From Clavibacter michiganensis subsp. tessellarius (lineage in GTDB: Bacteria > Actinomycetota > Actinomycetes > Actinomycetales > Microbacteriaceae), in the NCBI RefSeq assembly GCF_021922985.1, contig NZ_CP040788.1, positions 930,001 through 994,000 of the forward strand: a stretch of DNA of 64,000 bases, given 5' to 3'. The translations under genes and the position numbers were made by a program. Below are positions 1 to 64,000 of this stretch, in pieces (position 1 is the stretch's first letter; each line of letters opens with the position of its first letter). The notes below the pieces were generated by a model. It had not been told where the DNA came from. It ran no database searches and saw only the letters and a list, made by a program, of their open reading frames with translations.

Positions 1-84
1 CACCCAGTGACGCACGCGGCTCGCGCCGCACCCGCACCACCGGCCGGCGCGCACGCCGCACCGCCGCACCACGAGAGGGAGAGC

Positions 85-819
85 ATGAAAGCCGATCCGA
101 GCGTCCAGAAGGAGCTCCTCGACCTGCAGGAGATCGACACCCGTCTCACGCACCTGCGCGGCCGCCTCGCGCAGCTCCCGCAGCTGAAGCAGATCGACGC
201 GCTGCAGCGCGAGATGGACGGCGTCCGCCGTCGCCTCGCCGAGCGCACGGGCGTGGTCGAGGACGCGCAGACGGAGCTCGCGCGGATCGAGTCCGACGTG
301 GCCGTCGTGCAGGCGCGGATGGACCGCGACCGCAGCCGCATCGAGGCGGGCGGCAGCTCCAAGGACGTGCAGGCGCTGGAGCGCGAGCTCGAGTCGCTGC
401 TGCGTCGCCGCGGCAACCTCGAGGAGGTCGAGCTGGAGGTCATGCAGCGGCTCGAGGAGGCCCAGGCCGCGCAGGCCGAGGTGGCCGTGGAGCGCGACGC
501 CCTCGGGGAGCGGATCGCCACCCTCGAGGCGGAGCGCGATGCCGCGGCCCTCGAGCTGCGCGTGCAGGCCGAGCAGGCGCAGGACGACCGCGACGCGCTC
601 GCCCCGCGGTTCCCCGCCGACCTCCTCGCGCTCTACGAGAAGCAGCGCGCCCGCTACGGCGTGGGCGCCGCGATGCTCCACCGCGGCATCTCGCTCGGCA
701 GCAACATCGCGCTCCACCAGAGCGACCTCGACGCGCTCCGCAAGCGCGCGCCCGACGACGTCGTCATCGACCCCGAGAGCAACGCGATCCTCGTGCGCAC
801 CGACGAGTCCGGCCTCTAG
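85..819 (+). CDS. DUF164/CT398-like coiled-coil protein with degenerate zinc ribbon
   Basis: This 244-residue protein is almost entirely a long Glu/Arg/Ala-rich coiled coil (about residues 5-185) followed by a short C-terminal domain. That layout matches the C4-type zinc-ribbon family (DUF164, zf-RING_7), whose function is poorly known. The family's C-terminal domain normally carries two CxxC pairs; here the matching stretch (GISLGSNIALH ... DVVIDPESNAILVRTDESGL) has no cysteine, so zinc binding is probably lost. The start is the ATG at 85 because a GAGAGGGAGAG ribosome-binding sequence lies just upstream; the frame is open further upstream but that part is Ala/Pro-rich and unlike the family. 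It lies just upstream of rnpB on the same strand. Confidence 0.85.
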   Translation: MKADPSVQKELLDLQEIDTRLTHLRGRLAQLPQLKQIDALQREMDGVRRRLAERTGVVEDAQTELARIESDVAVVQARMDRDRSRIEAGGSSKDVQALERELESLLRRRGNLEEVELEVMQRLEEAQAAQAEVAVERDALGERIATLEAERDAAALELRVQAEQAQDDRDALAPRFPADLLALYEKQRARYGVGAAMLHRGISLGSNIALHQSDLDALRKRAPDDVVIDPESNAILVRTDESGL

Positions 820-844
820 GGGCGTCGCCCGCGGGCGCCTGCCC

Positions 845-850
845 TAGACT
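845..850 (+). promoter_or_regulatory. -10 element of rnpB
   Basis: TAGACT ends 8 nt before the predicted 5' end of the RNase P RNA, the spacing expected between a -10 box and a transcription start. No convincing -35 is visible. The same TAGNNT type precedes many genes in this window. Confidence 0.6.
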
Positions 851-858
851 CGTCCCGC

Positions 859-1240
859 GGATGGGTCGGCAAGACGGTCGCGCCGCGGAGGAGCCCGAGA
901 GGGCGAGACCGCGTCGAGGAACGTCCGGGCTCCGCAGAGCAGGGCGGTGGGTAACACCCACCCGGGGCGACCCGCGAGACAGTGCAACAGAGAGCAGACC
1001 GCCCGTCGCGCGAGCGGCGGGTGAGGGTGAAACGGCGGTGTAAGAGACCACCAGCGGCCCGAGTGATCGGGTCGGCTATGCAAACCTCGCCCGGAGCAAG
1101 GTCGAACAGGGGACGCACAGGCTGCTCGTCCAGTCCCCGGGTAGACCGCTGGAGGGCTGCGGTGACGCAGCTCCGAGATAGATGGCCGTCCATGGTGCCT
1201 CGGCACCGGGACAGAACCCGGCGTATCAGCCGGCCCATCC
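859..1240 (+). ncRNA. rnpB: RNase P RNA (bacterial type A)
   Basis: This is the catalytic RNA of RNase P, which removes 5' leaders from pre-tRNAs. The diagnostic conserved block GAGGAACGTCCGGGCTCC is at 916-933, followed by the GGTGGGTAACACCCACC hairpin, the GACAGTGCAACAGAGAGCAGACC-type core near 979-1001, and the 3' block ACAGAACCCGGCGTATC (1211-1227). The ends are set by helix P1: GGATGGGTCGGC (859-870) pairs with GCCGGCCCATCC (1229-1240) with one G-U pair. The roughly 382-nt length fits actinobacterial type A RNAs. A TAGACT -10 box sits 8 nt upstream and a terminator hairpin follows. Exact mature ends may differ by a few bases. Confidence 0.95.
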
Positions 1241-1254
1241 GCACCCCGCACGGA

Positions 1255-1289
1255 GAAGCGGCCGGGACCCCTGGGGATCCGGCCGCTTC
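1255..1289. terminator. Bidirectional terminator between rnpB and ppgK
   Basis: An 11-bp perfect stem (GAAGCGGCCGG pairing with CCGGCCGCTTC) lies between the RNase P RNA and the convergent ppgK stop codon, so it can serve both. Confidence 0.75.
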
Positions 1290-1312
1290 CGTCGTCTAGG
1301 CGATGCCGCGCG

Positions 1313-2134
1313 TCAGTCCTCGGGCTTCGTCTTGTCCACGAGCTCGGCGGCGGGGGCGTGCGTGCTCGCGCCGACCGCGTGCGCGGCCAGGGCCGCCGCG
1401 CCCATGATGCCCGCGTTGTTGCGGAGCTCCGCCGGCACGATGGGCGTGCGCAGGCGCAGCAGCGGCAGGAAGTGCTTGTGGTTCTTGGAGACGCCGCCGC
1501 CCACGATGAAGAGCTCCGGCCACATCAGCTTCTCGAGCTGGCCGTAGTAGACCTGCAGACGCGCCGCCCACCGCTTCCAGTTGAGGTGCGCGCGCTCCTT
1601 GGCGGCGTACGAGGCGCGGCGCTCGAAGTCGCGCCGACCCGCCACGTCCATGTGGCCGAGCTCCGCGTTCGGGATGAGGACGCCGTCGTGGATGAGGGCC
1701 GTGCCGATGCCGGTGCCGAGCGTGGTCATGATGACGAGGCCGCGCACGTCCTTGGCCGCGCCGTAGCGGGCCTCGGCGTAGCCGGCCGCGTCGGCGTCGT
1801 TGACGAAGGTGATCTCGAGGCCCAGGCGCTCCTCGAACAGCTTCTCGGCCTCCAGGCCGATCCAGGTGGGGGAGACGTTCGCGGCCGACATGGTCGTGCC
1901 GTGCACGATCGCCGCGGGGAAGCAGACGCCCAGCGGCGTGCCCGCCGGGACCTCGCCGAGCGCCTCGATGATCTGCTTCACGGTGGCGACGATGTCCTCG
2001 GGCTCGCCGCCCTGCGGCGTCGGGAGCTTCACGCGCTCGCTGCGCAGCTCGCCGGTCGCGACGTCCACGATGGCGCCCTTGATCCCCGTGCCGCCGATGT
2101 CGATGCCGATTGCGGTCGTCGCGTCCTCGCTCAT
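1313..2134 (-). CDS. ppgK: Polyphosphate glucokinase (ROK family)
   Basis: This enzyme phosphorylates glucose to glucose-6-phosphate using polyphosphate (or ATP) in the cytoplasm. The 273-residue length is typical. The N-terminal phosphate-binding motif DIGGTGIKG is at residues 12-20, the catalytic-Asp region VNDADAAGYAEARYG is near residue 115, and the second nucleotide-binding motif TLGTGIGTALI follows. The CxCGxxGC zinc motif of other ROK kinases is absent, as expected for the polyphosphate glucokinase branch. The start ATG lies 7 nt after a TAGGGT -10 box, suggesting a leaderless message. It converges on rnpB. The call is by motif recognition and is secure at family level. Confidence 0.93.
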   Translation of the reverse strand: MSEDATTAIGIDIGGTGIKGAIVDVATGELRSERVKLPTPQGGEPEDIVATVKQIIEALGEVPAGTPLGVCFPAAIVHGTTMSAANVSPTWIGLEAEKLFEERLGLEITFVNDADAAGYAEARYGAAKDVRGLVIMTTLGTGIGTALIHDGVLIPNAELGHMDVAGRRDFERRASYAAKERAHLNWKRWAARLQVYYGQLEKLMWPELFIVGGGVSKNHKHFLPLLRLRTPIVPAELRNNAGIMGAAALAAHAVGASTHAPAAELVDKTKPED

Positions 2135-2141
2135 GCAAGCG

Positions 2142-2147
2142 ACCCTA
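2142..2147 (-). promoter_or_regulatory. -10 element of ppgK (leaderless)
   Basis: TAGGGT on the minus strand, separated from the ppgK ATG by 7 nt, so transcription would begin at or next to the start codon. No Shine-Dalgarno sequence is present. Confidence 0.55.
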
Positions 2148-2195
2148 CCGGCTCGTCCGACCGCGTCCCGCCCGGCCGGCGGGCTCCCGCGGGCC

Positions 2196-2201
2196 TAGCA
2201 T
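2196..2201 (+). promoter_or_regulatory. -10 element of the SPOR-like gene (leaderless)
   Basis: TAGCAT ends 7 nt before the ATG at 2209; no Shine-Dalgarno sequence lies between. Confidence 0.5.
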
Positions 2202-2208
2202 CGGCAGC

Positions 2209-2391
2209 ATGAGCGACAGCGACGAGCAGTACTGGTACGACGACCGCACGGGCGAGGTGGAGAAGGGGATGCTGTCCCCGGGCGTCCACCGCATCGGCCC
2301 GTTCGCCACCGCGGAGGAGGCCGCCGCCGCGCCGCAGCGCCTGCGCGAGCGCTCCGAGCAGTGGGCCGCCGAGGAGCGCGACGCCGACTGA
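2209..2391 (+). CDS. Small SPOR-like hypothetical protein
   Basis: A 60-residue acidic protein beginning MSDSDEQYWYDDRTGEVEKG. The layout (Tyr/Trp-rich start, a central GVHRIGPFATAEEAAAAPQ, then charged residues) resembles small actinobacterial proteins annotated as SPOR-domain-like; the GPFATAEEA piece is like one half of a SPOR repeat. Function is not known. The start is chosen because an in-frame upstream extension has no family resemblance and because the ATG follows a -10 box at leaderless spacing. It converges on panB with only 5 nt between the stop codons. Confidence 0.7.
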   Translation: MSDSDEQYWYDDRTGEVEKGMLSPGVHRIGPFATAEEAAAAPQRLRERSEQWAAEERDAD

Positions 2392-2396
2392 CGGCG

Positions 2397-3266
2397 TCAG
2401 TCGGAGTAGCTCTCCGCCTCCGACGGGAACGCGCCCGCGACGACGTCGTCCCGGTAGCGCGTGGCGGCGTCGAGCAGCACCCGGCGCATGTCCGCGTAGC
2501 GGCGCACGAAGCGGGGGACCCGCCCCGAGGTGAGACCGGCGAAGTCGGTCCACACGAGGATCTGCCCGTCGGTGCCGCGGCCGGCGCCGATGCCGATGGT
2601 CGGGATCCGCAGCTCGGCCGTGACGCGCCGCGCGATCTCCTGCGGCACCATCTCCAGCACGACCGCGAACGCGCCCGCGTCCTCGACGGCGCGCGCGTCG
2701 GCGAGCAGCGCCTCGGCCGCGTCGCCCCGGCCCTGGATGATGTGCCCGCCCAGGCCGTGCTCGCTCTGCGGGGTGAAGCCGACGTGGCCCATCACGGGGA
2801 TGCCGGAGGAGACGACCCGGCGGATCTGCTCGGCGCTCCGCACGCCGCCCTCGAGCTTCACGGCGTGGGCGCGCGCCTCCTTCATGAACCGCACCGAGGT
2901 GGCGAGCGCCTGGTCGGGCCCCGACTCGTAGGAGCCGAAGGGCAGGTCGGCGACGACCAGCGCGCGCTGGGCGGATGCGGCGACGGCGCGCGCCAGCGGG
3001 AGGAGCTCGTCGACCGTGACGGGCACGGTGGTGTCGTAGCCGAGCACGGTGTTGCCGGCCGAGTCGCCGACGAGCAGGAAGTCGATGCCGGCCTCGTCGA
3101 AGACGCCCGCGGTGAGCATGTCGTAGCTCGTGAGCCCGGTGATCTTGAGGCCCTGCTCCTTGGCCCGGGCGAAGTGGCGGACGCGCACGCGCTTCGGGGC
3201 CGCCGAGGGCTCGGACGGGAGGCGGGCGGGCTCGGGCGGGGTGACGGCAGCGTCGGGGCTCTGCAT
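2397..3266 (-). CDS. panB: 3-methyl-2-oxobutanoate hydroxymethyltransferase (ketopantoate hydroxymethyltransferase)
   Basis: PanB transfers a hydroxymethyl group from 5,10-methylene-tetrahydrofolate to alpha-ketoisovalerate, the first committed step of pantothenate and CoA synthesis. The 289-residue protein has an actinobacterial N-terminal extension of about 30 residues. It then shows the family signatures: [18 protein letters not shown] (metal-binding Asp), [17 protein letters not shown], the EMVPQEIA region with the catalytic Glu, and IGIGAG near the C-terminus. The ATG lies 7 nt downstream of a TAGACT -10 box, so the message is probably leaderless. No other pantothenate gene adjoins it. 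Confidence 0.95.
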
Positions 3267-3273
3267 GTCCGCG

Positions 3274-3279
3274 AGTCTA
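3274..3279 (-). promoter_or_regulatory. -10 element of panB (leaderless)
   Basis: TAGACT on the minus strand ends 7 nt before the panB ATG; no Shine-Dalgarno sequence is visible. Confidence 0.55.
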
Positions 3280-3351
3280 CGGGCGGGCCCCGCCGCGATC
3301 CGCGCCGCCCCTGGTCAGCCGGTAGGTTGGACACCGACGAGAGGGTGGTGG

Positions 3352-4689
3352 ATGGACAAGCAGCGTGACTTCGTCCTACGGACGATCGAGGAGCGCGGGA
3401 TCAAGTTCGTGCGCCTGTGGTTCACCGACGTGACCGGCACCCTGAAGTCGGTCGCGATCGCCCCGGCCGAGGTCGAGGGCGCGTTCGCGGAGGGCCTCGG
3501 GTTCGACGGCTCCGCCATCGAGGGCCTCACCCGCTCGTACGAGGCCGACATGCTCGCCCACCCGGATCCGACGACGTTCCAGATCCTCCCGTGGCGCGGC
3601 GAGATCGACCCCACCGCGCGCATGTTCTGCGACATCTCCACGCCCGACGGGCAGCCGGCCATCGCCGACCCGCGCAACGTCCTCAAGCGCACGCTGGAGA
3701 AGGCGGCCGACCGCGGCTTCACCTTCTACACGCACCCCGAGATCGAGTTCTACCTGCTCAAGTCGAGCGAGTTCGGCGTCGACGGCCCGGAGCCGGTCGA
3801 CGCGGCGGGCTACTTCGACAACGTCCCCGGCGGCACGGCGCACGACTTCCGCCGCCGCTCGGTGCGGATGCTCGAGGACCTCGGCATCTCGGTCGAGTTC
3901 AGCCACCACGAGGCGGGGCCCGGCCAGAACGAGATCGACCTCCGCTACGCCGACGCGCTCACCACGGCCGACAACATCATGACCTTCCGCACGGTCATCA
4001 AGGAGGTTGCGATCGAGCAGGGCGTCTACGCGACGTTCATGCCGAAGCCCCTGGCGCACCAGCCGGGCAGCGGCATGCACACGCACATGTCGCTGTTCGA
4101 GGGCGACGTCAACGCGTTCTACGCGTCGGGCGCCGAGTACCAGCTGTCCACGATCGGGCGGCAGTTCATCGCCGGCCTGCTCAAGCACGCCCCCGAGATC
4201 ACGGCGGTCACCAACCAGTTCGTGAACTCCTACAAGCGCCTCTGGGGCGGCGGCGAGGCCCCGAGCTTCGTCACGTGGGGCCACAACAACCGCTCCGCGC
4301 TCGTCCGCGTCCCGCTGTACAAGCCGAACAAGGGCAACAGCTCCCGCGTCGAGTACCGCGCCATCGACTCCGCCGCGAACCCGTACCTCTCGTTCTCGCT
4401 CATGCTGGCCGCGGGCCTCAAGGGCATCGAGGAGGGCTACGAGCTCCCCGCCGAGGCCGAGGACAACGTCTGGAGCCTGAGCGACGCCGAGCGTCGCGCC
4501 CTGGGCTACGCGCCGCTGCCGTCGAGCCTCGACCACGCGATCCAGCTCATGGAGCGCTCGGAGCTCGTCGCCGAGACGCTGGGGGAGCAGGTGTTCAACT
4601 ACGTCCTGCTCAACAAGCGGCAGGAGTGGCGCGACTACCGCGCCCAGGTGACGCCGTACGAGCTGCGCTCGAACCTCGAGATGCTCTGA
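3352..4689 (+). CDS. glnA2: Glutamine synthetase family protein, GlnA2-type
   Basis: This 445-residue type I glutamine synthetase homologue would condense glutamate and ammonia, or act on another amine or glutamate substrate. Family motifs are present: DGSAIEGL, the ATP-binding KPLAHQPGSGMHTHMSLF, and the glutamate-binding NSYKRLWGGGEAP. It is about 30 residues shorter than GlnA1 further along and fits the actinobacterial GlnA2 group that sits next to glnE. The region equivalent to the adenylylation loop reads EGYELPAEAED, a weaker match than in GlnA1, so control by GlnE is uncertain. The ATG at 3352 has a GAGAGGG ribosome-binding site 6 nt upstream and a TAGGTT box at 3322. It lies 58 nt before glnE on the same strand. 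Confidence 0.9.
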   Translation: MDKQRDFVLRTIEERGIKFVRLWFTDVTGTLKSVAIAPAEVEGAFAEGLGFDGSAIEGLTRSYEADMLAHPDPTTFQILPWRGEIDPTARMFCDISTPDGQPAIADPRNVLKRTLEKAADRGFTFYTHPEIEFYLLKSSEFGVDGPEPVDAAGYFDNVPGGTAHDFRRRSVRMLEDLGISVEFSHHEAGPGQNEIDLRYADALTTADNIMTFRTVIKEVAIEQGVYATFMPKPLAHQPGSGMHTHMSLFEGDVNAFYASGAEYQLSTIGRQFIAGLLKHAPEITAVTNQFVNSYKRLWGGGEAPSFVTWGHNNRSALVRVPLYKPNKGNSSRVEYRAIDSAANPYLSFSLMLAAGLKGIEEGYELPAEAEDNVWSLSDAERRALGYAPLPSSLDHAIQLMERSELVAETLGEQVFNYVLLNKRQEWRDYRAQVTPYELRSNLEML

Positions 4690-4747
4690 CGCGGATCCGC
4701 GCCCGACGCACCCGCACCGACATCCGACGACGAGGCCGGAGCCCCCG

Positions 4748-7700
4748 ATGAGACGCGGACAGACCCTGACCGGCGCGCTCGCGCGCGCCGGATTCGCCCG
4801 GCTCAGCGAGGTGGGAGCCGCGCTGGCGGAGGCGGCGGACCTCTCGGGGTGGGCCGAGGCCGACCTCGTGGAGGCGCTGACCCCGAGCGCGGACCCCGAC
4901 GCGGCGCTCGACGCGCTCGTCCGGCTGCTCCGCATCGACCCGGAGCGCACCCGCGCGGTCCTCGGCGACGGCGACGCGCGGCACCGGCTGGCCCGGGTGC
5001 TCGGATCCTCCGCGGGCCTCGCCGACTTCCTCGCGCGGCACCCGGCCGAGCTCGACGGGTTCGCCCGTCCGCTCGCCCACCTGCCGGCTCCTGGCGACGT
5101 CCGCGACGTGCTGCTCCGGTCCGTCGGCGCGGTCGAGGGCGTCGCGGCGACCACCGGAGCGGAGGCGCGCGCGGCGCTCCGCATCCGGTACCGCGCGCTC
5201 GTGGCGCGCGTCGCCGCCTGGGACCTCGTGCACCCGGACCCGCTCGTCGCGGTCCGCCCCGTCACGGCCGCCCTGGCCGACCTCGCCGGCGCCGCCCTCG
5301 AGGCGTCGCTCGCCGTGGCGCGCGCCGAGCTGTCCTCGCCCGGCACCTTCGGGCGCGCGCGTCCCGAGGAGATCGCGGCGACCCGGCTCGCCGTCATCGG
5401 CATGGGCAAGGCGGGGGCGCGCGAGCTGAACTACGTGAGCGACGTGGACGTCATCTTCGTGGCCGAGGCCGCGCTCGACGCCGACGGCGAGCCCGTCATC
5501 GAGCCCCATCGGGCGGTCGAGCTCGCGACGCGGCTCGCCGTGCTCACCATGCGCGGGATCGACGAGCACGAGGTCGAGCCGGCGCTCTGGGAGGTGGACG
5601 CCAACCTCCGCCCCGAGGGCAAGGCGGGCGCGCTCGTCCGCACCCTCGACTCGCACCTGGCCTACTACGACCGGTGGGCCAAGGACTGGGAGTTCCAGGC
5701 GCTGCTGAAGGCACGGCCGCTCGCCGGCGACGCCGAGCTGGGGGACCGGTACGCCGCCGCGGTCGCGCCGCTCGTCTGGTCGAGCGCCTCCCGCGAGGGC
5801 TTCGTCGGGCAGGTCCAGCGGATGCGCACGCGCGTCACCGACAACATCCCCGCCGACCAGCTGCACCAGCAGATCAAGCTCGGGCCGGGCGGCATCCGCG
5901 ACATCGAGTTCACGGTGCAGCTCCTGCAGCTGGTGCACGGCCAGACCGACGAGGAGGTGCGGCAGCGCGGCACCCTGCCCGCGCTCGTCGCCCTCGCCGA
6001 CGCCGGCTACATCGGCCGCGTCGAGGCCGGCGACTTCGCACGCGACTACCGCTACCTGCGCCTGCTCGAGCACCGCCTGCAGCTCGAGCGCCTGCATCGC
6101 ACGCACCTCATGCCCGTCGACGAGGAGCGCCTGCGCGCCCTCGCGCGCAGCACGGGCCTCGACGGGCGCGCGGAGGAGCTCGTCGCGCGGTGGACGGCCA
6201 CCAAGACGCGCGTCCGCACGCTGCACGAGCGCCTCTTCTACCGACCGCTGCTCGCGGCCGTGGCGTCGCTGCCGGAGGAGACCCTCGCCCTCACGAGCGA
6301 CCAGGCGGCGGCGCGCCTCTCGGCCATCGGGTTCGTCGACGCGCGCGGCGCCCTCGGCCACATCCGCGCGCTCTCCCAGGGCGTCTCGCGGAGCTCCGCC
6401 ATCCAGCGCCACCTCCTGCCCGTGCTGCTGCAGTGGTTCGCCGACGGCCCGGATCCGGACCACGGACTCCTCGCGTTCCGCCGGCTCAGCGAGGCGCTGG
6501 GCGAGGCGACGTGGTTCCTCCGGATGCTGCGGGACTCGGCGGGTGCGGCGCAGAGGCTCACGCAGGTGCTGTCGGGATCCCGCTACGTCTCGGAGCTCCT
6601 CGACCGCGTCCCCGAGGCCGCCGCCTGGCTCGCCCGCGACGAGGACCTCCGCCCCCGCTCCCGGGCGGCGCTCGACGAGGAGGCCCTCGCCACGGTCAAC
6701 CGCCACCCCACGGCCGACGCAGCGGCCGCGGCGCTGCGCACGCTGCGGCGCCGCGAGGTCCTGCGCCTCGCGATCGGCGCCATCGTGGGCGTCACGCACG
6801 TCGAGACCCTCGGGCCGTCGCTCGCGGCCATCACCACGGTCACCCTGCGCGGGGTGATGCGCGCCATCCGCCGGGAGGACGGGCCCTGGCCCGAGTACGC
6901 CGTGGTCGCCATGGGGCGCTACGGCGGGGCGGAGCTCGGTTTCGGGTCCGACGCCGATGTCATGCACGTGTACCGCCCGATCGCCGGCATGGACCCCGAC
7001 CTCGCGCAGCGCCGGGCCCAGCTCATCTCCTCGGAGCTGACGCGGCTCACCGAGGACTCGCGCCTGCCGCTCGACCTCGACACGGGCCTCCGCCCCGAGG
7101 GGCGCAACGGGCCCGTCGTCCGGTCGTTCGCCTCGTATCGCGCCTACTACGAGCGCTGGTCGCTCACCTGGGAGGCCCAGGCCCTGCTGCGGGCCCGCGG
7201 CGTGGTCGGCGACAGCGGCCTCATCGCGGACTTCACGGAGCTCGCCGACCGGATCCGGTACCCGTCCGCCATCGGCGAGGCCGACGTGCGGGAGATCAAG
7301 CGCATCAAGGCGCGCGTGGAGAACGAGCGCCTGCCGCAGGGCGCGGACCCGACGCGTCACCTCAAGCTCGGCCGCGGCTCCCTGAGCGACGTCGAGTGGC
7401 TCGTCCAGTTGCTGCAGCTGCAGCACGCGCACCGGCACCCGGCCCTGCGCACGCCGACGACCCTCGGCGCCCTGGACGCGGCGGTCGAGGCCGGGCTCGT
7501 GGAGGCCGAGGACGCGGGTCGGCTGCGGGACGCCTGGCTGCTCGCGTCCCGCGTGCGATCGGCGATGACCCTCTGGACGAACCGCACGGCCGACGTCCTC
7601 CCGGCGGACCGCGCGGCGCTCGACGCCATCGCCCGCCTGCTGGAGTACCCGCCCGGATCCGCGTCGGTCCTCGAGGAGGAGTACCTCGGGGTCACGCGCC

Positions 7701-7768
7701 GGTCGCGCGCGGTGTTCGAGCGGCTCTTCTACGGGCTCGACGACCGCGTCGACCCCCTCGGGTCCTGA
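4748..7768 (+). CDS. glnE: Bifunctional glutamine-synthetase adenylyltransferase/deadenylase
   Basis: GlnE switches glutamine synthetase activity by adding or removing AMP on a tyrosine of GlnA. The 1006-residue protein has the expected duplicated architecture. The N-terminal deadenylase nucleotidyltransferase domain has GxGKAGARELNYVSDVDV near residue 217 followed by the RPEGKAGALVRT/YYDRWAKDWEFQALLKAR block. The C-terminal adenylyltransferase domain has MGRYGGAELGFGSDADV near residue 720 followed by RPEGRNGPVVRS/YYERWSLTWEAQALLRAR. Both active-site G-S/D-x-D motifs are intact. It stands between glnA2 (same strand, 58 nt) and the convergent glnA1, its likely target. A shared terminator follows. 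Confidence 0.97.
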   Translation: MRRGQTLTGALARAGFARLSEVGAALAEAADLSGWAEADLVEALTPSADPDAALDALVRLLRIDPERTRAVLGDGDARHRLARVLGSSAGLADFLARHPAELDGFARPLAHLPAPGDVRDVLLRSVGAVEGVAATTGAEARAALRIRYRALVARVAAWDLVHPDPLVAVRPVTAALADLAGAALEASLAVARAELSSPGTFGRARPEEIAATRLAVIGMGKAGARELNYVSDVDVIFVAEAALDADGEPVIEPHRAVELATRLAVLTMRGIDEHEVEPALWEVDANLRPEGKAGALVRTLDSHLAYYDRWAKDWEFQALLKARPLAGDAELGDRYAAAVAPLVWSSASREGFVGQVQRMRTRVTDNIPADQLHQQIKLGPGGIRDIEFTVQLLQLVHGQTDEEVRQRGTLPALVALADAGYIGRVEAGDFARDYRYLRLLEHRLQLERLHRTHLMPVDEERLRALARSTGLDGRAEELVARWTATKTRVRTLHERLFYRPLLAAVASLPEETLALTSDQAAARLSAIGFVDARGALGHIRALSQGVSRSSAIQRHLLPVLLQWFADGPDPDHGLLAFRRLSEALGEATWFLRMLRDSAGAAQRLTQVLSGSRYVSELLDRVPEAAAWLARDEDLRPRSRAALDEEALATVNRHPTADAAAAALRTLRRREVLRLAIGAIVGVTHVETLGPSLAAITTVTLRGVMRAIRREDGPWPEYAVVAMGRYGGAELGFGSDADVMHVYRPIAGMDPDLAQRRAQLISSELTRLTEDSRLPLDLDTGLRPEGRNGPVVRSFASYRAYYERWSLTWEAQALLRARGVVGDSGLIADFTELADRIRYPSAIGEADVREIKRIKARVENERLPQGADPTRHLKLGRGSLSDVEWLVQLLQLQHAHRHPALRTPTTLGALDAAVEAGLVEAEDAGRLRDAWLLASRVRSAMTLWTNRTADVLPADRAALDAIARLLEYPPGSASVLEEEYLGVTRRSRAVFERLFYGLDDRVDPLGS

Positions 7769-7890
7769 GGCCGCATCGGCCCCGCGGGTCCTGACGCCGA
7801 GGCACGGCGCCCGCGCGAACGCCGAGCCGCCGTCCACGACGCCATCACCATCGCCATCGCCATCGACTTCGCGGACCCTCCTGCACGACG

Positions 7891-7922
7891 ACGGGCCGCC
7901 CTCCCGGAGGAGGACGGCCCGT
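7891..7922. terminator. Bidirectional terminator between glnE and glnA1
   Basis: A hairpin with an ACGGGCCG/CGGCCCGT outer stem and a CCCTCC/GGAGG inner part lies between two convergent genes. Confidence 0.65.
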
Positions 7923-7956
7923 GCGTCATTCGCCCCGCTGCGGGGCGCCGGCGGGA

Positions 7957-9381
7957 TCAGACGCCGTAGTACAGCTCGAACTCGAACGGGTGCGGGCGCT
8001 GCGCGAGGGGCTTGATCTCCATCTCGCGCTTGTACTCGATCCACGTCTCGATGAGGTCGGGCGTGAACACGTTGCCGGCCGTGAGGAACTCGTGGTCGGC
8101 CTCGAGCGCCTCGAGGGCGGCTCCGAGCGACGCGGGCACCTGCGGGATGTTCTTCGCCTCCTCGGGCGGGAGCTCGTAGAGGTCCTTGTCGACGGGCTCG
8201 TGCGGCTCGATGCGGTTCTTGATGCCGTCGATGCCGGCCATGAGCTGCGCGGCGAACGCGAGGTACGGGTTGCTCGACGCGTCGGGCGCGCGGAACTCGA
8301 TGCGCTTCGCCTTCGGGTTCGTGCCCGTGATGGGGATGCGGATCGACGCCGAGCGGTTGCCCGCCGAGTACACGAGGTTGACGGGCGCCTCGAAGCCGGG
8401 GACGAGGCGGTGGTACGAGTTCACCGTCGGGTTCGTGAACGCGAGGATGGCGGGCGCGTGCTTGAGGATGCCGCCGATGTACCAGCGCGCGACATCCGAC
8501 AGCCCGCCGTAGCCGGCCTCGTCGTAGAACAGCGGCTTGCCGTCGTTCCAGAGCGACTGGTGCGTGTGCATGCCCGAGCCGTTGTCGCCGAACAGCGGCT
8601 TCGGCATGAACGTGGCCGTCTTGCCCCACTGCTCGGCCGTGTTCTTGACGATGTACTTGAACTTCAGGATGTCGTCCGCCGCGTGCACCATGGTGTCGAA
8701 GCGGTAGTTGATCTCGGCCTGGCCGCCCGTGCCCACCTCGTGGTGCGCGCGCTCGAGGATGAGGCCGGCGTCGATCAGCTTGAGGCTGATGTCGTCGCGG
8801 AGGTCGGCCTGCTTGTCGACCGGGCTGACAGGGAAGTAGCCGCCCTTGTAGGGCGTCTTGTTTCCCAGGTTGCCGCCCTCCTCCTCGCGTCCCGAGTTCC
8901 AGGCGCCCTCCTCGGAGTCGACCGAGTAGAAGCTCGTGTGCTGGTTCACCTCGTAGCGGACGTCGTCGAAGATGTAGAACTCGGCCTCGGGCGCGAAGAA
9001 CGCGGTGTCGGCGATGCCGGACGCGGCGAGGAACTTCTCGGCCTTCTTGGCCACCTGGCGCGGGTCGCGGGCGTAGATCTCGCCGTTGCGGGGGTTGTAG
9101 ATGTCGAACACCATGATGAGGGTGCGCTCGATGCGGAACGGGTCGATGTAGGCCGTCGTCACGTCGGGGATGAGCTGCATGTCCGACTCGTGGATGCTCG
9201 CGAAGCCGCGGATGGACGAGCCGTCGAACAGCTGGCCGACGGAGAAGAACTCCTCGTCGACCGTGGACGCGGGGATGTTGAAGTGCTGCTGCACCCCGGG
9301 GAGGTCGGTGAACCGGATATCGAGGAACTTGACGTCGGTGTCCTTGATGAACGCGAGCACCTCGGATGAGTCTCTGAACAT
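7957..9381 (-). CDS. glnA: Glutamine synthetase type I
   Basis: This is the main ammonia-assimilating enzyme (glutamate + NH3 + ATP to glutamine), a cytoplasmic dodecamer. The 474-residue length is standard for GSI-beta. Motifs include FDGSSIRGF near residues 52-60, [18 protein letters not shown], the [18 protein letters not shown] substrate loop, and NRSASIRIP. The adenylylation loop [11 protein letters not shown] carries the target Tyr402, so it should be controlled by the nearby GlnE. The ATG has GGAGA ribosome-binding bases upstream. Two tandem GlnR boxes lie about 70-110 bp upstream, which predicts transcriptional activation under nitrogen limitation. It converges on glnE. Confidence 0.97.
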
Positions 9382-9453
9382 GTGGTGTCTCCAAAAGGGG
9401 GCCGGAGCGGATGAGACTGACGGTTTCAGCCTCTCCGACCCTAGGGGGAAGGG

Positions 9454-9491
9454 GTTACCTCGCCATAACCGCCGTGTTTCCGCGATGTTAC
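9454..9491 (-). promoter_or_regulatory. Tandem GlnR-type boxes upstream of glnA1
   Basis: Read on the minus strand: GTAAC-n6-GAAAC-n6-GTTAT-n6-GTAAC. The first pair (9476-9491) matches the actinobacterial GlnR box gTnAC-n6-GaAAC exactly; the second (9454-9469) is a degenerate copy in the same register. The a1-b1-a2-b2 layout with 6-nt spacers is that of known GlnR operators. No glnR gene is in the window, so the regulator's identity is inferred. Confidence 0.75.
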
Positions 9492-9562
9492 GCAGGCTGC
9501 CCCGGGCGCGTCGCCGACTGTCCGCATGCCCGGGGGATCAGGGGATCCGCCGGCAGCGCGCC

Positions 9563-9568
9563 TAGGAT
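9563..9568 (+). promoter_or_regulatory. -10 element of the RDD gene (leaderless)
   Basis: TAGGAT ends 6 nt before the GTG at 9575, without a Shine-Dalgarno sequence. Confidence 0.5.
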
Positions 9569-9574
9569 CGAGGC

Positions 9575-10003
9575 GTGCCCGCGACCCCGTACAGCCCCGA
9601 CCTCGGCGATCCCGGCCGGAACAGGTGGCCGGGGGAGCGCCTCGGCCTCCCGGAGCGGGGGCGCGGCTCGGTGGCCCGCGCGGGGCGCCGACTCGTCGGC
9701 GTCTGCATCGACTGGGCCCTCGCGGTGCTCGTCTCGTGGGCGTTCTTCGCCTACGACGCCTCGGCCACGCTCGCGATCTTCGCCGTGATGCAGTACGTCC
9801 TCATCGTCACCCTCGGCGGCAGCGTGGGCCACGTCGTGCTCGGCATGCGCGTACGGCCCCTCACGGGCGGGTACGTCTCCCTCTGGCGCCCCGCGCTGCG
9901 CACGGTCCTGCTCTGCCTGGTCGTGCCGGCCGTGGTCTGGAACGCGGATCAGCGGGGCCTCCACGACGTCTTCTCGGGCACCGTGCTCGTCCGCACCTCC
10001 TGA
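9575..10003 (+). CDS. RDD family membrane protein
   Basis: A 142-residue protein with a soluble Pro/Arg-rich start of about 35 residues, then three hydrophobic segments (about residues 45-65, 68-90 and 108-125). The conserved Arg (GRRLVGVCIDWALAV) and Asp of the RDD family lie in the first segment. The biochemical role of the family is unclear; some members affect ion or osmotic homeostasis. GTG at 9575 is preferred because it follows TAGGAT at leaderless spacing. The gene converges on the DnaJ-like gene. Confidence 0.8.
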   Translation: MPATPYSPDLGDPGRNRWPGERLGLPERGRGSVARAGRRLVGVCIDWALAVLVSWAFFAYDASATLAIFAVMQYVLIVTLGGSVGHVVLGMRVRPLTGGYVSLWRPALRTVLLCLVVPAVVWNADQRGLHDVFSGTVLVRTS

Positions 10004-10045
10004 TCGCGGGCCGTCGGTCGGGCATCCCGCTGACGGGGACCGGGA

Positions 10046-10768
10046 TCAGCCGGGCTCGCACCCCAGGTAGACCAGCTCCGGGTCGACCCCTCCGAGCACC
10101 ACGCGCGCAGGCGACCCGGCGCGGACCGCGCCCAGCTCGCGGCTCTCGGTCTCGCGGCCGTCGTCCGAGCGTCCCGTGGTCACCTCGAAGCGCGCGAGCG
10201 CCGCGCTGCAGTCCTCGGGCGCCGTCATGTCCAGCAGCGTGCACGACGTCGGGTCGACGCACTCGCTGGCCCGCGAGGCCGGGTCGAGGACCGGCACGAC
10301 GACCGCGCCCTGCGTGAGGTCGGCGCCGATCGTCGTGAACTGCGCGCGCGTCGAGTCCTGGAACGTCACGAGGACCACCAGGATGCCGGCGAGGCCGCAC
10401 ACCGCGGCGATCGACGGGCCCAGTCCCCGACGGGCGAGCTCGCGGCGGGACCGTCCGTAGGGGTGCCGCCGCTCCGGCGCCGGGGAGGCGGCCGGTCGAT
10501 CGCCGCGGTAAGCGCCCGCGGGGGCCGGACGCGCCGACGCCGCCGCTGCCGGTCGGGGCGACGCCGCTTCGCGGGGGATCAGCAGCGCGTCCCGCGCGAG
10601 GGTCAGCTGCACGAACCGCTCGTGCGCCGAGCGGAGCTGCTGCGGCGTCGCGCCGGGGAGCCGGTCGGGATGCGTGTCCCGGGCCCGGCGGGCGTAGGCG
10701 CGGCGGACGGCCGTCCGATCGGCGTCCACGTCGACGCCGAGGAGAGCCGCGGCGGAGACGGGATCCAT
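10046..10768 (-). CDS. J-domain membrane protein
   Basis: A 240-residue protein with an N-terminal J domain (about residues 5-60) containing the HPD tripeptide at 33-35, needed to stimulate Hsp70 ATPase. A Pro/Ala/Arg-rich linker follows, then one transmembrane helix (about 117-140, beginning GPSIAAVCGLAGILVVLV). The C-terminal domain of roughly 95 residues carries several cysteines (CVDPTSC, ...EDCSA, ...YLGCEPG), suggesting disulphides outside the membrane. It is therefore probably a membrane-anchored DnaK co-chaperone or J-like adaptor with a cytoplasmic J domain; no classical DnaJ zinc domain is present. The start codon follows a CAGACT box by 6 nt. Confidence 0.75.
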   Translation of the reverse strand: MDPVSAAALLGVDVDADRTAVRRAYARRARDTHPDRLPGATPQQLRSAHERFVQLTLARDALLIPREAASPRPAAAASARPAPAGAYRGDRPAASPAPERRHPYGRSRRELARRGLGPSIAAVCGLAGILVVLVTFQDSTRAQFTTIGADLTQGAVVVPVLDPASRASECVDPTSCTLLDMTAPEDCSAALARFEVTTGRSDDGRETESRELGAVRAGSPARVVLGGVDPELVYLGCEPG

Positions 10769-10774
10769 GTGGTC

Positions 10775-10780
10775 AGTCTG
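10775..10780 (-). promoter_or_regulatory. -10 element of the J-domain gene (leaderless)
   Basis: CAGACT on the minus strand, 6 nt before the ATG; a variant of the TAGACT boxes seen before panB and rnpB. Confidence 0.4.
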
Positions 10781-10822
10781 CGCCGGGGCGGATGCCCGCG
10801 CAAACGGGCGGCGAGAGGCGGA

Positions 10823-11533
10823 TCAGCGGGCGCGCGACGGGCGCACCTTGAAGGGGTCCACGCCCTTGGGGATCGGCATGCTGTTCTGTCCGAGCGAGGT
10901 CAGCCGGTTGTTGACGGCCAGCACCTCGGCCTTGGTGATGGTGCGGGGGAAGCGCTGCAGACGACCCGCGAGCTTGTGCAGCTCGACCGAGTCCGCGTCC
11001 GGGCCGACGAAGACGAAGTGGACGGGCACGTTGGGGAGGACGCGCGCGATCTTGCGCCGCTCGTCCTCGAGCATGCGCGTGGTGCGGCTCTTCGGCCCCT
11101 CGCCGATGAGGGCGACGCCCGGCCGCCCGACGGCGCGGTACACGGCGTCCTGCGACTTGCCGTTGACGGCGACGGGCATCTCGCTGCCGACCCAGCCGCG
11201 CTTCAGGGAGCTGCGGAGCACGACGCCGACGGCGCCGGGCTGGCCCTTGATCTGGAGGTAGGCCGCGCGCTCCGCCTTGCGCCCGAGGACGATGAGGAAT
11301 GCGAGGACTCCGGCGAAGACGCCCGCGATGACGAAGAGGATGGCCGTGAGCCAGTTCCCGCCCGTCGCGAAGACCGCGAGGAGGATGCCGACGACGATGG
11401 GCCCGAGCAGCGCGAGGAGCATCCACCAGACCGAGCTCTTGTCGTAGCGCCGGGTCATCTGGAAGACCTGCCACATCTGCTTGATGCGGCCGGGTTCCTT
11501 GGGTGCCTTCGGAGAGGCTGTCTTGCGGGCCAT
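10823..11533 (-). CDS. DUF4191 family membrane protein
   Basis: This 236-residue protein matches the actinobacterial DUF4191 family. It has a basic N-terminus, two adjacent hydrophobic helices (about residues 37-57 and 62-82), then a cytoplasmic alpha/beta domain ending in KGVDPFKVRPSRAR. The function is unknown; in actinobacteria the family is usually encoded near lipoate or 2-oxoacid dehydrogenase genes, and here lpd-sucB lies 2-5 kb away. The frame stays open far upstream, but the ATG giving MARKTASPKAPK fits the family and follows a TATCCT -10 box by 7 nt. It diverges from the pseudokinase gene. Confidence 0.85.
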   Translation of the reverse strand: MARKTASPKAPKEPGRIKQMWQVFQMTRRYDKSSVWWMLLALLGPIVVGILLAVFATGGNWLTAILFVIAGVFAGVLAFLIVLGRKAERAAYLQIKGQPGAVGVVLRSSLKRGWVGSEMPVAVNGKSQDAVYRAVGRPGVALIGEGPKSRTTRMLEDERRKIARVLPNVPVHFVFVGPDADSVELHKLAGRLQRFPRTITKAEVLAVNNRLTSLGQNSMPIPKGVDPFKVRPSRAR

Positions 11534-11540
11534 GGTGCTC

Positions 11541-11546
11541 AGGATA
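11541..11546 (-). promoter_or_regulatory. -10 element of the DUF4191 gene (leaderless)
   Basis: TATCCT on the minus strand, 7 nt before the ATG. Confidence 0.55.
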
Positions 11547-11720
11547 CCCGGTGCCCGGACGCGTCCCGGCACCGCGACGCGTCGGCTCCTCCTCAGGTTC
11601 GAGAACGCGACGCCGTCCCCGGACGGCCGCGGCGGTGCCGTCTCGATACGCGGCGTCGCGGATGCTCCGTGCACGAGGGCCCGCCCCTCCCGACAGGGGA
11701 GCGGCTGCCCGGGGAGGACG

Positions 11721-13361
11721 GTGGACGTGCAGGGAGCACGCGAGTCAGGGCGGGGTCCGCGCGAGGCGCGCACGCGAGAGGGGGAGCGACCGCCCGCGCG
11801 GACGCGCGGCGGCACGCGGCGGCGGACCGGTGCGGGATCCGTCGACGACGGATCCGTCCTCGCGGGATATCGGCTCGTCCGGCTCATCGGGCGAGGGGAG
11901 CGGACGCAGGTGTACCTCGGGCGTCCGACGGCGCCGCACGGCACCTCCGACGGGTCGTCAGGCAACGTCGCCGTCAAGGTGGTCCCCGCCTCGCGGCGGA
12001 GCCGCGGGGACACCGAGATCCTCGCGCTCCAGGCGGTCGACTCGGAGCACGTCGTGCACCTGCTCGACGTCGCGTCCCTCGCCGACGGCGGCGTGTGCCT
12101 CGTACAGTCCCTGTGCGCTCGCGGCACGGCCGCAGCGCTCGTGGGCAGGAGGGGCGAGCTGACGCCCGGGGAGGTGTGCACCCTGCTGACCTCCGTCCTG
12201 CGGGGCCTCGGCGACCTCCACCAGGTCGGTGTCGCGCACGGCGCGCTCGACCTCACGCACGTCCTCCTCGACGCGACGGGACGCCCGATCCTCGGCGGGC
12301 TCGGGTCCGCGCAGCTGCCGGGTGGAGCCCCAGGCGACGAGCCGGCAGCCGGACGCCACCACGGAATGGACCCGATGGCGGAGGACCTGGCGCGGGTGGC
12401 GCGCATGGCGGCGGCGCTCTGGACGCCCGGCAGGCCGACGGCGCGCTCGACCGACGCCTCCTGGGACGACTGGCTCGCCACGCTGGACGACGCGGTGCAC
12501 GGCGAATCGGACCTCACCGCCCACGACCTCGCCGATCGGCTGCTGGAGATCGCGGACGCGGCTCCGCTGGCGGACGTGGCGTCCGACGGCCCCGGCGACG
12601 ACCGGGGCCCGGTGGGCGGGACGGCCGGCTCCGGGGACGACCCGGCGGTCCTCGTGCGTCGACCCGAGCCCGAGCGGCGAGGGAGGCGACGGGAGCCGTC
12701 CACGAGCAGGGACGCCTCCGCCCGAGCCCGCCGGCACCGGGCTCCCCAGGAGACCCCCATTCGGCGGACGCGCGCCCGTCTCCGTGGAGCCGTCGCGACC
12801 GTCCGACAGGAGATGGCCCTCGTGCGCCCACGCGTGTGGATGGGCGGCGCGGCCGCGCTCCTCGTCGCCGCCTCGGGCGCCGTGGCCGTGCCGATGCTGG
12901 GGGCCGCCGCGCACGGGGCCCCGCAGGCGGTCGTCGGACCGACGATGCCGTCCGCGGACCCGGAGGCCGACGGCGGGACGACCGATGCGGTGCCGCCGGA
13001 CGCCGCCCCGCTGCAGCCCGACGTCGACGCCGCATCCTCCCCGGACCCCGACGTCGCCGCACCGGCCCTGCTGCGCCTCCGGGCCGACTGCCTGCGCTCC
13101 TCCCAGGACGGGTGCCTCGGCGGGGTGGATCAGCCGGACTCCGCGATGGAGGATGCCGACCGCTCCCGGGCGCGCACGGGATCCGCGGACGCGGCTGCCC
13201 TGCACGCGACGGACCGCCTGGATCCGGCCCAGCGCCTCGGCGACTCGGCGCTGATCACGCTGCACGGGGACGCCGACGCCCCCCGACGCCGACCGGCCTC
13301 CCTCCTGATGGTCAGGGGGGAGGCCGGGTGGCGGATCCGCGACCTGATGGACGACCGGTGA
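11721..13361 (+). CDS. Membrane-anchored Ser/Thr pseudokinase
   Basis: About 546 residues. The N-terminal half has a eukaryotic-type kinase fold: glycine loop IGRGERTQVYLG, the VAVKVV lysine, then HGALDLTHVLLD where HRDLKPxN is expected and GGLGSA where DFG is expected. The catalytic Asp, the Mg-binding Asn and the DFG Asp are all missing, so it should not phosphorylate. A single transmembrane helix follows at about residues 370-392 (VWMGGAAALLVAASG...). The C-terminal extracytoplasmic region of about 150 residues begins Pro/Asp-rich and contains a two-Cys segment (RADCLRSSQDGCLGG). A likely role is membrane scaffold or sensor. The start is uncertain: GTG 11721 has GGGGAGG just upstream, and GTG 11727 is also possible. 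A hairpin overlaps the stop codon. Confidence 0.75.
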   Translation: MDVQGARESGRGPREARTREGERPPARTRGGTRRRTGAGSVDDGSVLAGYRLVRLIGRGERTQVYLGRPTAPHGTSDGSSGNVAVKVVPASRRSRGDTEILALQAVDSEHVVHLLDVASLADGGVCLVQSLCARGTAAALVGRRGELTPGEVCTLLTSVLRGLGDLHQVGVAHGALDLTHVLLDATGRPILGGLGSAQLPGGAPGDEPAAGRHHGMDPMAEDLARVARMAAALWTPGRPTARSTDASWDDWLATLDDAVHGESDLTAHDLADRLLEIADAAPLADVASDGPGDDRGPVGGTAGSGDDPAVLVRRPEPERRGRRREPSTSRDASARARRHRAPQETPIRRTRARLRGAVATVRQEMALVRPRVWMGGAAALLVAASGAVAVPMLGAAAHGAPQAVVGPTMPSADPEADGGTTDAVPPDAAPLQPDVDAASSPDPDVAAPALLRLRADCLRSSQDGCLGGVDQPDSAMEDADRSRARTGSADAAALHATDRLDPAQRLGDSALITLHGDADAPRRRPASLLMVRGEAGWRIRDLMDDR

Positions 13362-13375
13362 GGTCGGCCATCAGG
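13343..13375 (+). terminator. Hairpin over the pseudokinase stop codon
   Basis: CCTGATGG pairs with CCATCAGG, with an inner GACC/GGTC. It straddles the stop codon and faces the convergent sucB 3' end 9 nt later. Confidence 0.5.
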
Positions 13376-13383
13376 CCCCGGCG

Positions 13384-14838
13384 CTAGATGCCGAGGTCGG
13401 CGTCGAAGGCGCCGGCCTCGAGGCGGTTCTTCACCGCGACGAGGAAGCGCGAGGCGTCCGCGCCGTCGACGATGCGGTGGTCGTACGAGAGCGCCAGGTA
13501 CACCGTGGAGCGGATGGCGATCGTGTCCTGGCCGTCGGCCGTGATCACGACGGGACGCTTCGTGACGATGCCCGTGCCGAGGATGGCCGACTGCGGGAGG
13601 AAGACCACCGGCGTGTCGAACAGCGCGCCGCGCGAACCCGTGTTGGTGAGCGTGAACGTGCCGCCGGCCAGCTCGTCCGGCGACAGCTTGTTGTCGCGCG
13701 TGCGGGCGGCGAGGTCGGCGATCTCGGTCGCGAACTGCGCGAGGTTCTTGCCCTCGGCGTCCTTGACCACGGGGGTGAGCAGGCCGCGCTCGGTGTCGAC
13801 CGCGATGCTGATGTTCTCGTGGTCCGGGTAGACGATGCTGTCGCCGTCGACGGTCGCGTTGACGACCGGGTAGGCGCGCAGCGCCTCCGCGGCGGCCAGC
13901 GCGAAGAACGGGAGGAAGGAGAGCTTGACGCCCGTCTTCTCGACGAACTCGGCCTTCACGCGGTCGCGGAAGCGCGCGACCTTGGTGACGTCCACCTCGA
14001 CGACGCTCGTGAGCTGCGCCGTCGACTGCATGGAGACGACGGCGCGGTCGGCGATGAGCTTGCGCATGCGCGACATCTTGGCCGTCGTGCCGCGCAGCGG
14101 AGACGTCTCGAGGGGAGCGGCGGCCGGAGCGGCGGGAGCCGACGGCGTCGAGGCGCTCGCGGCGGAGGCCGCGGCCTCGGCCGCCGCGAGGACGTCCTCC
14201 TTGCGGATTCGTCCGCCGACGCCGGTGCCCGTGACGGACGCGATGTCGACGCCGCGCTCGTTCGCGAGCTTGCGCACGAGCGGCGTCACGTAGCCGGCGT
14301 TGCCGGAGGCGGCCGGGGCGGGAGCCGCGGTAGGCGCCGGAGCCGCCGGAGCCGCGGCAGGCGCGGGGGCAGGAGCCGCGGCGACGGGCGCGGGAGCCGG
14401 CGCCTCCTGGGCGGCAGGAGCCTGCGTGGCGGCGGGTGCGGGCTCGGGCTCGACGGGCGCGGGCGCCTCGGAGTCGTCGTCCGCCTCCGTGGACGGGGTC
14501 ACCTGGTCGTCGACGGCGTCCTCGGCTGGCTCGTCCTGCTGCACGGGCTCGGGCTCGGCCTCGGCCTCGGGCTGCTCGGCGGGGGCGTCGCCGCCGCCGG
14601 AGCCGTCGCCGATGCGCACGAGGACGGCGCCGACCTCGACGGTCTCGTCCTCCTGCACGAGGATCTCCTCGATCACGCCCGCCACGGGGGAGGGGATCTC
14701 GGTGTCGACCTTGTCGGTCGAGACCTCGAGGAGGGGCTCGTCCACCTCGACGTGGTCGCCGACGTTCTTGAGCCAGCGGGTCACCGTGCCCTCGGTGACG
14801 CTCTCGCCGAGTGCGGGGAGGTTGACGGATTCGCTCAT
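13384..14838 (-). CDS. sucB: Dihydrolipoamide acyltransferase (E2) of a 2-oxoacid dehydrogenase complex
   Basis: This is the E2 core, which moves acyl groups from lipoamide to CoA. Order of domains in 484 residues: one lipoyl domain (2-78, lipoyl Lys43 in STDKVDTE), a long Ala/Pro/Glu linker (about 85-180), an E3-binding domain (about 182-218, [11 protein letters not shown]...GRIRKEDVL), and the catalytic domain ending with the SYDHRIVDG His-Asp motif. It is named SucB by similarity, but in actinobacteria with an E1-E2 fusion 2-oxoglutarate dehydrogenase this protein (DlaT type) often serves pyruvate dehydrogenase, so the substrate is uncertain. It lies 60 nt downstream of lpd and is probably co-transcribed with it. 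Confidence 0.93.
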
Positions 14839-14898
14839 GGGGTTGTCTCCTTCAGGCCCGACTCCGGACCCGGCTTGTGTGTCGGTGGTGGCGGGGTG

Positions 14899-16272
14899 CT
14901 ACAGGGCGTGCAGCGGGGTGCCGGCGAGGGCCAGGTGGGCCTCTCCGAGCGCCTCGTTCTGAGTGGGGTGGGCGTGGACCAGGTTGGCGACGTCCTCGGG
15001 GTAGGCCTCCCAGTTCACGATGAGCTGGCCCTCGCCGATGAGCTCGCCGACGCGCGCGCCGATCATGTGGATGCCGACGACCGGGCCGTCCTGCACCCGC
15101 ACGACCTTCACGGATCCGGCCGTGCCGATGATCGAGCTCTTGCCGTTGCCGCCGAGGTTGTACTCGTAGCTGGAGACCTTGTCGGCGCCGAACTTCTCGA
15201 CGGCCTTCGCCTCGCTGTAGCCGACGCTCGCGACCTCGGGGTCGGAGTAGGTGACCTTGGGGATGTTGATGTCCTCGACGACGACGGGCTTGTTGCCCGC
15301 GATCTCCTCGGCGACGAAGATGCCCTGCTGGAAGCCGCGGTGCGCGAGCTGGAGGCCGGGGACGATGTCGCCGACGGCGTAGACGCCGGGGACGCTGGTC
15401 TGGAGGCGCTCGTCCGTCAGCACGAAGCCGCGGTCGGTCTTCACGCCCGCCTCCTCGAAGCCCAGGCCCTGGGTCGCCGGTCCGCGGCCGACGGCCACGA
15501 GCAGGATGTCGGCGTCGAACGCGGTGCCGTCCTCGAGCGTGACCTGCACGCCCTGGTCGTCCTGCGTGACCGACTTGAAGCGCACGCCGAGCGAGAACGC
15601 GATGCCGCGCTTGCGGAAGGCGCGCTCGAACTGCTTGCTGATCGACTCCTCCTCGTTCGGCACGAGGTGGGGGAGCGCCTCGATGATCTGCACGTCGACG
15701 CCGAAGGAGCGCCAGACGGACGCGAACTCGACGCCGATGACGCCGCCGCCGAGGATGGCGACCTTCTTCGGGATGTAGTCGAGCTCGAGGGCCTGCTCGC
15801 TCGTGATGACGCGGCCGCCGATCTCGAGGCCGGGGAGGGTGCGCGAGTACGAGCCGGTGGCGAGGACGACGCTCTTCCCGGTGATGGTCTGGTCGCCGAC
15901 CTGCACGGTCGTGCCGGACGTGAGGCGGCCCTCGCCCTCGATGACGGTGATGCCGCGGGCCTTGATCAGGCCCTGGAGACCCTTGTACTTGCTGGCGACG
16001 ATGGCCTCGCGGTACGCCGTGACGCGCGCGATATCGACCCCGTCGAACGTGACGTTGACGCCGTACTTCTCCGACTCCCGCGACACGTCGGCCACCTCGG
16101 CCGAGTGCAGGAGCGCCTTCGTGGGGATGCAGCCGCGGTGGAGGCAGGTGCCGCCCAGCTTGCCCTTCTCCACGAGGCCCACGGTCTTGCCCAGCTGAAC
16201 CGCGCGGAGGGCGGCTGCGTAGCCACCGCTCCCGCCGCCGAGCACCACCACGTCAAAGTTCTGTTCCGACAC
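14899..16272 (-). CDS. lpdA: Dihydrolipoyl dehydrogenase (E3)
   Basis: This FAD flavoprotein reoxidises dihydrolipoamide with NAD+ for the 2-oxoacid dehydrogenase complexes. The 457-residue length is normal. An N-terminal FAD motif GGGSGGYAAALRA comes first, then the redox disulphide GGTCLHRGCIPTKA (Cys43 and Cys48). An NAD-binding GGGVIGVEFASVW follows near residue 180, then the VGRGPATQGLGFEE and AVGD FAD segment. The catalytic His-Glu is in HAHPTQNEALGEA near the C-terminus. It lies upstream of sucB on the same strand, giving an E3-E2 operon. The gene is intact. Confidence 0.96.
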   Translation of the reverse strand: MSEQNFDVVVLGGGSGGYAAALRAVQLGKTVGLVEKGKLGGTCLHRGCIPTKALLHSAEVADVSRESEKYGVNVTFDGVDIARVTAYREAIVASKYKGLQGLIKARGITVIEGEGRLTSGTTVQVGDQTITGKSVVLATGSYSRTLPGLEIGGRVITSEQALELDYIPKKVAILGGGVIGVEFASVWRSFGVDVQIIEALPHLVPNEEESISKQFERAFRKRGIAFSLGVRFKSVTQDDQGVQVTLEDGTAFDADILLVAVGRGPATQGLGFEEAGVKTDRGFVLTDERLQTSVPGVYAVGDIVPGLQLAHRGFQQGIFVAEEIAGNKPVVVEDINIPKVTYSDPEVASVGYSEAKAVEKFGADKVSSYEYNLGGNGKSSIIGTAGSVKVVRVQDGPVVGIHMIGARVGELIGEGQLIVNWEAYPEDVANLVHAHPTQNEALGEAHLALAGTPLHAL

Positions 16273-16363
16273 CCAGGATCTCCCTCGTATGCATCAAGGT
16301 CGTCTCATGCGACCGCCCGACCGGGCAGGCGCGGGACCCCCTCAGGAGGCCTCTCCGAGCCTA

Positions 16364-17872
16364 CTACGCGCGTGTAAAACCGGCGGCCAGGGCGAGGAGC
16401 GTGCGCACCCCGACGCCCGTCGGGCCCTTGCCCGTGAACCCGTGCCCGCCGCCCTTGTTGTGCGAGGGCCCGGCGATGTCGATGTGCGCCCACGGGATGC
16501 GCGGGGCGTCCTCGGCGTCGCTCGTGCGTCCGACGAACTCCTTGAGGAAGACGCCGGCGACGAGCATGCCGCCCGCGGGGTTGCCGGGCTTGACGTTGGC
16601 GATGTCCGCCACGTCGGAGTTGAGGAGCGCGCGCATCTCCTCGGGGAGCGGCATCCCCCACATGCTCTCGCCCTGCTCGCGCGCGACGCCGAGGAGCCGG
16701 GCCACGAGCTCGTCGTCGCCCATCACGGCGGAGTACCGCTCGCCGAGCGCGACGACCTGCGCACCGGTGAGGGTGGCGATGTCGATGACCGCGTCGGGGT
16801 GCTCCTCGCTCGCCGCGACGAGGCCGTCCGCCATGACGAGGCGCCCCTCCGCGTCGGTGTTCAGCACCTCGACGGTCGTGCCGCCGCGCATGCGCAGGAC
16901 GTCGTCGGGGCGGATGGCCGACCCCGATGGCATGTTCTCCGCGATGCAGAGCCAGGCCGTGAGCCGCACGGGCAGCTCGAGGCGCGCCGCCGCGACGACG
17001 ACCTCGAGGATGCTGGCCGCGCCGGTCATGTCGTACTTCATCCCGATCATCGGCACGGCGGGCTTCAGCGAGATGCCGCCGGTGTCGTAGGTGATGCCCT
17101 TGCCGACGAGCGCCAGGTGGCGCGTGGCGCCTGCGGGGGAGTAGGCGACCTTGACGAGGCGCGGCGGCCGGGTGGATCCCTGGCCGACCCCGAGGATGCC
17201 CCCGAAGCCGTCCGCGGCGAGCGCCTCCTCGTCCCAGACGCGCACGTCCACCGGCAGGTCGGCGGTGCGCGCGTGCACGGCGTCGACGAACGTGGCGGGG
17301 TAGAGGTCGAGCGGCGGGGTGTTGACCAGGTCCTTGGTGCCGGCGACGGCGTCGGCGACCGCGGTCGCCCGCGCGACCGCCTCGTCGGCGTCCTCGGCGG
17401 TCCACGAGTCGTCCGACGCGGCGACCGTGACGGCGGAGGCGCGCGCCTTCTGCCCCGCGAGGGAGTCGTGGCGGTAGGCGTCGAAGGCGTACACCCCGAG
17501 CGCCGCGCCCTCGAGCACGGCGGTCAGCTCCTCGAGGGAGGACACGGGCAGCGCCAGCACGACGCTCTCGATCCCGCGCAGCTGGCGCGTCGCCGTGCCG
17601 GCGGCGTAGCGGAGGGCCACCGCGTCCAGCGGGGCCGAGCCCACGCCGACGAGCGCGACGGTGCGGGCGGCCGTGCCGGTCCCGCCGATGCGCGTGACCT
17701 CGTCCCGTCCGCCGGTCACGCCGAGCGCGACGAGGTCGGCGGCATCCAGCTCGAGCCCCTCGGGGGCGTGCACGCGGATGCCCTCCTTGTCGGAGGAGAC
17801 GGCGACGACGAGGACGTCGGCCGAGGTCTCGACGGCGCGGTCGGGGGACACGGAGAGGAGGGGTGTGGTCAT
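16364..17872 (-). CDS. pepA: Leucyl aminopeptidase (M17)
   Basis: A cytoplasmic two-metal aminopeptidase releasing N-terminal residues. It has 502 residues with an N-terminal macro-like domain (about 1-175) and a C-terminal catalytic domain. The metal and catalytic motifs are present: VGKGITYDTGGISLKP (Lys and Asp ligands), MTGAASILEVV, and NTDAEGRLVMADGL (Asp-Glu ligands plus catalytic Arg). The ATG follows a TAGGCT box by 8 nt, suggesting a leaderless message. It diverges from the PAC2 gene and lies 91 nt upstream of lpd on the opposite side, but has its own stop and spacing and is not clearly in that operon. Confidence 0.95.
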   Translation of the reverse strand: MTTPLLSVSPDRAVETSADVLVVAVSSDKEGIRVHAPEGLELDAADLVALGVTGGRDEVTRIGGTGTAARTVALVGVGSAPLDAVALRYAAGTATRQLRGIESVVLALPVSSLEELTAVLEGAALGVYAFDAYRHDSLAGQKARASAVTVAASDDSWTAEDADEAVARATAVADAVAGTKDLVNTPPLDLYPATFVDAVHARTADLPVDVRVWDEEALAADGFGGILGVGQGSTRPPRLVKVAYSPAGATRHLALVGKGITYDTGGISLKPAVPMIGMKYDMTGAASILEVVVAAARLELPVRLTAWLCIAENMPSGSAIRPDDVLRMRGGTTVEVLNTDAEGRLVMADGLVAASEEHPDAVIDIATLTGAQVVALGERYSAVMGDDELVARLLGVAREQGESMWGMPLPEEMRALLNSDVADIANVKPGNPAGGMLVAGVFLKEFVGRTSDAEDAPRIPWAHIDIAGPSHNKGGGHGFTGKGPTGVGVRTLLALAAGFTRA

Positions 17873-17880
17873 GGGCCACG

Positions 17881-17886
17881 AGCCTA
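17881..17886 (-). promoter_or_regulatory. -10 element of pepA (leaderless)
   Basis: TAGGCT on the minus strand, 8 nt before the pepA ATG. Confidence 0.45.
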
Positions 17887-17996
17887 TCGACGCGCGGACC
17901 CGCGCCGGCCGGGTCCGCCGGCCGGGCAGCTCGCGTGTTCGCTCTGGGCGGCACCGCTCCCGGCCGCCGCCGCGGGAGGCCGTCGGGAGCGCGGCC

Positions 17997-18002
17997 TAGA
18001 GT
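17997..18002 (+). promoter_or_regulatory. -10 element of the PAC2 gene (leaderless)
   Basis: TAGAGT ends 6 nt before the ATG at 18009. Confidence 0.5.
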
Positions 18003-18008
18003 TGGGAC

Positions 18009-18929
18009 ATGGCTGACGCGGACGGACTGTACGAGATCGACACCGACATCGGCGAGGTCCCGACAGGCCTCCCCCTCGTCGCCGGGCTCACCGGGTTCTC
18101 CGACGCCGGGTCCGGGGTCTCCCAGGTCAGCGCCTACCTCCTCGACACGCTGAGCCACCGCGACGTGCTCCGCTTCGACACCGACACCCTGCTCGACTAC
18201 CGCGCCCGCCGTCCCACCATCTACTTCGACCAGGACCACCTCGCCGACTACCGTCCGGCGCGGCTCGCCCTCTACCTCGCGCACGACGAGATCGGCCAGC
18301 CGTTCCTCCTGCTCACGGGCTTCGAGCCGGACTTCCGCTGGGAGGCGTTCACGGCCGCCGTCCTCGGCATCGTCGACCGCTACCGCGTCTCGACCACCAC
18401 GTGGGTGCACAGCATCCCGATGCCCGTGCCGCACACGCGCGACATCAACGTGACGGTGAGCGGGAACCGCACGGAGCTCATCGACGCGCTCTCAGTCTGG
18501 AAGCCGCACACGCAGGTGCCGGCGAACGCCCTGCACCTGGTGGAGCACCGCCTGCACGACGCCGGGCACCCCGTGGCCGGGTTCGTCCTGCTCGTGCCGC
18601 ACTACCTGGCCGACACCGAGTTCCCGCTCGCCGCGGTGGCCGCGCTCGAGAGCATCAGCGCCGCGACCGGCCTGATCTTCCCCACCGACCGCCTGCGCGA
18701 GGAGGGCCGGGACTTCGTCGGCCGCATCGACGAGCAGGTCGCCGGCAACCAGGAGCTCGCCCGGCTCGTGACGACCCTCGAGGAGCGCTACGACAGCTAC
18801 ATGGAGGACACGCCCCTCAAGTCGCCGCTGACGGACGAGGACGGCGCGCTGCCCTCCGCAGACGAGATCGCCGCCGAGCTCGAGAAGTTCCTCGCGCGAC
18901 GCCGACCGGGGGACGGCGAGGCGGTCTGA
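18009..18929 (+). CDS. PAC2 (proteasome assembly chaperone) family protein
   Basis: A 306-residue soluble protein of the actinobacterial PAC2 family. Early it shows the pattern LVAGLTGFSDAGSGVSQVSAYLLDTL, then RPTIYFDQDHLADYRPARLALYLAHDEIGQPFLLLTG, cut by family convention into two strands of a phosphorylase-like fold; a C-terminal helical tail (about 235-300) is Glu/Arg-rich. Bacterial members have no established role and most hosts of this kind lack a proteasome. The start follows a leaderless-spaced -10 box. It is 58 nt upstream of the MFS gene on the same strand, which has its own -10. Confidence 0.85.
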   Translation: MADADGLYEIDTDIGEVPTGLPLVAGLTGFSDAGSGVSQVSAYLLDTLSHRDVLRFDTDTLLDYRARRPTIYFDQDHLADYRPARLALYLAHDEIGQPFLLLTGFEPDFRWEAFTAAVLGIVDRYRVSTTTWVHSIPMPVPHTRDINVTVSGNRTELIDALSVWKPHTQVPANALHLVEHRLHDAGHPVAGFVLLVPHYLADTEFPLAAVAALESISAATGLIFPTDRLREEGRDFVGRIDEQVAGNQELARLVTTLEERYDSYMEDTPLKSPLTDEDGALPSADEIAAELEKFLARRRPGDGEAV

Positions 18930-18973
18930 TCCGCCCGCCGGGACGGGCGCGCCGGTCCCGCGCACGACGCCGC

Positions 18974-18979
18974 TAGTCT
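18974..18979 (+). promoter_or_regulatory. -10 element of the MFS gene (near-leaderless)
   Basis: TAGTCT ends 8 nt before the ATG at 18988; GGGGGC between them could also act as a weak ribosome-binding site. Confidence 0.4.
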
Positions 18980-18987
18980 CGGGGGCG

Positions 18988-20310
18988 ATGAGCACACGCC
19001 GCGCCCGGATCGTCTTCGGCGTCGCCACCGTCGCCTACCTCTCCTCCGTCCTGCAGCGGGGGTCGCTCGGCGTCGCGGCCGTCGAGGCGGGCGACCGGTT
19101 CCACGTCTCCGCGGCGCTGCTGTCCACGCTCGCCGTCACCCAGCTCATCGTGTACGCGGCCCTGCAGATCCCCGTCGGCGTGCTCATCGACCGGGTCGGC
19201 CCCCGCGCGCTCCTCGCCGGCGGCGCCCTCCTCATGGTCGCCGGGCAGCTGACGCTCGCCTTCTCCACGACCCTCGAGGTGGCCGTCGCGGGACGCGTGC
19301 TGGTGGGCGCCGGGGACGCCATGACCTTCGTGTCGGGGCTCCGCCTCATCAACGCCTGGTACTCCGGGCCGCGGGTCCCCGTGCTCTCGCAGTGGTTCGC
19401 GAACGTCGGGCAGCTGGGGCAGGTGCTCTCGGCCGTCCCCCTCTCGCTCGTGCTGCACACCGCCGGCTGGACCCCGGCCTTCGTCGGCTCCGCATCGGTC
19501 GCGGTCGTGGCGCTGGTCGCCGTCGCGGTCGCGGTGCGGGACCGCCCGGCGGGGGATCCGCCTCCTCCCCGGGTGCCGTGGGCCGACTCGATGCGGGAGC
19601 TCGGGCGGAGCCTGCGCCGGCCGGGGACGCGCCTCGGCTTCTGGTCGCACTTCGTGACGCAGTCGCCCGGCGGCGTGTTCAGCCTGCTCTGGGGGTTCCC
19701 GTTCCTCGTCGGGGGACTCGGCTACAGCCCGGCGCTCGCCTCCGGGCTCCTCATCGTCATCGTGGCCTCGGGAATGGTGGTCGGCCCGGTCATCGGGATC
19801 CTCACGGGGCGGTTCCCGTTCCGCCGCTCGAACCTCGTCCTCGGCATCGTCGTGATGATGGGCGCGGCCTGGGCGCTCGTGCTCCTCTGGCCCGGCGTCC
19901 CGCCGCTCGGGGCGGTGCTCGTGATGGTCGTGGCGATCGGGATCGGCGGGACGGGATCGCAGGTCGGCCTCGACTTCGCCCGCACGTTCAACCCGCCGCG
20001 GAGCCTCGGCGCGGCCTCTGGCGTGGTCAACGTCGGCGGCTTCACCGCGAGCTTCACGACCATGCTGCTCATCGGCATCGCCCTGGACGTGCAGGACGGC
20101 ATCCGGGTGGCCGGCGGCGCGGCGAGCGACCTCTACTCCCTCGACGCGTTCCGGCTCGCGTTCGCGGTGCAGTACCTCGTGGTCGGGTTCGGCGTCGTCA
20201 TGCTCGTCCGCACCCGGCGTCGCACCCGTCGGGCGATGGCCGACGAGGGAATGCGGGTGGGGCCCCTGTGGGTTGCCTACCTCGACAGGCGACGCCGCCG
20301 CCGCGCGTGA
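18988..20310 (+). CDS. MFS transporter
   Basis: A 440-residue integral membrane protein with about 12 hydrophobic helices and a central basic loop (about 185-215), the major facilitator pattern. The loop-2/3 motif is GVLIDRVGPRALLAGGAL (G-x-L-x-D-R-x-G-x-R type). The substrate cannot be read from the sequence; the pairs of small and large helices and absence of substrate-binding charges resemble nitrate/sugar/drug-type MFS exporters only loosely. The C-terminal tail is Arg-rich. It is flanked by the PAC2 gene and sigA, neither of which suggests a substrate. Confidence 0.85.
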   Translation: MSTRRARIVFGVATVAYLSSVLQRGSLGVAAVEAGDRFHVSAALLSTLAVTQLIVYAALQIPVGVLIDRVGPRALLAGGALLMVAGQLTLAFSTTLEVAVAGRVLVGAGDAMTFVSGLRLINAWYSGPRVPVLSQWFANVGQLGQVLSAVPLSLVLHTAGWTPAFVGSASVAVVALVAVAVAVRDRPAGDPPPPRVPWADSMRELGRSLRRPGTRLGFWSHFVTQSPGGVFSLLWGFPFLVGGLGYSPALASGLLIVIVASGMVVGPVIGILTGRFPFRRSNLVLGIVVMMGAAWALVLLWPGVPPLGAVLVMVVAIGIGGTGSQVGLDFARTFNPPRSLGAASGVVNVGGFTASFTTMLLIGIALDVQDGIRVAGGAASDLYSLDAFRLAFAVQYLVVGFGVVMLVRTRRRTRRAMADEGMRVGPLWVAYLDRRRRRRA

Positions 20311-20522
20311 CGGTGGCTCGTCCTCACGCGCATCCGTGCAATAATCAGGTACGGACCCGTTCATGTCCCGCATCTCGCGCCGCCCCGGTGGTGCACGAGC
20401 AGCGGACTTGACATGGGTCCTAGCAATGTCCGAAAACAACCCCGACCCACCTCCGGCAGGTCACCCCGCAGAGCCACCGCGGAGCGCGAGACCGGTCGCC
20501 CGTGGGGACGAAAGGTGTTCGC

Positions 20523-22010
<1,488 letters not shown>

Positions 22011-22013
22011 GCC

Positions 22014-23294
22014 GTGCCGCTGCGCCTCGCCGTCGCCGCGGGACGGGCCGCCCGCTGGGCCGCCCGTCTCCGCGGCGGCGGTTCCGCCGTGCCCGGCGTC
22101 GTCGCCCTCCGCCTCGAGCCGCGCTTCCTCGAGCGCACCATCGCCGACCTGCCGCACGGCGTGGTCGCCGTCACCGGCTCCAACGGCAAGTCGACGACCA
22201 CCCACATGCTCACCGCCGTCCTCCGGGCGCACGGGCTCCGCGTGTTCACGAACCCCTCAGGCGGCAACCTGCCGCAGGGCATCGCGTCGGCCGTGCTGGC
22301 GGATGCGGACGCCTCCGGGCGCCTGGACGCCGACGTCGCCGTGCTCGAGATCGACGAGGCCTACGGCGTCGCGCTCTCGGCGCTGCTGACCCCGCGCACG
22401 GTGCTCCTGCTCAACATCCAGATCGACCAGCTGAACCGCTTCCACGAGCCCGACCGCGTGGTCGGCATGCTGGAGCGCATCGCCGCGACCGCCACGGAGG
22501 CCGTGGTCGCGAACCGCGACGACGCCAACGTCAACGCCATCGCCGCGGACGCGACGTCGTCCGGCCGCGTCGCCGTCGACTGGTTCGGCGTCTCCCCGGG
22601 CCTGCTCGGCGACAGCAAGCACGGGCTCGCCTCCGCGCCGCGCTACGGCTCCGAGGAGCCGGCGCCCGTCGAGGCGCGCGCCGCGGTGGAGGCCGTGGCG
22701 CTCGAGGGGCGCGACGCCGTCTTCCGCCTCGCCTCGGGCGACCTCACCGCGACGCTCCCGTCCCGCGGGCTGCACTACGCGGTCGACGCCGCCGGGGCGC
22801 TCGCCACGGCCCGCCGGGTCCTCGGCGACCGCTTCGACCCCGCCCTCGCCGCCCAGGGCCTCGGCTCCGTCGCCGCCGTCTACGGACGCGGGGAGGTGCT
22901 GCGGGCCGGGGACGAGGACATCGAGATCATCATGATGAAGAACCCGGCGAGCCTCCAGATGAACCTGGACGCGCTGGACGACCCGCCCGAGCAGGTGCTC
23001 CTCGCGGTCGACGACGGCACGCCCGACCCGTCGTGGATCTACGACACCGACCTGTCCGCGCTCACGCACGCCGACGTCGTCTCGGGTACGAAGGGCTACC
23101 AGCTCGCCGTGCGCTTCGGCTACGAGGGGCTCGAGGTCGGCCGCGTAGAACCCGACCTTCGCCGCGCCGTGCAGACGTTCCTCGCGCTGGAGAAGCCGTC
23201 CCGCGGGGTCAAGACCATGATCGTCAACTACGAGCAGATGATGGCGATCCGCCGCATCCTCGGGCGGACGGACCTCGAGGGGGGACCGGCGTGA
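22014..23294 (+). CDS. murT: MurT-like Mur ligase (lipid II isoglutaminyl synthase subunit homologue), cysteine-free
   Basis: MurT activates the D-Glu alpha-carboxylate of lipid II with ATP; with GatD it normally makes D-isoglutamine. This 426-residue homologue has the P-loop GSNGKSTTTHML (about residues 56-67), the Mur ligase motifs VLEIDEAYG and LLLNIQIDQLNRFHEPDRV, and the DUF1727 C-terminus ending with MIVNYEQMMAIRRILG. The protein contains no cysteine at all, so the Cys4 zinc ribbon found in characterised MurT (expected in the region around residues 200-240) is absent. It starts with a GTG only 3 nt after sigA and overlaps gatD by 4 nt (GTGA), indicating translational coupling. Confidence 0.9.
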   Translation: MPLRLAVAAGRAARWAARLRGGGSAVPGVVALRLEPRFLERTIADLPHGVVAVTGSNGKSTTTHMLTAVLRAHGLRVFTNPSGGNLPQGIASAVLADADASGRLDADVAVLEIDEAYGVALSALLTPRTVLLLNIQIDQLNRFHEPDRVVGMLERIAATATEAVVANRDDANVNAIAADATSSGRVAVDWFGVSPGLLGDSKHGLASAPRYGSEEPAPVEARAAVEAVALEGRDAVFRLASGDLTATLPSRGLHYAVDAAGALATARRVLGDRFDPALAAQGLGSVAAVYGRGEVLRAGDEDIEIIMMKNPASLQMNLDALDDPPEQVLLAVDDGTPDPSWIYDTDLSALTHADVVSGTKGYQLAVRFGYEGLEVGRVEPDLRRAVQTFLALEKPSRGVKTMIVNYEQMMAIRRILGRTDLEGGPA

Positions 23295-24019
23295 GCGACG
23301 TCCTGCGCATCCTGCACCTCTACCCGGAGGAGCTCGGCATCAACGGCGACCGCGGGAACGTGACGGTGCTCGTCGAGCGCGCGCGCATCCGCGGCATCCG
23401 CACGGAGGTCGTCCGTCACGCCCCGGGCGGCGGGCACCCCGGCGACGCCGACCTCGTCTTCGCGGGATCCGGTCCGCTCTCCGCGCAGCGCACGGTGCTG
23501 CCGGACCTCGTCGCGCACGCGGCGCACCTCGTCGCGCTCCAGGCGGCCGGCGTGCCGCTCCTCGCCGTGGGCGGCGGCCTGCAGCTGCTGGGGGAGACCG
23601 TGCGGCTCGTCGACGGCGGCGAGCTCGTGGGCGCCGGCGTGCTGCCCGTGCGCACGACGCTCACGGCGTCGCGTCAGGTGGGCGACCTCGTCGTCGACAC
23701 GGCCGAGGGCGAGCTCGTCGGCTACGAGAACCACGGCTCGACGCTCGACGTCGGCGACCACGCGCCCCTCGGCACCGTGCGGGCGGGATCCGGCAACGGC
23801 GGCGGCCATGAGGGCGTGCGCGTCGGATCCTCGATCGGCACGCACCTGGGCGGCCCCGTGCTCGCGCTCAACCCGCGGCTCGCGGACGAGCTGCTCGGCG
23901 CCGCGCTCGCGCGTCACGGCCGGGAGCTCCCCGCGGACATCTCGGGCACGCTCGAGCGCCTCGACGGCTGGGCGCGCGAGGCGCGCGCCACCGTCATGGC
24001 CCGTCCCGCCCACTACTGA
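23291..24019 (+). CDS. gatD: GatD-like type 1 glutamine amidotransferase homologue lacking the catalytic Cys and His
   Basis: GatD supplies ammonia from glutamine to MurT. This 242-residue homologue keeps the overall class I amidotransferase outline (LRILHLYPEELGINGDRGNV start, GYENHGSTLDVG, GVRVGSSIGTHLGGPVLALNP). However, the nucleophile elbow reads LLAVGGGLQLLG, with Gly94 (codon GGC, 23570-23572) where family members have Cys94. The His of the expected THLHGP-type motif is Gly (about residue 187). The upstream GGGQD-type motif is also altered (GSGPLSAQ). It should therefore be unable to hydrolyse glutamine. The GTG start overlaps the murT stop by 4 nt, so the two are still made together, and the reading frame is intact, arguing for a retained non-glutaminase role. 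Confidence 0.88.
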   Translation: MSDVLRILHLYPEELGINGDRGNVTVLVERARIRGIRTEVVRHAPGGGHPGDADLVFAGSGPLSAQRTVLPDLVAHAAHLVALQAAGVPLLAVGGGLQLLGETVRLVDGGELVGAGVLPVRTTLTASRQVGDLVVDTAEGELVGYENHGSTLDVGDHAPLGTVRAGSGNGGGHEGVRVGSSIGTHLGGPVLALNPRLADELLGAALARHGRELPADISGTLERLDGWAREARATVMARPAHY

Positions 24020-24079
24020 CGGTCGTCCGTCGACCGCCCGCGCGGCCGCTCGCGGAAGGCGGGCGACCGGGGACGACGA

Positions 24080-24109
24080 AGGGCGCACCCTCCGAGGAGG
24101 ATGCGCCCT
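24080..24109. terminator. Bidirectional terminator between gatD and the DUF7455-like gene
   Basis: GGGCGCA (24081-24087) pairs with TGCGCCC (24102-24108) around a CCTCC/GGAGG inner stem, between convergent genes. Confidence 0.65.
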
Positions 24110-24145
24110 GGGTCGTGCCGGGCGGAACCGGCGCCGGATCGGCGG

Positions 24146-24373
24146 CTAGGCCCGCTCGTCGAGCAGGCGGCTCGACTCGTCGTGCCAGCTCGTGGCGATG
24201 GCCGACAGCTTCTCCTGGTACTTCTTGCCGTGGTGGGCGCAGAAGAGGAGCTCGGAGCTGTTGACCTCGACTCGGATGTAGGCCTGCGCCCCGCAGCTGT
24301 CGCAGCGGTCGTTGGCGGTGAGCTGGTGGTTGTCGAGCTCGTCCACGGGACGCTCGGTCGCGGTCGGTGTCAT
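24146..24373 (-). CDS. Small zinc-ribbon protein (DUF7455-like)
   Basis: A 75-residue protein with CDSCGAQAYIRVEV ... LLFCAHHGKKY, a CxxC plus CxxH set that probably binds one zinc ion, flanked by a disordered start and a Glu/Ser C-terminal helix. Small proteins of this type are common in actinobacteria near sigA and are annotated as DUF7455 or hypothetical; their role is not known. The ATG at 24371-24373 has GGAGGGGAGC just upstream, and TTGACG near 24417 on the same strand could be part of its promoter. It diverges from parE. Confidence 0.75.
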   Translation of the reverse strand: MTPTATERPVDELDNHQLTANDRCDSCGAQAYIRVEVNSSELLFCAHHGKKYQEKLSAIATSWHDESSRLLDERA

Positions 24374-24584
24374 GTGATGCTCCCCTCCGGGTCGGGTCTG
24401 GGTCGAGCCGAATGCGTCAAGTAGACCACGTGCTCCCGGGTGACCGCTGTCCTCGCGCCCGCCGTTTCGCTCTGCGCGTAGGCGCGGGCCGGGACGGCGG
24501 GTCGGAGGGGGAGGCACCGGGTGGCGGTTAAGATCGACACCGGCTCGCGTCCGGCGAACGCCGGACGCACATGGAGGACAGCAC

Positions 24585-26663
<2,079 letters not shown>

Positions 26664-26680
26664 GGCGGGGCGCCCGAGGG

Positions 26681-26737
26681 CGCGCACGACGACGGCCGCG
26701 GACCTGGAAGGGTCCGCGGCCGTCGTCGTCGTGCGCG
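26681..26737. terminator. Large bidirectional terminator between parE and parC
   Basis: A stem of about 24 bp, with 3 extra nt in the right arm, closes on the loop TGGAAG. Both arms are CG-rich and it lies between the two stop codons. Confidence 0.8.
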
Positions 26738-26742
26738 CGGGC

Positions 26743-29289
<2,547 letters not shown>

Positions 29290-29373
29290 GGACTCTCTGG
29301 GTCGGGATCGCGCTGCTTCGGATCGGCGTCACGACGCGGATGCGCGTCGGGCTGCTGTGGCAGACTGGGCCGG

Positions 29374-30513
29374 ATGGCCCCCATGCTACCGGCGCCCGGA
29401 TCCGGCCGGATGAGCCTCACCGCGGTCCTGCCCGGCTGCCTCGCCGCCCTCGCGGGGGAGGGGTCGGAGGCGTCCCTGCCCCCGGTCGACCGCGCCGTGG
29501 TCGTGCTCGTCGACGGGCTCGGATCCGCCGCCCTCCGCGCGCGGGCCGGTCACGCGCGGAACCTGGTGCGCGACTGGCGGAAGCGCGACCTCGTCGACGT
29601 GGGCTTCCCCACCACGACCGCCGCCAGCATCACCTCGTTCACCACGGGGGTGCGCGCCGGGGAGCACGGCCTCGTGGGCTACAGCGCGCTCGACCCCGCG
29701 GGCGACCGCGTCCTCAAGCTCCTCTCCGGCTGGGATGCCTGGAGCGTGCCGGAGGAGTGGCAGCCCGTCCCCACGGTCTTCGAGCGCGCGGCCGCGCAGG
29801 GCCTCGCGGCGTTCGCGGTCGGGCCGGCGCGCTACTCCGGATCCGGCTTCTCGCGCGCCGCCCTCCGCGGCGCGACGTACGTGGCCGCCGAGTCCATGGC
29901 CGACCGGTTCGCCACGACCCGGGCGCTGCTGGACCGCACGCCGCGCGCGCTGGTCTACCTGTACGTCCCCGAGCTCGACCAGGCCGCGCACTCGCACGGC
30001 TGGCAGTCCGACCGCTGGCTGCGGGGGCTCGAGGAGCTCGACGCGGCCTTCGGCCCGTTCCGGGACCGCCTCGGCGCCCGCGAGGGGCTGCTCGTCACCG
30101 CGGACCACGGGATCGTCGACGTGCCCGCGGAGTCGCAGGTGCTCTTCGACCGCGTGCCCGAGCTCGTGGCGGGCGTCCGGCACGTCGCCGGCGAGCCGCG
30201 CTGCCTGCACCTGCACCTCGAGCCCGGCGTCGACGCCGACGCGCTGGCCGACGCGTGGCGCGCCTCCGAGGGCAGCCGCGCCCACGTGGCCACGCGCGAG
30301 GAGGCCGTCGCGGCGGACTGGTACGGCGGCGTACGCGACGGGGTCGCCGCGCGCATCGGGGACGTGGTCGTCGCCGCGCGCGCGCTCATCGCCTACTACG
30401 ACGGGCGCCCGCGCGACCAGGGCGCACGGCGCATGGTCGGCCAGCACGGGTCCTTCTCCGACGAGGAGCGGCTCGTGCCGCTCATCCGCGCCGGGGCCTT
30501 CGCGCGCGACTGA
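29374..30513 (+). CDS. Alkaline-phosphatase-superfamily nucleotide pyrophosphatase/phosphodiesterase
   Basis: A 379-residue metal-dependent hydrolase of the type I phosphodiesterase/nucleotide pyrophosphatase family. Metal and nucleophile motifs: VLVDGLG (first Asp), PTTTAASITSFTTG (catalytic Thr), VPELDQAAHSHG (Asp/His ligands), TADHGIVDV (Asp-His), and a last His in VGQHGSFSDEERLVPL. No signal peptide or membrane segment is visible, so it is probably cytoplasmic. The substrate is unknown. ATG 29374 is taken because it follows CAGACT by 7 nt (leaderless pattern); ATG 29410 is an alternative. It diverges from parC and converges on sepH. Confidence 0.85.
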   Translation: MAPMLPAPGSGRMSLTAVLPGCLAALAGEGSEASLPPVDRAVVVLVDGLGSAALRARAGHARNLVRDWRKRDLVDVGFPTTTAASITSFTTGVRAGEHGLVGYSALDPAGDRVLKLLSGWDAWSVPEEWQPVPTVFERAAAQGLAAFAVGPARYSGSGFSRAALRGATYVAAESMADRFATTRALLDRTPRALVYLYVPELDQAAHSHGWQSDRWLRGLEELDAAFGPFRDRLGAREGLLVTADHGIVDVPAESQVLFDRVPELVAGVRHVAGEPRCLHLHLEPGVDADALADAWRASEGSRAHVATREEAVAADWYGGVRDGVAARIGDVVVAARALIAYYDGRPRDQGARRMVGQHGSFSDEERLVPLIRAGAFARD

Positions 30514-30541
30514 CCCGGATGCGGCGCCGCGGCGGACCGCG

Positions 30542-31726
30542 TCAGGCCAGGTCGTCGTCGCTGCGCGCGCCGAAGACGATCTCGTCCCAGCTCGGCATCG
30601 CCGTCCGGCCGCGTCGTCCGGAGGCCTTGCCGGCTCCCCGCGACTCGGCGCCGCCCGGGGTCCGCAGGCCCTCGTCCTCGTCGTCGGCCGGAGAGCGCTC
30701 GCGTCCCGTCTCCCCGCGGCCGATCCCGGGGATCACCGTGGAGCGCACCGGGGCGGAACCGCGCTGCCCGCCGCGCGGACGCGTGAGCTGCTCGCCGCCG
30801 TGCGCGGCGGGCACGGGCGACTCGACGGCGTCGTCGCCCTCGTCCTCGCGCGGCACCGACTCGCGCTCCCCGCGCCGGCGGCGGAGCGCCTCCAGCAGGT
30901 CGGCGGTCTCGTTCAGCTCGGCCTGCGCGACGCGGGCCGGCTGCTGGCTGCCGGCGGGGTGGTTGCCCTGGCGCCCGAGGTGGGCCACGGACGCGCCCTC
31001 CTCGCGGCGCGGGACGTCCCACTGCTGGGGCGCGGTGTCCTGCGTCGCGGACGGGGTGGGCTCCGGGAGGCGGAACGCCCCGCTGTCGAACCGCGTGACG
31101 CCGTCCTCCTGGTGCGTGTCCACCGCCTCGGGCGGCAGCGCCCGGAGCCTCGGGATGAGTGCGCCGCGGATCTCGCCCTGCTGGGACAGCGTGACGGCCT
31201 CGTTGTTCGCGGGGGAGAGGGCGTGCTTCTTGGGGTCGTAGGTCCAGCGCGCGTCGTGGTCGATGTCCTCGGAGGTGAAGGACACCTTCACCACCCATCC
31301 GCCGAGCTGCTCCTTCCAGCTGCTCCAGCGCACCTCGGTCGCGCCCAGCGACTCGAGGCGCTCCTCGATGACCTGGCCGAAGAGCGTGCCCTGGCCCATC
31401 GGGTCGACCTCGATGGCCGTGTGCACGGGGACCTTCATCGCGCTGCGGACCACGTGCTCGCGCTCGGCGACGACGGGGCCCTCGAACTTGCGCACGTACT
31501 CGACGGACGCCCCGGTCTCCCGGGCGACGTCCTCGGCGCTCATGCCCTGGCGGATGAACGACTGGATGATGCGGGGCGCGGCCTTGCGCACGGCGCCGCC
31601 GTCCCCCGTCTGGCGGCGCAGCGCCTGGCGGAACGCGTCGTCCATGGCGAGGCGGTGGCGTTCGCCGCCCGCCGCCTCGACGACGAGGGCGCCGTCCTCG
31701 ACTCCGACGATCTTCAGATCCTGCAT
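30542..31726 (-). CDS. sepH: Septation protein SepH (DUF3071)
   Basis: SepH is an actinobacterial cell-division protein that binds FtsZ and promotes its assembly. This 394-residue homologue has the conserved N-terminal domain: MQDLKIVGVEDGALVVEA, AMDDAFRQAL, PRIIQSFIRQGMSAEDVARETG (a helix-turn-helix-like stretch), and YVRKFEGPVVAEREHVV. A second conserved block (WSSWKEQLGGWVVKVSF) is followed by a long disordered Arg/Pro/Glu-rich tail. The start ATG is at 31724-31726 on the minus strand, matching the family N-terminus; the frame is open 12 codons further upstream. It converges on the phosphodiesterase and diverges from the DUF4193 gene. Confidence 0.9.
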   Translation of the reverse strand: MQDLKIVGVEDGALVVEAAGGERHRLAMDDAFRQALRRQTGDGGAVRKAAPRIIQSFIRQGMSAEDVARETGASVEYVRKFEGPVVAEREHVVRSAMKVPVHTAIEVDPMGQGTLFGQVIEERLESLGATEVRWSSWKEQLGGWVVKVSFTSEDIDHDARWTYDPKKHALSPANNEAVTLSQQGEIRGALIPRLRALPPEAVDTHQEDGVTRFDSGAFRLPEPTPSATQDTAPQQWDVPRREEGASVAHLGRQGNHPAGSQQPARVAQAELNETADLLEALRRRRGERESVPREDEGDDAVESPVPAAHGGEQLTRPRGGQRGSAPVRSTVIPGIGRGETGRERSPADDEDEGLRTPGGAESRGAGKASGRRGRTAMPSWDEIVFGARSDDDLA

Positions 31727-32051
31727 GTGTTCCACGCCTCTCGCGCTCACTGGACGATTCACGATGACACGAACCGGCCCCTCTTCCGGGGAATACGCGT
31801 GGCGCGCCGCGACTTGTGTCGGACGAGAGCGCCGGGAGGCGGGATCGCGGCGCCGGACGGCACTCAGTTAGTGCGCGAACGGTGTACCGTGTGAGTCCGC
31901 ATCCGCGGCCCGGAGACGGGTCGGCGCTCCGCATCGGAACGGCCGATCAGGCGCCTCGCGAGGGGTCCTGGAGCGGTTTGCTATCCGGATGCGATTCATG
32001 CAAACTGTGCCCGCCGATTCCGTTCGGCGGTTATTCGAGAAGTGGACAGGA

Positions 32052-32345
32052 ATGGCAACTGATTACGACGCCCCGCGCAAGACGGAGGACGACTCCGACT
32101 CGATCGAGGCTCTGAAGGAGCGCGTCCCGGACCGCATGTCCGGGGTCGTGGACGTCGACGATGCCGACAACCCCGGGAGCTTCGACCTCGCCGGAGCCGA
32201 CCTCTCCGACCTCGAGCTCGAGACCGTGGTGCTGCCGCCGCAGGCGGACGAGTTCACCTGCGTGAGCTGCTTCCTCGTGAAGCACCGCTCGCAGATCGAC
32301 CACCAGGAGAAGCTCGGGCCCATCTGCCAGGAGTGCGCCGCCTAG
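32052..32345 (+). CDS. DUF4193 family protein
   Basis: A 97-residue acidic protein beginning MATDYDAPRKTEDD and ending with two CxxC pairs (TCVSCFLVKHRSQ ... ICQECAA), so probably a single zinc ribbon. It is a very conserved actinobacterial family of unknown function; the same neighbourhood (DUF4193, DUF3093, dut, DUF3710, DUF3159) is shared with other actinobacteria, including mycobacteria. The ATG at 32052 fits the family start; an in-frame ATG at 31989 would add 21 unconserved residues. AGTGGACAGGA just upstream may serve as the ribosome-binding site. Confidence 0.9.
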   Translation: MATDYDAPRKTEDDSDSIEALKERVPDRMSGVVDVDDADNPGSFDLAGADLSDLELETVVLPPQADEFTCVSCFLVKHRSQIDHQEKLGPICQECAA

Positions 32346-32392
32346 CGCGACGCCGGGCGAGAGCCCCTAGAGGCCCCGCGCCTCACCGCACG

Positions 32393-32842
32393 TCATGATC
32401 GCCGCGATCCCCGGATCGCGGCGATCAGTCGTTCCGGGTCCCGCGTGGACAGCAGCCAGTACGGCGCCGGGTCCGTCGGGTCGAGCAGCGGTACGCGGAC
32501 CACCGGATCCACCCACCCGCGGATCACGAGGTGCGCCCGCGCGTGGAGGCGCACGCCGCGCTCGGCCGTCGCCTCGGCACCGCGGAACCCCTCGGGGTCG
32601 CCGAGCTGGTCGACGTCGATGGACGCGGGACCGGCGCGCAGCCGTCCGTCGGCCACCTCGATGACTGGGCTGGTGAGCACGAGGACGGCGACGACGCCCC
32701 CGTAGAGGACGATCGCGACCACCACGCCGGCCAGCACGCTGATGGGGAGGAACACGAGCAGGCTCGCGGGGATGACCAGGGCGGTGGCGACGAAGAGCCA
32801 GGGAGCCGGCCGGAGCCGCTCCGCGTAGGGGGAGGCGTGCAT
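32393..32842 (-). CDS. DUF3093 family membrane protein
   Basis: A 149-residue protein with two adjacent hydrophobic helices (about residues 14-36 and 38-60) and a C-terminal soluble domain containing the conserved IRGWVDPVVRVPLLDPTDPAPYWLLSTR stretch split over two strands. It is the actinobacterial DUF3093 family; function unknown. It is transcribed divergently from dut, separated by 38 nt, and converges on the DUF4193 gene. Its last codons contain a long perfect inverted repeat (32396-32427) that can terminate the opposing transcript. Confidence 0.85.
   Translation of the reverse strand: MHASPYAERLRPAPWLFVATALVIPASLLVFLPISVLAGVVVAIVLYGGVVAVLVLTSPVIEVADGRLRAGPASIDVDQLGDPEGFRGAEATAERGVRLHARAHLVIRGWVDPVVRVPLLDPTDPAPYWLLSTRDPERLIAAIRGSRRS
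32396..32427 (+). terminator. Terminator hairpin inside the DUF3093 coding end
   Basis: TGATCGCCGCGATCC pairs with GGATCGCGGCGATCA over 15 bp with a 2-nt centre. It lies 50 nt after the DUF4193 stop codon and inside the last codons of DUF3093. Confidence 0.6.
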
Positions 32843-32868
32843 GCGCCTATTCGATCAGATTCCTGCAC

Positions 32869-32874
32869 TAGCCT
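32869..32874 (+). promoter_or_regulatory. -10 element of dut (leaderless)
   Basis: TAGCCT ends 6 nt before the dut GTG at 32881; no Shine-Dalgarno sequence is present. Confidence 0.5.
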
Positions 32875-32880
32875 CGGACC

Positions 32881-33351
32881 GTGCCCGATCCCGTCGACGT
32901 CCTCATCGCGGGCGACGCCCCGATCCCCGCCTACGCGCACCCCGGCGACGCCGGCGCCGACCTCGTGAGCGCGGAGGCCGTGCGCCTCGAGCCCGGACGA
33001 CGGGCCACCGTCGGGACCGGCGTCTCGATCGCCCTCCCCGACGGCTACGCCGCCTTCGTGCTGCCGCGCAGCGGGCTCGCCGCGCGACACGGCATCACCA
33101 TCGTCAACGCGCCCGGCACCGTCGACGCCGGCTACCGCGGCGAGATCCGGGTGACGCTCCTCAACACCGACGCCGACGACGCGTACGATGTCGCGGTCGG
33201 CGACCGCATCGCGCAGGTCGTCGTCATGCCGGTCAGCCGGGTGCGCTTCGTGCCCGTGGAGAAGCTGCCCGGGAGCCACCGCGGCTCGGGGGGCTTCGGC
33301 TCCACGGGCACCGGCGCCCTCCCCGCCCGAGAGTCAGGAGACCGAACATGA
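32881..33351 (+). CDS. dut: dUTP diphosphatase
   Basis: Trimeric dUTPase, converting dUTP to dUMP and pyrophosphate to keep uracil out of DNA. All five family motifs are present in 156 residues: AHPGDAGADL (1), PRSGLAARHG (2), GTVDAGYRGEIRV with the catalytic Asp (3), GDRIAQVVV (4), and the P-loop-like RGSGGFGSTG (5). It starts with GTG close behind a -10 box. Its stop codon overlaps the ATG of the DUF3710 gene (ATGA), so the three genes dut, DUF3710 and DUF3159 form one coupled operon. Confidence 0.96.
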   Translation: MPDPVDVLIAGDAPIPAYAHPGDAGADLVSAEAVRLEPGRRATVGTGVSIALPDGYAAFVLPRSGLAARHGITIVNAPGTVDAGYRGEIRVTLLNTDADDAYDVAVGDRIAQVVVMPVSRVRFVPVEKLPGSHRGSGGFGSTGTGALPARESGDRT

Positions 33352-34037
33352 CCGACGACACCACCGACCAGCCCGACGACGCCGTCGCGGACGAGGCCGA
33401 GCACGTCCTCGACGCGAAGTCCGCGCCCGACGACCGGGCCGACGAGGGTCCCCTCGACGAGACCGAGGCGAACCCGGTCCGTCCCTACGTCGACCTCGGC
33501 GGGATCAAGATCCTGCCGCGCGAGGGCCTCCACCTCCGCCTCGAGGTGGCCGAGGGCACGCAGCAGGTCGTCGCCGTCGGGCTCGACTTCGCCGAGTCCA
33601 GCCTCCAGGTGCAGCCGTTCGCGGCGCCGCGCTCGAGAGGGCTGTGGCACGAGATCCGCACGACCATCGGCGAGCAGATCCAGCGGCAGGGCGGCACGAC
33701 GCGCCTCGCCGACGGCCCGTTCGGCCCCGAGCTGCACGCGGTCATCCCCGTCGTCCCGCAGCCGGGCCAGCCCGCGGCGACCACGCGCGACGCGCGCTTC
33801 ATCGGCGTCGACGGACCGCGCTGGTTCCTGCGCGGCGTCATCACGGGCCGGGCCGTGTCCGACCCCGAGGCGGCCGCCGCCGTCGAGGACCTGTTCCGCA
33901 GCGTCGTCGTGGTCCGCGGATCCTCGCCCATGCCGCCGCGCGACCTCATCCCCCTGAAGATGCCGGCCGCGCAGGTCGGCACCACGTCGGGCGCCGCACC
34001 CGCAGGCGAGGCCGCGGCTCCGGCCCTGGGCTCCTGA
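33348..34037 (+). CDS. DUF3710 family protein
   Basis: A 229-residue soluble protein with an acidic disordered N-terminus (about 1-45) and a conserved core starting YVDLGGIKILPREGLHLRLE. The core goes on through LWHEIRTTIGEQIQRQGG, DGPFGPELHAVIPV, and a Trp-Phe strand (GPRWFLRGVITGRA), ending in LPLKMP-like LIPLKMP. It belongs to the actinobacterial DUF3710 family of unknown function, always near dut. Its ATG overlaps the dut stop by 4 nt, and GGAG lies 7-10 nt upstream. Confidence 0.9.
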   Translation: MTDDTTDQPDDAVADEAEHVLDAKSAPDDRADEGPLDETEANPVRPYVDLGGIKILPREGLHLRLEVAEGTQQVVAVGLDFAESSLQVQPFAAPRSRGLWHEIRTTIGEQIQRQGGTTRLADGPFGPELHAVIPVVPQPGQPAATTRDARFIGVDGPRWFLRGVITGRAVSDPEAAAAVEDLFRSVVVVRGSSPMPPRDLIPLKMPAAQVGTTSGAAPAGEAAAPALGS

Positions 34038-34039
34038 GC

Positions 34040-34810
34040 ATGACGGCGGGGGAGGAGCCGCGCCGGCCGGAGCCCGGTCCCGACGCGCGGCCCGAGCAGC
34101 CGGCTCCCGCCCCCGCTCCCGGTGAGGCGATCGGCGCGAGCATGGCCCAGGCGGCCGAGCGCGCCGGGCTCGGCCAGGCCGCGCGCGGCGAGCAGATGAC
34201 CGCCTCCGCCCTGATCGGCGCCATGGGCGGGGTCCGCGGCGTCCTCGAGGCGATCGTGCCGGGCCTCCTCTTCCTCGTCGCCTTCACGATCACGCGCGAC
34301 GTCGTGCTGTCCGTCGCCGTCCCGGTCGCGGTCGCGGTCGCGGCTGTCGTCGCGCGGCTGATCCAGCGATCGGCCGTGGCGCCGGCCGTCGGCGGCCTCG
34401 TCGGCATCGTGATCTCCGCCGTCCTCGCCCTCCGCTCCGGGGAGGGCCGGGACTTCTACGCGCTCGGCCTCTGGACCAACGGGGCGTACTTCACGGCCCT
34501 GCTGGTCTCCGTCCTCGTCGGCTGGCCGCTCGTCGGCGTCGCCGTCGGGTTCCTGATGGGGGACGGCACCGCCTGGCGACGCGATCGCCGGAAGGCGCGC
34601 GCCCTCCGCCTCCTCACGGTGGTGTGGGTCGGCTTCTTCGGCCTCCGCCTCGCGGTGCAGCTCCCGCTCTACCTGGCCGACTCCATCGACGCGCTCGGCG
34701 TCGCCCGCCTCGTCATGGGCACGCCCCTCTACGGCGTGCTGCTCGTGCTCTCCTGGCTGTTCGTCCGCGCGGTGTACGCGGGCGAGCGGTCCGCTCGGCC
34801 CGCCGCCTGA
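34040..34810 (+). CDS. DUF3159 family membrane protein
   Basis: A 256-residue integral membrane protein. After a Pro/Ala/Glu-rich start (about 1-45) come LIGAMGGVRGVLEAIVPGLLF and five or six hydrophobic helices spread to the C-terminus; a basic loop (WRRDRRKARALRLL) separates the last pair. It matches the actinobacterial DUF3159 family; function unknown, though membrane topology suggests a transport or permease-like role. The ATG is 2 nt after the DUF3710 stop, in the dut operon. Confidence 0.85.
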   Translation: MTAGEEPRRPEPGPDARPEQPAPAPAPGEAIGASMAQAAERAGLGQAARGEQMTASALIGAMGGVRGVLEAIVPGLLFLVAFTITRDVVLSVAVPVAVAVAAVVARLIQRSAVAPAVGGLVGIVISAVLALRSGEGRDFYALGLWTNGAYFTALLVSVLVGWPLVGVAVGFLMGDGTAWRRDRRKARALRLLTVVWVGFFGLRLAVQLPLYLADSIDALGVARLVMGTPLYGVLLVLSWLFVRAVYAGERSARPAA

Positions 34811-34869
34811 GCCGTCACCCGCCGGCCCGGGCGCGCCGCGGCGCCGGGCCACCGATGCGGTGATACGTT

Positions 34870-34887
34870 TATCTCGACGTCGAGATA
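34870..34887. promoter_or_regulatory. Perfect 18-bp palindrome upstream of acnA
   Basis: TATCTCGACGTCGAGATA reads the same on both strands. It lies 137 bp before the acnA GTG in an otherwise plain 213-bp intergenic region. The AT-rich ends and full symmetry suggest an operator for a dimeric regulator; no matching regulator gene is nearby, so identity is unknown. Confidence 0.55.
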
Positions 34888-35023
34888 CATCGACGCCGTC
34901 CCCGCCTCGCGTCGGCGCGCCCGCTCAGGGTCGCCTTACTGGACCCGGCCGCGGCGGGCGACCAAGATCGGATGACGGGCGGAACGCGGGTTCCGCGCCC
35001 ATCCAGCGAGGGAAGAGGGCCAC

Positions 35024-37837
<2,814 letters not shown>

Positions 37838-37846
37838 CAGCACCCT

Positions 37847-37879
37847 GAGGAGGCCGGGCGGCGACGCCCGGCCTCCTTC
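37847..37879 (+). terminator. acnA terminator
   Basis: GAGGAGGCCGGGCG pairs with CGCCCGGCCTCCTT around GCGA, starting 9 nt after the acnA stop codon. Confidence 0.75.
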
Positions 37880-37951
37880 GTGCATGCAGGGCCCTGCGTA
37901 CACTCGAATCGGCGGACGTCGCGACATGGCGTCCGAGGGAAGGCGGTCAGC

Positions 37952-39904
37952 ATGGGAATCCTCGAGACCATCACGGGACCCCGGGACCTCGACCGGCTGA
38001 GCCGCGAGCAGATGCTCGAGCTCGCCGCGGAGATCCGGCAGTTCCTCGTGGCGGAGGTGTCCAAGACCGGCGGCCACCTGGGCCCCAACCTCGGCGTCGT
38101 GGAGACGACCCTCGCGATCCACCGGGTCTTCGACTCGCCGAAGGACCCCATCGTCTTCGACACCGGGCACCAGTCGTACGTGCACAAGCTCGTGACGGGC
38201 CGCCAGGACTTCAGCCGGCTCCGCGCCTCCGGGGGCCTCGCCGGCTACCCGCAGCGGTCGGAGTCCGAGCACGACATCGTGGAGAGCTCGCACGCGTCCA
38301 GCTCGCTGAGCTGGGCCGACGGCATCTCGCGCGCCTTCGGCATCACGGGGCAGACCGACCGGCACGTGGTCGCGGTGGTGGGCGACGGCGCCCTCACCGG
38401 CGGCATGACGTGGGAGGCGCTCAACAACATCTCCGACGACAACACGCGGAAGCTGATCATCGTCGTCAACGACAACGGCCGCTCCTACGCGCCGACCATC
38501 GGCGGCATGGCGCGGTTCCTCAACACCGTGCGCACGCGCCGCACCTACCGCGGCCTGTACGAGACCAGCCAACGCGTCTTCGGCGTCTTCGGCGCGCCGG
38601 GGGACAGCCTCTACCGCGGGCTCCGCGGCGGGCTGCACGGCTTCCTCACGCGGGTCACCGACAACGAGGCGCTGTACTCGAACCTCGACATCAAGTACCT
38701 GGGGCCCATCGACGGCCACGACCAGCAGGCGATGGAGGAGGCGCTCGAGCAGGCGCGCGACTACGGCGCCCCGGTCATCGTCCATGCCATCACCGAGAAG
38801 GGCCGCGGCTACGAGCCCGCGCGCCGGGACGTGGCCGACCAGTTCCACGCCGTCGGCCAGATCGACCCCGAGACGGGGGAGCCGATCGACGCCGCGCAGG
38901 CGGCGAGCTGGACGAGCGTGTTCGCGGACGAGATCCTCGCCCTCGCGGACGAGGACCCGCGCATCGTCGGCATCACGGCCGCGATGCTGCGTCCCGTGGG
39001 CCTCCACAAGTTCGCGGAGAAGCACCCCGACCGCGTGCACGACGTCGGCATCGCCGAGCAGCACGCGGTGACGAGCGCGGCCGGCCTCGCGTACGGCGGC
39101 CTCCACCCCGTCGTCGCGCTCTACGCCACCTTCGTGAACCGGGCGTTCGACCAGGTCCTCATGGACGTGGCGCTGCACCGCGCCGGCGTGACCTTCGTGC
39201 TCGACCGCGCGGGCGTCACCGGCCCCGACGGGCCCAGCCACCACGGCATGTGGGACCTCGCGCTGCTGCAGATCGTGCCGCACATCCGCCTGAGCGCCCC
39301 GCGCGACGCGACGCGGCTCCGCGAGGAGCTGGGGGAGGCCGTGAAGGTGGACGACGCGCCCACGGTCGTGCGCTTCTCGAAGGGCACCGTGGGCGACGAG
39401 ATCGAGGCGCTGCGGCGCCTGGACGACGGTGTCGACGTGCTGCACGAGTCGGAGGCGAAGGACGTCCTCATCGTCACCGTGGGCCCGATGGCCGCCATGG
39501 GCATCGAGGTCGCCGAGCGGCTCCAGGCGCAGGGCATCGGCGCGACCGTCGTGGATCCGCGTTGGGTCGTCCCCGTGCCGCGGAGCGTCGTGGAGCTCGG
39601 GGGCACGCACCGCCTGGTCGTGACCATCGAGGACGGCGTGGTCGTGGGCGGCATCGGCACCCGGATCCGCCAGGACCTCCGCGAGGCCGGCATCGACACG
39701 GGCGTCACCGAGCTGGGCCTGCCGGACGAGTTCCTCGACCACGCGAGCCGCGGCGAGATCCTCGAGCGCGTCGGCCTGACGCCGCAGCACATCGCGCGCG
39801 ACGTGGTCGCGCAGGTCCTCGGCAGCCGCGTGCCGTCCGCCCGCCCGCTGCGCGACGACGCCGACCGCGTCTCCGTGGCGCCGGAGGAGGACGAGCAGGC
39901 CTAA
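37952..39904 (+). CDS. dxs: 1-deoxy-D-xylulose-5-phosphate synthase
   Basis: This thiamine-diphosphate enzyme condenses pyruvate and glyceraldehyde-3-phosphate, the entry step of the MEP isoprenoid pathway. In 650 residues: SKTGGHLGPNLGVVE and FDTGHQSYVHKLVTGR (N-terminal His residues), the ThDP motif VGDGALTGGMTWEALNN (GDG...NN), and KGRGYEPA. The pyrimidine domain has AEQHAVTSAAGLA and FVLDRAGVTGPDGPSHHGMWDL. The ATG at 37952 has AGGGAAGGCGG upstream. It stands alone between the acnA terminator and the dxs/fad terminator. Confidence 0.97.
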   Translation: MGILETITGPRDLDRLSREQMLELAAEIRQFLVAEVSKTGGHLGPNLGVVETTLAIHRVFDSPKDPIVFDTGHQSYVHKLVTGRQDFSRLRASGGLAGYPQRSESEHDIVESSHASSSLSWADGISRAFGITGQTDRHVVAVVGDGALTGGMTWEALNNISDDNTRKLIIVVNDNGRSYAPTIGGMARFLNTVRTRRTYRGLYETSQRVFGVFGAPGDSLYRGLRGGLHGFLTRVTDNEALYSNLDIKYLGPIDGHDQQAMEEALEQARDYGAPVIVHAITEKGRGYEPARRDVADQFHAVGQIDPETGEPIDAAQAASWTSVFADEILALADEDPRIVGITAAMLRPVGLHKFAEKHPDRVHDVGIAEQHAVTSAAGLAYGGLHPVVALYATFVNRAFDQVLMDVALHRAGVTFVLDRAGVTGPDGPSHHGMWDLALLQIVPHIRLSAPRDATRLREELGEAVKVDDAPTVVRFSKGTVGDEIEALRRLDDGVDVLHESEAKDVLIVTVGPMAAMGIEVAERLQAQGIGATVVDPRWVVPVPRSVVELGGTHRLVVTIEDGVVVGGIGTRIRQDLREAGIDTGVTELGLPDEFLDHASRGEILERVGLTPQHIARDVVAQVLGSRVPSARPLRDDADRVSVAPEEDEQA

Positions 39905-39916
39905 CCGCCGCGTCGC

Positions 39917-39957
39917 ACGACGGAGGGCCCGGCCATCACGGCCGGGCCCTCCGTCGT
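39917..39957. terminator. Bidirectional terminator between dxs and the fad operon
   Basis: A perfect 18-bp stem (39917-39934 with 39940-39957) closes on a 5-nt loop between the two convergent stop codons. Confidence 0.85.
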
Positions 39958-39968
39958 CCGGTGGAGCG

Positions 39969-42098
39969 CTACGCCACGCCGCGGATCGCCGGCCGGTGGA
40001 ACGTCGTGCCGAACGCGCGCTCGCTCGCGCCGACCCGGTCGAGGTAGGGCGTGAGGCCGCCCATCTGGAACGGGTAGCCGGCGCCGAGGATGAGGCACAG
40101 GTCGATGTCCTCCGCCGCGTGCACCACGTCGTCCTCGAGCATGCGGTGCACCTCGTCGGCGAGCCCCGTCTCGACCCGCTCGCGGATCGCCTCGGCCGTC
40201 ATCGGGTCCTTGCCCCCCTTCACGATCTTGACGGCCTCCTTGTCGAAGCCCGTCGGCCGGCCCTTCGCGTCACGCGCGTAGATGCGCCCGAGGTCCGCGA
40301 GCCGGTGCAGGTTCGGGCTCTCGAAGAACCGGTCCGGGAACGCCGCGTGATGCGTGTCCAGCACGTGCGCCCCGACCTTGAGGCCGACGAGCTCGAGCAG
40401 CTCGAACGGCGTCATGGGGAGGCCGAAGGGCGCGAGCGACCGGTCGACGACCTCGAAGGGCGTGCCCGTGTCGACCGCGTGCATGGCCTCGCCGAGCACC
40501 TTGGCGAGGATCCGGTTGACGACGAAGCCCGGGGTGTCGCGCGTGATGACGGCGTTCTTGTTGAGCTTCCGCGCGACCTGCATCGCGGTGGAGAGCGTCG
40601 CGTCCGTGGTCTGCGGCGTGCGCACGACCTCGATGAGCGGCATGACCGCGACCGGGTTGAAGAAGTGGAAGCCCACGAGGCGCTCCGGGTGCGCGAGCCG
40701 CTCGCCGATCCGCTCCACCGAGAGGGACGACGTGTTGGTCGCGAGGATCGCGGTGTCGGAGACGTGCTGCTCGATCTCCGCGAAGACCGCCTGCTTCACG
40801 CCCAGCTCCTCGAAGACGGCCTCGATGACCCAGTCCGCGTCGGCGAAGTCGGCCTTGTCGGTCGTGCCCGTGACGAGCGCCGTGAGGCGGTTGGCCTCGT
40901 CGCGGGAGACGCGCCCCTTCTCGGCGAGCTTCCGGATCTCGCCGTGGATGCCGGCGACGCCCGCGTCCACGCGCGCCTGGTCGAGGTCGGTGATGACCAC
41001 GGGCACCTGGAGGCGGCGGACGAACAGCAGCGCGAACTGCGAGGCCATGAGCCCGGCGCCGACGACGCCGACCTTGGTCACGGGCCGCGCGAGGTCCTTG
41101 TCCGGGGCGCCCGCCGGCCGCTTCGCCCGCTTCTGCACGAGGTCGAAGGCGTAGATGCTCGCGCGGAACTGGTCGCCGGAGATGAGGTCGGCGAGGGCCT
41201 CGTCCTCGGCGGCGAAGCCCTCCTCGCGCGTGCTGCGCTTGGCGGCCTGCAGCAGGTCGAGCGCCCGGTACGGCGACTGCGCGACCGTGCCGATGCGCTG
41301 CTCGAGCGACCTGCGGGCGATGCCGATGGCGACGTCCCACTTGGCGATGCGCTCGAGGCGGCCGGGCGCGTTCGGACGCGTGACCTCGATCGCGCCGGAG
41401 ATGACGCCGTCGGCCCAGCGGATCGACTGCTCGAGGAACGACGCGGACGGGAAGGACGCGTCGGCGATGCCGAGCTCCATGACGTCCGCGGCCTTCAGCG
41501 TGCGGTTGTTCTTGAGCGGGTTCTCGATGATCACCCTGAGGGCGTTCTCGATGCCGATGAGGTTCGGCAGCAGCCACGCGCCGCCCCAGCCGGGGATGAT
41601 CCCGAGGAACACCTCGGGCAGCGCGACGGCGGGGACGGATTCGTCGACCGTGCGGTAGTCGGAGTTGAGGCCGATCTCGAGCCCGCCGCCGAGCGCGAGC
41701 CCGTTGACGAACGTGAACGACGGGACGCCGAGCCGGTGCAGCCGACCCAGCGTGTCGTGCCCGAGCTGCGCCATCTGCCGGCCGACCTCGCGGCTGGGGA
41801 TCTCGCCGACCTTGCTGAGGTCGGCGCCCGCGGCGAGGATGAACGGCTTGCCGGTGATCGCGACGCCGCGGATCTCCCCGGCGGCCGCGCGTGCCGCGAG
41901 CCGGTCGAGCACGTCGGCGAGCTCGAGCAGCGTGGCCGGGCCGAGGGTGGACGGCCGGGTGTGGTCGCGCCCGTTGTCGAGCGTGACGAGCGCGAGCACG
42001 CCGCCGGAGGGCAGCGGCACGTCGCGGACGAACGAGTGGGTGACGACCTCGTCGGGATCGAGCGCCACGAGCTCCCGGAAGCGGCTGGTGTCGGTCAC
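39969..42098 (-). CDS. fadB: 3-hydroxyacyl-CoA dehydrogenase / enoyl-CoA hydratase (FadB-type alpha subunit)
   Basis: This bifunctional beta-oxidation enzyme hydrates enoyl-CoA and oxidises 3-hydroxyacyl-CoA. In 709 residues: an N-terminal crotonase domain (about 1-300) with GKPFILAAGADLS and NGLALGGGLEIGLNSDYR plus the PEVFLGIIPGWGG glutamate region. Then an NAD-binding domain (KVGVVGAGLMASQFA near residue 330) and the dehydrogenase C-terminal domains (LVGFHFFNPVAVMPLIEVV, DTPGFVVNRIL). The GTG start overlaps the fadA stop by 4 nt (GTGA), so translation is coupled. It would form a complex with the thiolase. Confidence 0.93.
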   Translation of the reverse strand: MTDTSRFRELVALDPDEVVTHSFVRDVPLPSGGVLALVTLDNGRDHTRPSTLGPATLLELADVLDRLAARAAAGEIRGVAITGKPFILAAGADLSKVGEIPSREVGRQMAQLGHDTLGRLHRLGVPSFTFVNGLALGGGLEIGLNSDYRTVDESVPAVALPEVFLGIIPGWGGAWLLPNLIGIENALRVIIENPLKNNRTLKAADVMELGIADASFPSASFLEQSIRWADGVISGAIEVTRPNAPGRLERIAKWDVAIGIARRSLEQRIGTVAQSPYRALDLLQAAKRSTREEGFAAEDEALADLISGDQFRASIYAFDLVQKRAKRPAGAPDKDLARPVTKVGVVGAGLMASQFALLFVRRLQVPVVITDLDQARVDAGVAGIHGEIRKLAEKGRVSRDEANRLTALVTGTTDKADFADADWVIEAVFEELGVKQAVFAEIEQHVSDTAILATNTSSLSVERIGERLAHPERLVGFHFFNPVAVMPLIEVVRTPQTTDATLSTAMQVARKLNKNAVITRDTPGFVVNRILAKVLGEAMHAVDTGTPFEVVDRSLAPFGLPMTPFELLELVGLKVGAHVLDTHHAAFPDRFFESPNLHRLADLGRIYARDAKGRPTGFDKEAVKIVKGGKDPMTAEAIRERVETGLADEVHRMLEDDVVHAAEDIDLCLILGAGYPFQMGGLTPYLDRVGASERAFGTTFHRPAIRGVA

Positions 42099-43303
42099 TT
42101 GGTCCTCTTCCTCTTGCCGGTGAAGTGCGGGTTCTCCCAGATGACGCTGCCGCCCTGGCCGAGGCCCACGCACATCGCCGTGAGGCCGTAGCGGACCTCG
42201 GGGTGCTGCGCGAACTGGCGCGCGAGCTGGTTCATCAGCCGGACGCCGCTGGACGCGAGCGGGTGCCCGACGGCGATCGCGCCGCCGTACTCGTTGACGC
42301 GCGGGTCGTCGTCGTCGATGCCGAAGTGGTCCAGCAGGCTGAGCACCTGGATGGCGAACGCCTCGTTGAGCTCGAACAGCCCGATGTCGTCGATCGTGAG
42401 GCCGGCCTTGCGGAGCGCCTTCTCGGTGCTGGGCACCGGGCCGATGCCCATGATCTCGGGCTCCACGCCCGCGAAGGCGAACGAGACCAGCGTCATCTTC
42501 GGGGTGAGGCCGAGCTCCTTCACGGCGTCGCCGCTCGCGAGCAGCGCGGCCGTGGCGCCGTCGTTGAGGCCCGACGAGTTGCCGGCCGTGACGCGCCCGT
42601 GCGGGCGGAACGGGGTACGGAGGCCGGCGAGCCCCTCGAGCGTCGTCTCGGGGCGCATGGCCTCGTCGCGCGTCGCGAGCCCCCAGCCGCTCTCGGAGCG
42701 GGTCGCGACGGGCACGAGGTCCGGCTGGATCTCGCCGTTCGCGTACGCGAGGGCTGTCTTCTGCTGGCTCGCGAGCGCATAGCGGTCGGCCCGCTCGCGG
42801 GTGAGCGCGGGGAACCGGTCGTGGATGCGCTCGGCCGTGTTGCCCATGTTGAGGGCGTCCTGGCTCACGAGGCGCTCGGCGAGGAAGCGGGGGTTCGGAT
42901 CCGCGTCGAAGCCCATCGGGTGGCGGCCCATGTGCTCGACGCCGCCCGCGATCGCGAGGTCGTAGGCGCCGAACGCGATGCCGCCGGCGGTGGCGGTGAC
43001 GCTCGTCATGGCGCCCGCGCACATCCGGTCGATGGCGAAGCCCGGCACGGAGCGGGGGAGCCCGGCCAGGAGCGCCGCGGTGCGCCCGAGCGTGAGGCCC
43101 TGGTCGCCCGTCTGGGTCGTGGCCGCGATGGCGACCTCGTCGATCCGGTCCTTCGGGACCTCCGGGTTCCGCTCCAGCAGCCCGATCATGGCCTTGACGA
43201 CGAGGTCGTCGGCCCGGGTCCGCCAGTACATGCCCTTCTCGCCCGCTCGTCCGAACGGGGTGCGTACCCCGTCCACGAAATGGACTTCGGCTCTCTCGAC
43301 CAC
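42095..43303 (-). CDS. fadA: Acetyl-CoA acyltransferase (3-ketoacyl-CoA thiolase)
   Basis: This thiolase cleaves 3-ketoacyl-CoA to acetyl-CoA and a shortened acyl-CoA. In 402 residues: the nucleophile Cys in DRMCAGAMTSV (about residue 94), ELNEAFAIQVLS, the His in GGAIAVGHPLASSGVR, and the second Cys in AMCVGLGQGGSV. A lysine/arginine-rich tail ends the protein. The GTG start follows a GAGGAGG ribosome-binding sequence. It is the first gene of the fadA-fadB operon. Confidence 0.95.
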   Translation of the reverse strand: MVERAEVHFVDGVRTPFGRAGEKGMYWRTRADDLVVKAMIGLLERNPEVPKDRIDEVAIAATTQTGDQGLTLGRTAALLAGLPRSVPGFAIDRMCAGAMTSVTATAGGIAFGAYDLAIAGGVEHMGRHPMGFDADPNPRFLAERLVSQDALNMGNTAERIHDRFPALTRERADRYALASQQKTALAYANGEIQPDLVPVATRSESGWGLATRDEAMRPETTLEGLAGLRTPFRPHGRVTAGNSSGLNDGATAALLASGDAVKELGLTPKMTLVSFAFAGVEPEIMGIGPVPSTEKALRKAGLTIDDIGLFELNEAFAIQVLSLLDHFGIDDDDPRVNEYGGAIAVGHPLASSGVRLMNQLARQFAQHPEVRYGLTAMCVGLGQGGSVIWENPHFTGKRKRTK

Positions 43304-43374
43304 TGACGCCTCCTCGCATCGATTTCCCCCACCCTAGGAAGAAGCCGGACGGGGGCCGAATCCGTTGACTGTTC

Positions 43375-44988
43375 CTACGAGGCCCCGTCGTCGGCTGCGT
43401 CGTCCGCTTGGTCCGCATCGACAAAGGCCGCCGCGACCGCGGGGGCCGCCGCCTCGATCTGCCAGGGACGCGCGCCCCACGAGGCGAGCGCCTCGCCGAC
43501 GGCCTCGGGGGCGAGGTCGGCGGGCGGCGTCCACGCGACGCGACGGAGCACTTCGGGCGTCAGCAGGTTCTCCTGGGGGAGGGACATGCCGTCGGCCACC
43601 TCCTGGACGGCCGCGCGGGCGCGCTTGAGGCGGCGGTCGGCGGCGGGGTCCTTGTCGGCCCAGGCCTTGGCGGGCGGCATCGACTCGCCGGCGCCGCGCA
43701 GCGACGGGAACTCGGTCGCGGCGAGCCCGCGCTCGACGGCGGCCCACCAGCGGTCGATCTCGCTGCGGCTCGCGCGGCCCGAGAACTCCCGGACGGCCGC
43801 GAGGTCGCGCTTGGACTGCGGCAGCACCCGCGCGACGGCCACGAGGGACCCGTCGGGGACGAGGCGGCCGGGGCTCGTGTCGACCTCGCGCGCGTAGGCG
43901 TCCCGGGCCTCCCACAGCTCCTTCGCGACCGCGAGGTTGCGTCCTCCGCGGACGCCGTGCAGGCCGCTCAGGCGACGCCACGGCTCCACGCGCGCCGGCT
44001 TCGCCTCCTTCGCGATGGTCGCGGCGAACTCCTGCTCGGCGATGCGCGTCTTGCCCTGCTCGTCGAGGCGGCGCGCGATCTCGTCGCGGACGTCGACGAG
44101 CAGCTCCACGTCGAGCGCCGCGTAGACGAGCCAGGCGCGGGGGAGCGGGCGGGTCGACCAGTCGGCGGCCGAGTGCTCCTTGGCCAGGTGGATCCCGAGC
44201 AGCTCCTCCACCACGGTGCCGAGGCCCACGCGGGGCAGACCCAGGAGGCGCGAGGCCAGCTCGGTGTCGAAGATGCGCTGCGGGTCGAGCCCGACCTCGC
44301 GGAGGCACGCGAGGTCCTGGCTCGCGGCGTGCAGGACCCACTCGACGTCGCGGATCACCGCGTCGAGCTCCGCGAACGAGCCGACGGCGGGCGGGTCGAA
44401 CAGGAACGTGCCCGCGCCCCGGCGGAACACCTGGATGAGGTAGGCGCGCTGGCTGTAGCGGAAGCCGGAGGCGCGCTCGGCGTCGACGGCGATGGGCCCG
44501 GTGCCGGCGGCGATCGCGTCGACCGCGCGCAGGTACTCCTCGCGCGTGTCGATGACCGTCAGGTCGCCCGTGGCCGCGGCCTCGCGGAGGGCGGGGCGCG
44601 CGGGCGCGTCCTGGACGGCGGTCGACGGGTCGGCGGACTCCGCGGACGGCGCCGACGCGGCCTCGGCGGGTGCGGAGGACGCGCGACGGCCGCGCCCGCG
44701 GGTCGTGCGCGGGCGGGCCTCGGAGCCGTCCGGCTCCGCCGCGGGGGAGTCGGGCACGGGCGCGACGGACGCGTCCGACGCCGTGGCGTCCGCGACGGCC
44801 GCGGTCTCCGCGGGGGCGGCCCGACGCGTCCGGGTGCGCGCCACCACGGCGTCGGTGGCGGTGGATCCGGGCACGTCCGAGAACAGGGAGGCGCCCATGG
44901 CCGGGCGGCGGAGCCGCGGTGAGGTGACGGATCCGGAGGCGTCCGCGCGGCCGTCGGCGGGGTCGGGGATGTCGGACGGGGCGTTCAC
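43375..44988 (-). CDS. rnd: Ribonuclease D (DEDD exonuclease with HRDC domain)
   Basis: A 3'-5' exoribonuclease for tRNA/RNA 3'-end maturation. The N-terminal 130 residues or so are Ala/Ser/Arg-rich and probably disordered. The DEDD catalytic set follows: IAVDAERAS (Asp, Glu), HAASQDLACL (Asp), and YAALDVELL (Tyr..Asp). An HRDC domain lies further on (RGGRNLAVAKELWEARDAYA and KRDLAAVREF). The GTG at 44988 is preferred because it overlaps the DUF3000 stop codon by 4 nt; ATG 44898 would remove 30 unconserved residues. It is coupled to the DUF3000 gene. Confidence 0.9.
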   Translation of the reverse strand: MNAPSDIPDPADGRADASGSVTSPRLRRPAMGASLFSDVPGSTATDAVVARTRTRRAAPAETAAVADATASDASVAPVPDSPAAEPDGSEARPRTTRGRGRRASSAPAEAASAPSAESADPSTAVQDAPARPALREAAATGDLTVIDTREEYLRAVDAIAAGTGPIAVDAERASGFRYSQRAYLIQVFRRGAGTFLFDPPAVGSFAELDAVIRDVEWVLHAASQDLACLREVGLDPQRIFDTELASRLLGLPRVGLGTVVEELLGIHLAKEHSAADWSTRPLPRAWLVYAALDVELLVDVRDEIARRLDEQGKTRIAEQEFAATIAKEAKPARVEPWRRLSGLHGVRGGRNLAVAKELWEARDAYAREVDTSPGRLVPDGSLVAVARVLPQSKRDLAAVREFSGRASRSEIDRWWAAVERGLAATEFPSLRGAGESMPPAKAWADKDPAADRRLKRARAAVQEVADGMSLPQENLLTPEVLRRVAWTPPADLAPEAVGEALASWGARPWQIEAAAPAVAAAFVDADQADDAADDGAS

Positions 44989-45581
44989 GTCCGGGTGCGT
45001 CGCGCTGATAGCAGTGTCACTCCTTCGCCCGCGGGAGGGAGTCCGGCGAGCATGCACAGTAGTTCCCCCCAGCCTTCCACATGGGCGGTCACGTCGGCGT
45101 CGGCGGGCGTCCACGAGGCGCGCAGCTCGATCTTCGCGCCGCTGCCCTGGCGGGCGAGCTCGCCGTAGCCGGTGGAGATGATCCGCGTCGCCGTGCCCGA
45201 GGGCGCCGAGTAGCGGGCGCCGCGGGAGGCGAGCCCGTCGACGAGCCACGACCACGCCACATCCGCGAGGAAGGGGTCCGTGCCCATGTCGGTCTCGAGG
45301 GGCGCCTGCGCGAAGCAGACGATGCGGAACGCGCCGCCCCAGGCCTCGGGCTCCTCGGGGTCGTGCAGCAGGATGAAGCGGCCCGTGCCGAGCTCCGAGT
45401 CGGACGCGTGGCCGGACGGCGACACGTCCGCCGCGAGCGCCACGGCGTAGGGCGCGAGGTTCGACGACGGCGACGGGATCTTGGTCAGCACGAGCTCGGA
45501 CCGGGTGGTGGCCCGCCGGAGCGCGTCCAGCGCCGCGCGGAACTCGGGCGGATCCTCGGCGCTGTCACGGGTGTCTACCAC
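44985..45581 (-). CDS. DUF3000 family protein
   Basis: A 198-residue soluble protein typical of actinobacteria: PEFRAALDALRRATTRSELVL, the SPSGHASDSELGTGRFILLHDP segment, then RIVCFAQAPLETDMGTDP and SWLVDGLASRGARYSAPSGTATRIISTGYG. The family has no known function and is usually next to rnd, as here, where its stop codon overlaps the rnd start. The GTG start lies 6 nt after a TAGTCT box, a leaderless arrangement. A second possible start is not apparent. Confidence 0.88.
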   Translation of the reverse strand: MVDTRDSAEDPPEFRAALDALRRATTRSELVLTKIPSPSSNLAPYAVALAADVSPSGHASDSELGTGRFILLHDPEEPEAWGGAFRIVCFAQAPLETDMGTDPFLADVAWSWLVDGLASRGARYSAPSGTATRIISTGYGELARQGSGAKIELRASWTPADADVTAHVEGWGELLCMLAGLPPAGEGVTLLSARRTRT

Positions 45582-45587
45582 GTGGGC

Positions 45588-45593
45588 AGACTA
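45588..45593 (-). promoter_or_regulatory. -10 element of the DUF3000-rnd operon (leaderless)
   Basis: TAGTCT on the minus strand, 6 nt before the GTG start. Confidence 0.5.
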
Positions 45594-45661
45594 CGTTCCG
45601 CGGTCGCGCCCGCCGGGAGCCACGCCGGTCGGCTCCGGGCGATGCGCCCGCGACCAGGGCA

Positions 45662-46405
45662 TCAGCCGCGGTCGACGGCCCACCGGGCGTACGTGCGGTG
45701 GTCGTCGTCCACGAGCAGCTGCGCGAGGCGCATGGGCGCGTGGATCCCGGAGCCCGCCGGCACGAGGGGCATCAGGGGCGTGACGAGCTCGGGGGAGGTG
45801 GTGAGGCAGAGCTCGTCGACGCGGCCGGCGGCGAGGAGCGCCGCGGCGAGGGCCGGCCCGCCCTCGCACACCACGCTCGTGAGGCCGTGGCGGCCGAGCG
45901 CGTCGATGACGTCGTCGCCCGAGAGACGGCCGTCCGCGGCCGCGCCCAGCGGGACCGGCACGATATCGGCGGGGACCCCGTCGAGGGTGGCGAGGGCGCG
46001 GTCGCGCGCCTCGGGCGGGCACAGGACGAGCAGGCGGCCCGCCTCGGCGTCGGCGTCGAAGCGGTGCCCGGCGAGGTCGCCCGACGACGTGGCGACCGCG
46101 AGGGGCGTGCGGCGGGGGAGCACGTACCGCTCGGCGCGCACCGTGCCGGCGCCGACCAGGACGACGTCGGCGAGCTCGCGGATCACCCCGAGGATGCGGC
46201 GGTCCACGACGCTGCTGAGGCTGTCAGAGGACCCGTCGGCCCCGATCACGCTGCCGTCGACGGACGCCACGAAGTTGAGGCGCACGTGCACGGGGGATCC
46301 GGGCCGGTAGAGGCCCTCGAGCCAGACCCGCGTGCCGTCGTCGTCGAGCCCGCGGGTGGCGGCGTCGCCTGCGCCCGCCACGGGCAGGACCCGCGAGATC
46401 CTCAC
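45662..46405 (-). CDS. RibD C-terminal-like pyrimidine reductase family protein
   Basis: A 247-residue dihydrofolate-reductase-fold protein of the RibD C-terminal family. Signatures include RLNFVASVDGSVIGADGSSDSL, ELADVVLVGAGTVRAERY, VVCEGGPALAAALLAAGRVDELCL, and a final LPLVPAG-like strand. RibD homologues reduce an aminopyrimidine in riboflavin synthesis; stand-alone actinobacterial members without the deaminase domain may serve that or another reductive step. The GTG start overlaps the sufE stop by 4 nt, placing it third in the sseA-sufE operon. Confidence 0.82.
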   Translation of the reverse strand: MRISRVLPVAGAGDAATRGLDDDGTRVWLEGLYRPGSPVHVRLNFVASVDGSVIGADGSSDSLSSVVDRRILGVIRELADVVLVGAGTVRAERYVLPRRTPLAVATSSGDLAGHRFDADAEAGRLLVLCPPEARDRALATLDGVPADIVPVPLGAAADGRLSGDDVIDALGRHGLTSVVCEGGPALAAALLAAGRVDELCLTTSPELVTPLMPLVPAGSGIHAPMRLAQLLVDDDHRTYARWAVDRG

Positions 46406-46842
46406 CCGGCGAGCCGCTCGCGCACCTGGCGCTTGACGCGGCCGAGCATCGCCGTCATGCCGCGCATGCGCAGCGGCGAGACGGCGGCGTCGAGCCCGAT
46501 GGTCGACGGGTAGTCGTCGGGCACCGCGAGCACATCGTCGGCCGGGAGCCCGTCGAGCCCCTGCGCGAGGATCGACGCGAAGCCGCGGCTCGTCGGCGCC
46601 TCGGCCGGCGCCTGGGCGTGCACGTGCACGTCGCCGTCCACGACCTCCACGAACATGAACACGGGCGACTGGCACTCCTCGACCCGCTCGAGCAGGTCCG
46701 GGTGCTCGGCGTAGCGCGCCGGCAGCTCCGGCAGGTCGTTGCTGAAGTCGAGCAGGAGGAGCAGCCGGTCGCGCTGCCCGAGCGCGAGGAAGTCGTCGCG
46801 GATCTCGGCGAGCGCCGCGGGCAGCGCGGGGGAGCCGCTCAT
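46402..46842 (-). CDS. sufE: SufE-type cysteine desulfuration protein
   Basis: SufE accepts persulphide sulphur from a cysteine desulphurase for Fe-S assembly. In 146 residues the acceptor is Cys57 in [15 protein letters not shown], followed by [14 protein letters not shown] and the [23 protein letters not shown] core. The ATG overlaps the sseA stop codon (ATGA). Its partner here is a sulphurtransferase and not SufS, so it may take sulphur from that enzyme as well; this is inferred from operon position. Confidence 0.9.
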
Positions 46843-47750
46843 CGGGAGGGCAGCTCCCCGGGCTCGGCGCCCTGGACGATGGGGACGCGCACGGCGGAGC
46901 CCCACTCGGTCCAGGATCCGTCGTAGTTGCGGACGCCCTCGAAGCCCAGCAGGTGCGTGAGCACGAACCACGTGTGGCTCGACCGCTCGCCGATGCGGCA
47001 GAGGACCACGACGTCGTCGCCGTCGGAGAGGCCCGCGCCCTCGCGGTAGACGGCGTCGAGCTCGGCGCGCGTCTTGAAGGAGCCGTCCTCGGCGGCGGCC
47101 TTGGCCCACGGCACGTTGCGCGACGTGGGGATGTGGCCGGCGCGGAGCGAGCCCTCCTCGGGGTACGCGGGAGCGGTCGTGCGCTGGCCCGTGTACTCCT
47201 CCGGGCTGCGGACGTCGATGAGCGGGTGGCCGAGGTGCGCGAGCACGTCGTCCTTGAACGCGCGGATCTCCTCGTCGCGGCGCTCGACGACGGGGTACTC
47301 GACGGGCGCGACCTCGGGCTGGTCGGTGGTGGTCGGGCGGCCCTCGGCGATCCACTTGTCGCGGCCGCCGTCGAGGAGGCGCACGTCCTCGTGGCCGAAG
47401 AGCGTGAAGACCCAGAGGGCGTAGGCGGCCCACCAGTTGCTCTTGTCGCCGTAGACGACGACCGTGCTGTCGCGGGAGATGCCCCGCTCCGACATGAGCT
47501 GGGCGAACCGCTCGCCGTCGACGTAGTCGCGCTGGACCGGGTCGTTGAGGTCGGTGTGCCAGTCGAGCTTGACCGCGCCGGGGATGTGGCCGGTCTCGTA
47601 CAGCAGCACGTCCTCGTCGGACTCGACGACCACGAGGCCGGGCGTGAGCGCGCCGTCCGCGAGGCGCTCCTGCAGCCAGTCGCCGCTCACGAGCCGCTCG
47701 GGGTGGGCGTACTCGGCGAACCTGGGGGTGGTGTCCGGCTCGACGGCCAT
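46839..47750 (-). CDS. sseA: Thiosulfate / 3-mercaptopyruvate sulfurtransferase (rhodanese)
   Basis: A two-domain rhodanese of 303 residues. The N-terminal inactive domain starts near SGDWLQERL and includes [16 protein letters not shown]; the C-terminal active domain begins near [12 protein letters not shown] and holds the catalytic Cys in [15 protein letters not shown]. The CRIGERS loop is the thiosulfate/3-mercaptopyruvate type common in actinobacteria. The start ATG has CAGGAGAG upstream. It leads an operon with sufE and the pyrimidine reductase, each overlapping by 4 nt. It diverges from zapE. Confidence 0.93.
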
Positions 47751-47885
47751 GGGGCTCTCCTGATCTCGCGGCCTCGAGGGCCGCGCTGGGTGGGACGCGG
47801 TCTAGTCTGGGGGTCTCCCGCGGGCGCTCGGCGCGCGCGACGACCACCATCCACGGTAACGGTTCGCGATGCGCGGGACCTTCCC

Positions 47886-48971
47886 ATGACAGCCGGAGAC
47901 CCACCTGTGACGAACACCGACACCGGATCCCGGCACCACGACGAGCGCGGCGCGGGACCGGGGGCGCTCGTCGGACGGTCGCCGAGCATCACCGGCCAGG
48001 AGATCGCCGCGCACCTCGTGCCCCCGCGGCAGTTCGACGAGGCGCGCTTCGACACCTACCGGCCCGACCCGGAGTACGACACGCAGGCGCAGGCCGTCGA
48101 GGTGCTCCGCGCGTTCTCGGGCGACCGCGCCGGATCCCGTGGCGGCCTCTTCTCCCGGCGGAAGGCCCCGGCCGTGAAGCCCGGCGTCTACCTCGACGGC
48201 GGCTTCGGCGTCGGCAAGACGCACCTCCTGGCCTCCCTCTGGCACGCGATGCCGGGGCCGAAGTACTTCGGCACCTTCATCGAGTACACGGCGCTCGTCG
48301 GCGCCCTCGGCTACCAGGGCGCGGTCGAGATCCTCCGCGGCGCGACGCTCGTCGCCATCGACGAGTTCGAGCTCGACGACCCGGGCGACACCATGATGAT
48401 GACGCGCCTGCTCTCCGACCTCGTGGCCGACGGCACGCGCATCGCCGCGACCAGCAACACCCCGCCGAACGCGCTGGGGGAGGGGCGCTTCGCCGCGGCC
48501 GACTTCCTCCGCGAGATCCAGGCCATGAGCGACCGGTTCGACACGATCCGCATCGACGGCCTCGACTACCGCCGCCGCGCCTTCGAGGGCCACGCGGTGA
48601 CGGTCGACGACGCCGACCTCGACGCGCGCGCCGAGGCGGCCGGCGCCGGCGGGCGACAGGTCACGGTCGACGGCTTCGCCGAGCTCGTGGGGCACCTCGC
48701 GCGCCTGCACCCGTCGAAGTACGTGAAGCTCATCGAGGGCGTCGACGTGATCGCCCTCCGCGACGTCACCCAGCTGACCGGGCAGACGGACGCGCTCCGC
48801 TTCGTGGCGTTCGTCGACCGCGTGTACGACGCGCAGATCCCGCTGCTCGCGACGGGCACCCCGTTCGACGAGGCCTTCTCCGCCGAGATGCTCGCGGGCG
48901 GGTACCGGAAGAAGTACCTGCGGGCGATCTCGCGGCTCATCTCGCTCACGGCCTCGGCCCGCGAGCTGTAG
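47886..48971 (+). CDS. zapE: ZapE/AFG1-type ATPase
   Basis: An AAA-like P-loop ATPase of 361 residues. Walker A is GGFGVGKTHLLASLW (about residue 102), and Walker B is LVAIDEFELDDPGDT, followed by the sensor ATSNTPPNALGEGRF. The proteobacterial family member ZapE acts at the division ring and the mitochondrial one (AFG1/LACE1) in protein turnover; its role in actinobacteria is not settled. ATG 47886 is given; GTG 47907, with GGAG at 47894-47897, is equally plausible. It diverges from sseA. Confidence 0.88.
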   Translation: MTAGDPPVTNTDTGSRHHDERGAGPGALVGRSPSITGQEIAAHLVPPRQFDEARFDTYRPDPEYDTQAQAVEVLRAFSGDRAGSRGGLFSRRKAPAVKPGVYLDGGFGVGKTHLLASLWHAMPGPKYFGTFIEYTALVGALGYQGAVEILRGATLVAIDEFELDDPGDTMMMTRLLSDLVADGTRIAATSNTPPNALGEGRFAAADFLREIQAMSDRFDTIRIDGLDYRRRAFEGHAVTVDDADLDARAEAAGAGGRQVTVDGFAELVGHLARLHPSKYVKLIEGVDVIALRDVTQLTGQTDALRFVAFVDRVYDAQIPLLATGTPFDEAFSAEMLAGGYRKKYLRAISRLISLTASAREL

Positions 48972-49030
48972 CGCACGCGGCTCCCACGGAGCTGGGTCCG
49001 GGGCCGCCGAGGCGGCCTCCCGAGCGTCCG

Positions 49031-49077
49031 GTAACACGATGTTCACACGGCCGCCTCCCGTGTAACGCGCCCGAAAC
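49031..49077 (+). promoter_or_regulatory. GlnR-type boxes upstream of amt
   Basis: GTAAC-n6-GAAAC at 49062-49077 matches the GlnR box exactly. A second element, GTAAC-n6-TTCAC at 49031-49046, is a degenerate copy 15 nt upstream. The amt ATG is 144 nt further on. Confidence 0.75.
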
Positions 49078-49220
49078 ACGTCCGGCGAGCCCGCGAAACC
49101 TCGCCCCCGGACACTGGTTCCGTACCCGGCACCCGGCACGCGCCGAACCACCCGACCACACGGGCGGCCGCTCGCCCCCGTCGGTGCGACCCCTGCACGA
49201 TCTACGAGAGGTGAAACACC

Positions 49221-50507
49221 ATGGACCAAGGCAACACCGCCTTCCTCCTGATCGCCGCGGCGCTGGTCCTCCTGATGACGCCGGGTCTGGCGTTCTTCTA
49301 CGGCGGGCTCGTCAAGGCCAAGAGCGTCATCAGCATGATGATGATGAGCTTCGGGGCCATGGGCCTCATCGGGCTGCTCTGGGTCCTGTACGGCTACGCC
49401 ATCGCGTTCGGCAACGGCCCCGACGGCGCCGCGGGCAACCCGCGCTTCGTCGGCATCGACGGCGTGCTCGGCATCGACCTCGGCCAACTCGGCCTCGGGG
49501 ACGCGTACACGGCGGCCCTCGGCGAGCAGACCTCCGCCTACCCGACGCTGGCGTTCGCCGCCTTCCAGGCGACCTTCGCGATCATCACCGTCGCGCTCAT
49601 CTCCGGCGCCATCGCCGACCGCGCCAAGTTCGGCGCGTGGATGGTCTTCGCCGGCGTCTGGGCCACGATCGTCTACTTCCCGGTCGCCAGCTGGGTCTTC
49701 AACTTCACGCTCGCCGACGGCGCGACCGTCGACGGCGGGTGGATCGCCTACAACGTCGGCGCCATCGACTTCGCCGGCGGCACCGCGGTGCACATTAACG
49801 CGGGCGCCGCGGCCCTCGCCCTCTCGCTCGTCCTCGGCAAGCGCGTCGGGTTCGCCAAGGGCATGCACGTGCCGCACAACCCGCCCTTCGTGCTCCTCGG
49901 CGCCGGCCTGCTGTGGTTCGGCTGGTTCGGCTTCAACGCCGGATCCGAGCTCGCGGCCGACGGCATCGCCGCCATCGCGTTCCTCAACACCATCGCGGCG
50001 CCCGCCGCGGCCATCCTCGGCTGGCTCGTGGTCGAGAAGATCCGCGACGGCAAGCCCACCTCGGTGGGCGCCGCCTCCGGTGCCGTCGCGGGCCTCGTCG
50101 CCATCACCCCGGCCTGCGCCGCGCTCTCGCCGACCTGGGCGATCGTGCTCGGGCTCGTCGCCGGCGCCGTCTGCGCCGTGGCCATCGAGCTGAAGTTCAA
50201 GCTCGGCTTCGACGACTCGCTCGACGTGGTGGGCATCCACCTCATCGGCGGCCTCATCGGCACGCTCTACATCGGCATCTTCGCGACCAACGTCGGCCTC
50301 ATCTACTCGGGCTCGCTCGAGCAGCTGGGCAAGCAGGCCCTCGCCGCGTTCGCCGTGCTGATCTACTCGTTCGTCCTCTCCTACGTCATCGGCACGATCA
50401 TCCAGAAGACCATGGGCTTCCGGGTGAAGAACGAGGACGAGATCGCGGGCATCGACACGATCGTCCACGGCGAGGAGGGCTACGTGCTGGAGACCTCCGG
50501 CCGCTGA
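49221..50507 (+). CDS. amt: Ammonium transporter
   Basis: An Amt/Rh family channel for ammonium uptake, 428 residues with about 11 transmembrane helices. The signal-like first helix begins MDQGNTAFLLIAAALVLLMTPGLAFFYGG, cut here by the family motif MTPGLAFFYGG. The pore His pair is in AVHINAGAAALAL and DVVGIHLIGGLIG. The cytoplasmic tail (RVKNEDEIAGIDTIVHGEEGY) resembles the PII-binding region. A GAGAGGTG ribosome-binding site lies 8 nt upstream of the ATG. Upstream GlnR boxes place it in the nitrogen regulon with glnA1. No glnK or glnD follows, which is unusual, because amt is often followed by these. Confidence 0.96.
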   Translation: MDQGNTAFLLIAAALVLLMTPGLAFFYGGLVKAKSVISMMMMSFGAMGLIGLLWVLYGYAIAFGNGPDGAAGNPRFVGIDGVLGIDLGQLGLGDAYTAALGEQTSAYPTLAFAAFQATFAIITVALISGAIADRAKFGAWMVFAGVWATIVYFPVASWVFNFTLADGATVDGGWIAYNVGAIDFAGGTAVHINAGAAALALSLVLGKRVGFAKGMHVPHNPPFVLLGAGLLWFGWFGFNAGSELAADGIAAIAFLNTIAAPAAAILGWLVVEKIRDGKPTSVGAASGAVAGLVAITPACAALSPTWAIVLGLVAGAVCAVAIELKFKLGFDDSLDVVGIHLIGGLIGTLYIGIFATNVGLIYSGSLEQLGKQALAAFAVLIYSFVLSYVIGTIIQKTMGFRVKNEDEIAGIDTIVHGEEGYVLETSGR

Positions 50508-50754
50508 CCCGCCGCTCCGCGCCACCGACGGGCGCCGCTCCTCGCGAGGGGACGGCGCCCGTCGTCGCGTCCGGGGCGCGAGCGGCACGTGTCCGGGACG
50601 CGACCGGCGCGCGGCCGCGTGTTCGCCCAGCGCGGAGCCCGGCGTCCTGCGGGCCGTCGGGGCGCGGGCCGGGCGTACGGTGGACGGACGCGGGGAGCCG
50701 AGCACGACGGCGCCCCGCTCCCCGTGACCATCGAGACGAAGAAGACGAGAGCAC

Positions 50755-51594
50755 ATGGCATCCCCCCTCATCACCCTGAACAACGGCGTCACCATCCCGC
50801 AGCTGGGCTTCGGCGTCTTCCAGACCCCGCCCGCCGAGACGCAGCAGGCCGTGGAGCGCGCCTTCGAGGCCGGCTACCGCCACATCGACACCGCCGCCGG
50901 CTACTACAACGAGGAGGGCGTGGGCGCCGCCATCCAGGCGACGGGCATCCCGCGCGAGGAGCTCTTCATCACCACCAAGCTCCGCAACGGCGACCAGGGC
51001 GCGGACAGCGCCCGCAGCGCCTTCGAGGACAGCCGCCGCAAGCTCGGCGTCGACGCGGTGGACCTCTACCTGATCCACTGGCCCTACCCGAAGCACGGCC
51101 TCTACGTGGAGACGTGGAAGACCTTCGAGGCGCTGCACGCCGAGGGCCTCATCCGCGCGATCGGCGTCTCCAACTTCCTCCCGGAGCACCTGGAGAAGCT
51201 GGCCGCCGAGTCCGACGTCGTGCCCGCGGTCAACCAGATCGAGGTGCACCCCACGTTCCAGCAGCACGATCTCTCGACCTTCTCGGTCGAGCGCGGCATC
51301 GAGGTCGAGGCGTACAGCCCGCTCGGCCAGGGCGCCGACCTCGAGTCGGAGGTCGTCACGCGCCTCGCGAAGGAGCACGACGCCACCCCCGCGCAGATCG
51401 TGCTCGCGTGGCACCTCGCGCAGGGCCGCATCGTGATCCCGAAGTCGGTCACCCCGGAGCGCATCGTGCAGAACTTCCAGAGCATCGAGGTCGAGCTGTC
51501 CGTCGAGGAGCTCGCCGAGATCGACACCCTGGAGACCGGCACGCGCCTCGGCGCCGACCCGGCGACGGCGGACTTCACGCAGTTCCCGTCCTGA
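50755..51594 (+). CDS. Aldo/keto reductase
   Basis: An NADPH-dependent (beta/alpha)8 oxidoreductase of 279 residues, of the 2,5-diketo-gluconate reductase type. Catalytic tetrad: Asp and Tyr in HIDTAAGYYNEEGVG, Lys in FITTKLRNG, His in LIHWPYPKHG. The coenzyme loop IVIPKSVTPERIVQN is near the C-terminus. The start has AGAGCAC upstream (weak) and the N-terminus MASPLITLNNGVTIPQLGFGVFQ is cut by family motif TIPQLGFGVFQ. The substrate cannot be fixed; it stands alone. A TACGGT box lies at about 50675. Confidence 0.93.
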   Translation: MASPLITLNNGVTIPQLGFGVFQTPPAETQQAVERAFEAGYRHIDTAAGYYNEEGVGAAIQATGIPREELFITTKLRNGDQGADSARSAFEDSRRKLGVDAVDLYLIHWPYPKHGLYVETWKTFEALHAEGLIRAIGVSNFLPEHLEKLAAESDVVPAVNQIEVHPTFQQHDLSTFSVERGIEVEAYSPLGQGADLESEVVTRLAKEHDATPAQIVLAWHLAQGRIVIPKSVTPERIVQNFQSIEVELSVEELAEIDTLETGTRLGADPATADFTQFPS

Positions 51595-51790
51595 TCCACC
51601 CGCCGGGATCCCGGCCGCACGACGCCCGCCCGGCCCCCTCGCCGCGGCGGGCGTCGTCACGCGCGGACCCCGCATCACGCGGCGCTCGTGCACGGGCCCC
51701 GAGGGGGCTAGCCTGAGCCACACGACGCTCCCTCAGGCCGGAGGCGATCGCCTCGGACCCGTCGGGGCGCGGCCCACCGTCAGGAGCATC

Positions 51791-52222
51791 GTGATCGATC
51801 CCACCGTCCCGCATGCCCGGCTCGCCGACGCGCTCAGCTCCGTGTCCGAGCGCATCGACGCGTCCGTCGACGCCAGCTGGGACGGGCTCACCGGCGTCCA
51901 GGTCCTCATCCTCCGTCGGCTCTCCGGCACCGAGCGGATGGACCGCGCGTCGCTCGCGCTCGACACCCGCACCGCCCGCGCGGCCACCGTGCCGAGCCTC
52001 GCGTCGCTCATGCAGAAGGGCCTCGTGCTGGAGTCGGAGGACCCCGTCGGGTCCTACCTGCACCTCTCCGACGGGGGACGGGAGCTCCTGCTGGGCGTCC
52101 GGACGGCCCGCGCCGAGTGGATGGAGCAGGCCGCGCGTCTGTCGAAGCCCCCGGTGCACGGCGACGACCTGCTGCGCGCCGCGGCGCTCTTGGAGCACCT
52201 GCGCGCCACGGACGACATCTGA
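51791..52222 (+). CDS. MarR-like winged-helix protein
   Basis: A 143-residue protein with the helical pattern of MarR regulators: a dimer helix (ARLADALSSVSERIDASVDASWDGL), the LTGVQVLILRRLSG helix, an HTH-like stretch (ALDTRTARAATVPSLASLMQKGLV), and a wing/strand LESEDPVGSYLHLSDGGREL. The match is weak, so function is uncertain. It starts with GTG; a TAGCCT box lies at 51709-51714. The next gene's frame overlaps its last 100 nt, so the two are closely linked. Confidence 0.7.
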   Translation: MIDPTVPHARLADALSSVSERIDASVDASWDGLTGVQVLILRRLSGTERMDRASLALDTRTARAATVPSLASLMQKGLVLESEDPVGSYLHLSDGGRELLLGVRTARAEWMEQAARLSKPPVHGDDLLRAAALLEHLRATDDI

Positions 52223-53136
52223 GCGCGCACGGCGCGAGCCCGGATGCGCGCGACGCGAGACCGGATGCGCGCGACGACGACCTGGTCGCGCGCCTGCGGG
52301 CCGCGGGCTGCGTGTTCGCCGAGGAGGAGGCCGCGCTGCTCGTCGCCGAGGCGGCGCACCGCCATCCCGACCACGGCTCCGGCCCGGGCGCCGGGCGGGA
52401 CGGACGCGCGGAGGGGCTCGAGCGCATGGTCGCGGCCCGCGTCGACGGGGAGCCCCTCGAGACGGTCCTCGGCTGGGCCGCGTTCGCGGGACGGCGGATC
52501 ATCGTGCGCCCCGGCGTGTTCGTGCCGCGCCGACGCACGGAACGCCTCGCGCGGGCGGCGGTGGCCGCGGCGGGCGAGGTCGCGCATGCGGTCGTCGTCG
52601 ACCTGTGCTGCGGCTCGGGTGCCATCGCCGCCGTGCTCGCGGACGACGCGCCGGGCGCGGTCGTGCACGCGGCCGACGTGGATCCCGTCGCCGTCGCGTG
52701 CGCGGCGGAGAACCTCGTCCCGCGCGGGGCCTCGGTGCACCAGGGCGACCTGATGGCGGCGTTGCCCGCGACGCTGCAGGGCGGGATCGACGTCCTGGTG
52801 GCCAACGTGCCCTACGTGCCGCGCGCCGGGCTCGACCTCATGCCGCCCGAGGCCCGCCTGCACGAGCCGGAGGCGACGCGCGACGGCGGGGTCGACGGGC
52901 TCGACGTGCTGCGGCGCGTGGCGCGGGGGAGCGGCCCGTGGCTCGCGCCCGACGGGCTCCTCCTCGTCGAGGTCGCGGACGCGCAGGTCGACGCCGCCCT
53001 CGACGCGATCGCGCGCGCCGGCCTCGAGGCGCGGGTCGAGCCCGGCGACGCGAGCGACGCGCAAGACCCGGGCGACGACGCGGCCGAGGACGAGGACGAC
53101 GGCACGCGGGTCGTGACCGGCCGACGCCGCCGCTGA
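52117..53136 (+). CDS. PrmC/HemK-like protein N5-glutamine methyltransferase (start uncertain)
   Basis: A SAM-dependent methyltransferase of the HemK family. From about 52255 it has DDDLVARLRAAGCVFAEEEAALL (helical N-domain), then VVVDLCCGSGAIAAVLADD (SAM-binding glycine motif), and VLVANVPYVPR, where the usual NPPY reads NVPY. That variant is common in the actinobacterial paralogue group. The C-terminus ends with RVVTGRRRR. The only ATG in frame, at 52117, overlaps the MarR-like gene by 106 nt and would add about 46 unconserved residues. GTG 52312 would cut the N-domain. The true start is therefore unresolved, and a non-standard start near the MarR stop cannot be excluded. Confidence 0.8.
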   Translation: MDGAGRASVEAPGARRRPAARRGALGAPARHGRHLSAHGASPDARDARPDARDDDLVARLRAAGCVFAEEEAALLVAEAAHRHPDHGSGPGAGRDGRAEGLERMVAARVDGEPLETVLGWAAFAGRRIIVRPGVFVPRRRTERLARAAVAAAGEVAHAVVVDLCCGSGAIAAVLADDAPGAVVHAADVDPVAVACAAENLVPRGASVHQGDLMAALPATLQGGIDVLVANVPYVPRAGLDLMPPEARLHEPEATRDGGVDGLDVLRRVARGSGPWLAPDGLLLVEVADAQVDAALDAIARAGLEARVEPGDASDAQDPGDDAAEDEDDGTRVVTGRRRR

Positions 53137-53287
53137 CCGGCCGGCACCACGTCGCGGGCCGAGGGGGAGGCGCGCCGCGCATCCGCACCCCGCTGCGGAT
53201 ATCGTTGCCTCCTGTCCACAACCCGCTCGGCGGCCGGCCGGTCCTCCCTAGGGTCCAGGTGTCCCATCCACCGTACGAGAGGCACCA

Positions 53288-54583
53288 GTGACCCCCACCC
53301 CATCCCGTCCCGACGCGTCCGTCCGCACGACGCCGTCCCTCCCGAACCGCGACGCCCGCCGTCGCCCCCGTCGCGGCCTCGCCGCCCTCGCGTCGGCCGC
53401 CGCCCTCGTCACCGCCGTCGCCGTCGGCCTCCCGGCGGGCTCCGCATCCGCCGCCGCCCCGAGCACGCCCGTCCCCGGCATGCAGGTCCCCGCGCTCAAG
53501 GACGTCCTCGGCGCCGCCGGCATCGAGCACGTCGGCGTGGCGATGGGCAGCGGCGAGGTGCAGGGCACCTCGGCCGACCTCATCGCCCGCCACTTCAACG
53601 CCATGACCCCGGAGAACGAGGGCAAGGCCGACGCCATCCAGCCCGTCGAGGGCCGCTTCGACTTCACCGGCGTCGACAAGCTCCTCGACTTCGCCGACGC
53701 CCACGGCATGAAGATGTACTTCCACGTCGACTTCTGGATGCCGCAGACGCCCGCCTGGTTCTTCCTCGACAACGGCCGTCCGCTCACGAACAGCCCCGCC
53801 GACCAGGCGCTGCTCAAGGCGCGCATGGAGGCCCACGTCAAGGCGATCTCCGACCACATCGCGTCCCGCTACCCGAACGGGAACAGCCCCATCTGGGCGA
53901 TGGACGTCGTCAACGAGGTCATCGACGACGGCCCCAACGCGAACCCGCACCACATGAAGGACACCCGCTGGTTCCAGGTGCTGGGCGAGGGCTTCGTCGA
54001 CGAGGGCTTCCAGCTCGCGAAGAAGTACTTCCCGGGCGTGAAGCTCTTCATCAACGAGTACAACACCGACTCGCCGAGCAAGCGCACCGACTACCTCGGG
54101 CTGATCTCCGCCCTCCTCCAGCGCGGCATCCCGGTCGAGGGCGTGTCGCAGCAGAGCCACATCGGGCTCCGCACCGACATCGAGCAGCTGAGGAACACGA
54201 TCCACGCGGTGAAGGCCCTCGATCCGAACCTCATCGAGGCCATCTCCGAGCTCGACGTCGGCGCCTCGCAGGCGGCCGCGACCGGCAACAGCCAGAACCG
54301 CGCGCACACGGCGCCGATCTACTCGAACCCGGACGACACCGCCGCGGCCGTGGGCTGGGTCTACAAGGACCTGTTCACGATGATCCGGCAGGAGGCCGCG
54401 AACCTCGACTCGGTCACCTTCTGGGGATCGGACAACTCGCGCACCTGGCTGCACAGCCCGTCGATCGACCAGCCGTGGGACCAGCCGCTCCCGTTCGGGG
54501 TGAACCAGGAGGCCATGCCCGCCTACTGGGGCATCGTGGACCCGTCGAAGCTCCCGGCGCGTCCGCCGCTGCCGGAGGCCTGA
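53288..54583 (+). CDS. Secreted GH10 endo-1,4-beta-xylanase, first paralogue
   Basis: A 431-residue secreted protein. A long Arg-rich N-terminus with a hydrophobic core (LAALASAAALVTAVAVGLP) and SASAA cleavage region suggests a signal peptide of about 55 residues. The GH10 barrel follows: FNAMTPENEGK, the acid/base Glu210 in WAMDVVNEVIDD, SQQSHIGL, and the nucleophile Glu321 in AISELDVG. The subsite -1 motif FWHSQ of most GH10 enzymes reads FWMPQ (Met151), an unusual change. GTG start with GAGAGG upstream. No carbohydrate-binding module is present. It lies 170 nt upstream of a paralogue, separated by a strong terminator. Clavibacter is known to have paired GH10 xylanases (xysA, xysB); assignment of which is which is left open. 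Confidence 0.92.
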   Translation: MTPTPSRPDASVRTTPSLPNRDARRRPRRGLAALASAAALVTAVAVGLPAGSASAAAPSTPVPGMQVPALKDVLGAAGIEHVGVAMGSGEVQGTSADLIARHFNAMTPENEGKADAIQPVEGRFDFTGVDKLLDFADAHGMKMYFHVDFWMPQTPAWFFLDNGRPLTNSPADQALLKARMEAHVKAISDHIASRYPNGNSPIWAMDVVNEVIDDGPNANPHHMKDTRWFQVLGEGFVDEGFQLAKKYFPGVKLFINEYNTDSPSKRTDYLGLISALLQRGIPVEGVSQQSHIGLRTDIEQLRNTIHAVKALDPNLIEAISELDVGASQAAATGNSQNRAHTAPIYSNPDDTAAAVGWVYKDLFTMIRQEAANLDSVTFWGSDNSRTWLHSPSIDQPWDQPLPFGVNQEAMPAYWGIVDPSKLPARPPLPEA

Positions 54584-54600
54584 TCACCTCCTGAGTCACC

Positions 54601-54639
54601 ACAGCGGCCCCCGTCCTCGTCGAGGACGGGGGCCGCTGT
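54601..54639 (+). terminator. Terminator after the first xylanase gene
   Basis: A near-perfect 19-bp stem (ACAGCGGCCCCCGTCCTCG with its complement) begins 18 nt after the stop codon. Confidence 0.85.
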
Positions 54640-54661
54640 GCGTTCGTTGCCATACGCAACA

Positions 54662-54679
54662 AAGGTTTTCGAATACCTT
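54662..54679. promoter_or_regulatory. Operator-like near-palindrome before the second xylanase
   Basis: AAGGTTTTCGAATACCTT is symmetric at 16 of 18 positions with a central CG, the pattern of LacI-type operators. It overlaps a possible -35 (TTGCCC, 54678-54683) that is 18 nt before TACGGT (54702-54707). Another small inverted repeat (GTTGC-n5-GCAAC) lies at 54646-54660. Confidence 0.5.
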
Positions 54680-54753
54680 GCCCCCCGCAGGGGAGGGTGC
54701 CTACGGTGCGAGCATCCGACACCGAAGTCGGACCACATGGAAGGTGTTCGACG

Positions 54754-56748
54754 ATGAGCATTCCCCGCACCACCACGTCCGCGCTCGCGGACGTCAGCCC
54801 TCCGAGCCCCGGCCGCAGCGGCCTCGGGGCCCGCCCGCGACGCGACCGCCGCCGCGGCCTCGCCGCCCTCACCGCCCTCGGCCTCCTCGCCGCAGCGGGC
54901 GCCCTGACCGCCCCCGCCGCCCAGGCCGCCGACCGGGTCCCGGCCGGGGTCGGATCCGACTTCGAGTCCGGCACGGACGGCTGGGCCCCGCGGGGCGACG
55001 GTGTCCGCATCGCCCCGAGCACCGAGGCGCGCACCGGGTCCGGCAGCCTCCTCGTCACCGACCGCACGCAGGAGTGGCACGGCGCCGCCCTCGACGTCAC
55101 GTCGTCGCTCGCCGTCGGCCAGGAGGTCGAGGTCACCGTGTGGGCGCGCCTCGCGCCGGGGGAGGAGCCCGCGTCGCTCAAGGTCTCCGTGCAGCGGGAC
55201 ACCGGCGGCGGCAGCGGCTACGACGGGGTCGCCGGAGCCGCCGCGCGCGTCACCGCCGACGCGTGGACCGAGCTGACGGGCACCTACACGCTCGGCGGAC
55301 CGGTCGACAAGGCGCAGGTCTACGTGGAGGGCACCGTCGGCGCCGACTTCCTCCTCGACGACTTCCAGCTGGGCGACGCCGTGGGCACGCCCGTGCAGAC
55401 CGACATCCCGGCGCTCAAGGACGTCCTCGGTGCCCGCGGCATCGAGCACGTCGGCGTCGCCATCGACGGCCGCGAGACCGTCGGCGCGGGCGCCGACCTC
55501 GTGAGCCGCCAGTTCGACGCCTTCACGCCGGAGAACGCCGGGAAGCCCGAGAGCGTCCAGCCGGAGGAGGGGCGGTTCACGTTCGCGCAGATCGACCAGC
55601 TGCTCGACTACGCCGACCGGACGGGCACGAAGGTCTACTACCACGTGCTGTTCTGGCACTCGCAGACGCCCGCGTGGTTCTTCCTCGACGGCGACCGCCC
55701 GCTCACCGACAGCCCCGCCGACCAGGCGATCCTCCGGGCGCGCATGGAGGCGCACGTGAAGGGCATCTCGGACCACGTGGCGGCCCGCTACCCGGACGGC
55801 GGCAGCCCGATCTGGGCGATGGACGTCGTGAACGAGGTCATCGACGACGGCCCCAACGACAACGCGCACGACATGCGCGACAGCCGCTGGTACCAGGTGC
55901 TGGGGGAGGGCTTCGTCGACGAGGGCTTCCGCCTGGCGCGCGCCTACTTCCCGGGCGTGAAGCTCTTCATCAACGACTACAACACGGAGCTGCCGACCAA
56001 GCGCGCCGACTACCTCGAGCTGATCTCCGCGCTCGTCGCCCGCGGCGTGCCGATCGACGGGGTGGGCCACCAGGCGCACGTCGACTTCGCGCGGCCCGTC
56101 TCGTGGTTGCGCGACTCGATCCGCGCGGTGGAGCGCATCGACACGCGCCTGCTGCAGGCGATCACGGAGCTCGACGTGAACGCGTCGAACCAGAACGAGG
56201 GCGCCGACGTGAGCGGGGCGCCGCAGGATCCGTACACGCCGGTGTACGCGGACGACGCCGAGGCGGGGGCGGAGGTCGGCTACTACTACCGCGACCTCTT
56301 CCAGATGATCCGGCAGCAGGCCGCGTCGATCGACTCGATCACCTTCTGGGGCGTGAGCAACGCGCGCAGCTGGCTGCGCACGTGGCCCATCGCGCGACCG
56401 TGGGAGCAGCCGCTCCCGTTCGACGACGCCCTGCAGGCGGCTCCCGCCTACTGGGGGATCGTGGACGCGAAGAGGCTGCCGGCGCGTCCGGCCGACCTCT
56501 CGGCGCCGCGCATCGCGGACGTGGACGACATCGCCGCGGTGGCGACCAAGGCCACGGGCACGCGCGTCCCGTACGCGCTGCCGTCGGCCATCGACACCCG
56601 CGACGGGAACGTGCGCGTGGTGTGCGACCCGCCGCGCAGCGGGGTCTTCCCGGTGGGGACGACCACGGTCACCTGCACGGCGGAGGACCGCGCCGGCAAC
56701 GTGCGGACGACCACGTTCGACGTGGTGGTGACGCGCGCCGGCAGCTGA
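54754..56748 (+). CDS. Secreted GH10 endo-1,4-beta-xylanase with CBM-like and HYR domains
   Basis: A 664-residue secreted xylanase. After an Arg-rich start and signal core (GLAALTALGLLAAAGALTAPAAQAA, cut to the cleavage motif AAQAA near residue 60) comes a CBM4/9-like beta-sandwich (about 65-210, SDFESGTDGWAPRGDG). The GH10 barrel follows (about 215-580) with FWHSQTPAWFF (His302), WAMDVVNEVIDD (acid/base) and AITELDVNAS (nucleophile). At the C-terminus there is a HYR-type domain with VVCDPPRSGVFPVGTTTVTC and DRAGN. The ATG at 54754 has GGAAGGTG upstream. A palindrome before the promoter suggests sugar-responsive control. Sequence and intact catalytic residues make it the more conventional enzyme of the pair. 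Confidence 0.93.
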   Translation: MSIPRTTTSALADVSPPSPGRSGLGARPRRDRRRGLAALTALGLLAAAGALTAPAAQAADRVPAGVGSDFESGTDGWAPRGDGVRIAPSTEARTGSGSLLVTDRTQEWHGAALDVTSSLAVGQEVEVTVWARLAPGEEPASLKVSVQRDTGGGSGYDGVAGAAARVTADAWTELTGTYTLGGPVDKAQVYVEGTVGADFLLDDFQLGDAVGTPVQTDIPALKDVLGARGIEHVGVAIDGRETVGAGADLVSRQFDAFTPENAGKPESVQPEEGRFTFAQIDQLLDYADRTGTKVYYHVLFWHSQTPAWFFLDGDRPLTDSPADQAILRARMEAHVKGISDHVAARYPDGGSPIWAMDVVNEVIDDGPNDNAHDMRDSRWYQVLGEGFVDEGFRLARAYFPGVKLFINDYNTELPTKRADYLELISALVARGVPIDGVGHQAHVDFARPVSWLRDSIRAVERIDTRLLQAITELDVNASNQNEGADVSGAPQDPYTPVYADDAEAGAEVGYYYRDLFQMIRQQAASIDSITFWGVSNARSWLRTWPIARPWEQPLPFDDALQAAPAYWGIVDAKRLPARPADLSAPRIADVDDIAAVATKATGTRVPYALPSAIDTRDGNVRVVCDPPRSGVFPVGTTTVTCTAEDRAGNVRTTTFDVVVTRAGS

Positions 56749-56758
56749 CCGCCGCTCG

Positions 56759-56796
56759 CGGATCCCGCGCCGTCCTCCCGGACGGCGCGGGATCCG
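56759..56796. terminator. Bidirectional terminator after the second xylanase
   Basis: A perfect 17-bp stem with a TCCC loop, between the xylanase stop codon and the convergent membrane-protein gene. Confidence 0.8.
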
Positions 56797-56800
56797 TGCG

Positions 56801-57307
56801 TCAGCGCAGCGCGGAGATGACCAGCACCAGCGCCGCGAAGCCGACGATGGTCCACGGCATGAGCAGCAGCACCGAGGAGGCGACCCGCCAGCGCCGGTCC
56901 GCGTCGCGGGAGAGACGCTCCCGGAGCGCCTCGGCGACGGCCTGCCGGGACAGGGAGACGGACAGCGCGGCCGCGGCGACCAGCAGGCCCGCCCCGCTCG
57001 CGATCGCGGCCGGCGCCATGTCGGCGCTGCCGTCGATCCAGGCGGACCCGCTGAGGGCCACGAGGACGAACGTGGCGATGAGCGCGAGGACGATGAGCGC
57101 CGGGGCCCCGGCGGGGGACTCGTCGTCGGGATCCGCGATGGCCGCGGCGTAGACGACGGGGTCGCCGAACGCCGTGCCGGCGTCGCCCCCGGCCTCGCGC
57201 ACGTGCTGCCGCACGGTGTCGACCGCCTCCTCGATCCGGTCGGGGGCCATGTGCCTCCTGTCCAGCTCGGTGCCGAACTCGTCGATCCACCTGTCGGTCG
57301 TGTCCAT
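56801..57307 (-). CDS. Membrane protein paired with padR (HAAS-like)
   Basis: A 168-residue protein with a soluble N-terminal helical domain (about 1-70, IDEFGTELDRRHMAPDRIEEAVDTVRQH) and three to four hydrophobic segments (about 70-90, 100-125 and 145-168). The soluble part followed by membrane helices resembles the DUF1700/HAAS-type proteins that are encoded next to PadR regulators and act as membrane anchors or anti-regulators. The ATG overlaps the last base of the padR stop (TGATG), so the two are translationally coupled. The role is unknown. Confidence 0.75.
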   Translation of the reverse strand: MDTTDRWIDEFGTELDRRHMAPDRIEEAVDTVRQHVREAGGDAGTAFGDPVVYAAAIADPDDESPAGAPALIVLALIATFVLVALSGSAWIDGSADMAPAAIASGAGLLVAAAALSVSLSRQAVAEALRERLSRDADRRWRVASSVLLLMPWTIVGFAALVLVISALR

Positions 57308-57681
57308 CAGCTGCTCCTGTCGATCTCGTTGAATGCGTCGGCCGTGCCCGTGAAGCGCGCCCACGCCTCGCGGAGCCGTGCCGCGTGCGCGTGGCCGTCC
57401 TCGGTGAGGACGAAGTACTTGCGGCCGGGGCCCCCGTCGCCCGGGCGCCATTCCGTCGCGACGAGCCGCCGGCGCTCCAGCCGCGCGAGCAGGGGGTAGA
57501 GGCCGCTGCCGGTCACGCCCCGGAACCCGGCCCGTTCGAGCCGCGTCAGCATGGCGTAGCCGTAGGACGGCCCGTCCCTCAGGGAGGTGAGGACGAGGAG
57601 GGGGAGGAGCGCCCTCACCCATTCGCCGCTCGGCTCCAGGGCGGGCGACGTCCCCGCCTCGTGCCCGTCGTCGTGATCCAT
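57307..57681 (-). CDS. PadR family transcriptional regulator
   Basis: A 124-residue winged-helix repressor. The pattern VLTSLRDGPSYGYAMLTRLERAG, GSGLYPLLARLERRRLVATEW, and the wing GPGRKYFVLTEDG is diagnostic of PadR; the C-terminal helix is short. PadR repressors usually bind lipophilic compounds and often control ABC exporters and bacteriocin loci. It is divergent from the bacteriocin precursor gene 300 nt away, and a perfect inverted repeat lies 30-51 nt before its start. The neighbourhood suggests that it senses or regulates the bacteriocin cluster, but this is inferred from location. Confidence 0.88.
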   Translation of the reverse strand: MDHDDGHEAGTSPALEPSGEWVRALLPLLVLTSLRDGPSYGYAMLTRLERAGFRGVTGSGLYPLLARLERRRLVATEWRPGDGGPGRKYFVLTEDGHAHAARLREAWARFTGTADAFNEIDRSS

Positions 57682-57710
57682 GACTAGATCGTGTCCCGGA
57701 CTAGTCGCTC

Positions 57711-57732
57711 TCGATACCGACGAAGGTATCGA
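57711..57732. promoter_or_regulatory. Inverted repeat, probable PadR operator
   Basis: TCGATACC-n6-GGTATCGA is perfectly symmetric. It lies 30 nt upstream of the padR start codon and overlaps the -35/spacer position implied by a possible -10 (TAGTCC, minus strand, 57698-57703). Autoregulation of padR and control of the divergent bacteriocin promoter are both possible. Confidence 0.6.
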
Positions 57733-57980
57733 CCTCCGGGACCGGGTTCCTCGGCCGTCGTGGCGGCCCGTCCCCGCCGCGCCGGCGCCGCGGGTCCCCG
57801 CGGGGCCCGGTCCGGGGCATCCCATCGGACCATCGCGAGTAGACGTACGTCGTCCCGCGCTGGCCGTGAGGAGGCGGCCCCCGCGGACGGTCCTGCCTAG
57901 CGTGGGCCGTGCACCAGGCATCGAGCACCCGCACCTGCCACGGACGGGTCCACCTGGTGCCGGATCAGGAAGTTGTCACC
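57733..57980 (+). promoter_or_regulatory. Upstream region of the bacteriocin precursor gene
   Basis: About 250 nt without a supported gene. It holds a palindrome GACGTACGTC (57842-57851), a TAGCGT box (57898-57903), a long-range stem GCACCAGG/CCTGGTGC (57911-57918 with 57953-57960) and the ribosome-binding AGGAAG (57967-57972), 8 nt before the ATG. The TAGCGT box lies 5 nt before an in-frame GTG (57909), which would give a 24-residue N-terminal extension if translated leaderless. Confidence 0.5.
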
Positions 57981-58286
57981 ATGAGCGCCATCAGCACGGA
58001 CATCACGAACTCGAGCCGGACGTCCACCTGGAAGGTGGCGGCCGTCGGGGCCGCACTCGCCTTCGCCGTCGTCGGACTCGTCGTCACCGGCTTCGACCCC
58101 ATGTGGATCGCCGGATCGCTCGGCATCAGCGCCGCTGCCGCGAGCCAGATCGTGGCGGCCATCAAGGCCGGCCGGACGGCCGTGACGGTCGTCGCGGCGA
58201 TCGCGGGCGCGGGAGTCGCATCCGCCATCACCGCGACCATCGCGTTCATCGCGATCAGCTGGGCCGCCGGTCCCGCCATCGCCTGA
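57981..58286 (+). CDS. Probable circular bacteriocin precursor (uberolysin/carnocyclin/AS-48-like)
   Basis: A 101-residue peptide. Residues 1-40 form a leader with a hydrophilic start and a hydrophobic helix (VAAVGAALAFAVVGLVVTG, 19-37). From about Met41/Trp42/Ile43 the rest is almost purely Ala/Ile/Val/Gly with only Lys62 and Arg65 charged. The stretch IAGSLGISAAAASQIVAAIK aligns by eye with the first helix of circular bacteriocins (compare the FGIPAAVAGTVLNVVEAG of AS-48 and the LAGYTGIASGTAKKVV of uberolysin). A Gly-rich turn and two further helices follow. Predicted mature length of 59-61 residues fits the 58-70 range of the class. The ATG has AGGAAG 8 nt upstream. Exact cleavage and ring closure cannot be read from sequence, and the very low net charge is atypical. 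Confidence 0.8.
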   Translation: MSAISTDITNSSRTSTWKVAAVGAALAFAVVGLVVTGFDPMWIAGSLGISAAAASQIVAAIKAGRTAVTVVAAIAGAGVASAITATIAFIAISWAAGPAIA

Positions 58287-58299
58287 CGATCGCCCCACC

Positions 58300-58330
58300 G
58301 GGGGTCGGACGTCCGGTACGTCCGACCCCC
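58300..58330 (+). terminator. Hairpin after the bacteriocin precursor gene
   Basis: A perfect 13-bp stem (GGGGGTCGGACGT with its complement) with a 5-nt loop, 14 nt after the precursor stop codon. It probably causes partial termination or protects the precursor mRNA, so that the precursor is made in excess over the transport genes. Confidence 0.75.
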
Positions 58331-58366
58331 TCTCCTCACCCAGAGCATCAGAGATCGAGGCCATCC

Positions 58367-58894
58367 ATGTCGTCCACCTCCCTGGAGCACCGCTCCGCCG
58401 CCCGCCCGACGACCGTGACGGCGGCGTTCTGGCTCGTCCTGCTCTCCGCGGCGGTCGCGGCCGTCTCCGCGTTCCTGGCCATCCAGGCCCTCCTCTCGGC
58501 CGAGGGCTCGGAGGAGCTCCGCCGGACGATCGAGGCGACACCGGAGGCCGCGGGAGGCGACATCGACATGGAGTCGCTCGTGGGCATCGCCCGTGCGACC
58601 GCGGTCGCCATCCAGGTCCTCCTCATCGTGGTGTCGATGGCGATCGCCCTGTGGATCGCGTTCGCGATGCGCTCCGGCCGCGCGTACATCCGCATCGTCG
58701 CGGTCGTGCTGGCCGTGTTCCAGGCGGTGGGCACCGTGACGGCCCCGTCGCCCGCCTCCGTCGTCAGCCTCGCTCTCATCGTCGGCGCGCTCGTGCTCAT
58801 CTGGGCTCCGGCCTCCAGCCGCTACGTCGCGGAGCGCACGGCGGCGCGACGCCGTCCGCAGGACCCCGCGCGCGAGCCGTCGTTCGTCGGATGA
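58367..58894 (+). CDS. Unknown four-helix membrane protein of the bacteriocin cluster
   Basis: A 175-residue protein with four predicted transmembrane helices (about residues 18-43, 78-106, 111-131 and 135-152), a loop with acidic residues (SEELRRTIEATPEAAGGDIDMES) and an Arg-rich C-terminal tail. The helix arrangement resembles small DUF2975-like or DUF4386-like proteins but no family can be assigned with confidence. Its ATG has GAGG 6 nt upstream, and its stop overlaps the SpoIIM-like start (ATGA). Position between precursor and SpoIIM gene suggests a role in maturation, export or immunity. This is inferred. Confidence 0.7.
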   Translation: MSSTSLEHRSAARPTTVTAAFWLVLLSAAVAAVSAFLAIQALLSAEGSEELRRTIEATPEAAGGDIDMESLVGIARATAVAIQVLLIVVSMAIALWIAFAMRSGRAYIRIVAVVLAVFQAVGTVTAPSPASVVSLALIVGALVLIWAPASSRYVAERTAARRRPQDPAREPSFVG

Positions 58895-59502
58895 CGACCA
58901 CCCCGGCCGTGCGCAGGGGCGCCGTCGCGGCCCCTCCCCGCCCGAAGGCCTACCTGCTGTCCGCCTCCGTCGTGCTGGTGCTCGCGGGAGCGGGCTCCGC
59001 CGCCGGCGCCGTGGCGATGACGGGCATCGCGATCCCCGGCGCGTCCGGGGTCCGCGCCGGGCTGGCGGGGAGGAGCGGATTCGACGAGACGCTCCTCGGC
59101 GTCCTGGCCGCGAACGTGCCCGTCGCCGCCTCCCTCGCCGCCGGCCTCGTCACGTTCGGCGCGGTCTCCGCGCTCTTCGCCGTGCTGCTCGGCGTCTACC
59201 TCGGCGCCACGGTCGCCGGATCGGTCAACACCGTCGGCGCCGGGCCCCTGCTCGACTCCGTGGGCGCCTACGTGGGCCTGGAGATGCTGGGCCTCCTCCT
59301 CGCCGGCGTGGCCGGCATGCTGCCCGCCGCGCACGTCGTGCTCGGGATGAGGGGCGTGCGCAGCAGCGCGTGGCGCCGGTACCTGTCGGCCCTCGCGCCC
59401 GCCGCCGTCCTGCTCGGGATCGGCCTCGCGCTGCTGGCCGTCGGGGCGGTCGTCGAGGCCACGGTCATCACGGCGAGCGGATCCGGGCTGGGCGAGAGGT
59501 GA
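58891..59502 (+). CDS. SpoIIM/DUF95-family membrane protein
   Basis: A 203-residue protein with about five hydrophobic segments. The pattern LLGVLAANVPVAASLAAGLVTFGAVSALFAVLLGVYLGA is characteristic of SpoIIM/DUF95 (N-x-P in the second helix: ANVPVA); GLEMLGLLLAGVAGMLPAAHVVLG is the matching E-G-type region. DUF95 proteins occur in nearly all circular bacteriocin loci and are needed for maturation or secretion, although their exact action is unknown. Its ATG overlaps the preceding stop codon and its stop overlaps the ATPase start, so the genes are translationally coupled. Confidence 0.83.
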   Translation: MTTTPAVRRGAVAAPPRPKAYLLSASVVLVLAGAGSAAGAVAMTGIAIPGASGVRAGLAGRSGFDETLLGVLAANVPVAASLAAGLVTFGAVSALFAVLLGVYLGATVAGSVNTVGAGPLLDSVGAYVGLEMLGLLLAGVAGMLPAAHVVLGMRGVRSSAWRRYLSALAPAAVLLGIGLALLAVGAVVEATVITASGSGLGER

Positions 59503-60428
59503 TCGACGTCGCGGGCGCGCGCAAGGCCTACGGCCAGGTCGCGGCCCTGGACGACGTGGAGCTCCATGCGCGAGCGGGCGCCGTGACCGCCGTGGTCGGC
59601 CCGAACGGCGCGGGGAAGTCGACGCTTTTCCGCGCGATCCTCGGGCTCGAGCGGCTCGACGGCGGCAGCGCCCTCGTGGACGGCGTCCCCTTCGCCCGGG
59701 CTGCGTCTCCCCAGCGGGTGGCGGGCGCGGCCATCGACTCGTCGTCGTTCCACCCGCGCCGTCGAGCCGTCGACGAGGTCCGGATCGCCGCGGCCGCCGG
59801 GGGCATCGGGCGGCGTCGCGTGCCGGAGGTCCTGGAGGAGGTCGGCCTGGCGCACGCCCAGCGCAAGCAGGTGCGCACCCTGTCGATGGGCATGCGGCAG
59901 CGGCTGGCCATCGCCGTGGCACTCCTCGGGAGACCCCGGAACCTGATCCTGGACGAGCCCCTCAACGGCCTCGACGTCGACGGGATCCAGTGGGTGCGGG
60001 AGCTCCTCCTCGCGAGCGCCTCCGCCGGCAGCACCGTGCTCATCTCCTCCCACGTCCTCACGGAGGTCGAGCGCGTCAGCGACGACGTCCGCATCCTCGT
60101 GGGGGGCCGGATCGCGTCCCGCGACCGCTCCGTGGCCTCCGCCGCGGGGGCTCCGCCCACGGAGGTGCTGGTCGTCACCGACTCGCCCGTGGAGCTGGCG
60201 GCGCTGCTGCGTCGGCATGGGGCGACGACGGAGGGCGAGGGGAGGAGCCTGCGCGTGCGCGGCATGCGCGCCCGCACCGTCGCGGAGCTGGCCTTCCGCG
60301 ACCGGATGCTCGTGGAGACCCTGTGCGAATCGACGGAGTCGCTCGAATCCGAGTACCGCCGCGTCCTGGCCGACGCGCGGCCGCGCCCCGACGCGTCCCG
60401 GCGCCCTCTCGAGGGACGGCCGGCGTGA
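59499..60428 (+). CDS. ABC transporter ATP-binding protein, first module
   Basis: A 309-residue ATPase. Walker A GPNGAGKST (about residue 38), signature LSMGMRQRLAIAVAL, Walker B LILDEPLNGLDVDG, and switch His in VLISSHVL. A C-terminal extension of about 90 residues (after GGRIASRD) is typical of drug/bacteriocin exporter ATPases. The GTG start overlaps the SpoIIM stop by 4 nt (GTGA) and its stop overlaps the permease GTG. Together with the next gene it forms an ABC-2-type transporter, probably for export of, or immunity to, the bacteriocin. Confidence 0.88.
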   Translation: MIDVAGARKAYGQVAALDDVELHARAGAVTAVVGPNGAGKSTLFRAILGLERLDGGSALVDGVPFARAASPQRVAGAAIDSSSFHPRRRAVDEVRIAAAAGGIGRRRVPEVLEEVGLAHAQRKQVRTLSMGMRQRLAIAVALLGRPRNLILDEPLNGLDVDGIQWVRELLLASASAGSTVLISSHVLTEVERVSDDVRILVGGRIASRDRSVASAAGAPPTEVLVVTDSPVELAALLRRHGATTEGEGRSLRVRGMRARTVAELAFRDRMLVETLCESTESLESEYRRVLADARPRPDASRRPLEGRPA

Positions 60429-61297
60429 CCGGGGAGCACGAGCCCACCCTGCGGACGCGGCGACGGCAGACGGCGGGCGACGTGCTGCGATCCGAGCTCC
60501 TCATGGCCTGGACCCTCGGGTCGCAGCGGATCCTGTGGACCGCGGCGCTGGTCGGGGGGCTGGTGGGGACGGGGACGGCGCTCGTCTTCGTGGAGGTGCT
60601 CGCCGCCGTCGGGGGAGCGGCCGCCTCGGAGGTGGACGCGCTCGTCGGCCGCGCCTCCGTCAGCGGAGCCGCGACGGTGGCCCTGCTCCTGGGCCTCTCA
60701 TCCATCCACCTCTCCGCCGGGCAGCGGTCCACCGGTCGGCAGCGCCTCACGCACCAGATGGTCCCCGCGACGAGCCGCACGTTCGTCGCGCGCGTCGTCG
60801 TGGCGGGCGGCATCGCGGCCGGCGTCGCGGTCGCCGCCTTCCTCACGGGCGCGATCCTCGTGGCGGGCGTGTGCGCGCTGACGGGGCGGACCGCGGACGC
60901 CCTCGGCGCGCATGGACTCGCGATCGTCGCCTGCACCACGGCCGGCGTCACGCTGACCGTGGTGCTGGCCGCGGCGATCGGCCTCGTCGCCCGACACGGC
61001 GTCGTGGGGGCCACCGCGTTCCTCGGGATCATGGTGATCGGCCCCGCCGCGCTGGGCACGGTCGGCGCGACCGCCTCCCTCGAGGCCCTCTCCTGGGCGG
61101 CGACCGCGCTCCCGGCGGGCCGCCTGGGCGCGGTCGTCGAGTCCGCCGCCGTGGGCGACGCCGAGGGCGCGCTCCTGGCGCTGGCGGCGCTGCTGGCCTG
61201 GGCCGCTGCGGCGCTGGGGCTGGCCTACGCCGTCTGGCGGGCCGAGGGCGCCGCGCGGCCCGGCCGCGGACAGGCGACGCCGGGGCGCGCGCGGTGA
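60425..61297 (+). CDS. ABC-2-like permease, first module
   Basis: A 290-residue membrane protein with about six helices and a cytoplasmic basic start (TLRTRRRQTAGDVLRSELLMAW). The helix spacing (about 35-60, 70-95, 118-145, 155-180, 195-220 and 240-265) matches ABC-2 membrane subunits, although no strongly conserved motif was seen. Its start and stop overlap its neighbours by 4 nt. It would pair with the ATPase before it. Confidence 0.75.
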   Translation: MTGEHEPTLRTRRRQTAGDVLRSELLMAWTLGSQRILWTAALVGGLVGTGTALVFVEVLAAVGGAAASEVDALVGRASVSGAATVALLLGLSSIHLSAGQRSTGRQRLTHQMVPATSRTFVARVVVAGGIAAGVAVAAFLTGAILVAGVCALTGRTADALGAHGLAIVACTTAGVTLTVVLAAAIGLVARHGVVGATAFLGIMVIGPAALGTVGATASLEALSWAATALPAGRLGAVVESAAVGDAEGALLALAALLAWAAAALGLAYAVWRAEGAARPGRGQATPGRAR

Positions 61298-62868
61298 TCG
61301 CCGAGACGAGGACGTCCGCGATCATCGCGGCATCGACGTCGACGCGGCGGTGGCGGCGGTTCGTCGCCGTCCCCGTGCTCACCCCCCGGCTCGGCCTCGC
61401 CGCCGCGGGCCTCGCCGCGGCGGCGTGGACGGGAGCGGGCGTGTGGGCGGGCTTCGTCGTCGTGGCCCTCGGCGTCGACGCGGGGACCGTCCTCACGGCG
61501 GCCACCGTGCTCGTGCTCCTCGCCGGCGTCGGGGCCGGCTCCCTCTGGGCGGAGGTCCGAGCGGCCCTGGCCGAACCGCGCAGCTGGTCGTTGTTCGCGC
61601 AGATGGGGACGAGGCCGCGCACCTACCTGATCGGCCGGCTCCTGGTGCCCCGCGCGGCACGGCTCGGAGCGGCGTGCTGCGGCGCCCTGAGCACCTGCGC
61701 CACGGCGTCCCTCCTCCGCCCCGAGGCCCTCACCCCGGCCCACTGGGCGCTCATCCCGCTCGCCGCGGGGGGCGGCCTCTCCGTGGGCGTCCTCCACGCG
61801 ACCGTCCGCCTCGAGCGCATCCGGCGGGCGTCGCCGACGCGGGCCGTGCTCCTCCCGATCGCGGTCGTCGGGGCGCTGGTCGCGTCCTGCTGGTGGTGGG
61901 CGGCCTCCTGGCTGCCGGGTCCGGTCGAGGCGCTGCTGGCCGGCACGACGCCGGATGCCCTCCCGGCCGTGCCCTGGCCGAGGGCGGCGGTCCTCGGGGC
62001 GGCGTGCGTCGCGTGCGCGGTCCTGGCCGCGACGCGCTTCCACCGCGCCGGCGCCCTGACCTGGTCCACCGTGACGACGCGATCCGACCTGACCGGTCCC
62101 CGTGCACCCCGCCGACCCGCACGCACCGGGGGAGCGCGCGTGCTCGTCGAGGTCATGCTGCTCGACCTCCGCCGCGCGATCCGGGCGTTCGAATGGCGCG
62201 TCCGTCCGGCGGCGTACCTCCTCCTCTCCCTCGCCGTCTCCGCCGCGCTGCTCGGCGCGATGGCCTCGTGGATCCTGGGCGACGGAGCCGAGGCGCTGCT
62301 CTCGAGCGACGTGGGGGCGACGCTGGCCGGGGGAGTGACGGCGGGGTACGTCCTGATCGTCTGGACCACCGCATCCGCGTGGTCGTCCCTCGACTCGGAC
62401 CGGGGCGGGACCGTCCTCATGCGCTCGCTCCCGCACGGCATCCGCATCCTGGCCGCGGCCCGAGCCGCTTCGGGGGCGTTCGTCATCGGCGCCGCGGGGC
62501 TCCTGCTCCTCGGCGTGCTCTGCGCCTTCGCGCCCCTCGGACCCCGCGCCGTCGGCACGGCCGCGTCCGCCTGCGCGACAGTGGCCCTCCTCGCACCGAC
62601 CCTCGGCTGCTGGGTGTCGCTCCGCCACCCGCACACCGAGTGGAAGGAGGTGGGGGAGATCGGCCGACACGGCTGGGCGCGATCGGGCATCACCTACCTG
62701 CTGGGTGCCGGCATGGCGCTCACGACCGCCGTGGCGTCGGGACGCGACTGGACCGCAGGGGAGGCCACCGCGGTCGCCCTCGCGTCGGCGTTGCTCACCC
62801 CGCTCGTCGCCGCCGGCGTCACCGCCACCCTCCCCACGAGAATCGGAGTCGGACATGCTCGAGGTTGA
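61294..62868 (+). CDS. Large membrane protein/permease, second module
   Basis: A 524-residue protein with about 12 predicted membrane helices. A central hydrophilic loop (about residues 255-290, with Arg/Pro-rich SDLTGPRAPRRPARTGG) separates two halves. WSLFAQMGTRPRTYLIGRLL in the first half resembles the cytoplasmic loop of ABC-2 permeases, so it may be a double-size permease (two fused subunits). It starts with GTG, overlapping the previous stop, and its end overlaps the second ATPase by 14 nt. Family unassigned. Confidence 0.7.
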   Translation: MIAETRTSAIIAASTSTRRWRRFVAVPVLTPRLGLAAAGLAAAAWTGAGVWAGFVVVALGVDAGTVLTAATVLVLLAGVGAGSLWAEVRAALAEPRSWSLFAQMGTRPRTYLIGRLLVPRAARLGAACCGALSTCATASLLRPEALTPAHWALIPLAAGGGLSVGVLHATVRLERIRRASPTRAVLLPIAVVGALVASCWWWAASWLPGPVEALLAGTTPDALPAVPWPRAAVLGAACVACAVLAATRFHRAGALTWSTVTTRSDLTGPRAPRRPARTGGARVLVEVMLLDLRRAIRAFEWRVRPAAYLLLSLAVSAALLGAMASWILGDGAEALLSSDVGATLAGGVTAGYVLIVWTTASAWSSLDSDRGGTVLMRSLPHGIRILAAARAASGAFVIGAAGLLLLGVLCAFAPLGPRAVGTAASACATVALLAPTLGCWVSLRHPHTEWKEVGEIGRHGWARSGITYLLGAGMALTTAVASGRDWTAGEATAVALASALLTPLVAAGVTATLPTRIGVGHARG

Positions 62869-63523
62869 TGCCGAGATCGGGTACGCGCACGGCGCGGCCA
62901 TCCAACGCGTGCGACTCCTCGTCGCACCGGGGGAGTTCGTGCTCGTGCGCGGTCCCAACGGCGTGGGCAAGTCCACGCTGCTGAGCACCGTGGCGGGGAT
63001 CCGCGCCCCCCTCGCCGGGACGGTCACGGTGGCCGGGCGCCCCACGCAGTCCTCCCGCGCACGGCACGACATCGGCTACGTCACCGACCCGCCGAACCTG
63101 TTCGAGGAGCTCACCCCGGCCGAGCACCTGCGTCTGGCGATGTCGCTGTGGCGCGCCTCGCGGCTGCCGGTGACCGGCATGGCGGCCGCCGCGGGCGTGC
63201 TCGAGGGCACGCCGGAGCTGCCGGCGACCATGCTCTCCCTGGGGCAGCGGAAGCGGTTGGGCATCGCCCTGGCGGTGCTGCACGGTCCGCGGCTGTGGGT
63301 GCTGGACGAGCCGTTCAACGGGCTGGACGACGCGAGCTGCCGCCGGCTCCGGGGATCCATCGACGAGCACCTCGGTCGCGGAGGCGCCGTCGTCTGCGCG
63401 ACCCACGACGTGGACGCGCTCGACCGTCCGGACGCGACAGTCCTGGAGCTGGCCGCGGGAAGCGCGACGGTCTCGCACCAGGCGTCCACCGCTCCGAGCC
63501 GCGCGTCCGGACCGGTCGCATGA
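62855..63523 (+). CDS. ABC transporter ATP-binding protein, second module
   Basis: A 222-residue ATPase: Walker A GPNGVGKST (about residue 33), a GxVTDPPNLFEELTP loop, signature LSLGQRKRLGIALAV, Walker B LWVLDEPFNGLDD and a switch His in VVCATHDVDAL. The start ATG overlaps the end of the large permease by 14 nt, so the two are coupled. It lacks the C-terminal extension of the first ATPase, suggesting a different partner and perhaps immunity. It ends the recognisable cluster. Confidence 0.86.
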   Translation: MLEVDAEIGYAHGAAIQRVRLLVAPGEFVLVRGPNGVGKSTLLSTVAGIRAPLAGTVTVAGRPTQSSRARHDIGYVTDPPNLFEELTPAEHLRLAMSLWRASRLPVTGMAAAAGVLEGTPELPATMLSLGQRKRLGIALAVLHGPRLWVLDEPFNGLDDASCRRLRGSIDEHLGRGGAVVCATHDVDALDRPDATVLELAAGSATVSHQASTAPSRASGPVA

Positions 63524-63930
63524 CATGAGGACCGCCACCGGCGGATGGGAGCGGGCCGGCACGGCGCTCGGGCTCCGCGGCCTGGCTCGGGAGCCTCGGG
63601 TCATGGGACGTCCCACGAACGGAGCCGGGAGCGCCGGCAGACCTCGATGCGGGAGACGGCGACACCGCGACCCCGACGGGGTCCCCGGCAGCCGGAGCGG
63701 CGGGCGCGATCACGAGCGGGGAGGGCACGGAGTGCGTCTCGCTCAGCCCCCTCCAGCGGACCGGTCCATCGGGACGAGCCATGACGCAGGGGTCTCGAGT
63801 CCGCTCACCATCGCGACGGAGCAGCCGCTGGCGTGTCCGGCGGGCGAGCACGGGGTTCGATCGCCACGCCGTCCTGCCCGTCCACTCCGGCACCCCTCCC
63901 GGACCGCCCTCCGGGAGCGGTCCCGATGCG
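63524..63930. other. Intergenic region, no supported gene
   Basis: About 400 nt with open frames on both strands, but no recognisable protein, ribosome-binding site or codon pattern. A hairpin GGACCGC/GCGGTCC (63901-63923) could terminate the leftward gene. Confidence 0.5.
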
Positions 63931-64000
63931 TCAGAGTCCCGTCGTGGACGACACCACGTCGACGAGGAAGCGCGTGACCTCGCCCGGGTGGGTGAGCATC
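63931..64000 (-). CDS. C-terminal end of a leftward gene (partial)
   Basis: The frame on the minus strand entering at the window edge reads MLTHPGEVTRFLVDVVSS and ends with a stop at 63931-63933. The HPGEVTRFL pattern resembles the C-terminus of alpha/beta hydrolases, where a catalytic His is followed by such a helix, but too little is visible to be sure. The Met may be internal. Confidence 0.45.
   Translation of the reverse strand, partial: MLTHPGEVTRFLVDVVSSTTGL

Follow-up and report, generated by a model that had tools for sequence, protein, structure and literature searches.

Can a short hydrophobic ORF in an actinobacterium be the precursor of a circular bacteriocin, a class for which genome mining placed 6,925 of 6,928 candidates in Firmicutes (PMC8534725)? 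The question is raised by a cassette of genes near the end of the window, the 64,000-nucleotide stretch of Clavibacter DNA analysed here, in which an earlier note had seen a probable circular bacteriocin cluster. Our results suggest that this cassette is probably a mobile unit for a head-to-tail circular bacteriocin, with ring closure and activity being predictions from the sequence. What is seen is a homology of the precursor, weak but controlled, a conserved core length, the order of the genes, and a cassette that is either there as a whole or missing as a whole.

The precursor ORF has an ATG start with an AGGAAG ribosome-binding-like site eight bases upstream, and the ORFs and family matches bear out the arrangement first described, of a precursor with a leader followed by SpoIIM/DUF95-like and ABC genes (Table 1). 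An 80-nt gap containing a strong hairpin separates the precursor from the gene for a small membrane protein. From this gene onward the overlaps are 4, 4, 4, 4 and 14 nt; the statement that almost all downstream genes overlap by 4 nt holds for four of the five junctions and fails at one. The cassette extends beyond the bounds given at first, as the divergent PadR and HAAS genes (56801-57681) belong to it too. None of the nine cassette proteins passes any peptidase or cyclase family cut-off, in agreement with the earlier remark that no dedicated protease or cyclase is visible.

Table 1. Features of the cassette, in window positions
Feature	Position	Strand	Evidence
Whole cassette, found complete or missing altogether, with a GH10 xylanase-family gene upstream of it	56743..63523	.	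Same-genus locus comparison
HAAS-domain-like membrane protein, likely PadR partner	56801..57304	-	PF22564 23.2 bits, below cut-off 27
PadR-family regulator, divergent from precursor	57307..57681	-	PF03551 62.8 bits
Inverted repeat GACTAG-N13-CTAGTC, candidate operator, beside PadR start codon	57682..57706	.	G005/SMR1 alignment
Perfect inverted repeat TCGATACC-N6-GGTATCGA	57711..57732	.	In G005; absent from SMR1
Precursor ORF, circular-bacteriocin-type, 101 aa	57981..58286	+	TIGR03651 21.8 bits, E 1.8e-4; PF09221 17.0 bits, E 0.0069; both sub-cut-off
Predicted leader, residues 1-42, with hydrophobic stretch, last residue the invariant Trp	57981..58106	+	Alignment of 7 precursors; cleavage site predicted
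Predicted core, residues 43-101, 59 aa, net charge +2	58107..58283	+	Length common to 6/6 distinct precursors; NKR-5-3B register
13-bp hairpin, 3' of precursor stop codon	58300..58330	+	Folding versus shuffles; same stem in G005
Small membrane protein, 175 aa; possible immunity or export factor	58367..58894	+	About 4 hydrophobic stretches
SpoIIM/DUF95-like membrane protein	58891..59502	+	PF01944 24.5 bits, E 2.8e-5, cut-off 26.9
ABC transporter ATPase 1	59499..60428	+	PF00005 95.4 bits
ABC permease-like membrane protein 1	60425..61297	+	Hydrophobic; putative role from gene order
ABC permease-like membrane protein 2, 524 aa	61294..62868	+	Hydrophobic
ABC transporter ATPase 2	62855..63523	+	PF00005 83.6 bits

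The assignment to Clavibacter agrees with a small contig of the window's genome, of which 8 kb match C. michiganensis plasmids at 99.7% identity across 65% of the query; Clavibacter supplies 24 of the 43 records matched. Within the genus, the cassette, including the PadR regulator, is carried by 2 of 18 genomes. When the two carriers are aligned with six other loci of the genus, upstream homology ends at position 56742 in all six; downstream it resumes in three of the six, 40 to 47 bases past the point where the last cassette gene ends in G005 and next to a prolyl oligopeptidase-family gene, and both flanks are recognisable in three of the six loci without the cassette. Collinearity between G000 and G005 stops at 63484. 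A plain protein search matched 37 of 99 genomes at E<=0.1, many of them weakly, and the sole clear homologue besides the window's own genome was that of G005. Around two weak matches from the same genus, in G015 and G017, no SpoIIM-, precursor- or permease-2-like gene was found within 16 to 17 kb at E<=0.01; within their own short loci the matches reach only E 0.005 to 0.006, and L006 also has a 30-residue stretch similar to permease-like protein 2 (E 0.004). A tRNA was considered as the insertion site of the cassette and rejected.

Relatives of the precursor, gathered by genome scans, were found in Microbacterium sp. SMR1 (63% identical) and in the same-family genomes G502, G562, G702 and G738. 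SMR1 has counterparts for all nine cassette proteins in unchanged order, with identities of 46% for the HAAS protein (in the same position), 55% for PadR, 44% for the small membrane protein, 43% for permease-like protein 1 and 62% for ATPase 2; permease-like protein 2 is 43% identical over residues 234-521 and 42% over the whole alignment. A SpoIIM-like gene adjoins the precursor, or stands one gene further, in all five relatives. The core, counted from after an invariant Trp up to the stop codon, has 59 residues in each of the six distinct precursors, and the leaders vary from 33 to 75 residues, with 42 predicted for the window and 75 for G502. Leaders of circular bacteriocins span 2-48 residues (PMC8534725); a 42-residue leader with a 59-residue core would thus lie within the class range (2-48 and about 60), given the proposed cleavage site. 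Three relatives have a cationic C-terminal segment, which is missing from Clavibacter and SMR1, both of which end in Ala; its absence there speaks against a circular bacteriocin. The helix GISAAAASQIVAAIKAG, which had been cited as circular-bacteriocin-like, does sit in the stretch most conserved between the genera. A class-wide search with an alignment profile recovered the window's own genome alone among 394 (up to 12 candidates per genome being scored), and a plasmid search with the precursor gave no match.

A profile search of the precursor, proposed earlier as a check, gave specific matches to both circular-bacteriocin models, and both fell under the cut-offs, which are 30.7 bits for TIGR03651 and a gathering score of 23.6 bits for PF09221 (Bacteriocin_IId). 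TIGR03651 scored single precursors at 21.8 (window), 27.3 (SMR1), 26.3 (G562) and 17.5 bits (G502), none reaching the cut-off, and found no match to the G702 and G738 precursors at E<=0.01. PF09221 gave 17.0, 22.7 and 16.9 bits for the window, SMR1 and G502, and 29.5 bits for G562, which is over the cut-off; the G702 precursor had no Pfam match at E<=0.1. When seven aligned precursors were searched at E<=1, TIGR03651 matched all seven (best 3.4e-6) and PF09221 five (best 8.8e-7). TIGR03651 matches occur in 4 of 396 actinobacterial genomes in a phylum-wide scan, the window's genome among them. Because the precursor in the window stays under both of these curated thresholds, we read its sequence as that of a sister branch of the circular bacteriocins and not of a filed family member.

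The core itself points to a proven circular bacteriocin. Searched against the PDB (177,635 sequences), the core profile found enterocin NKR-5-3B as its top match at E 0.0014, which is weak in absolute terms, and AS-48 ranked fifth of five (E 5.1). The full-length precursor profile again put NKR-5-3B on top (E 0.0015). A shuffled core profile found a single unrelated match (E 0.28) and not NKR-5-3B. These results suggest a weak homology of the core to NKR-5-3B. Structure prediction, the other check proposed earlier, gave AlphaFold models of the precursor (seven sequences, mean pLDDT 51.0) and of the core (eight sequences, 57.6) whose quality is too low to tell whether the compact fold of four to five helices typical of the class is present. 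Foldseek with the core model returned one meaningless match (E 4.8). Both residue changes between the G000 and G005 precursors fall in the leader, leaving the core unchanged.

The remaining genes are, in part, those expected of such a cluster. PF01944 (cut-off 26.9) recognises the SpoIIM-like protein of every one of the six loci. Its scores are over the cut-off for G502 (31.9), G702 (30.8) and G738 (33.5) and under it for Clavibacter (24.5), G562 (22.6) and SMR1 (18.8). A profile of the family also aligns with the SpoIIM protein from a canonical cluster, at E 2.9e-5 and 74% probability. By these matches the cassette holds a SpoIIM/DUF95 gene and, by their PF00005 matches, two ABC ATPase genes; the best NCBIfam model for ATPase 1 is that of a lantibiotic-protection ATPase (TIGR03740), at 167.7 bits against a cut-off of 309.75. 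Family-model searches gave no family above cut-off for the small membrane protein, whose hydrophobic stretches were counted by a simple hydropathy scan, and no match for permease-like proteins 1 and 2. A probable circular bacteriocin cluster, as first proposed, is the reading with the best support: from the specific though sub-cut-off model matches, with G562 over the Pfam cut-off, from NKR-5-3B as top PDB match in the right register, and from the SpoIIM-like gene in five relatives.

With the group of enterocin NKR-5-3B, circularin A and uberolysin the cassette shares an N-terminal core motif (LGIS..AA), SpoIIM and ATPase genes alongside, and, with NKR-5-3B, a very hydrophobic core (59 residues here, 64 there) that aligns from the start of the ring sequence. 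It differs from this group in that the window's precursor is sub-cut-off, the leader ends with an invariant Trp, the Clavibacter and SMR1 cores end in Ala without a cationic C-terminal segment, and PadR/HAAS genes stand alongside. Three canonical clusters of one family (f34), in the phylum genomes G108, G182 and G204, have a precursor over the TIGR03651 cut-off and share SpoIIM and two ATPases with the cassette. However, their core is 64 aa and ends in Trp, as against 59 aa here, and they carry a 620-aa membrane protein between precursor and ATPase that has no detectable homologue in the cassette and is unrelated to permease-like protein 2 by hhalign. Hence the "usual gene set" claimed earlier stands for precursor, SpoIIM and ATPase, but not for this protein. 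An hhalign comparison of the core profile with one f34 core gave a probability of 1.2%, under that of its reversed control (40.5%); we treat this comparison as uninformative for such composition, yet count it against a circular bacteriocin. Among actinobacteria, Arthrobacter sp. APC 3897 is described as having an AS-48-type circular bacteriocin cluster with a DUF95 gene and a precursor 71.3% identical to enterocin AS-48 (PMC10456417). The present cassette resembles it as a DUF95-containing cluster of circular-bacteriocin type, but not in its precursor, as the core profile reaches AS-48 only at E 5.1.

It is unlikely, on balance, that the product is a linear antimicrobial peptide, with or without a leader, that shares the helix-bundle ancestry and is exported but never ring-closed. 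The lack of a visible cyclase among the cassette proteins would fit such a peptide, as would the aureocin A53-like leaderless bacteriocins, which are likewise small peptides of compact helical fold in related genera of Actinomycetota, including Microbacterium (PMC11580447). The same paper describes them as linear, without a leader and without the SpoIIM (DUF95) protein, which is class-defining for circular bacteriocins and absent from leaderless clusters (PMC11580447). Moreover, the long leader with its terminal Trp, the constant core length to the stop codon and profile matches that are to circular families, aligned from the ring-sequence start, all argue against a linear product.

A poorer explanation, to which we give little weight, is that the ORF encodes no antimicrobial but a small membrane subunit, structural or accessory, of some ABC/SpoIIM transporter whose substrate is unspecified. 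SpoIIM-like proteins occur in other settings too, and the precursor is very hydrophobic, with long helices in the low-confidence models. Such a subunit is difficult to reconcile with the specific circular-bacteriocin matches, with a variable leader beside a core of fixed length, or with the distribution of the cassette, which 16 of the 17 other genomes of the genus lack, a pattern seen with accessory genes for antagonism. A chance match, in which an Ala/Ile/Val-rich membrane ORF of a 73% GC genome looks bacteriocin-like by composition, is hardly credible and is already disfavoured by the controls. The many weak matches of the plain protein search and the one hhalign control that outscored the real core profile speak for it; against it, none of ten reversed or column-shuffled cores matched either circular-bacteriocin model, the reversed core profile had no match in the PDB, the precursor is conserved together with gene order in another genus, and its dN/dS between G000 and G005, 0.088, is the lowest among the nine genes.

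If the cassette does make a circular bacteriocin, the precursor would begin with a hydrophobic leader, about 42 residues long, that is cut off behind the invariant Trp42; Ile43, now the first residue, would then be joined to the C-terminal Ala101 to give a 59-residue ring. The monoisotopic mass calculated for the Clavibacter core is 5344.03 Da in linear form and 5326.02 Da as a ring, and for SMR1 5647.15 and 5629.14 Da; a cut one residue earlier would add the 186.08 Da of the Trp. This very hydrophobic, slightly cationic ring may insert into the membranes of competitors, while the SpoIIM-like protein with ATPase 1, plus the second ABC module, would carry the peptide out and shield the producing cell. 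Repression by the divergent PadR/HAAS pair may keep the operon off until a signal from membrane or peptide is received, and the hairpin behind the precursor gene may cause more precursor than transporter to be made. All of this is inferred: where the leader is cut, that the ring closes, that the peptide is active, how the operon is controlled and what the membrane proteins do.

More tentatively, these loci may form a branch of circular bacteriocins of their own within the Microbacteriaceae, for the most part sub-cut-off in present models. Its cores would always have 59 residues and be released behind the invariant Trp, and its cassette, under PadR/HAAS control, would be common to Clavibacter and Microbacterium. 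This possibility, which we hold somewhat short of an even chance, includes a Clavibacter/SMR1 sub-branch in which the cationic C-terminal segment was lost, so that its action on membranes probably does not depend on the usual charge-driven binding. If so, the short parts list shared by all six loci (precursor, SpoIIM, ATPases) would narrow the search for the closing enzyme. The contrast between leaders of variable length and a constant Trp and core length makes leader cleavage and ring closure directly testable. A divergent branch in plant-associated actinobacteria would also widen the class to a compositionally different set of sequences, indicate that curated cut-offs can hide class members, and put a name to an accessory trait for antagonism in a genus with crop pathogens among its members.

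Two DNA elements may bear on expression. The repeat GACTAG-N13-CTAGTC, a candidate operator, has identical arms in the same place in the alignment of G005 and SMR1; the repeat finder picked it up in SMR1 alone, and elsewhere it was seen by alignment. The 83-nt intergene holding the hairpin folds with a z score of -3.16, and none of 200 shuffles was as stable.

The 101-residue reading frame had been proposed as a circular-bacteriocin precursor, and a profile search gave matches to both models of this class, TIGR03651 (circularin A/uberolysin; 21.8 bits, E 1.8e-4, cut-off 30.7) and PF09221 (Bacteriocin_IId; 17.0 bits, E 0.0069, cut-off 23.6), but with both scores under the cut-off. Specificity therefore had to be demonstrated. 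In a six-frame search of 396 actinobacterial genomes, TIGR03651 matched only four at E<=0.001, namely this genome and three from one other actinobacterial family (G108, G182 and G204), all three of which exceeded the cut-off. Neither model matched any of ten control sequences made by reversing or shuffling cores, the core being the predicted mature peptide (residues 43-101). A plain protein search with the precursor gave weak matches in 37 of 99 genomes at E<=0.1, this genome included, and is not evidence beyond G005, a second Clavibacter carrier. A scan of genome contigs yielded one relative, in Microbacterium sp. SMR1 (63% identity, full length). A profile of three precursors found six of 398 family genomes at E<=1e-4, comprising this genome, G005 (98%), G502, G562, G702 and G738, while a seven-precursor profile found this genome alone among 394 genomes of the class, with at most 12 candidates scored per genome. 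At E<=1, TIGR03651 matched all seven aligned precursors (best 3.4e-6) and PF09221 five of the seven (best 8.8e-7). The G562 precursor lies above the Pfam gathering score (29.5 vs 23.6) and that of SMR1 narrowly under it (22.7 vs 23.6); for the G702 precursor Pfam gives nothing at E<=0.1, and TIGR03651 matches neither this precursor nor that of G738 at E<=0.01.

Between an invariant Trp and the stop codon the precursor alignment is free of gaps, such that the core has 59 residues in all six distinct precursors; the G005 core, outside this count, is identical to that of the window. The predicted leaders are of 42, 43, 75, 33, 33 and 33 residues, lengths that depend on our choice of start codon among several in-frame options; the core length is independent of it. 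When the core profile was run against the PDB (177,635 distinct sequences), enterocin NKR-5-3B was the best match (E 0.0014; columns 2-57 aligned to residues 2-61), with AS-48 fifth of five (E 5.1), and the full-length profile again placed NKR-5-3B top (E 0.0015). The reversed core profile gave no PDB match and the column-shuffled profile only a histone (E 0.28). In this register Ile43 falls on the first residue of NKR-5-3B; circularin A and amylocyclicin have similar starts. The G562, G702 and G738 cores have a cationic C-terminal segment and a net charge of +4; this segment is almost uncharged in the Clavibacter and SMR1 cores (net +2 and +1), and the G502 core carries +2. Two AlphaFold models reached mean pLDDT values of 51.0 and 57.6, with no meaningful Foldseek match. 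Comparison by hhalign with one core from the other family gave a probability of 1.2%, against 40.5% for a reversed control; the method fails to tell signal from composition for these cores.

Features in and beside the putative bacteriocin cassette (window coordinates)
Feature	Position	Remark
Tandem GH10 xylanase-family genes	53288-56748	immediately upstream of cassette
HAAS-domain-like protein	56801-57304	divergent from precursor; match under family cut-off
PadR regulator	57307-57681	divergent from precursor
Second perfect repeat	57711-57732
Precursor reading frame	57981-58286	101 residues

The window spans positions 930001-994000 on contig 1 of the 3.37-Mb genome. An 8-kb stretch from a small contig of this genome aligns with plasmids of Clavibacter michiganensis (99.7% identity, 65% query coverage), and Clavibacter accounts for 24 of the 43 records matched, in line with the genus assignment. 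Downstream of the precursor, genes for a hydrophobic protein of 175 residues and for a SpoIIM-like protein come first, then an ATPase gene, two genes whose hydrophobic products match no family, and another ATPase gene. The SpoIIM/DUF95 and ABC genes that the earlier note placed after the precursor are all present; the 175-residue gene intervenes before the SpoIIM-like gene, whose PF01944 score is under the cut-off (24.5 vs 26.9 bits). The 4-nt overlaps claimed for almost all downstream genes hold at four successive junctions after the 175-residue gene and fail at the fifth (14 nt). As that note had it, no dedicated protease is visible, none of the cassette proteins reaching a peptidase cut-off in a family-model scan. 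PF01944 recognises the SpoIIM-like protein in 6/6 loci, above its cut-off in G502 (31.9), G702 (30.8) and G738 (33.5) and under it in G562 (22.6) and SMR1 (18.8), as in Clavibacter. This recognition carries the greatest weight in G702 and G738, where the bacteriocin models barely detect the precursor. A profile of the SpoIIM-like family also matched the SpoIIM of a canonical cluster from the other family (E 2.9e-5, probability 74%). The SpoIIM-like gene directly follows the precursor in four relatives; in Clavibacter and SMR1 the 175-residue gene stands between them. SMR1 has counterparts of all nine cassette proteins in the same order (43-63% identity, the permease 2 match spanning residues 234-521), with an extra response-regulator gene between PadR and precursor. 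Histidine kinase and LuxR-type response regulator genes surround the SMR1 cassette (L041:6855-9846) and were not seen in that of Clavibacter; hence, control may differ between the genera. In SMR1, the protein corresponding to the 175-residue one (L041:10385-10894) matches Peptidase_U4 (SpoIIGA) at 14.6 bits against a cut-off of 28.4, probably by chance, yet this is the sole protease-like hint in the cassette.

Among 17 other genomes of the genus, the precursor was found in G005 only (E 5.5e-50, 98%), as were permease 2 and the PadR/HAAS DNA. The upstream GH10 gene is present in nine of ten genomes searched, and six of these loci were taken for comparison of flanks. All six lose homology to both carriers at an identical position, window base 56742. 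Three regain it 40-47 bases past the last cassette gene of G005, adjoining a prolyl oligopeptidase-family gene, and the place of the cassette is taken there by other sequence (0.5, 1.4 and 3.5 kb), as at a variable site; the remaining three showed no match to the G005 downstream flank within the stretch compared. The replacing sequence (L090:1046-1593, L092:1046-2466 and L091:1081-4595) includes an MFS transporter gene in one case. The two carriers are collinear from 17,696 to 63,484 except for two short gaps, and divergent beyond. Across the two GH10 pairs, the second copy in one carrier aligns with the first copy in its partner genome (76% DNA identity over 1.1 kb). Between the carriers, dN/dS for the precursor is 0.088, the lowest of the nine genes (permease 1 being compared over 287/290 residues and ATPase 2 over 209/222), with eight synonymous and two non-synonymous changes, both of the latter in the leader. 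Judged from these comparisons, the cassette is apparently a unit that comes and goes and is under constraint.

An inverted repeat, GACTAG-N13-CTAGTC, adjoins the PadR start in the window, G005 and SMR1. The second repeat, spotted first and searched for afterwards, occurs once in the window at <=3 mismatches against 0.14 expected, and is present in G005 and absent from SMR1. A 31-base hairpin with a 13-bp stem lies 3' of the precursor; the 83-nt intergene that holds it has a folding z of -3.16 (0/200 shuffles equally stable), as against -2.37 (3/200) in G005 and -1.31 (18/200), with a different stem, in SMR1. A scan of 57640-58400 found no sigma-70-like promoter and no terminator-like site. The hairpin may keep the precursor transcript in excess. 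We infer that PadR relief would be the trigger, that the precursor, once synthesised, would lose its leader by cleavage after Trp42 and that the ends of the core would then be joined into a ring able to damage the membranes of competitors. Export of the ring by SpoIIM/ATPase 1 plus the second ABC module is proposed because the mature circular form of leucocyclicin Q accumulates inside cells once its SpoIIM protein is removed, as described in PMC7132975. The same two modules or the 175-residue protein may protect the producer.

Circular bacteriocins are a known class, and their presence in actinobacteria is also known. PMC8534725 gives 2 of 6,928 candidates as actinobacterial and names Mycobacterium abscessus as bearer of an amylocyclin-like cluster, and PMC10456417 places an AS-48-like cluster in Arthrobacter. 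The word Clavibacter is absent from the main texts of PMC8534725, PMC8659200, PMC7132975 and PMC5695211, and no report of this cluster is among the literature matches listed, in a search that covered the main texts of open-access papers. Hence, the branch to which the cassette belongs appears undescribed within the literature searched.

Canonical-looking clusters occur in G108, G182 and G204 (L035, L036 and L037), each with a precursor above the TIGR03651 cut-off, a 620-residue membrane protein, an ATPase, SpoIIM and a second ABC module. No relation was detected between this membrane protein and permease 2 of the cassette. In G108 the SpoIIM frame (L035:6605-7483) continues into the next small gene and reaches 292 residues, whereas those of G182 and G204 have 204, suggesting a frame difference close to the gene end.
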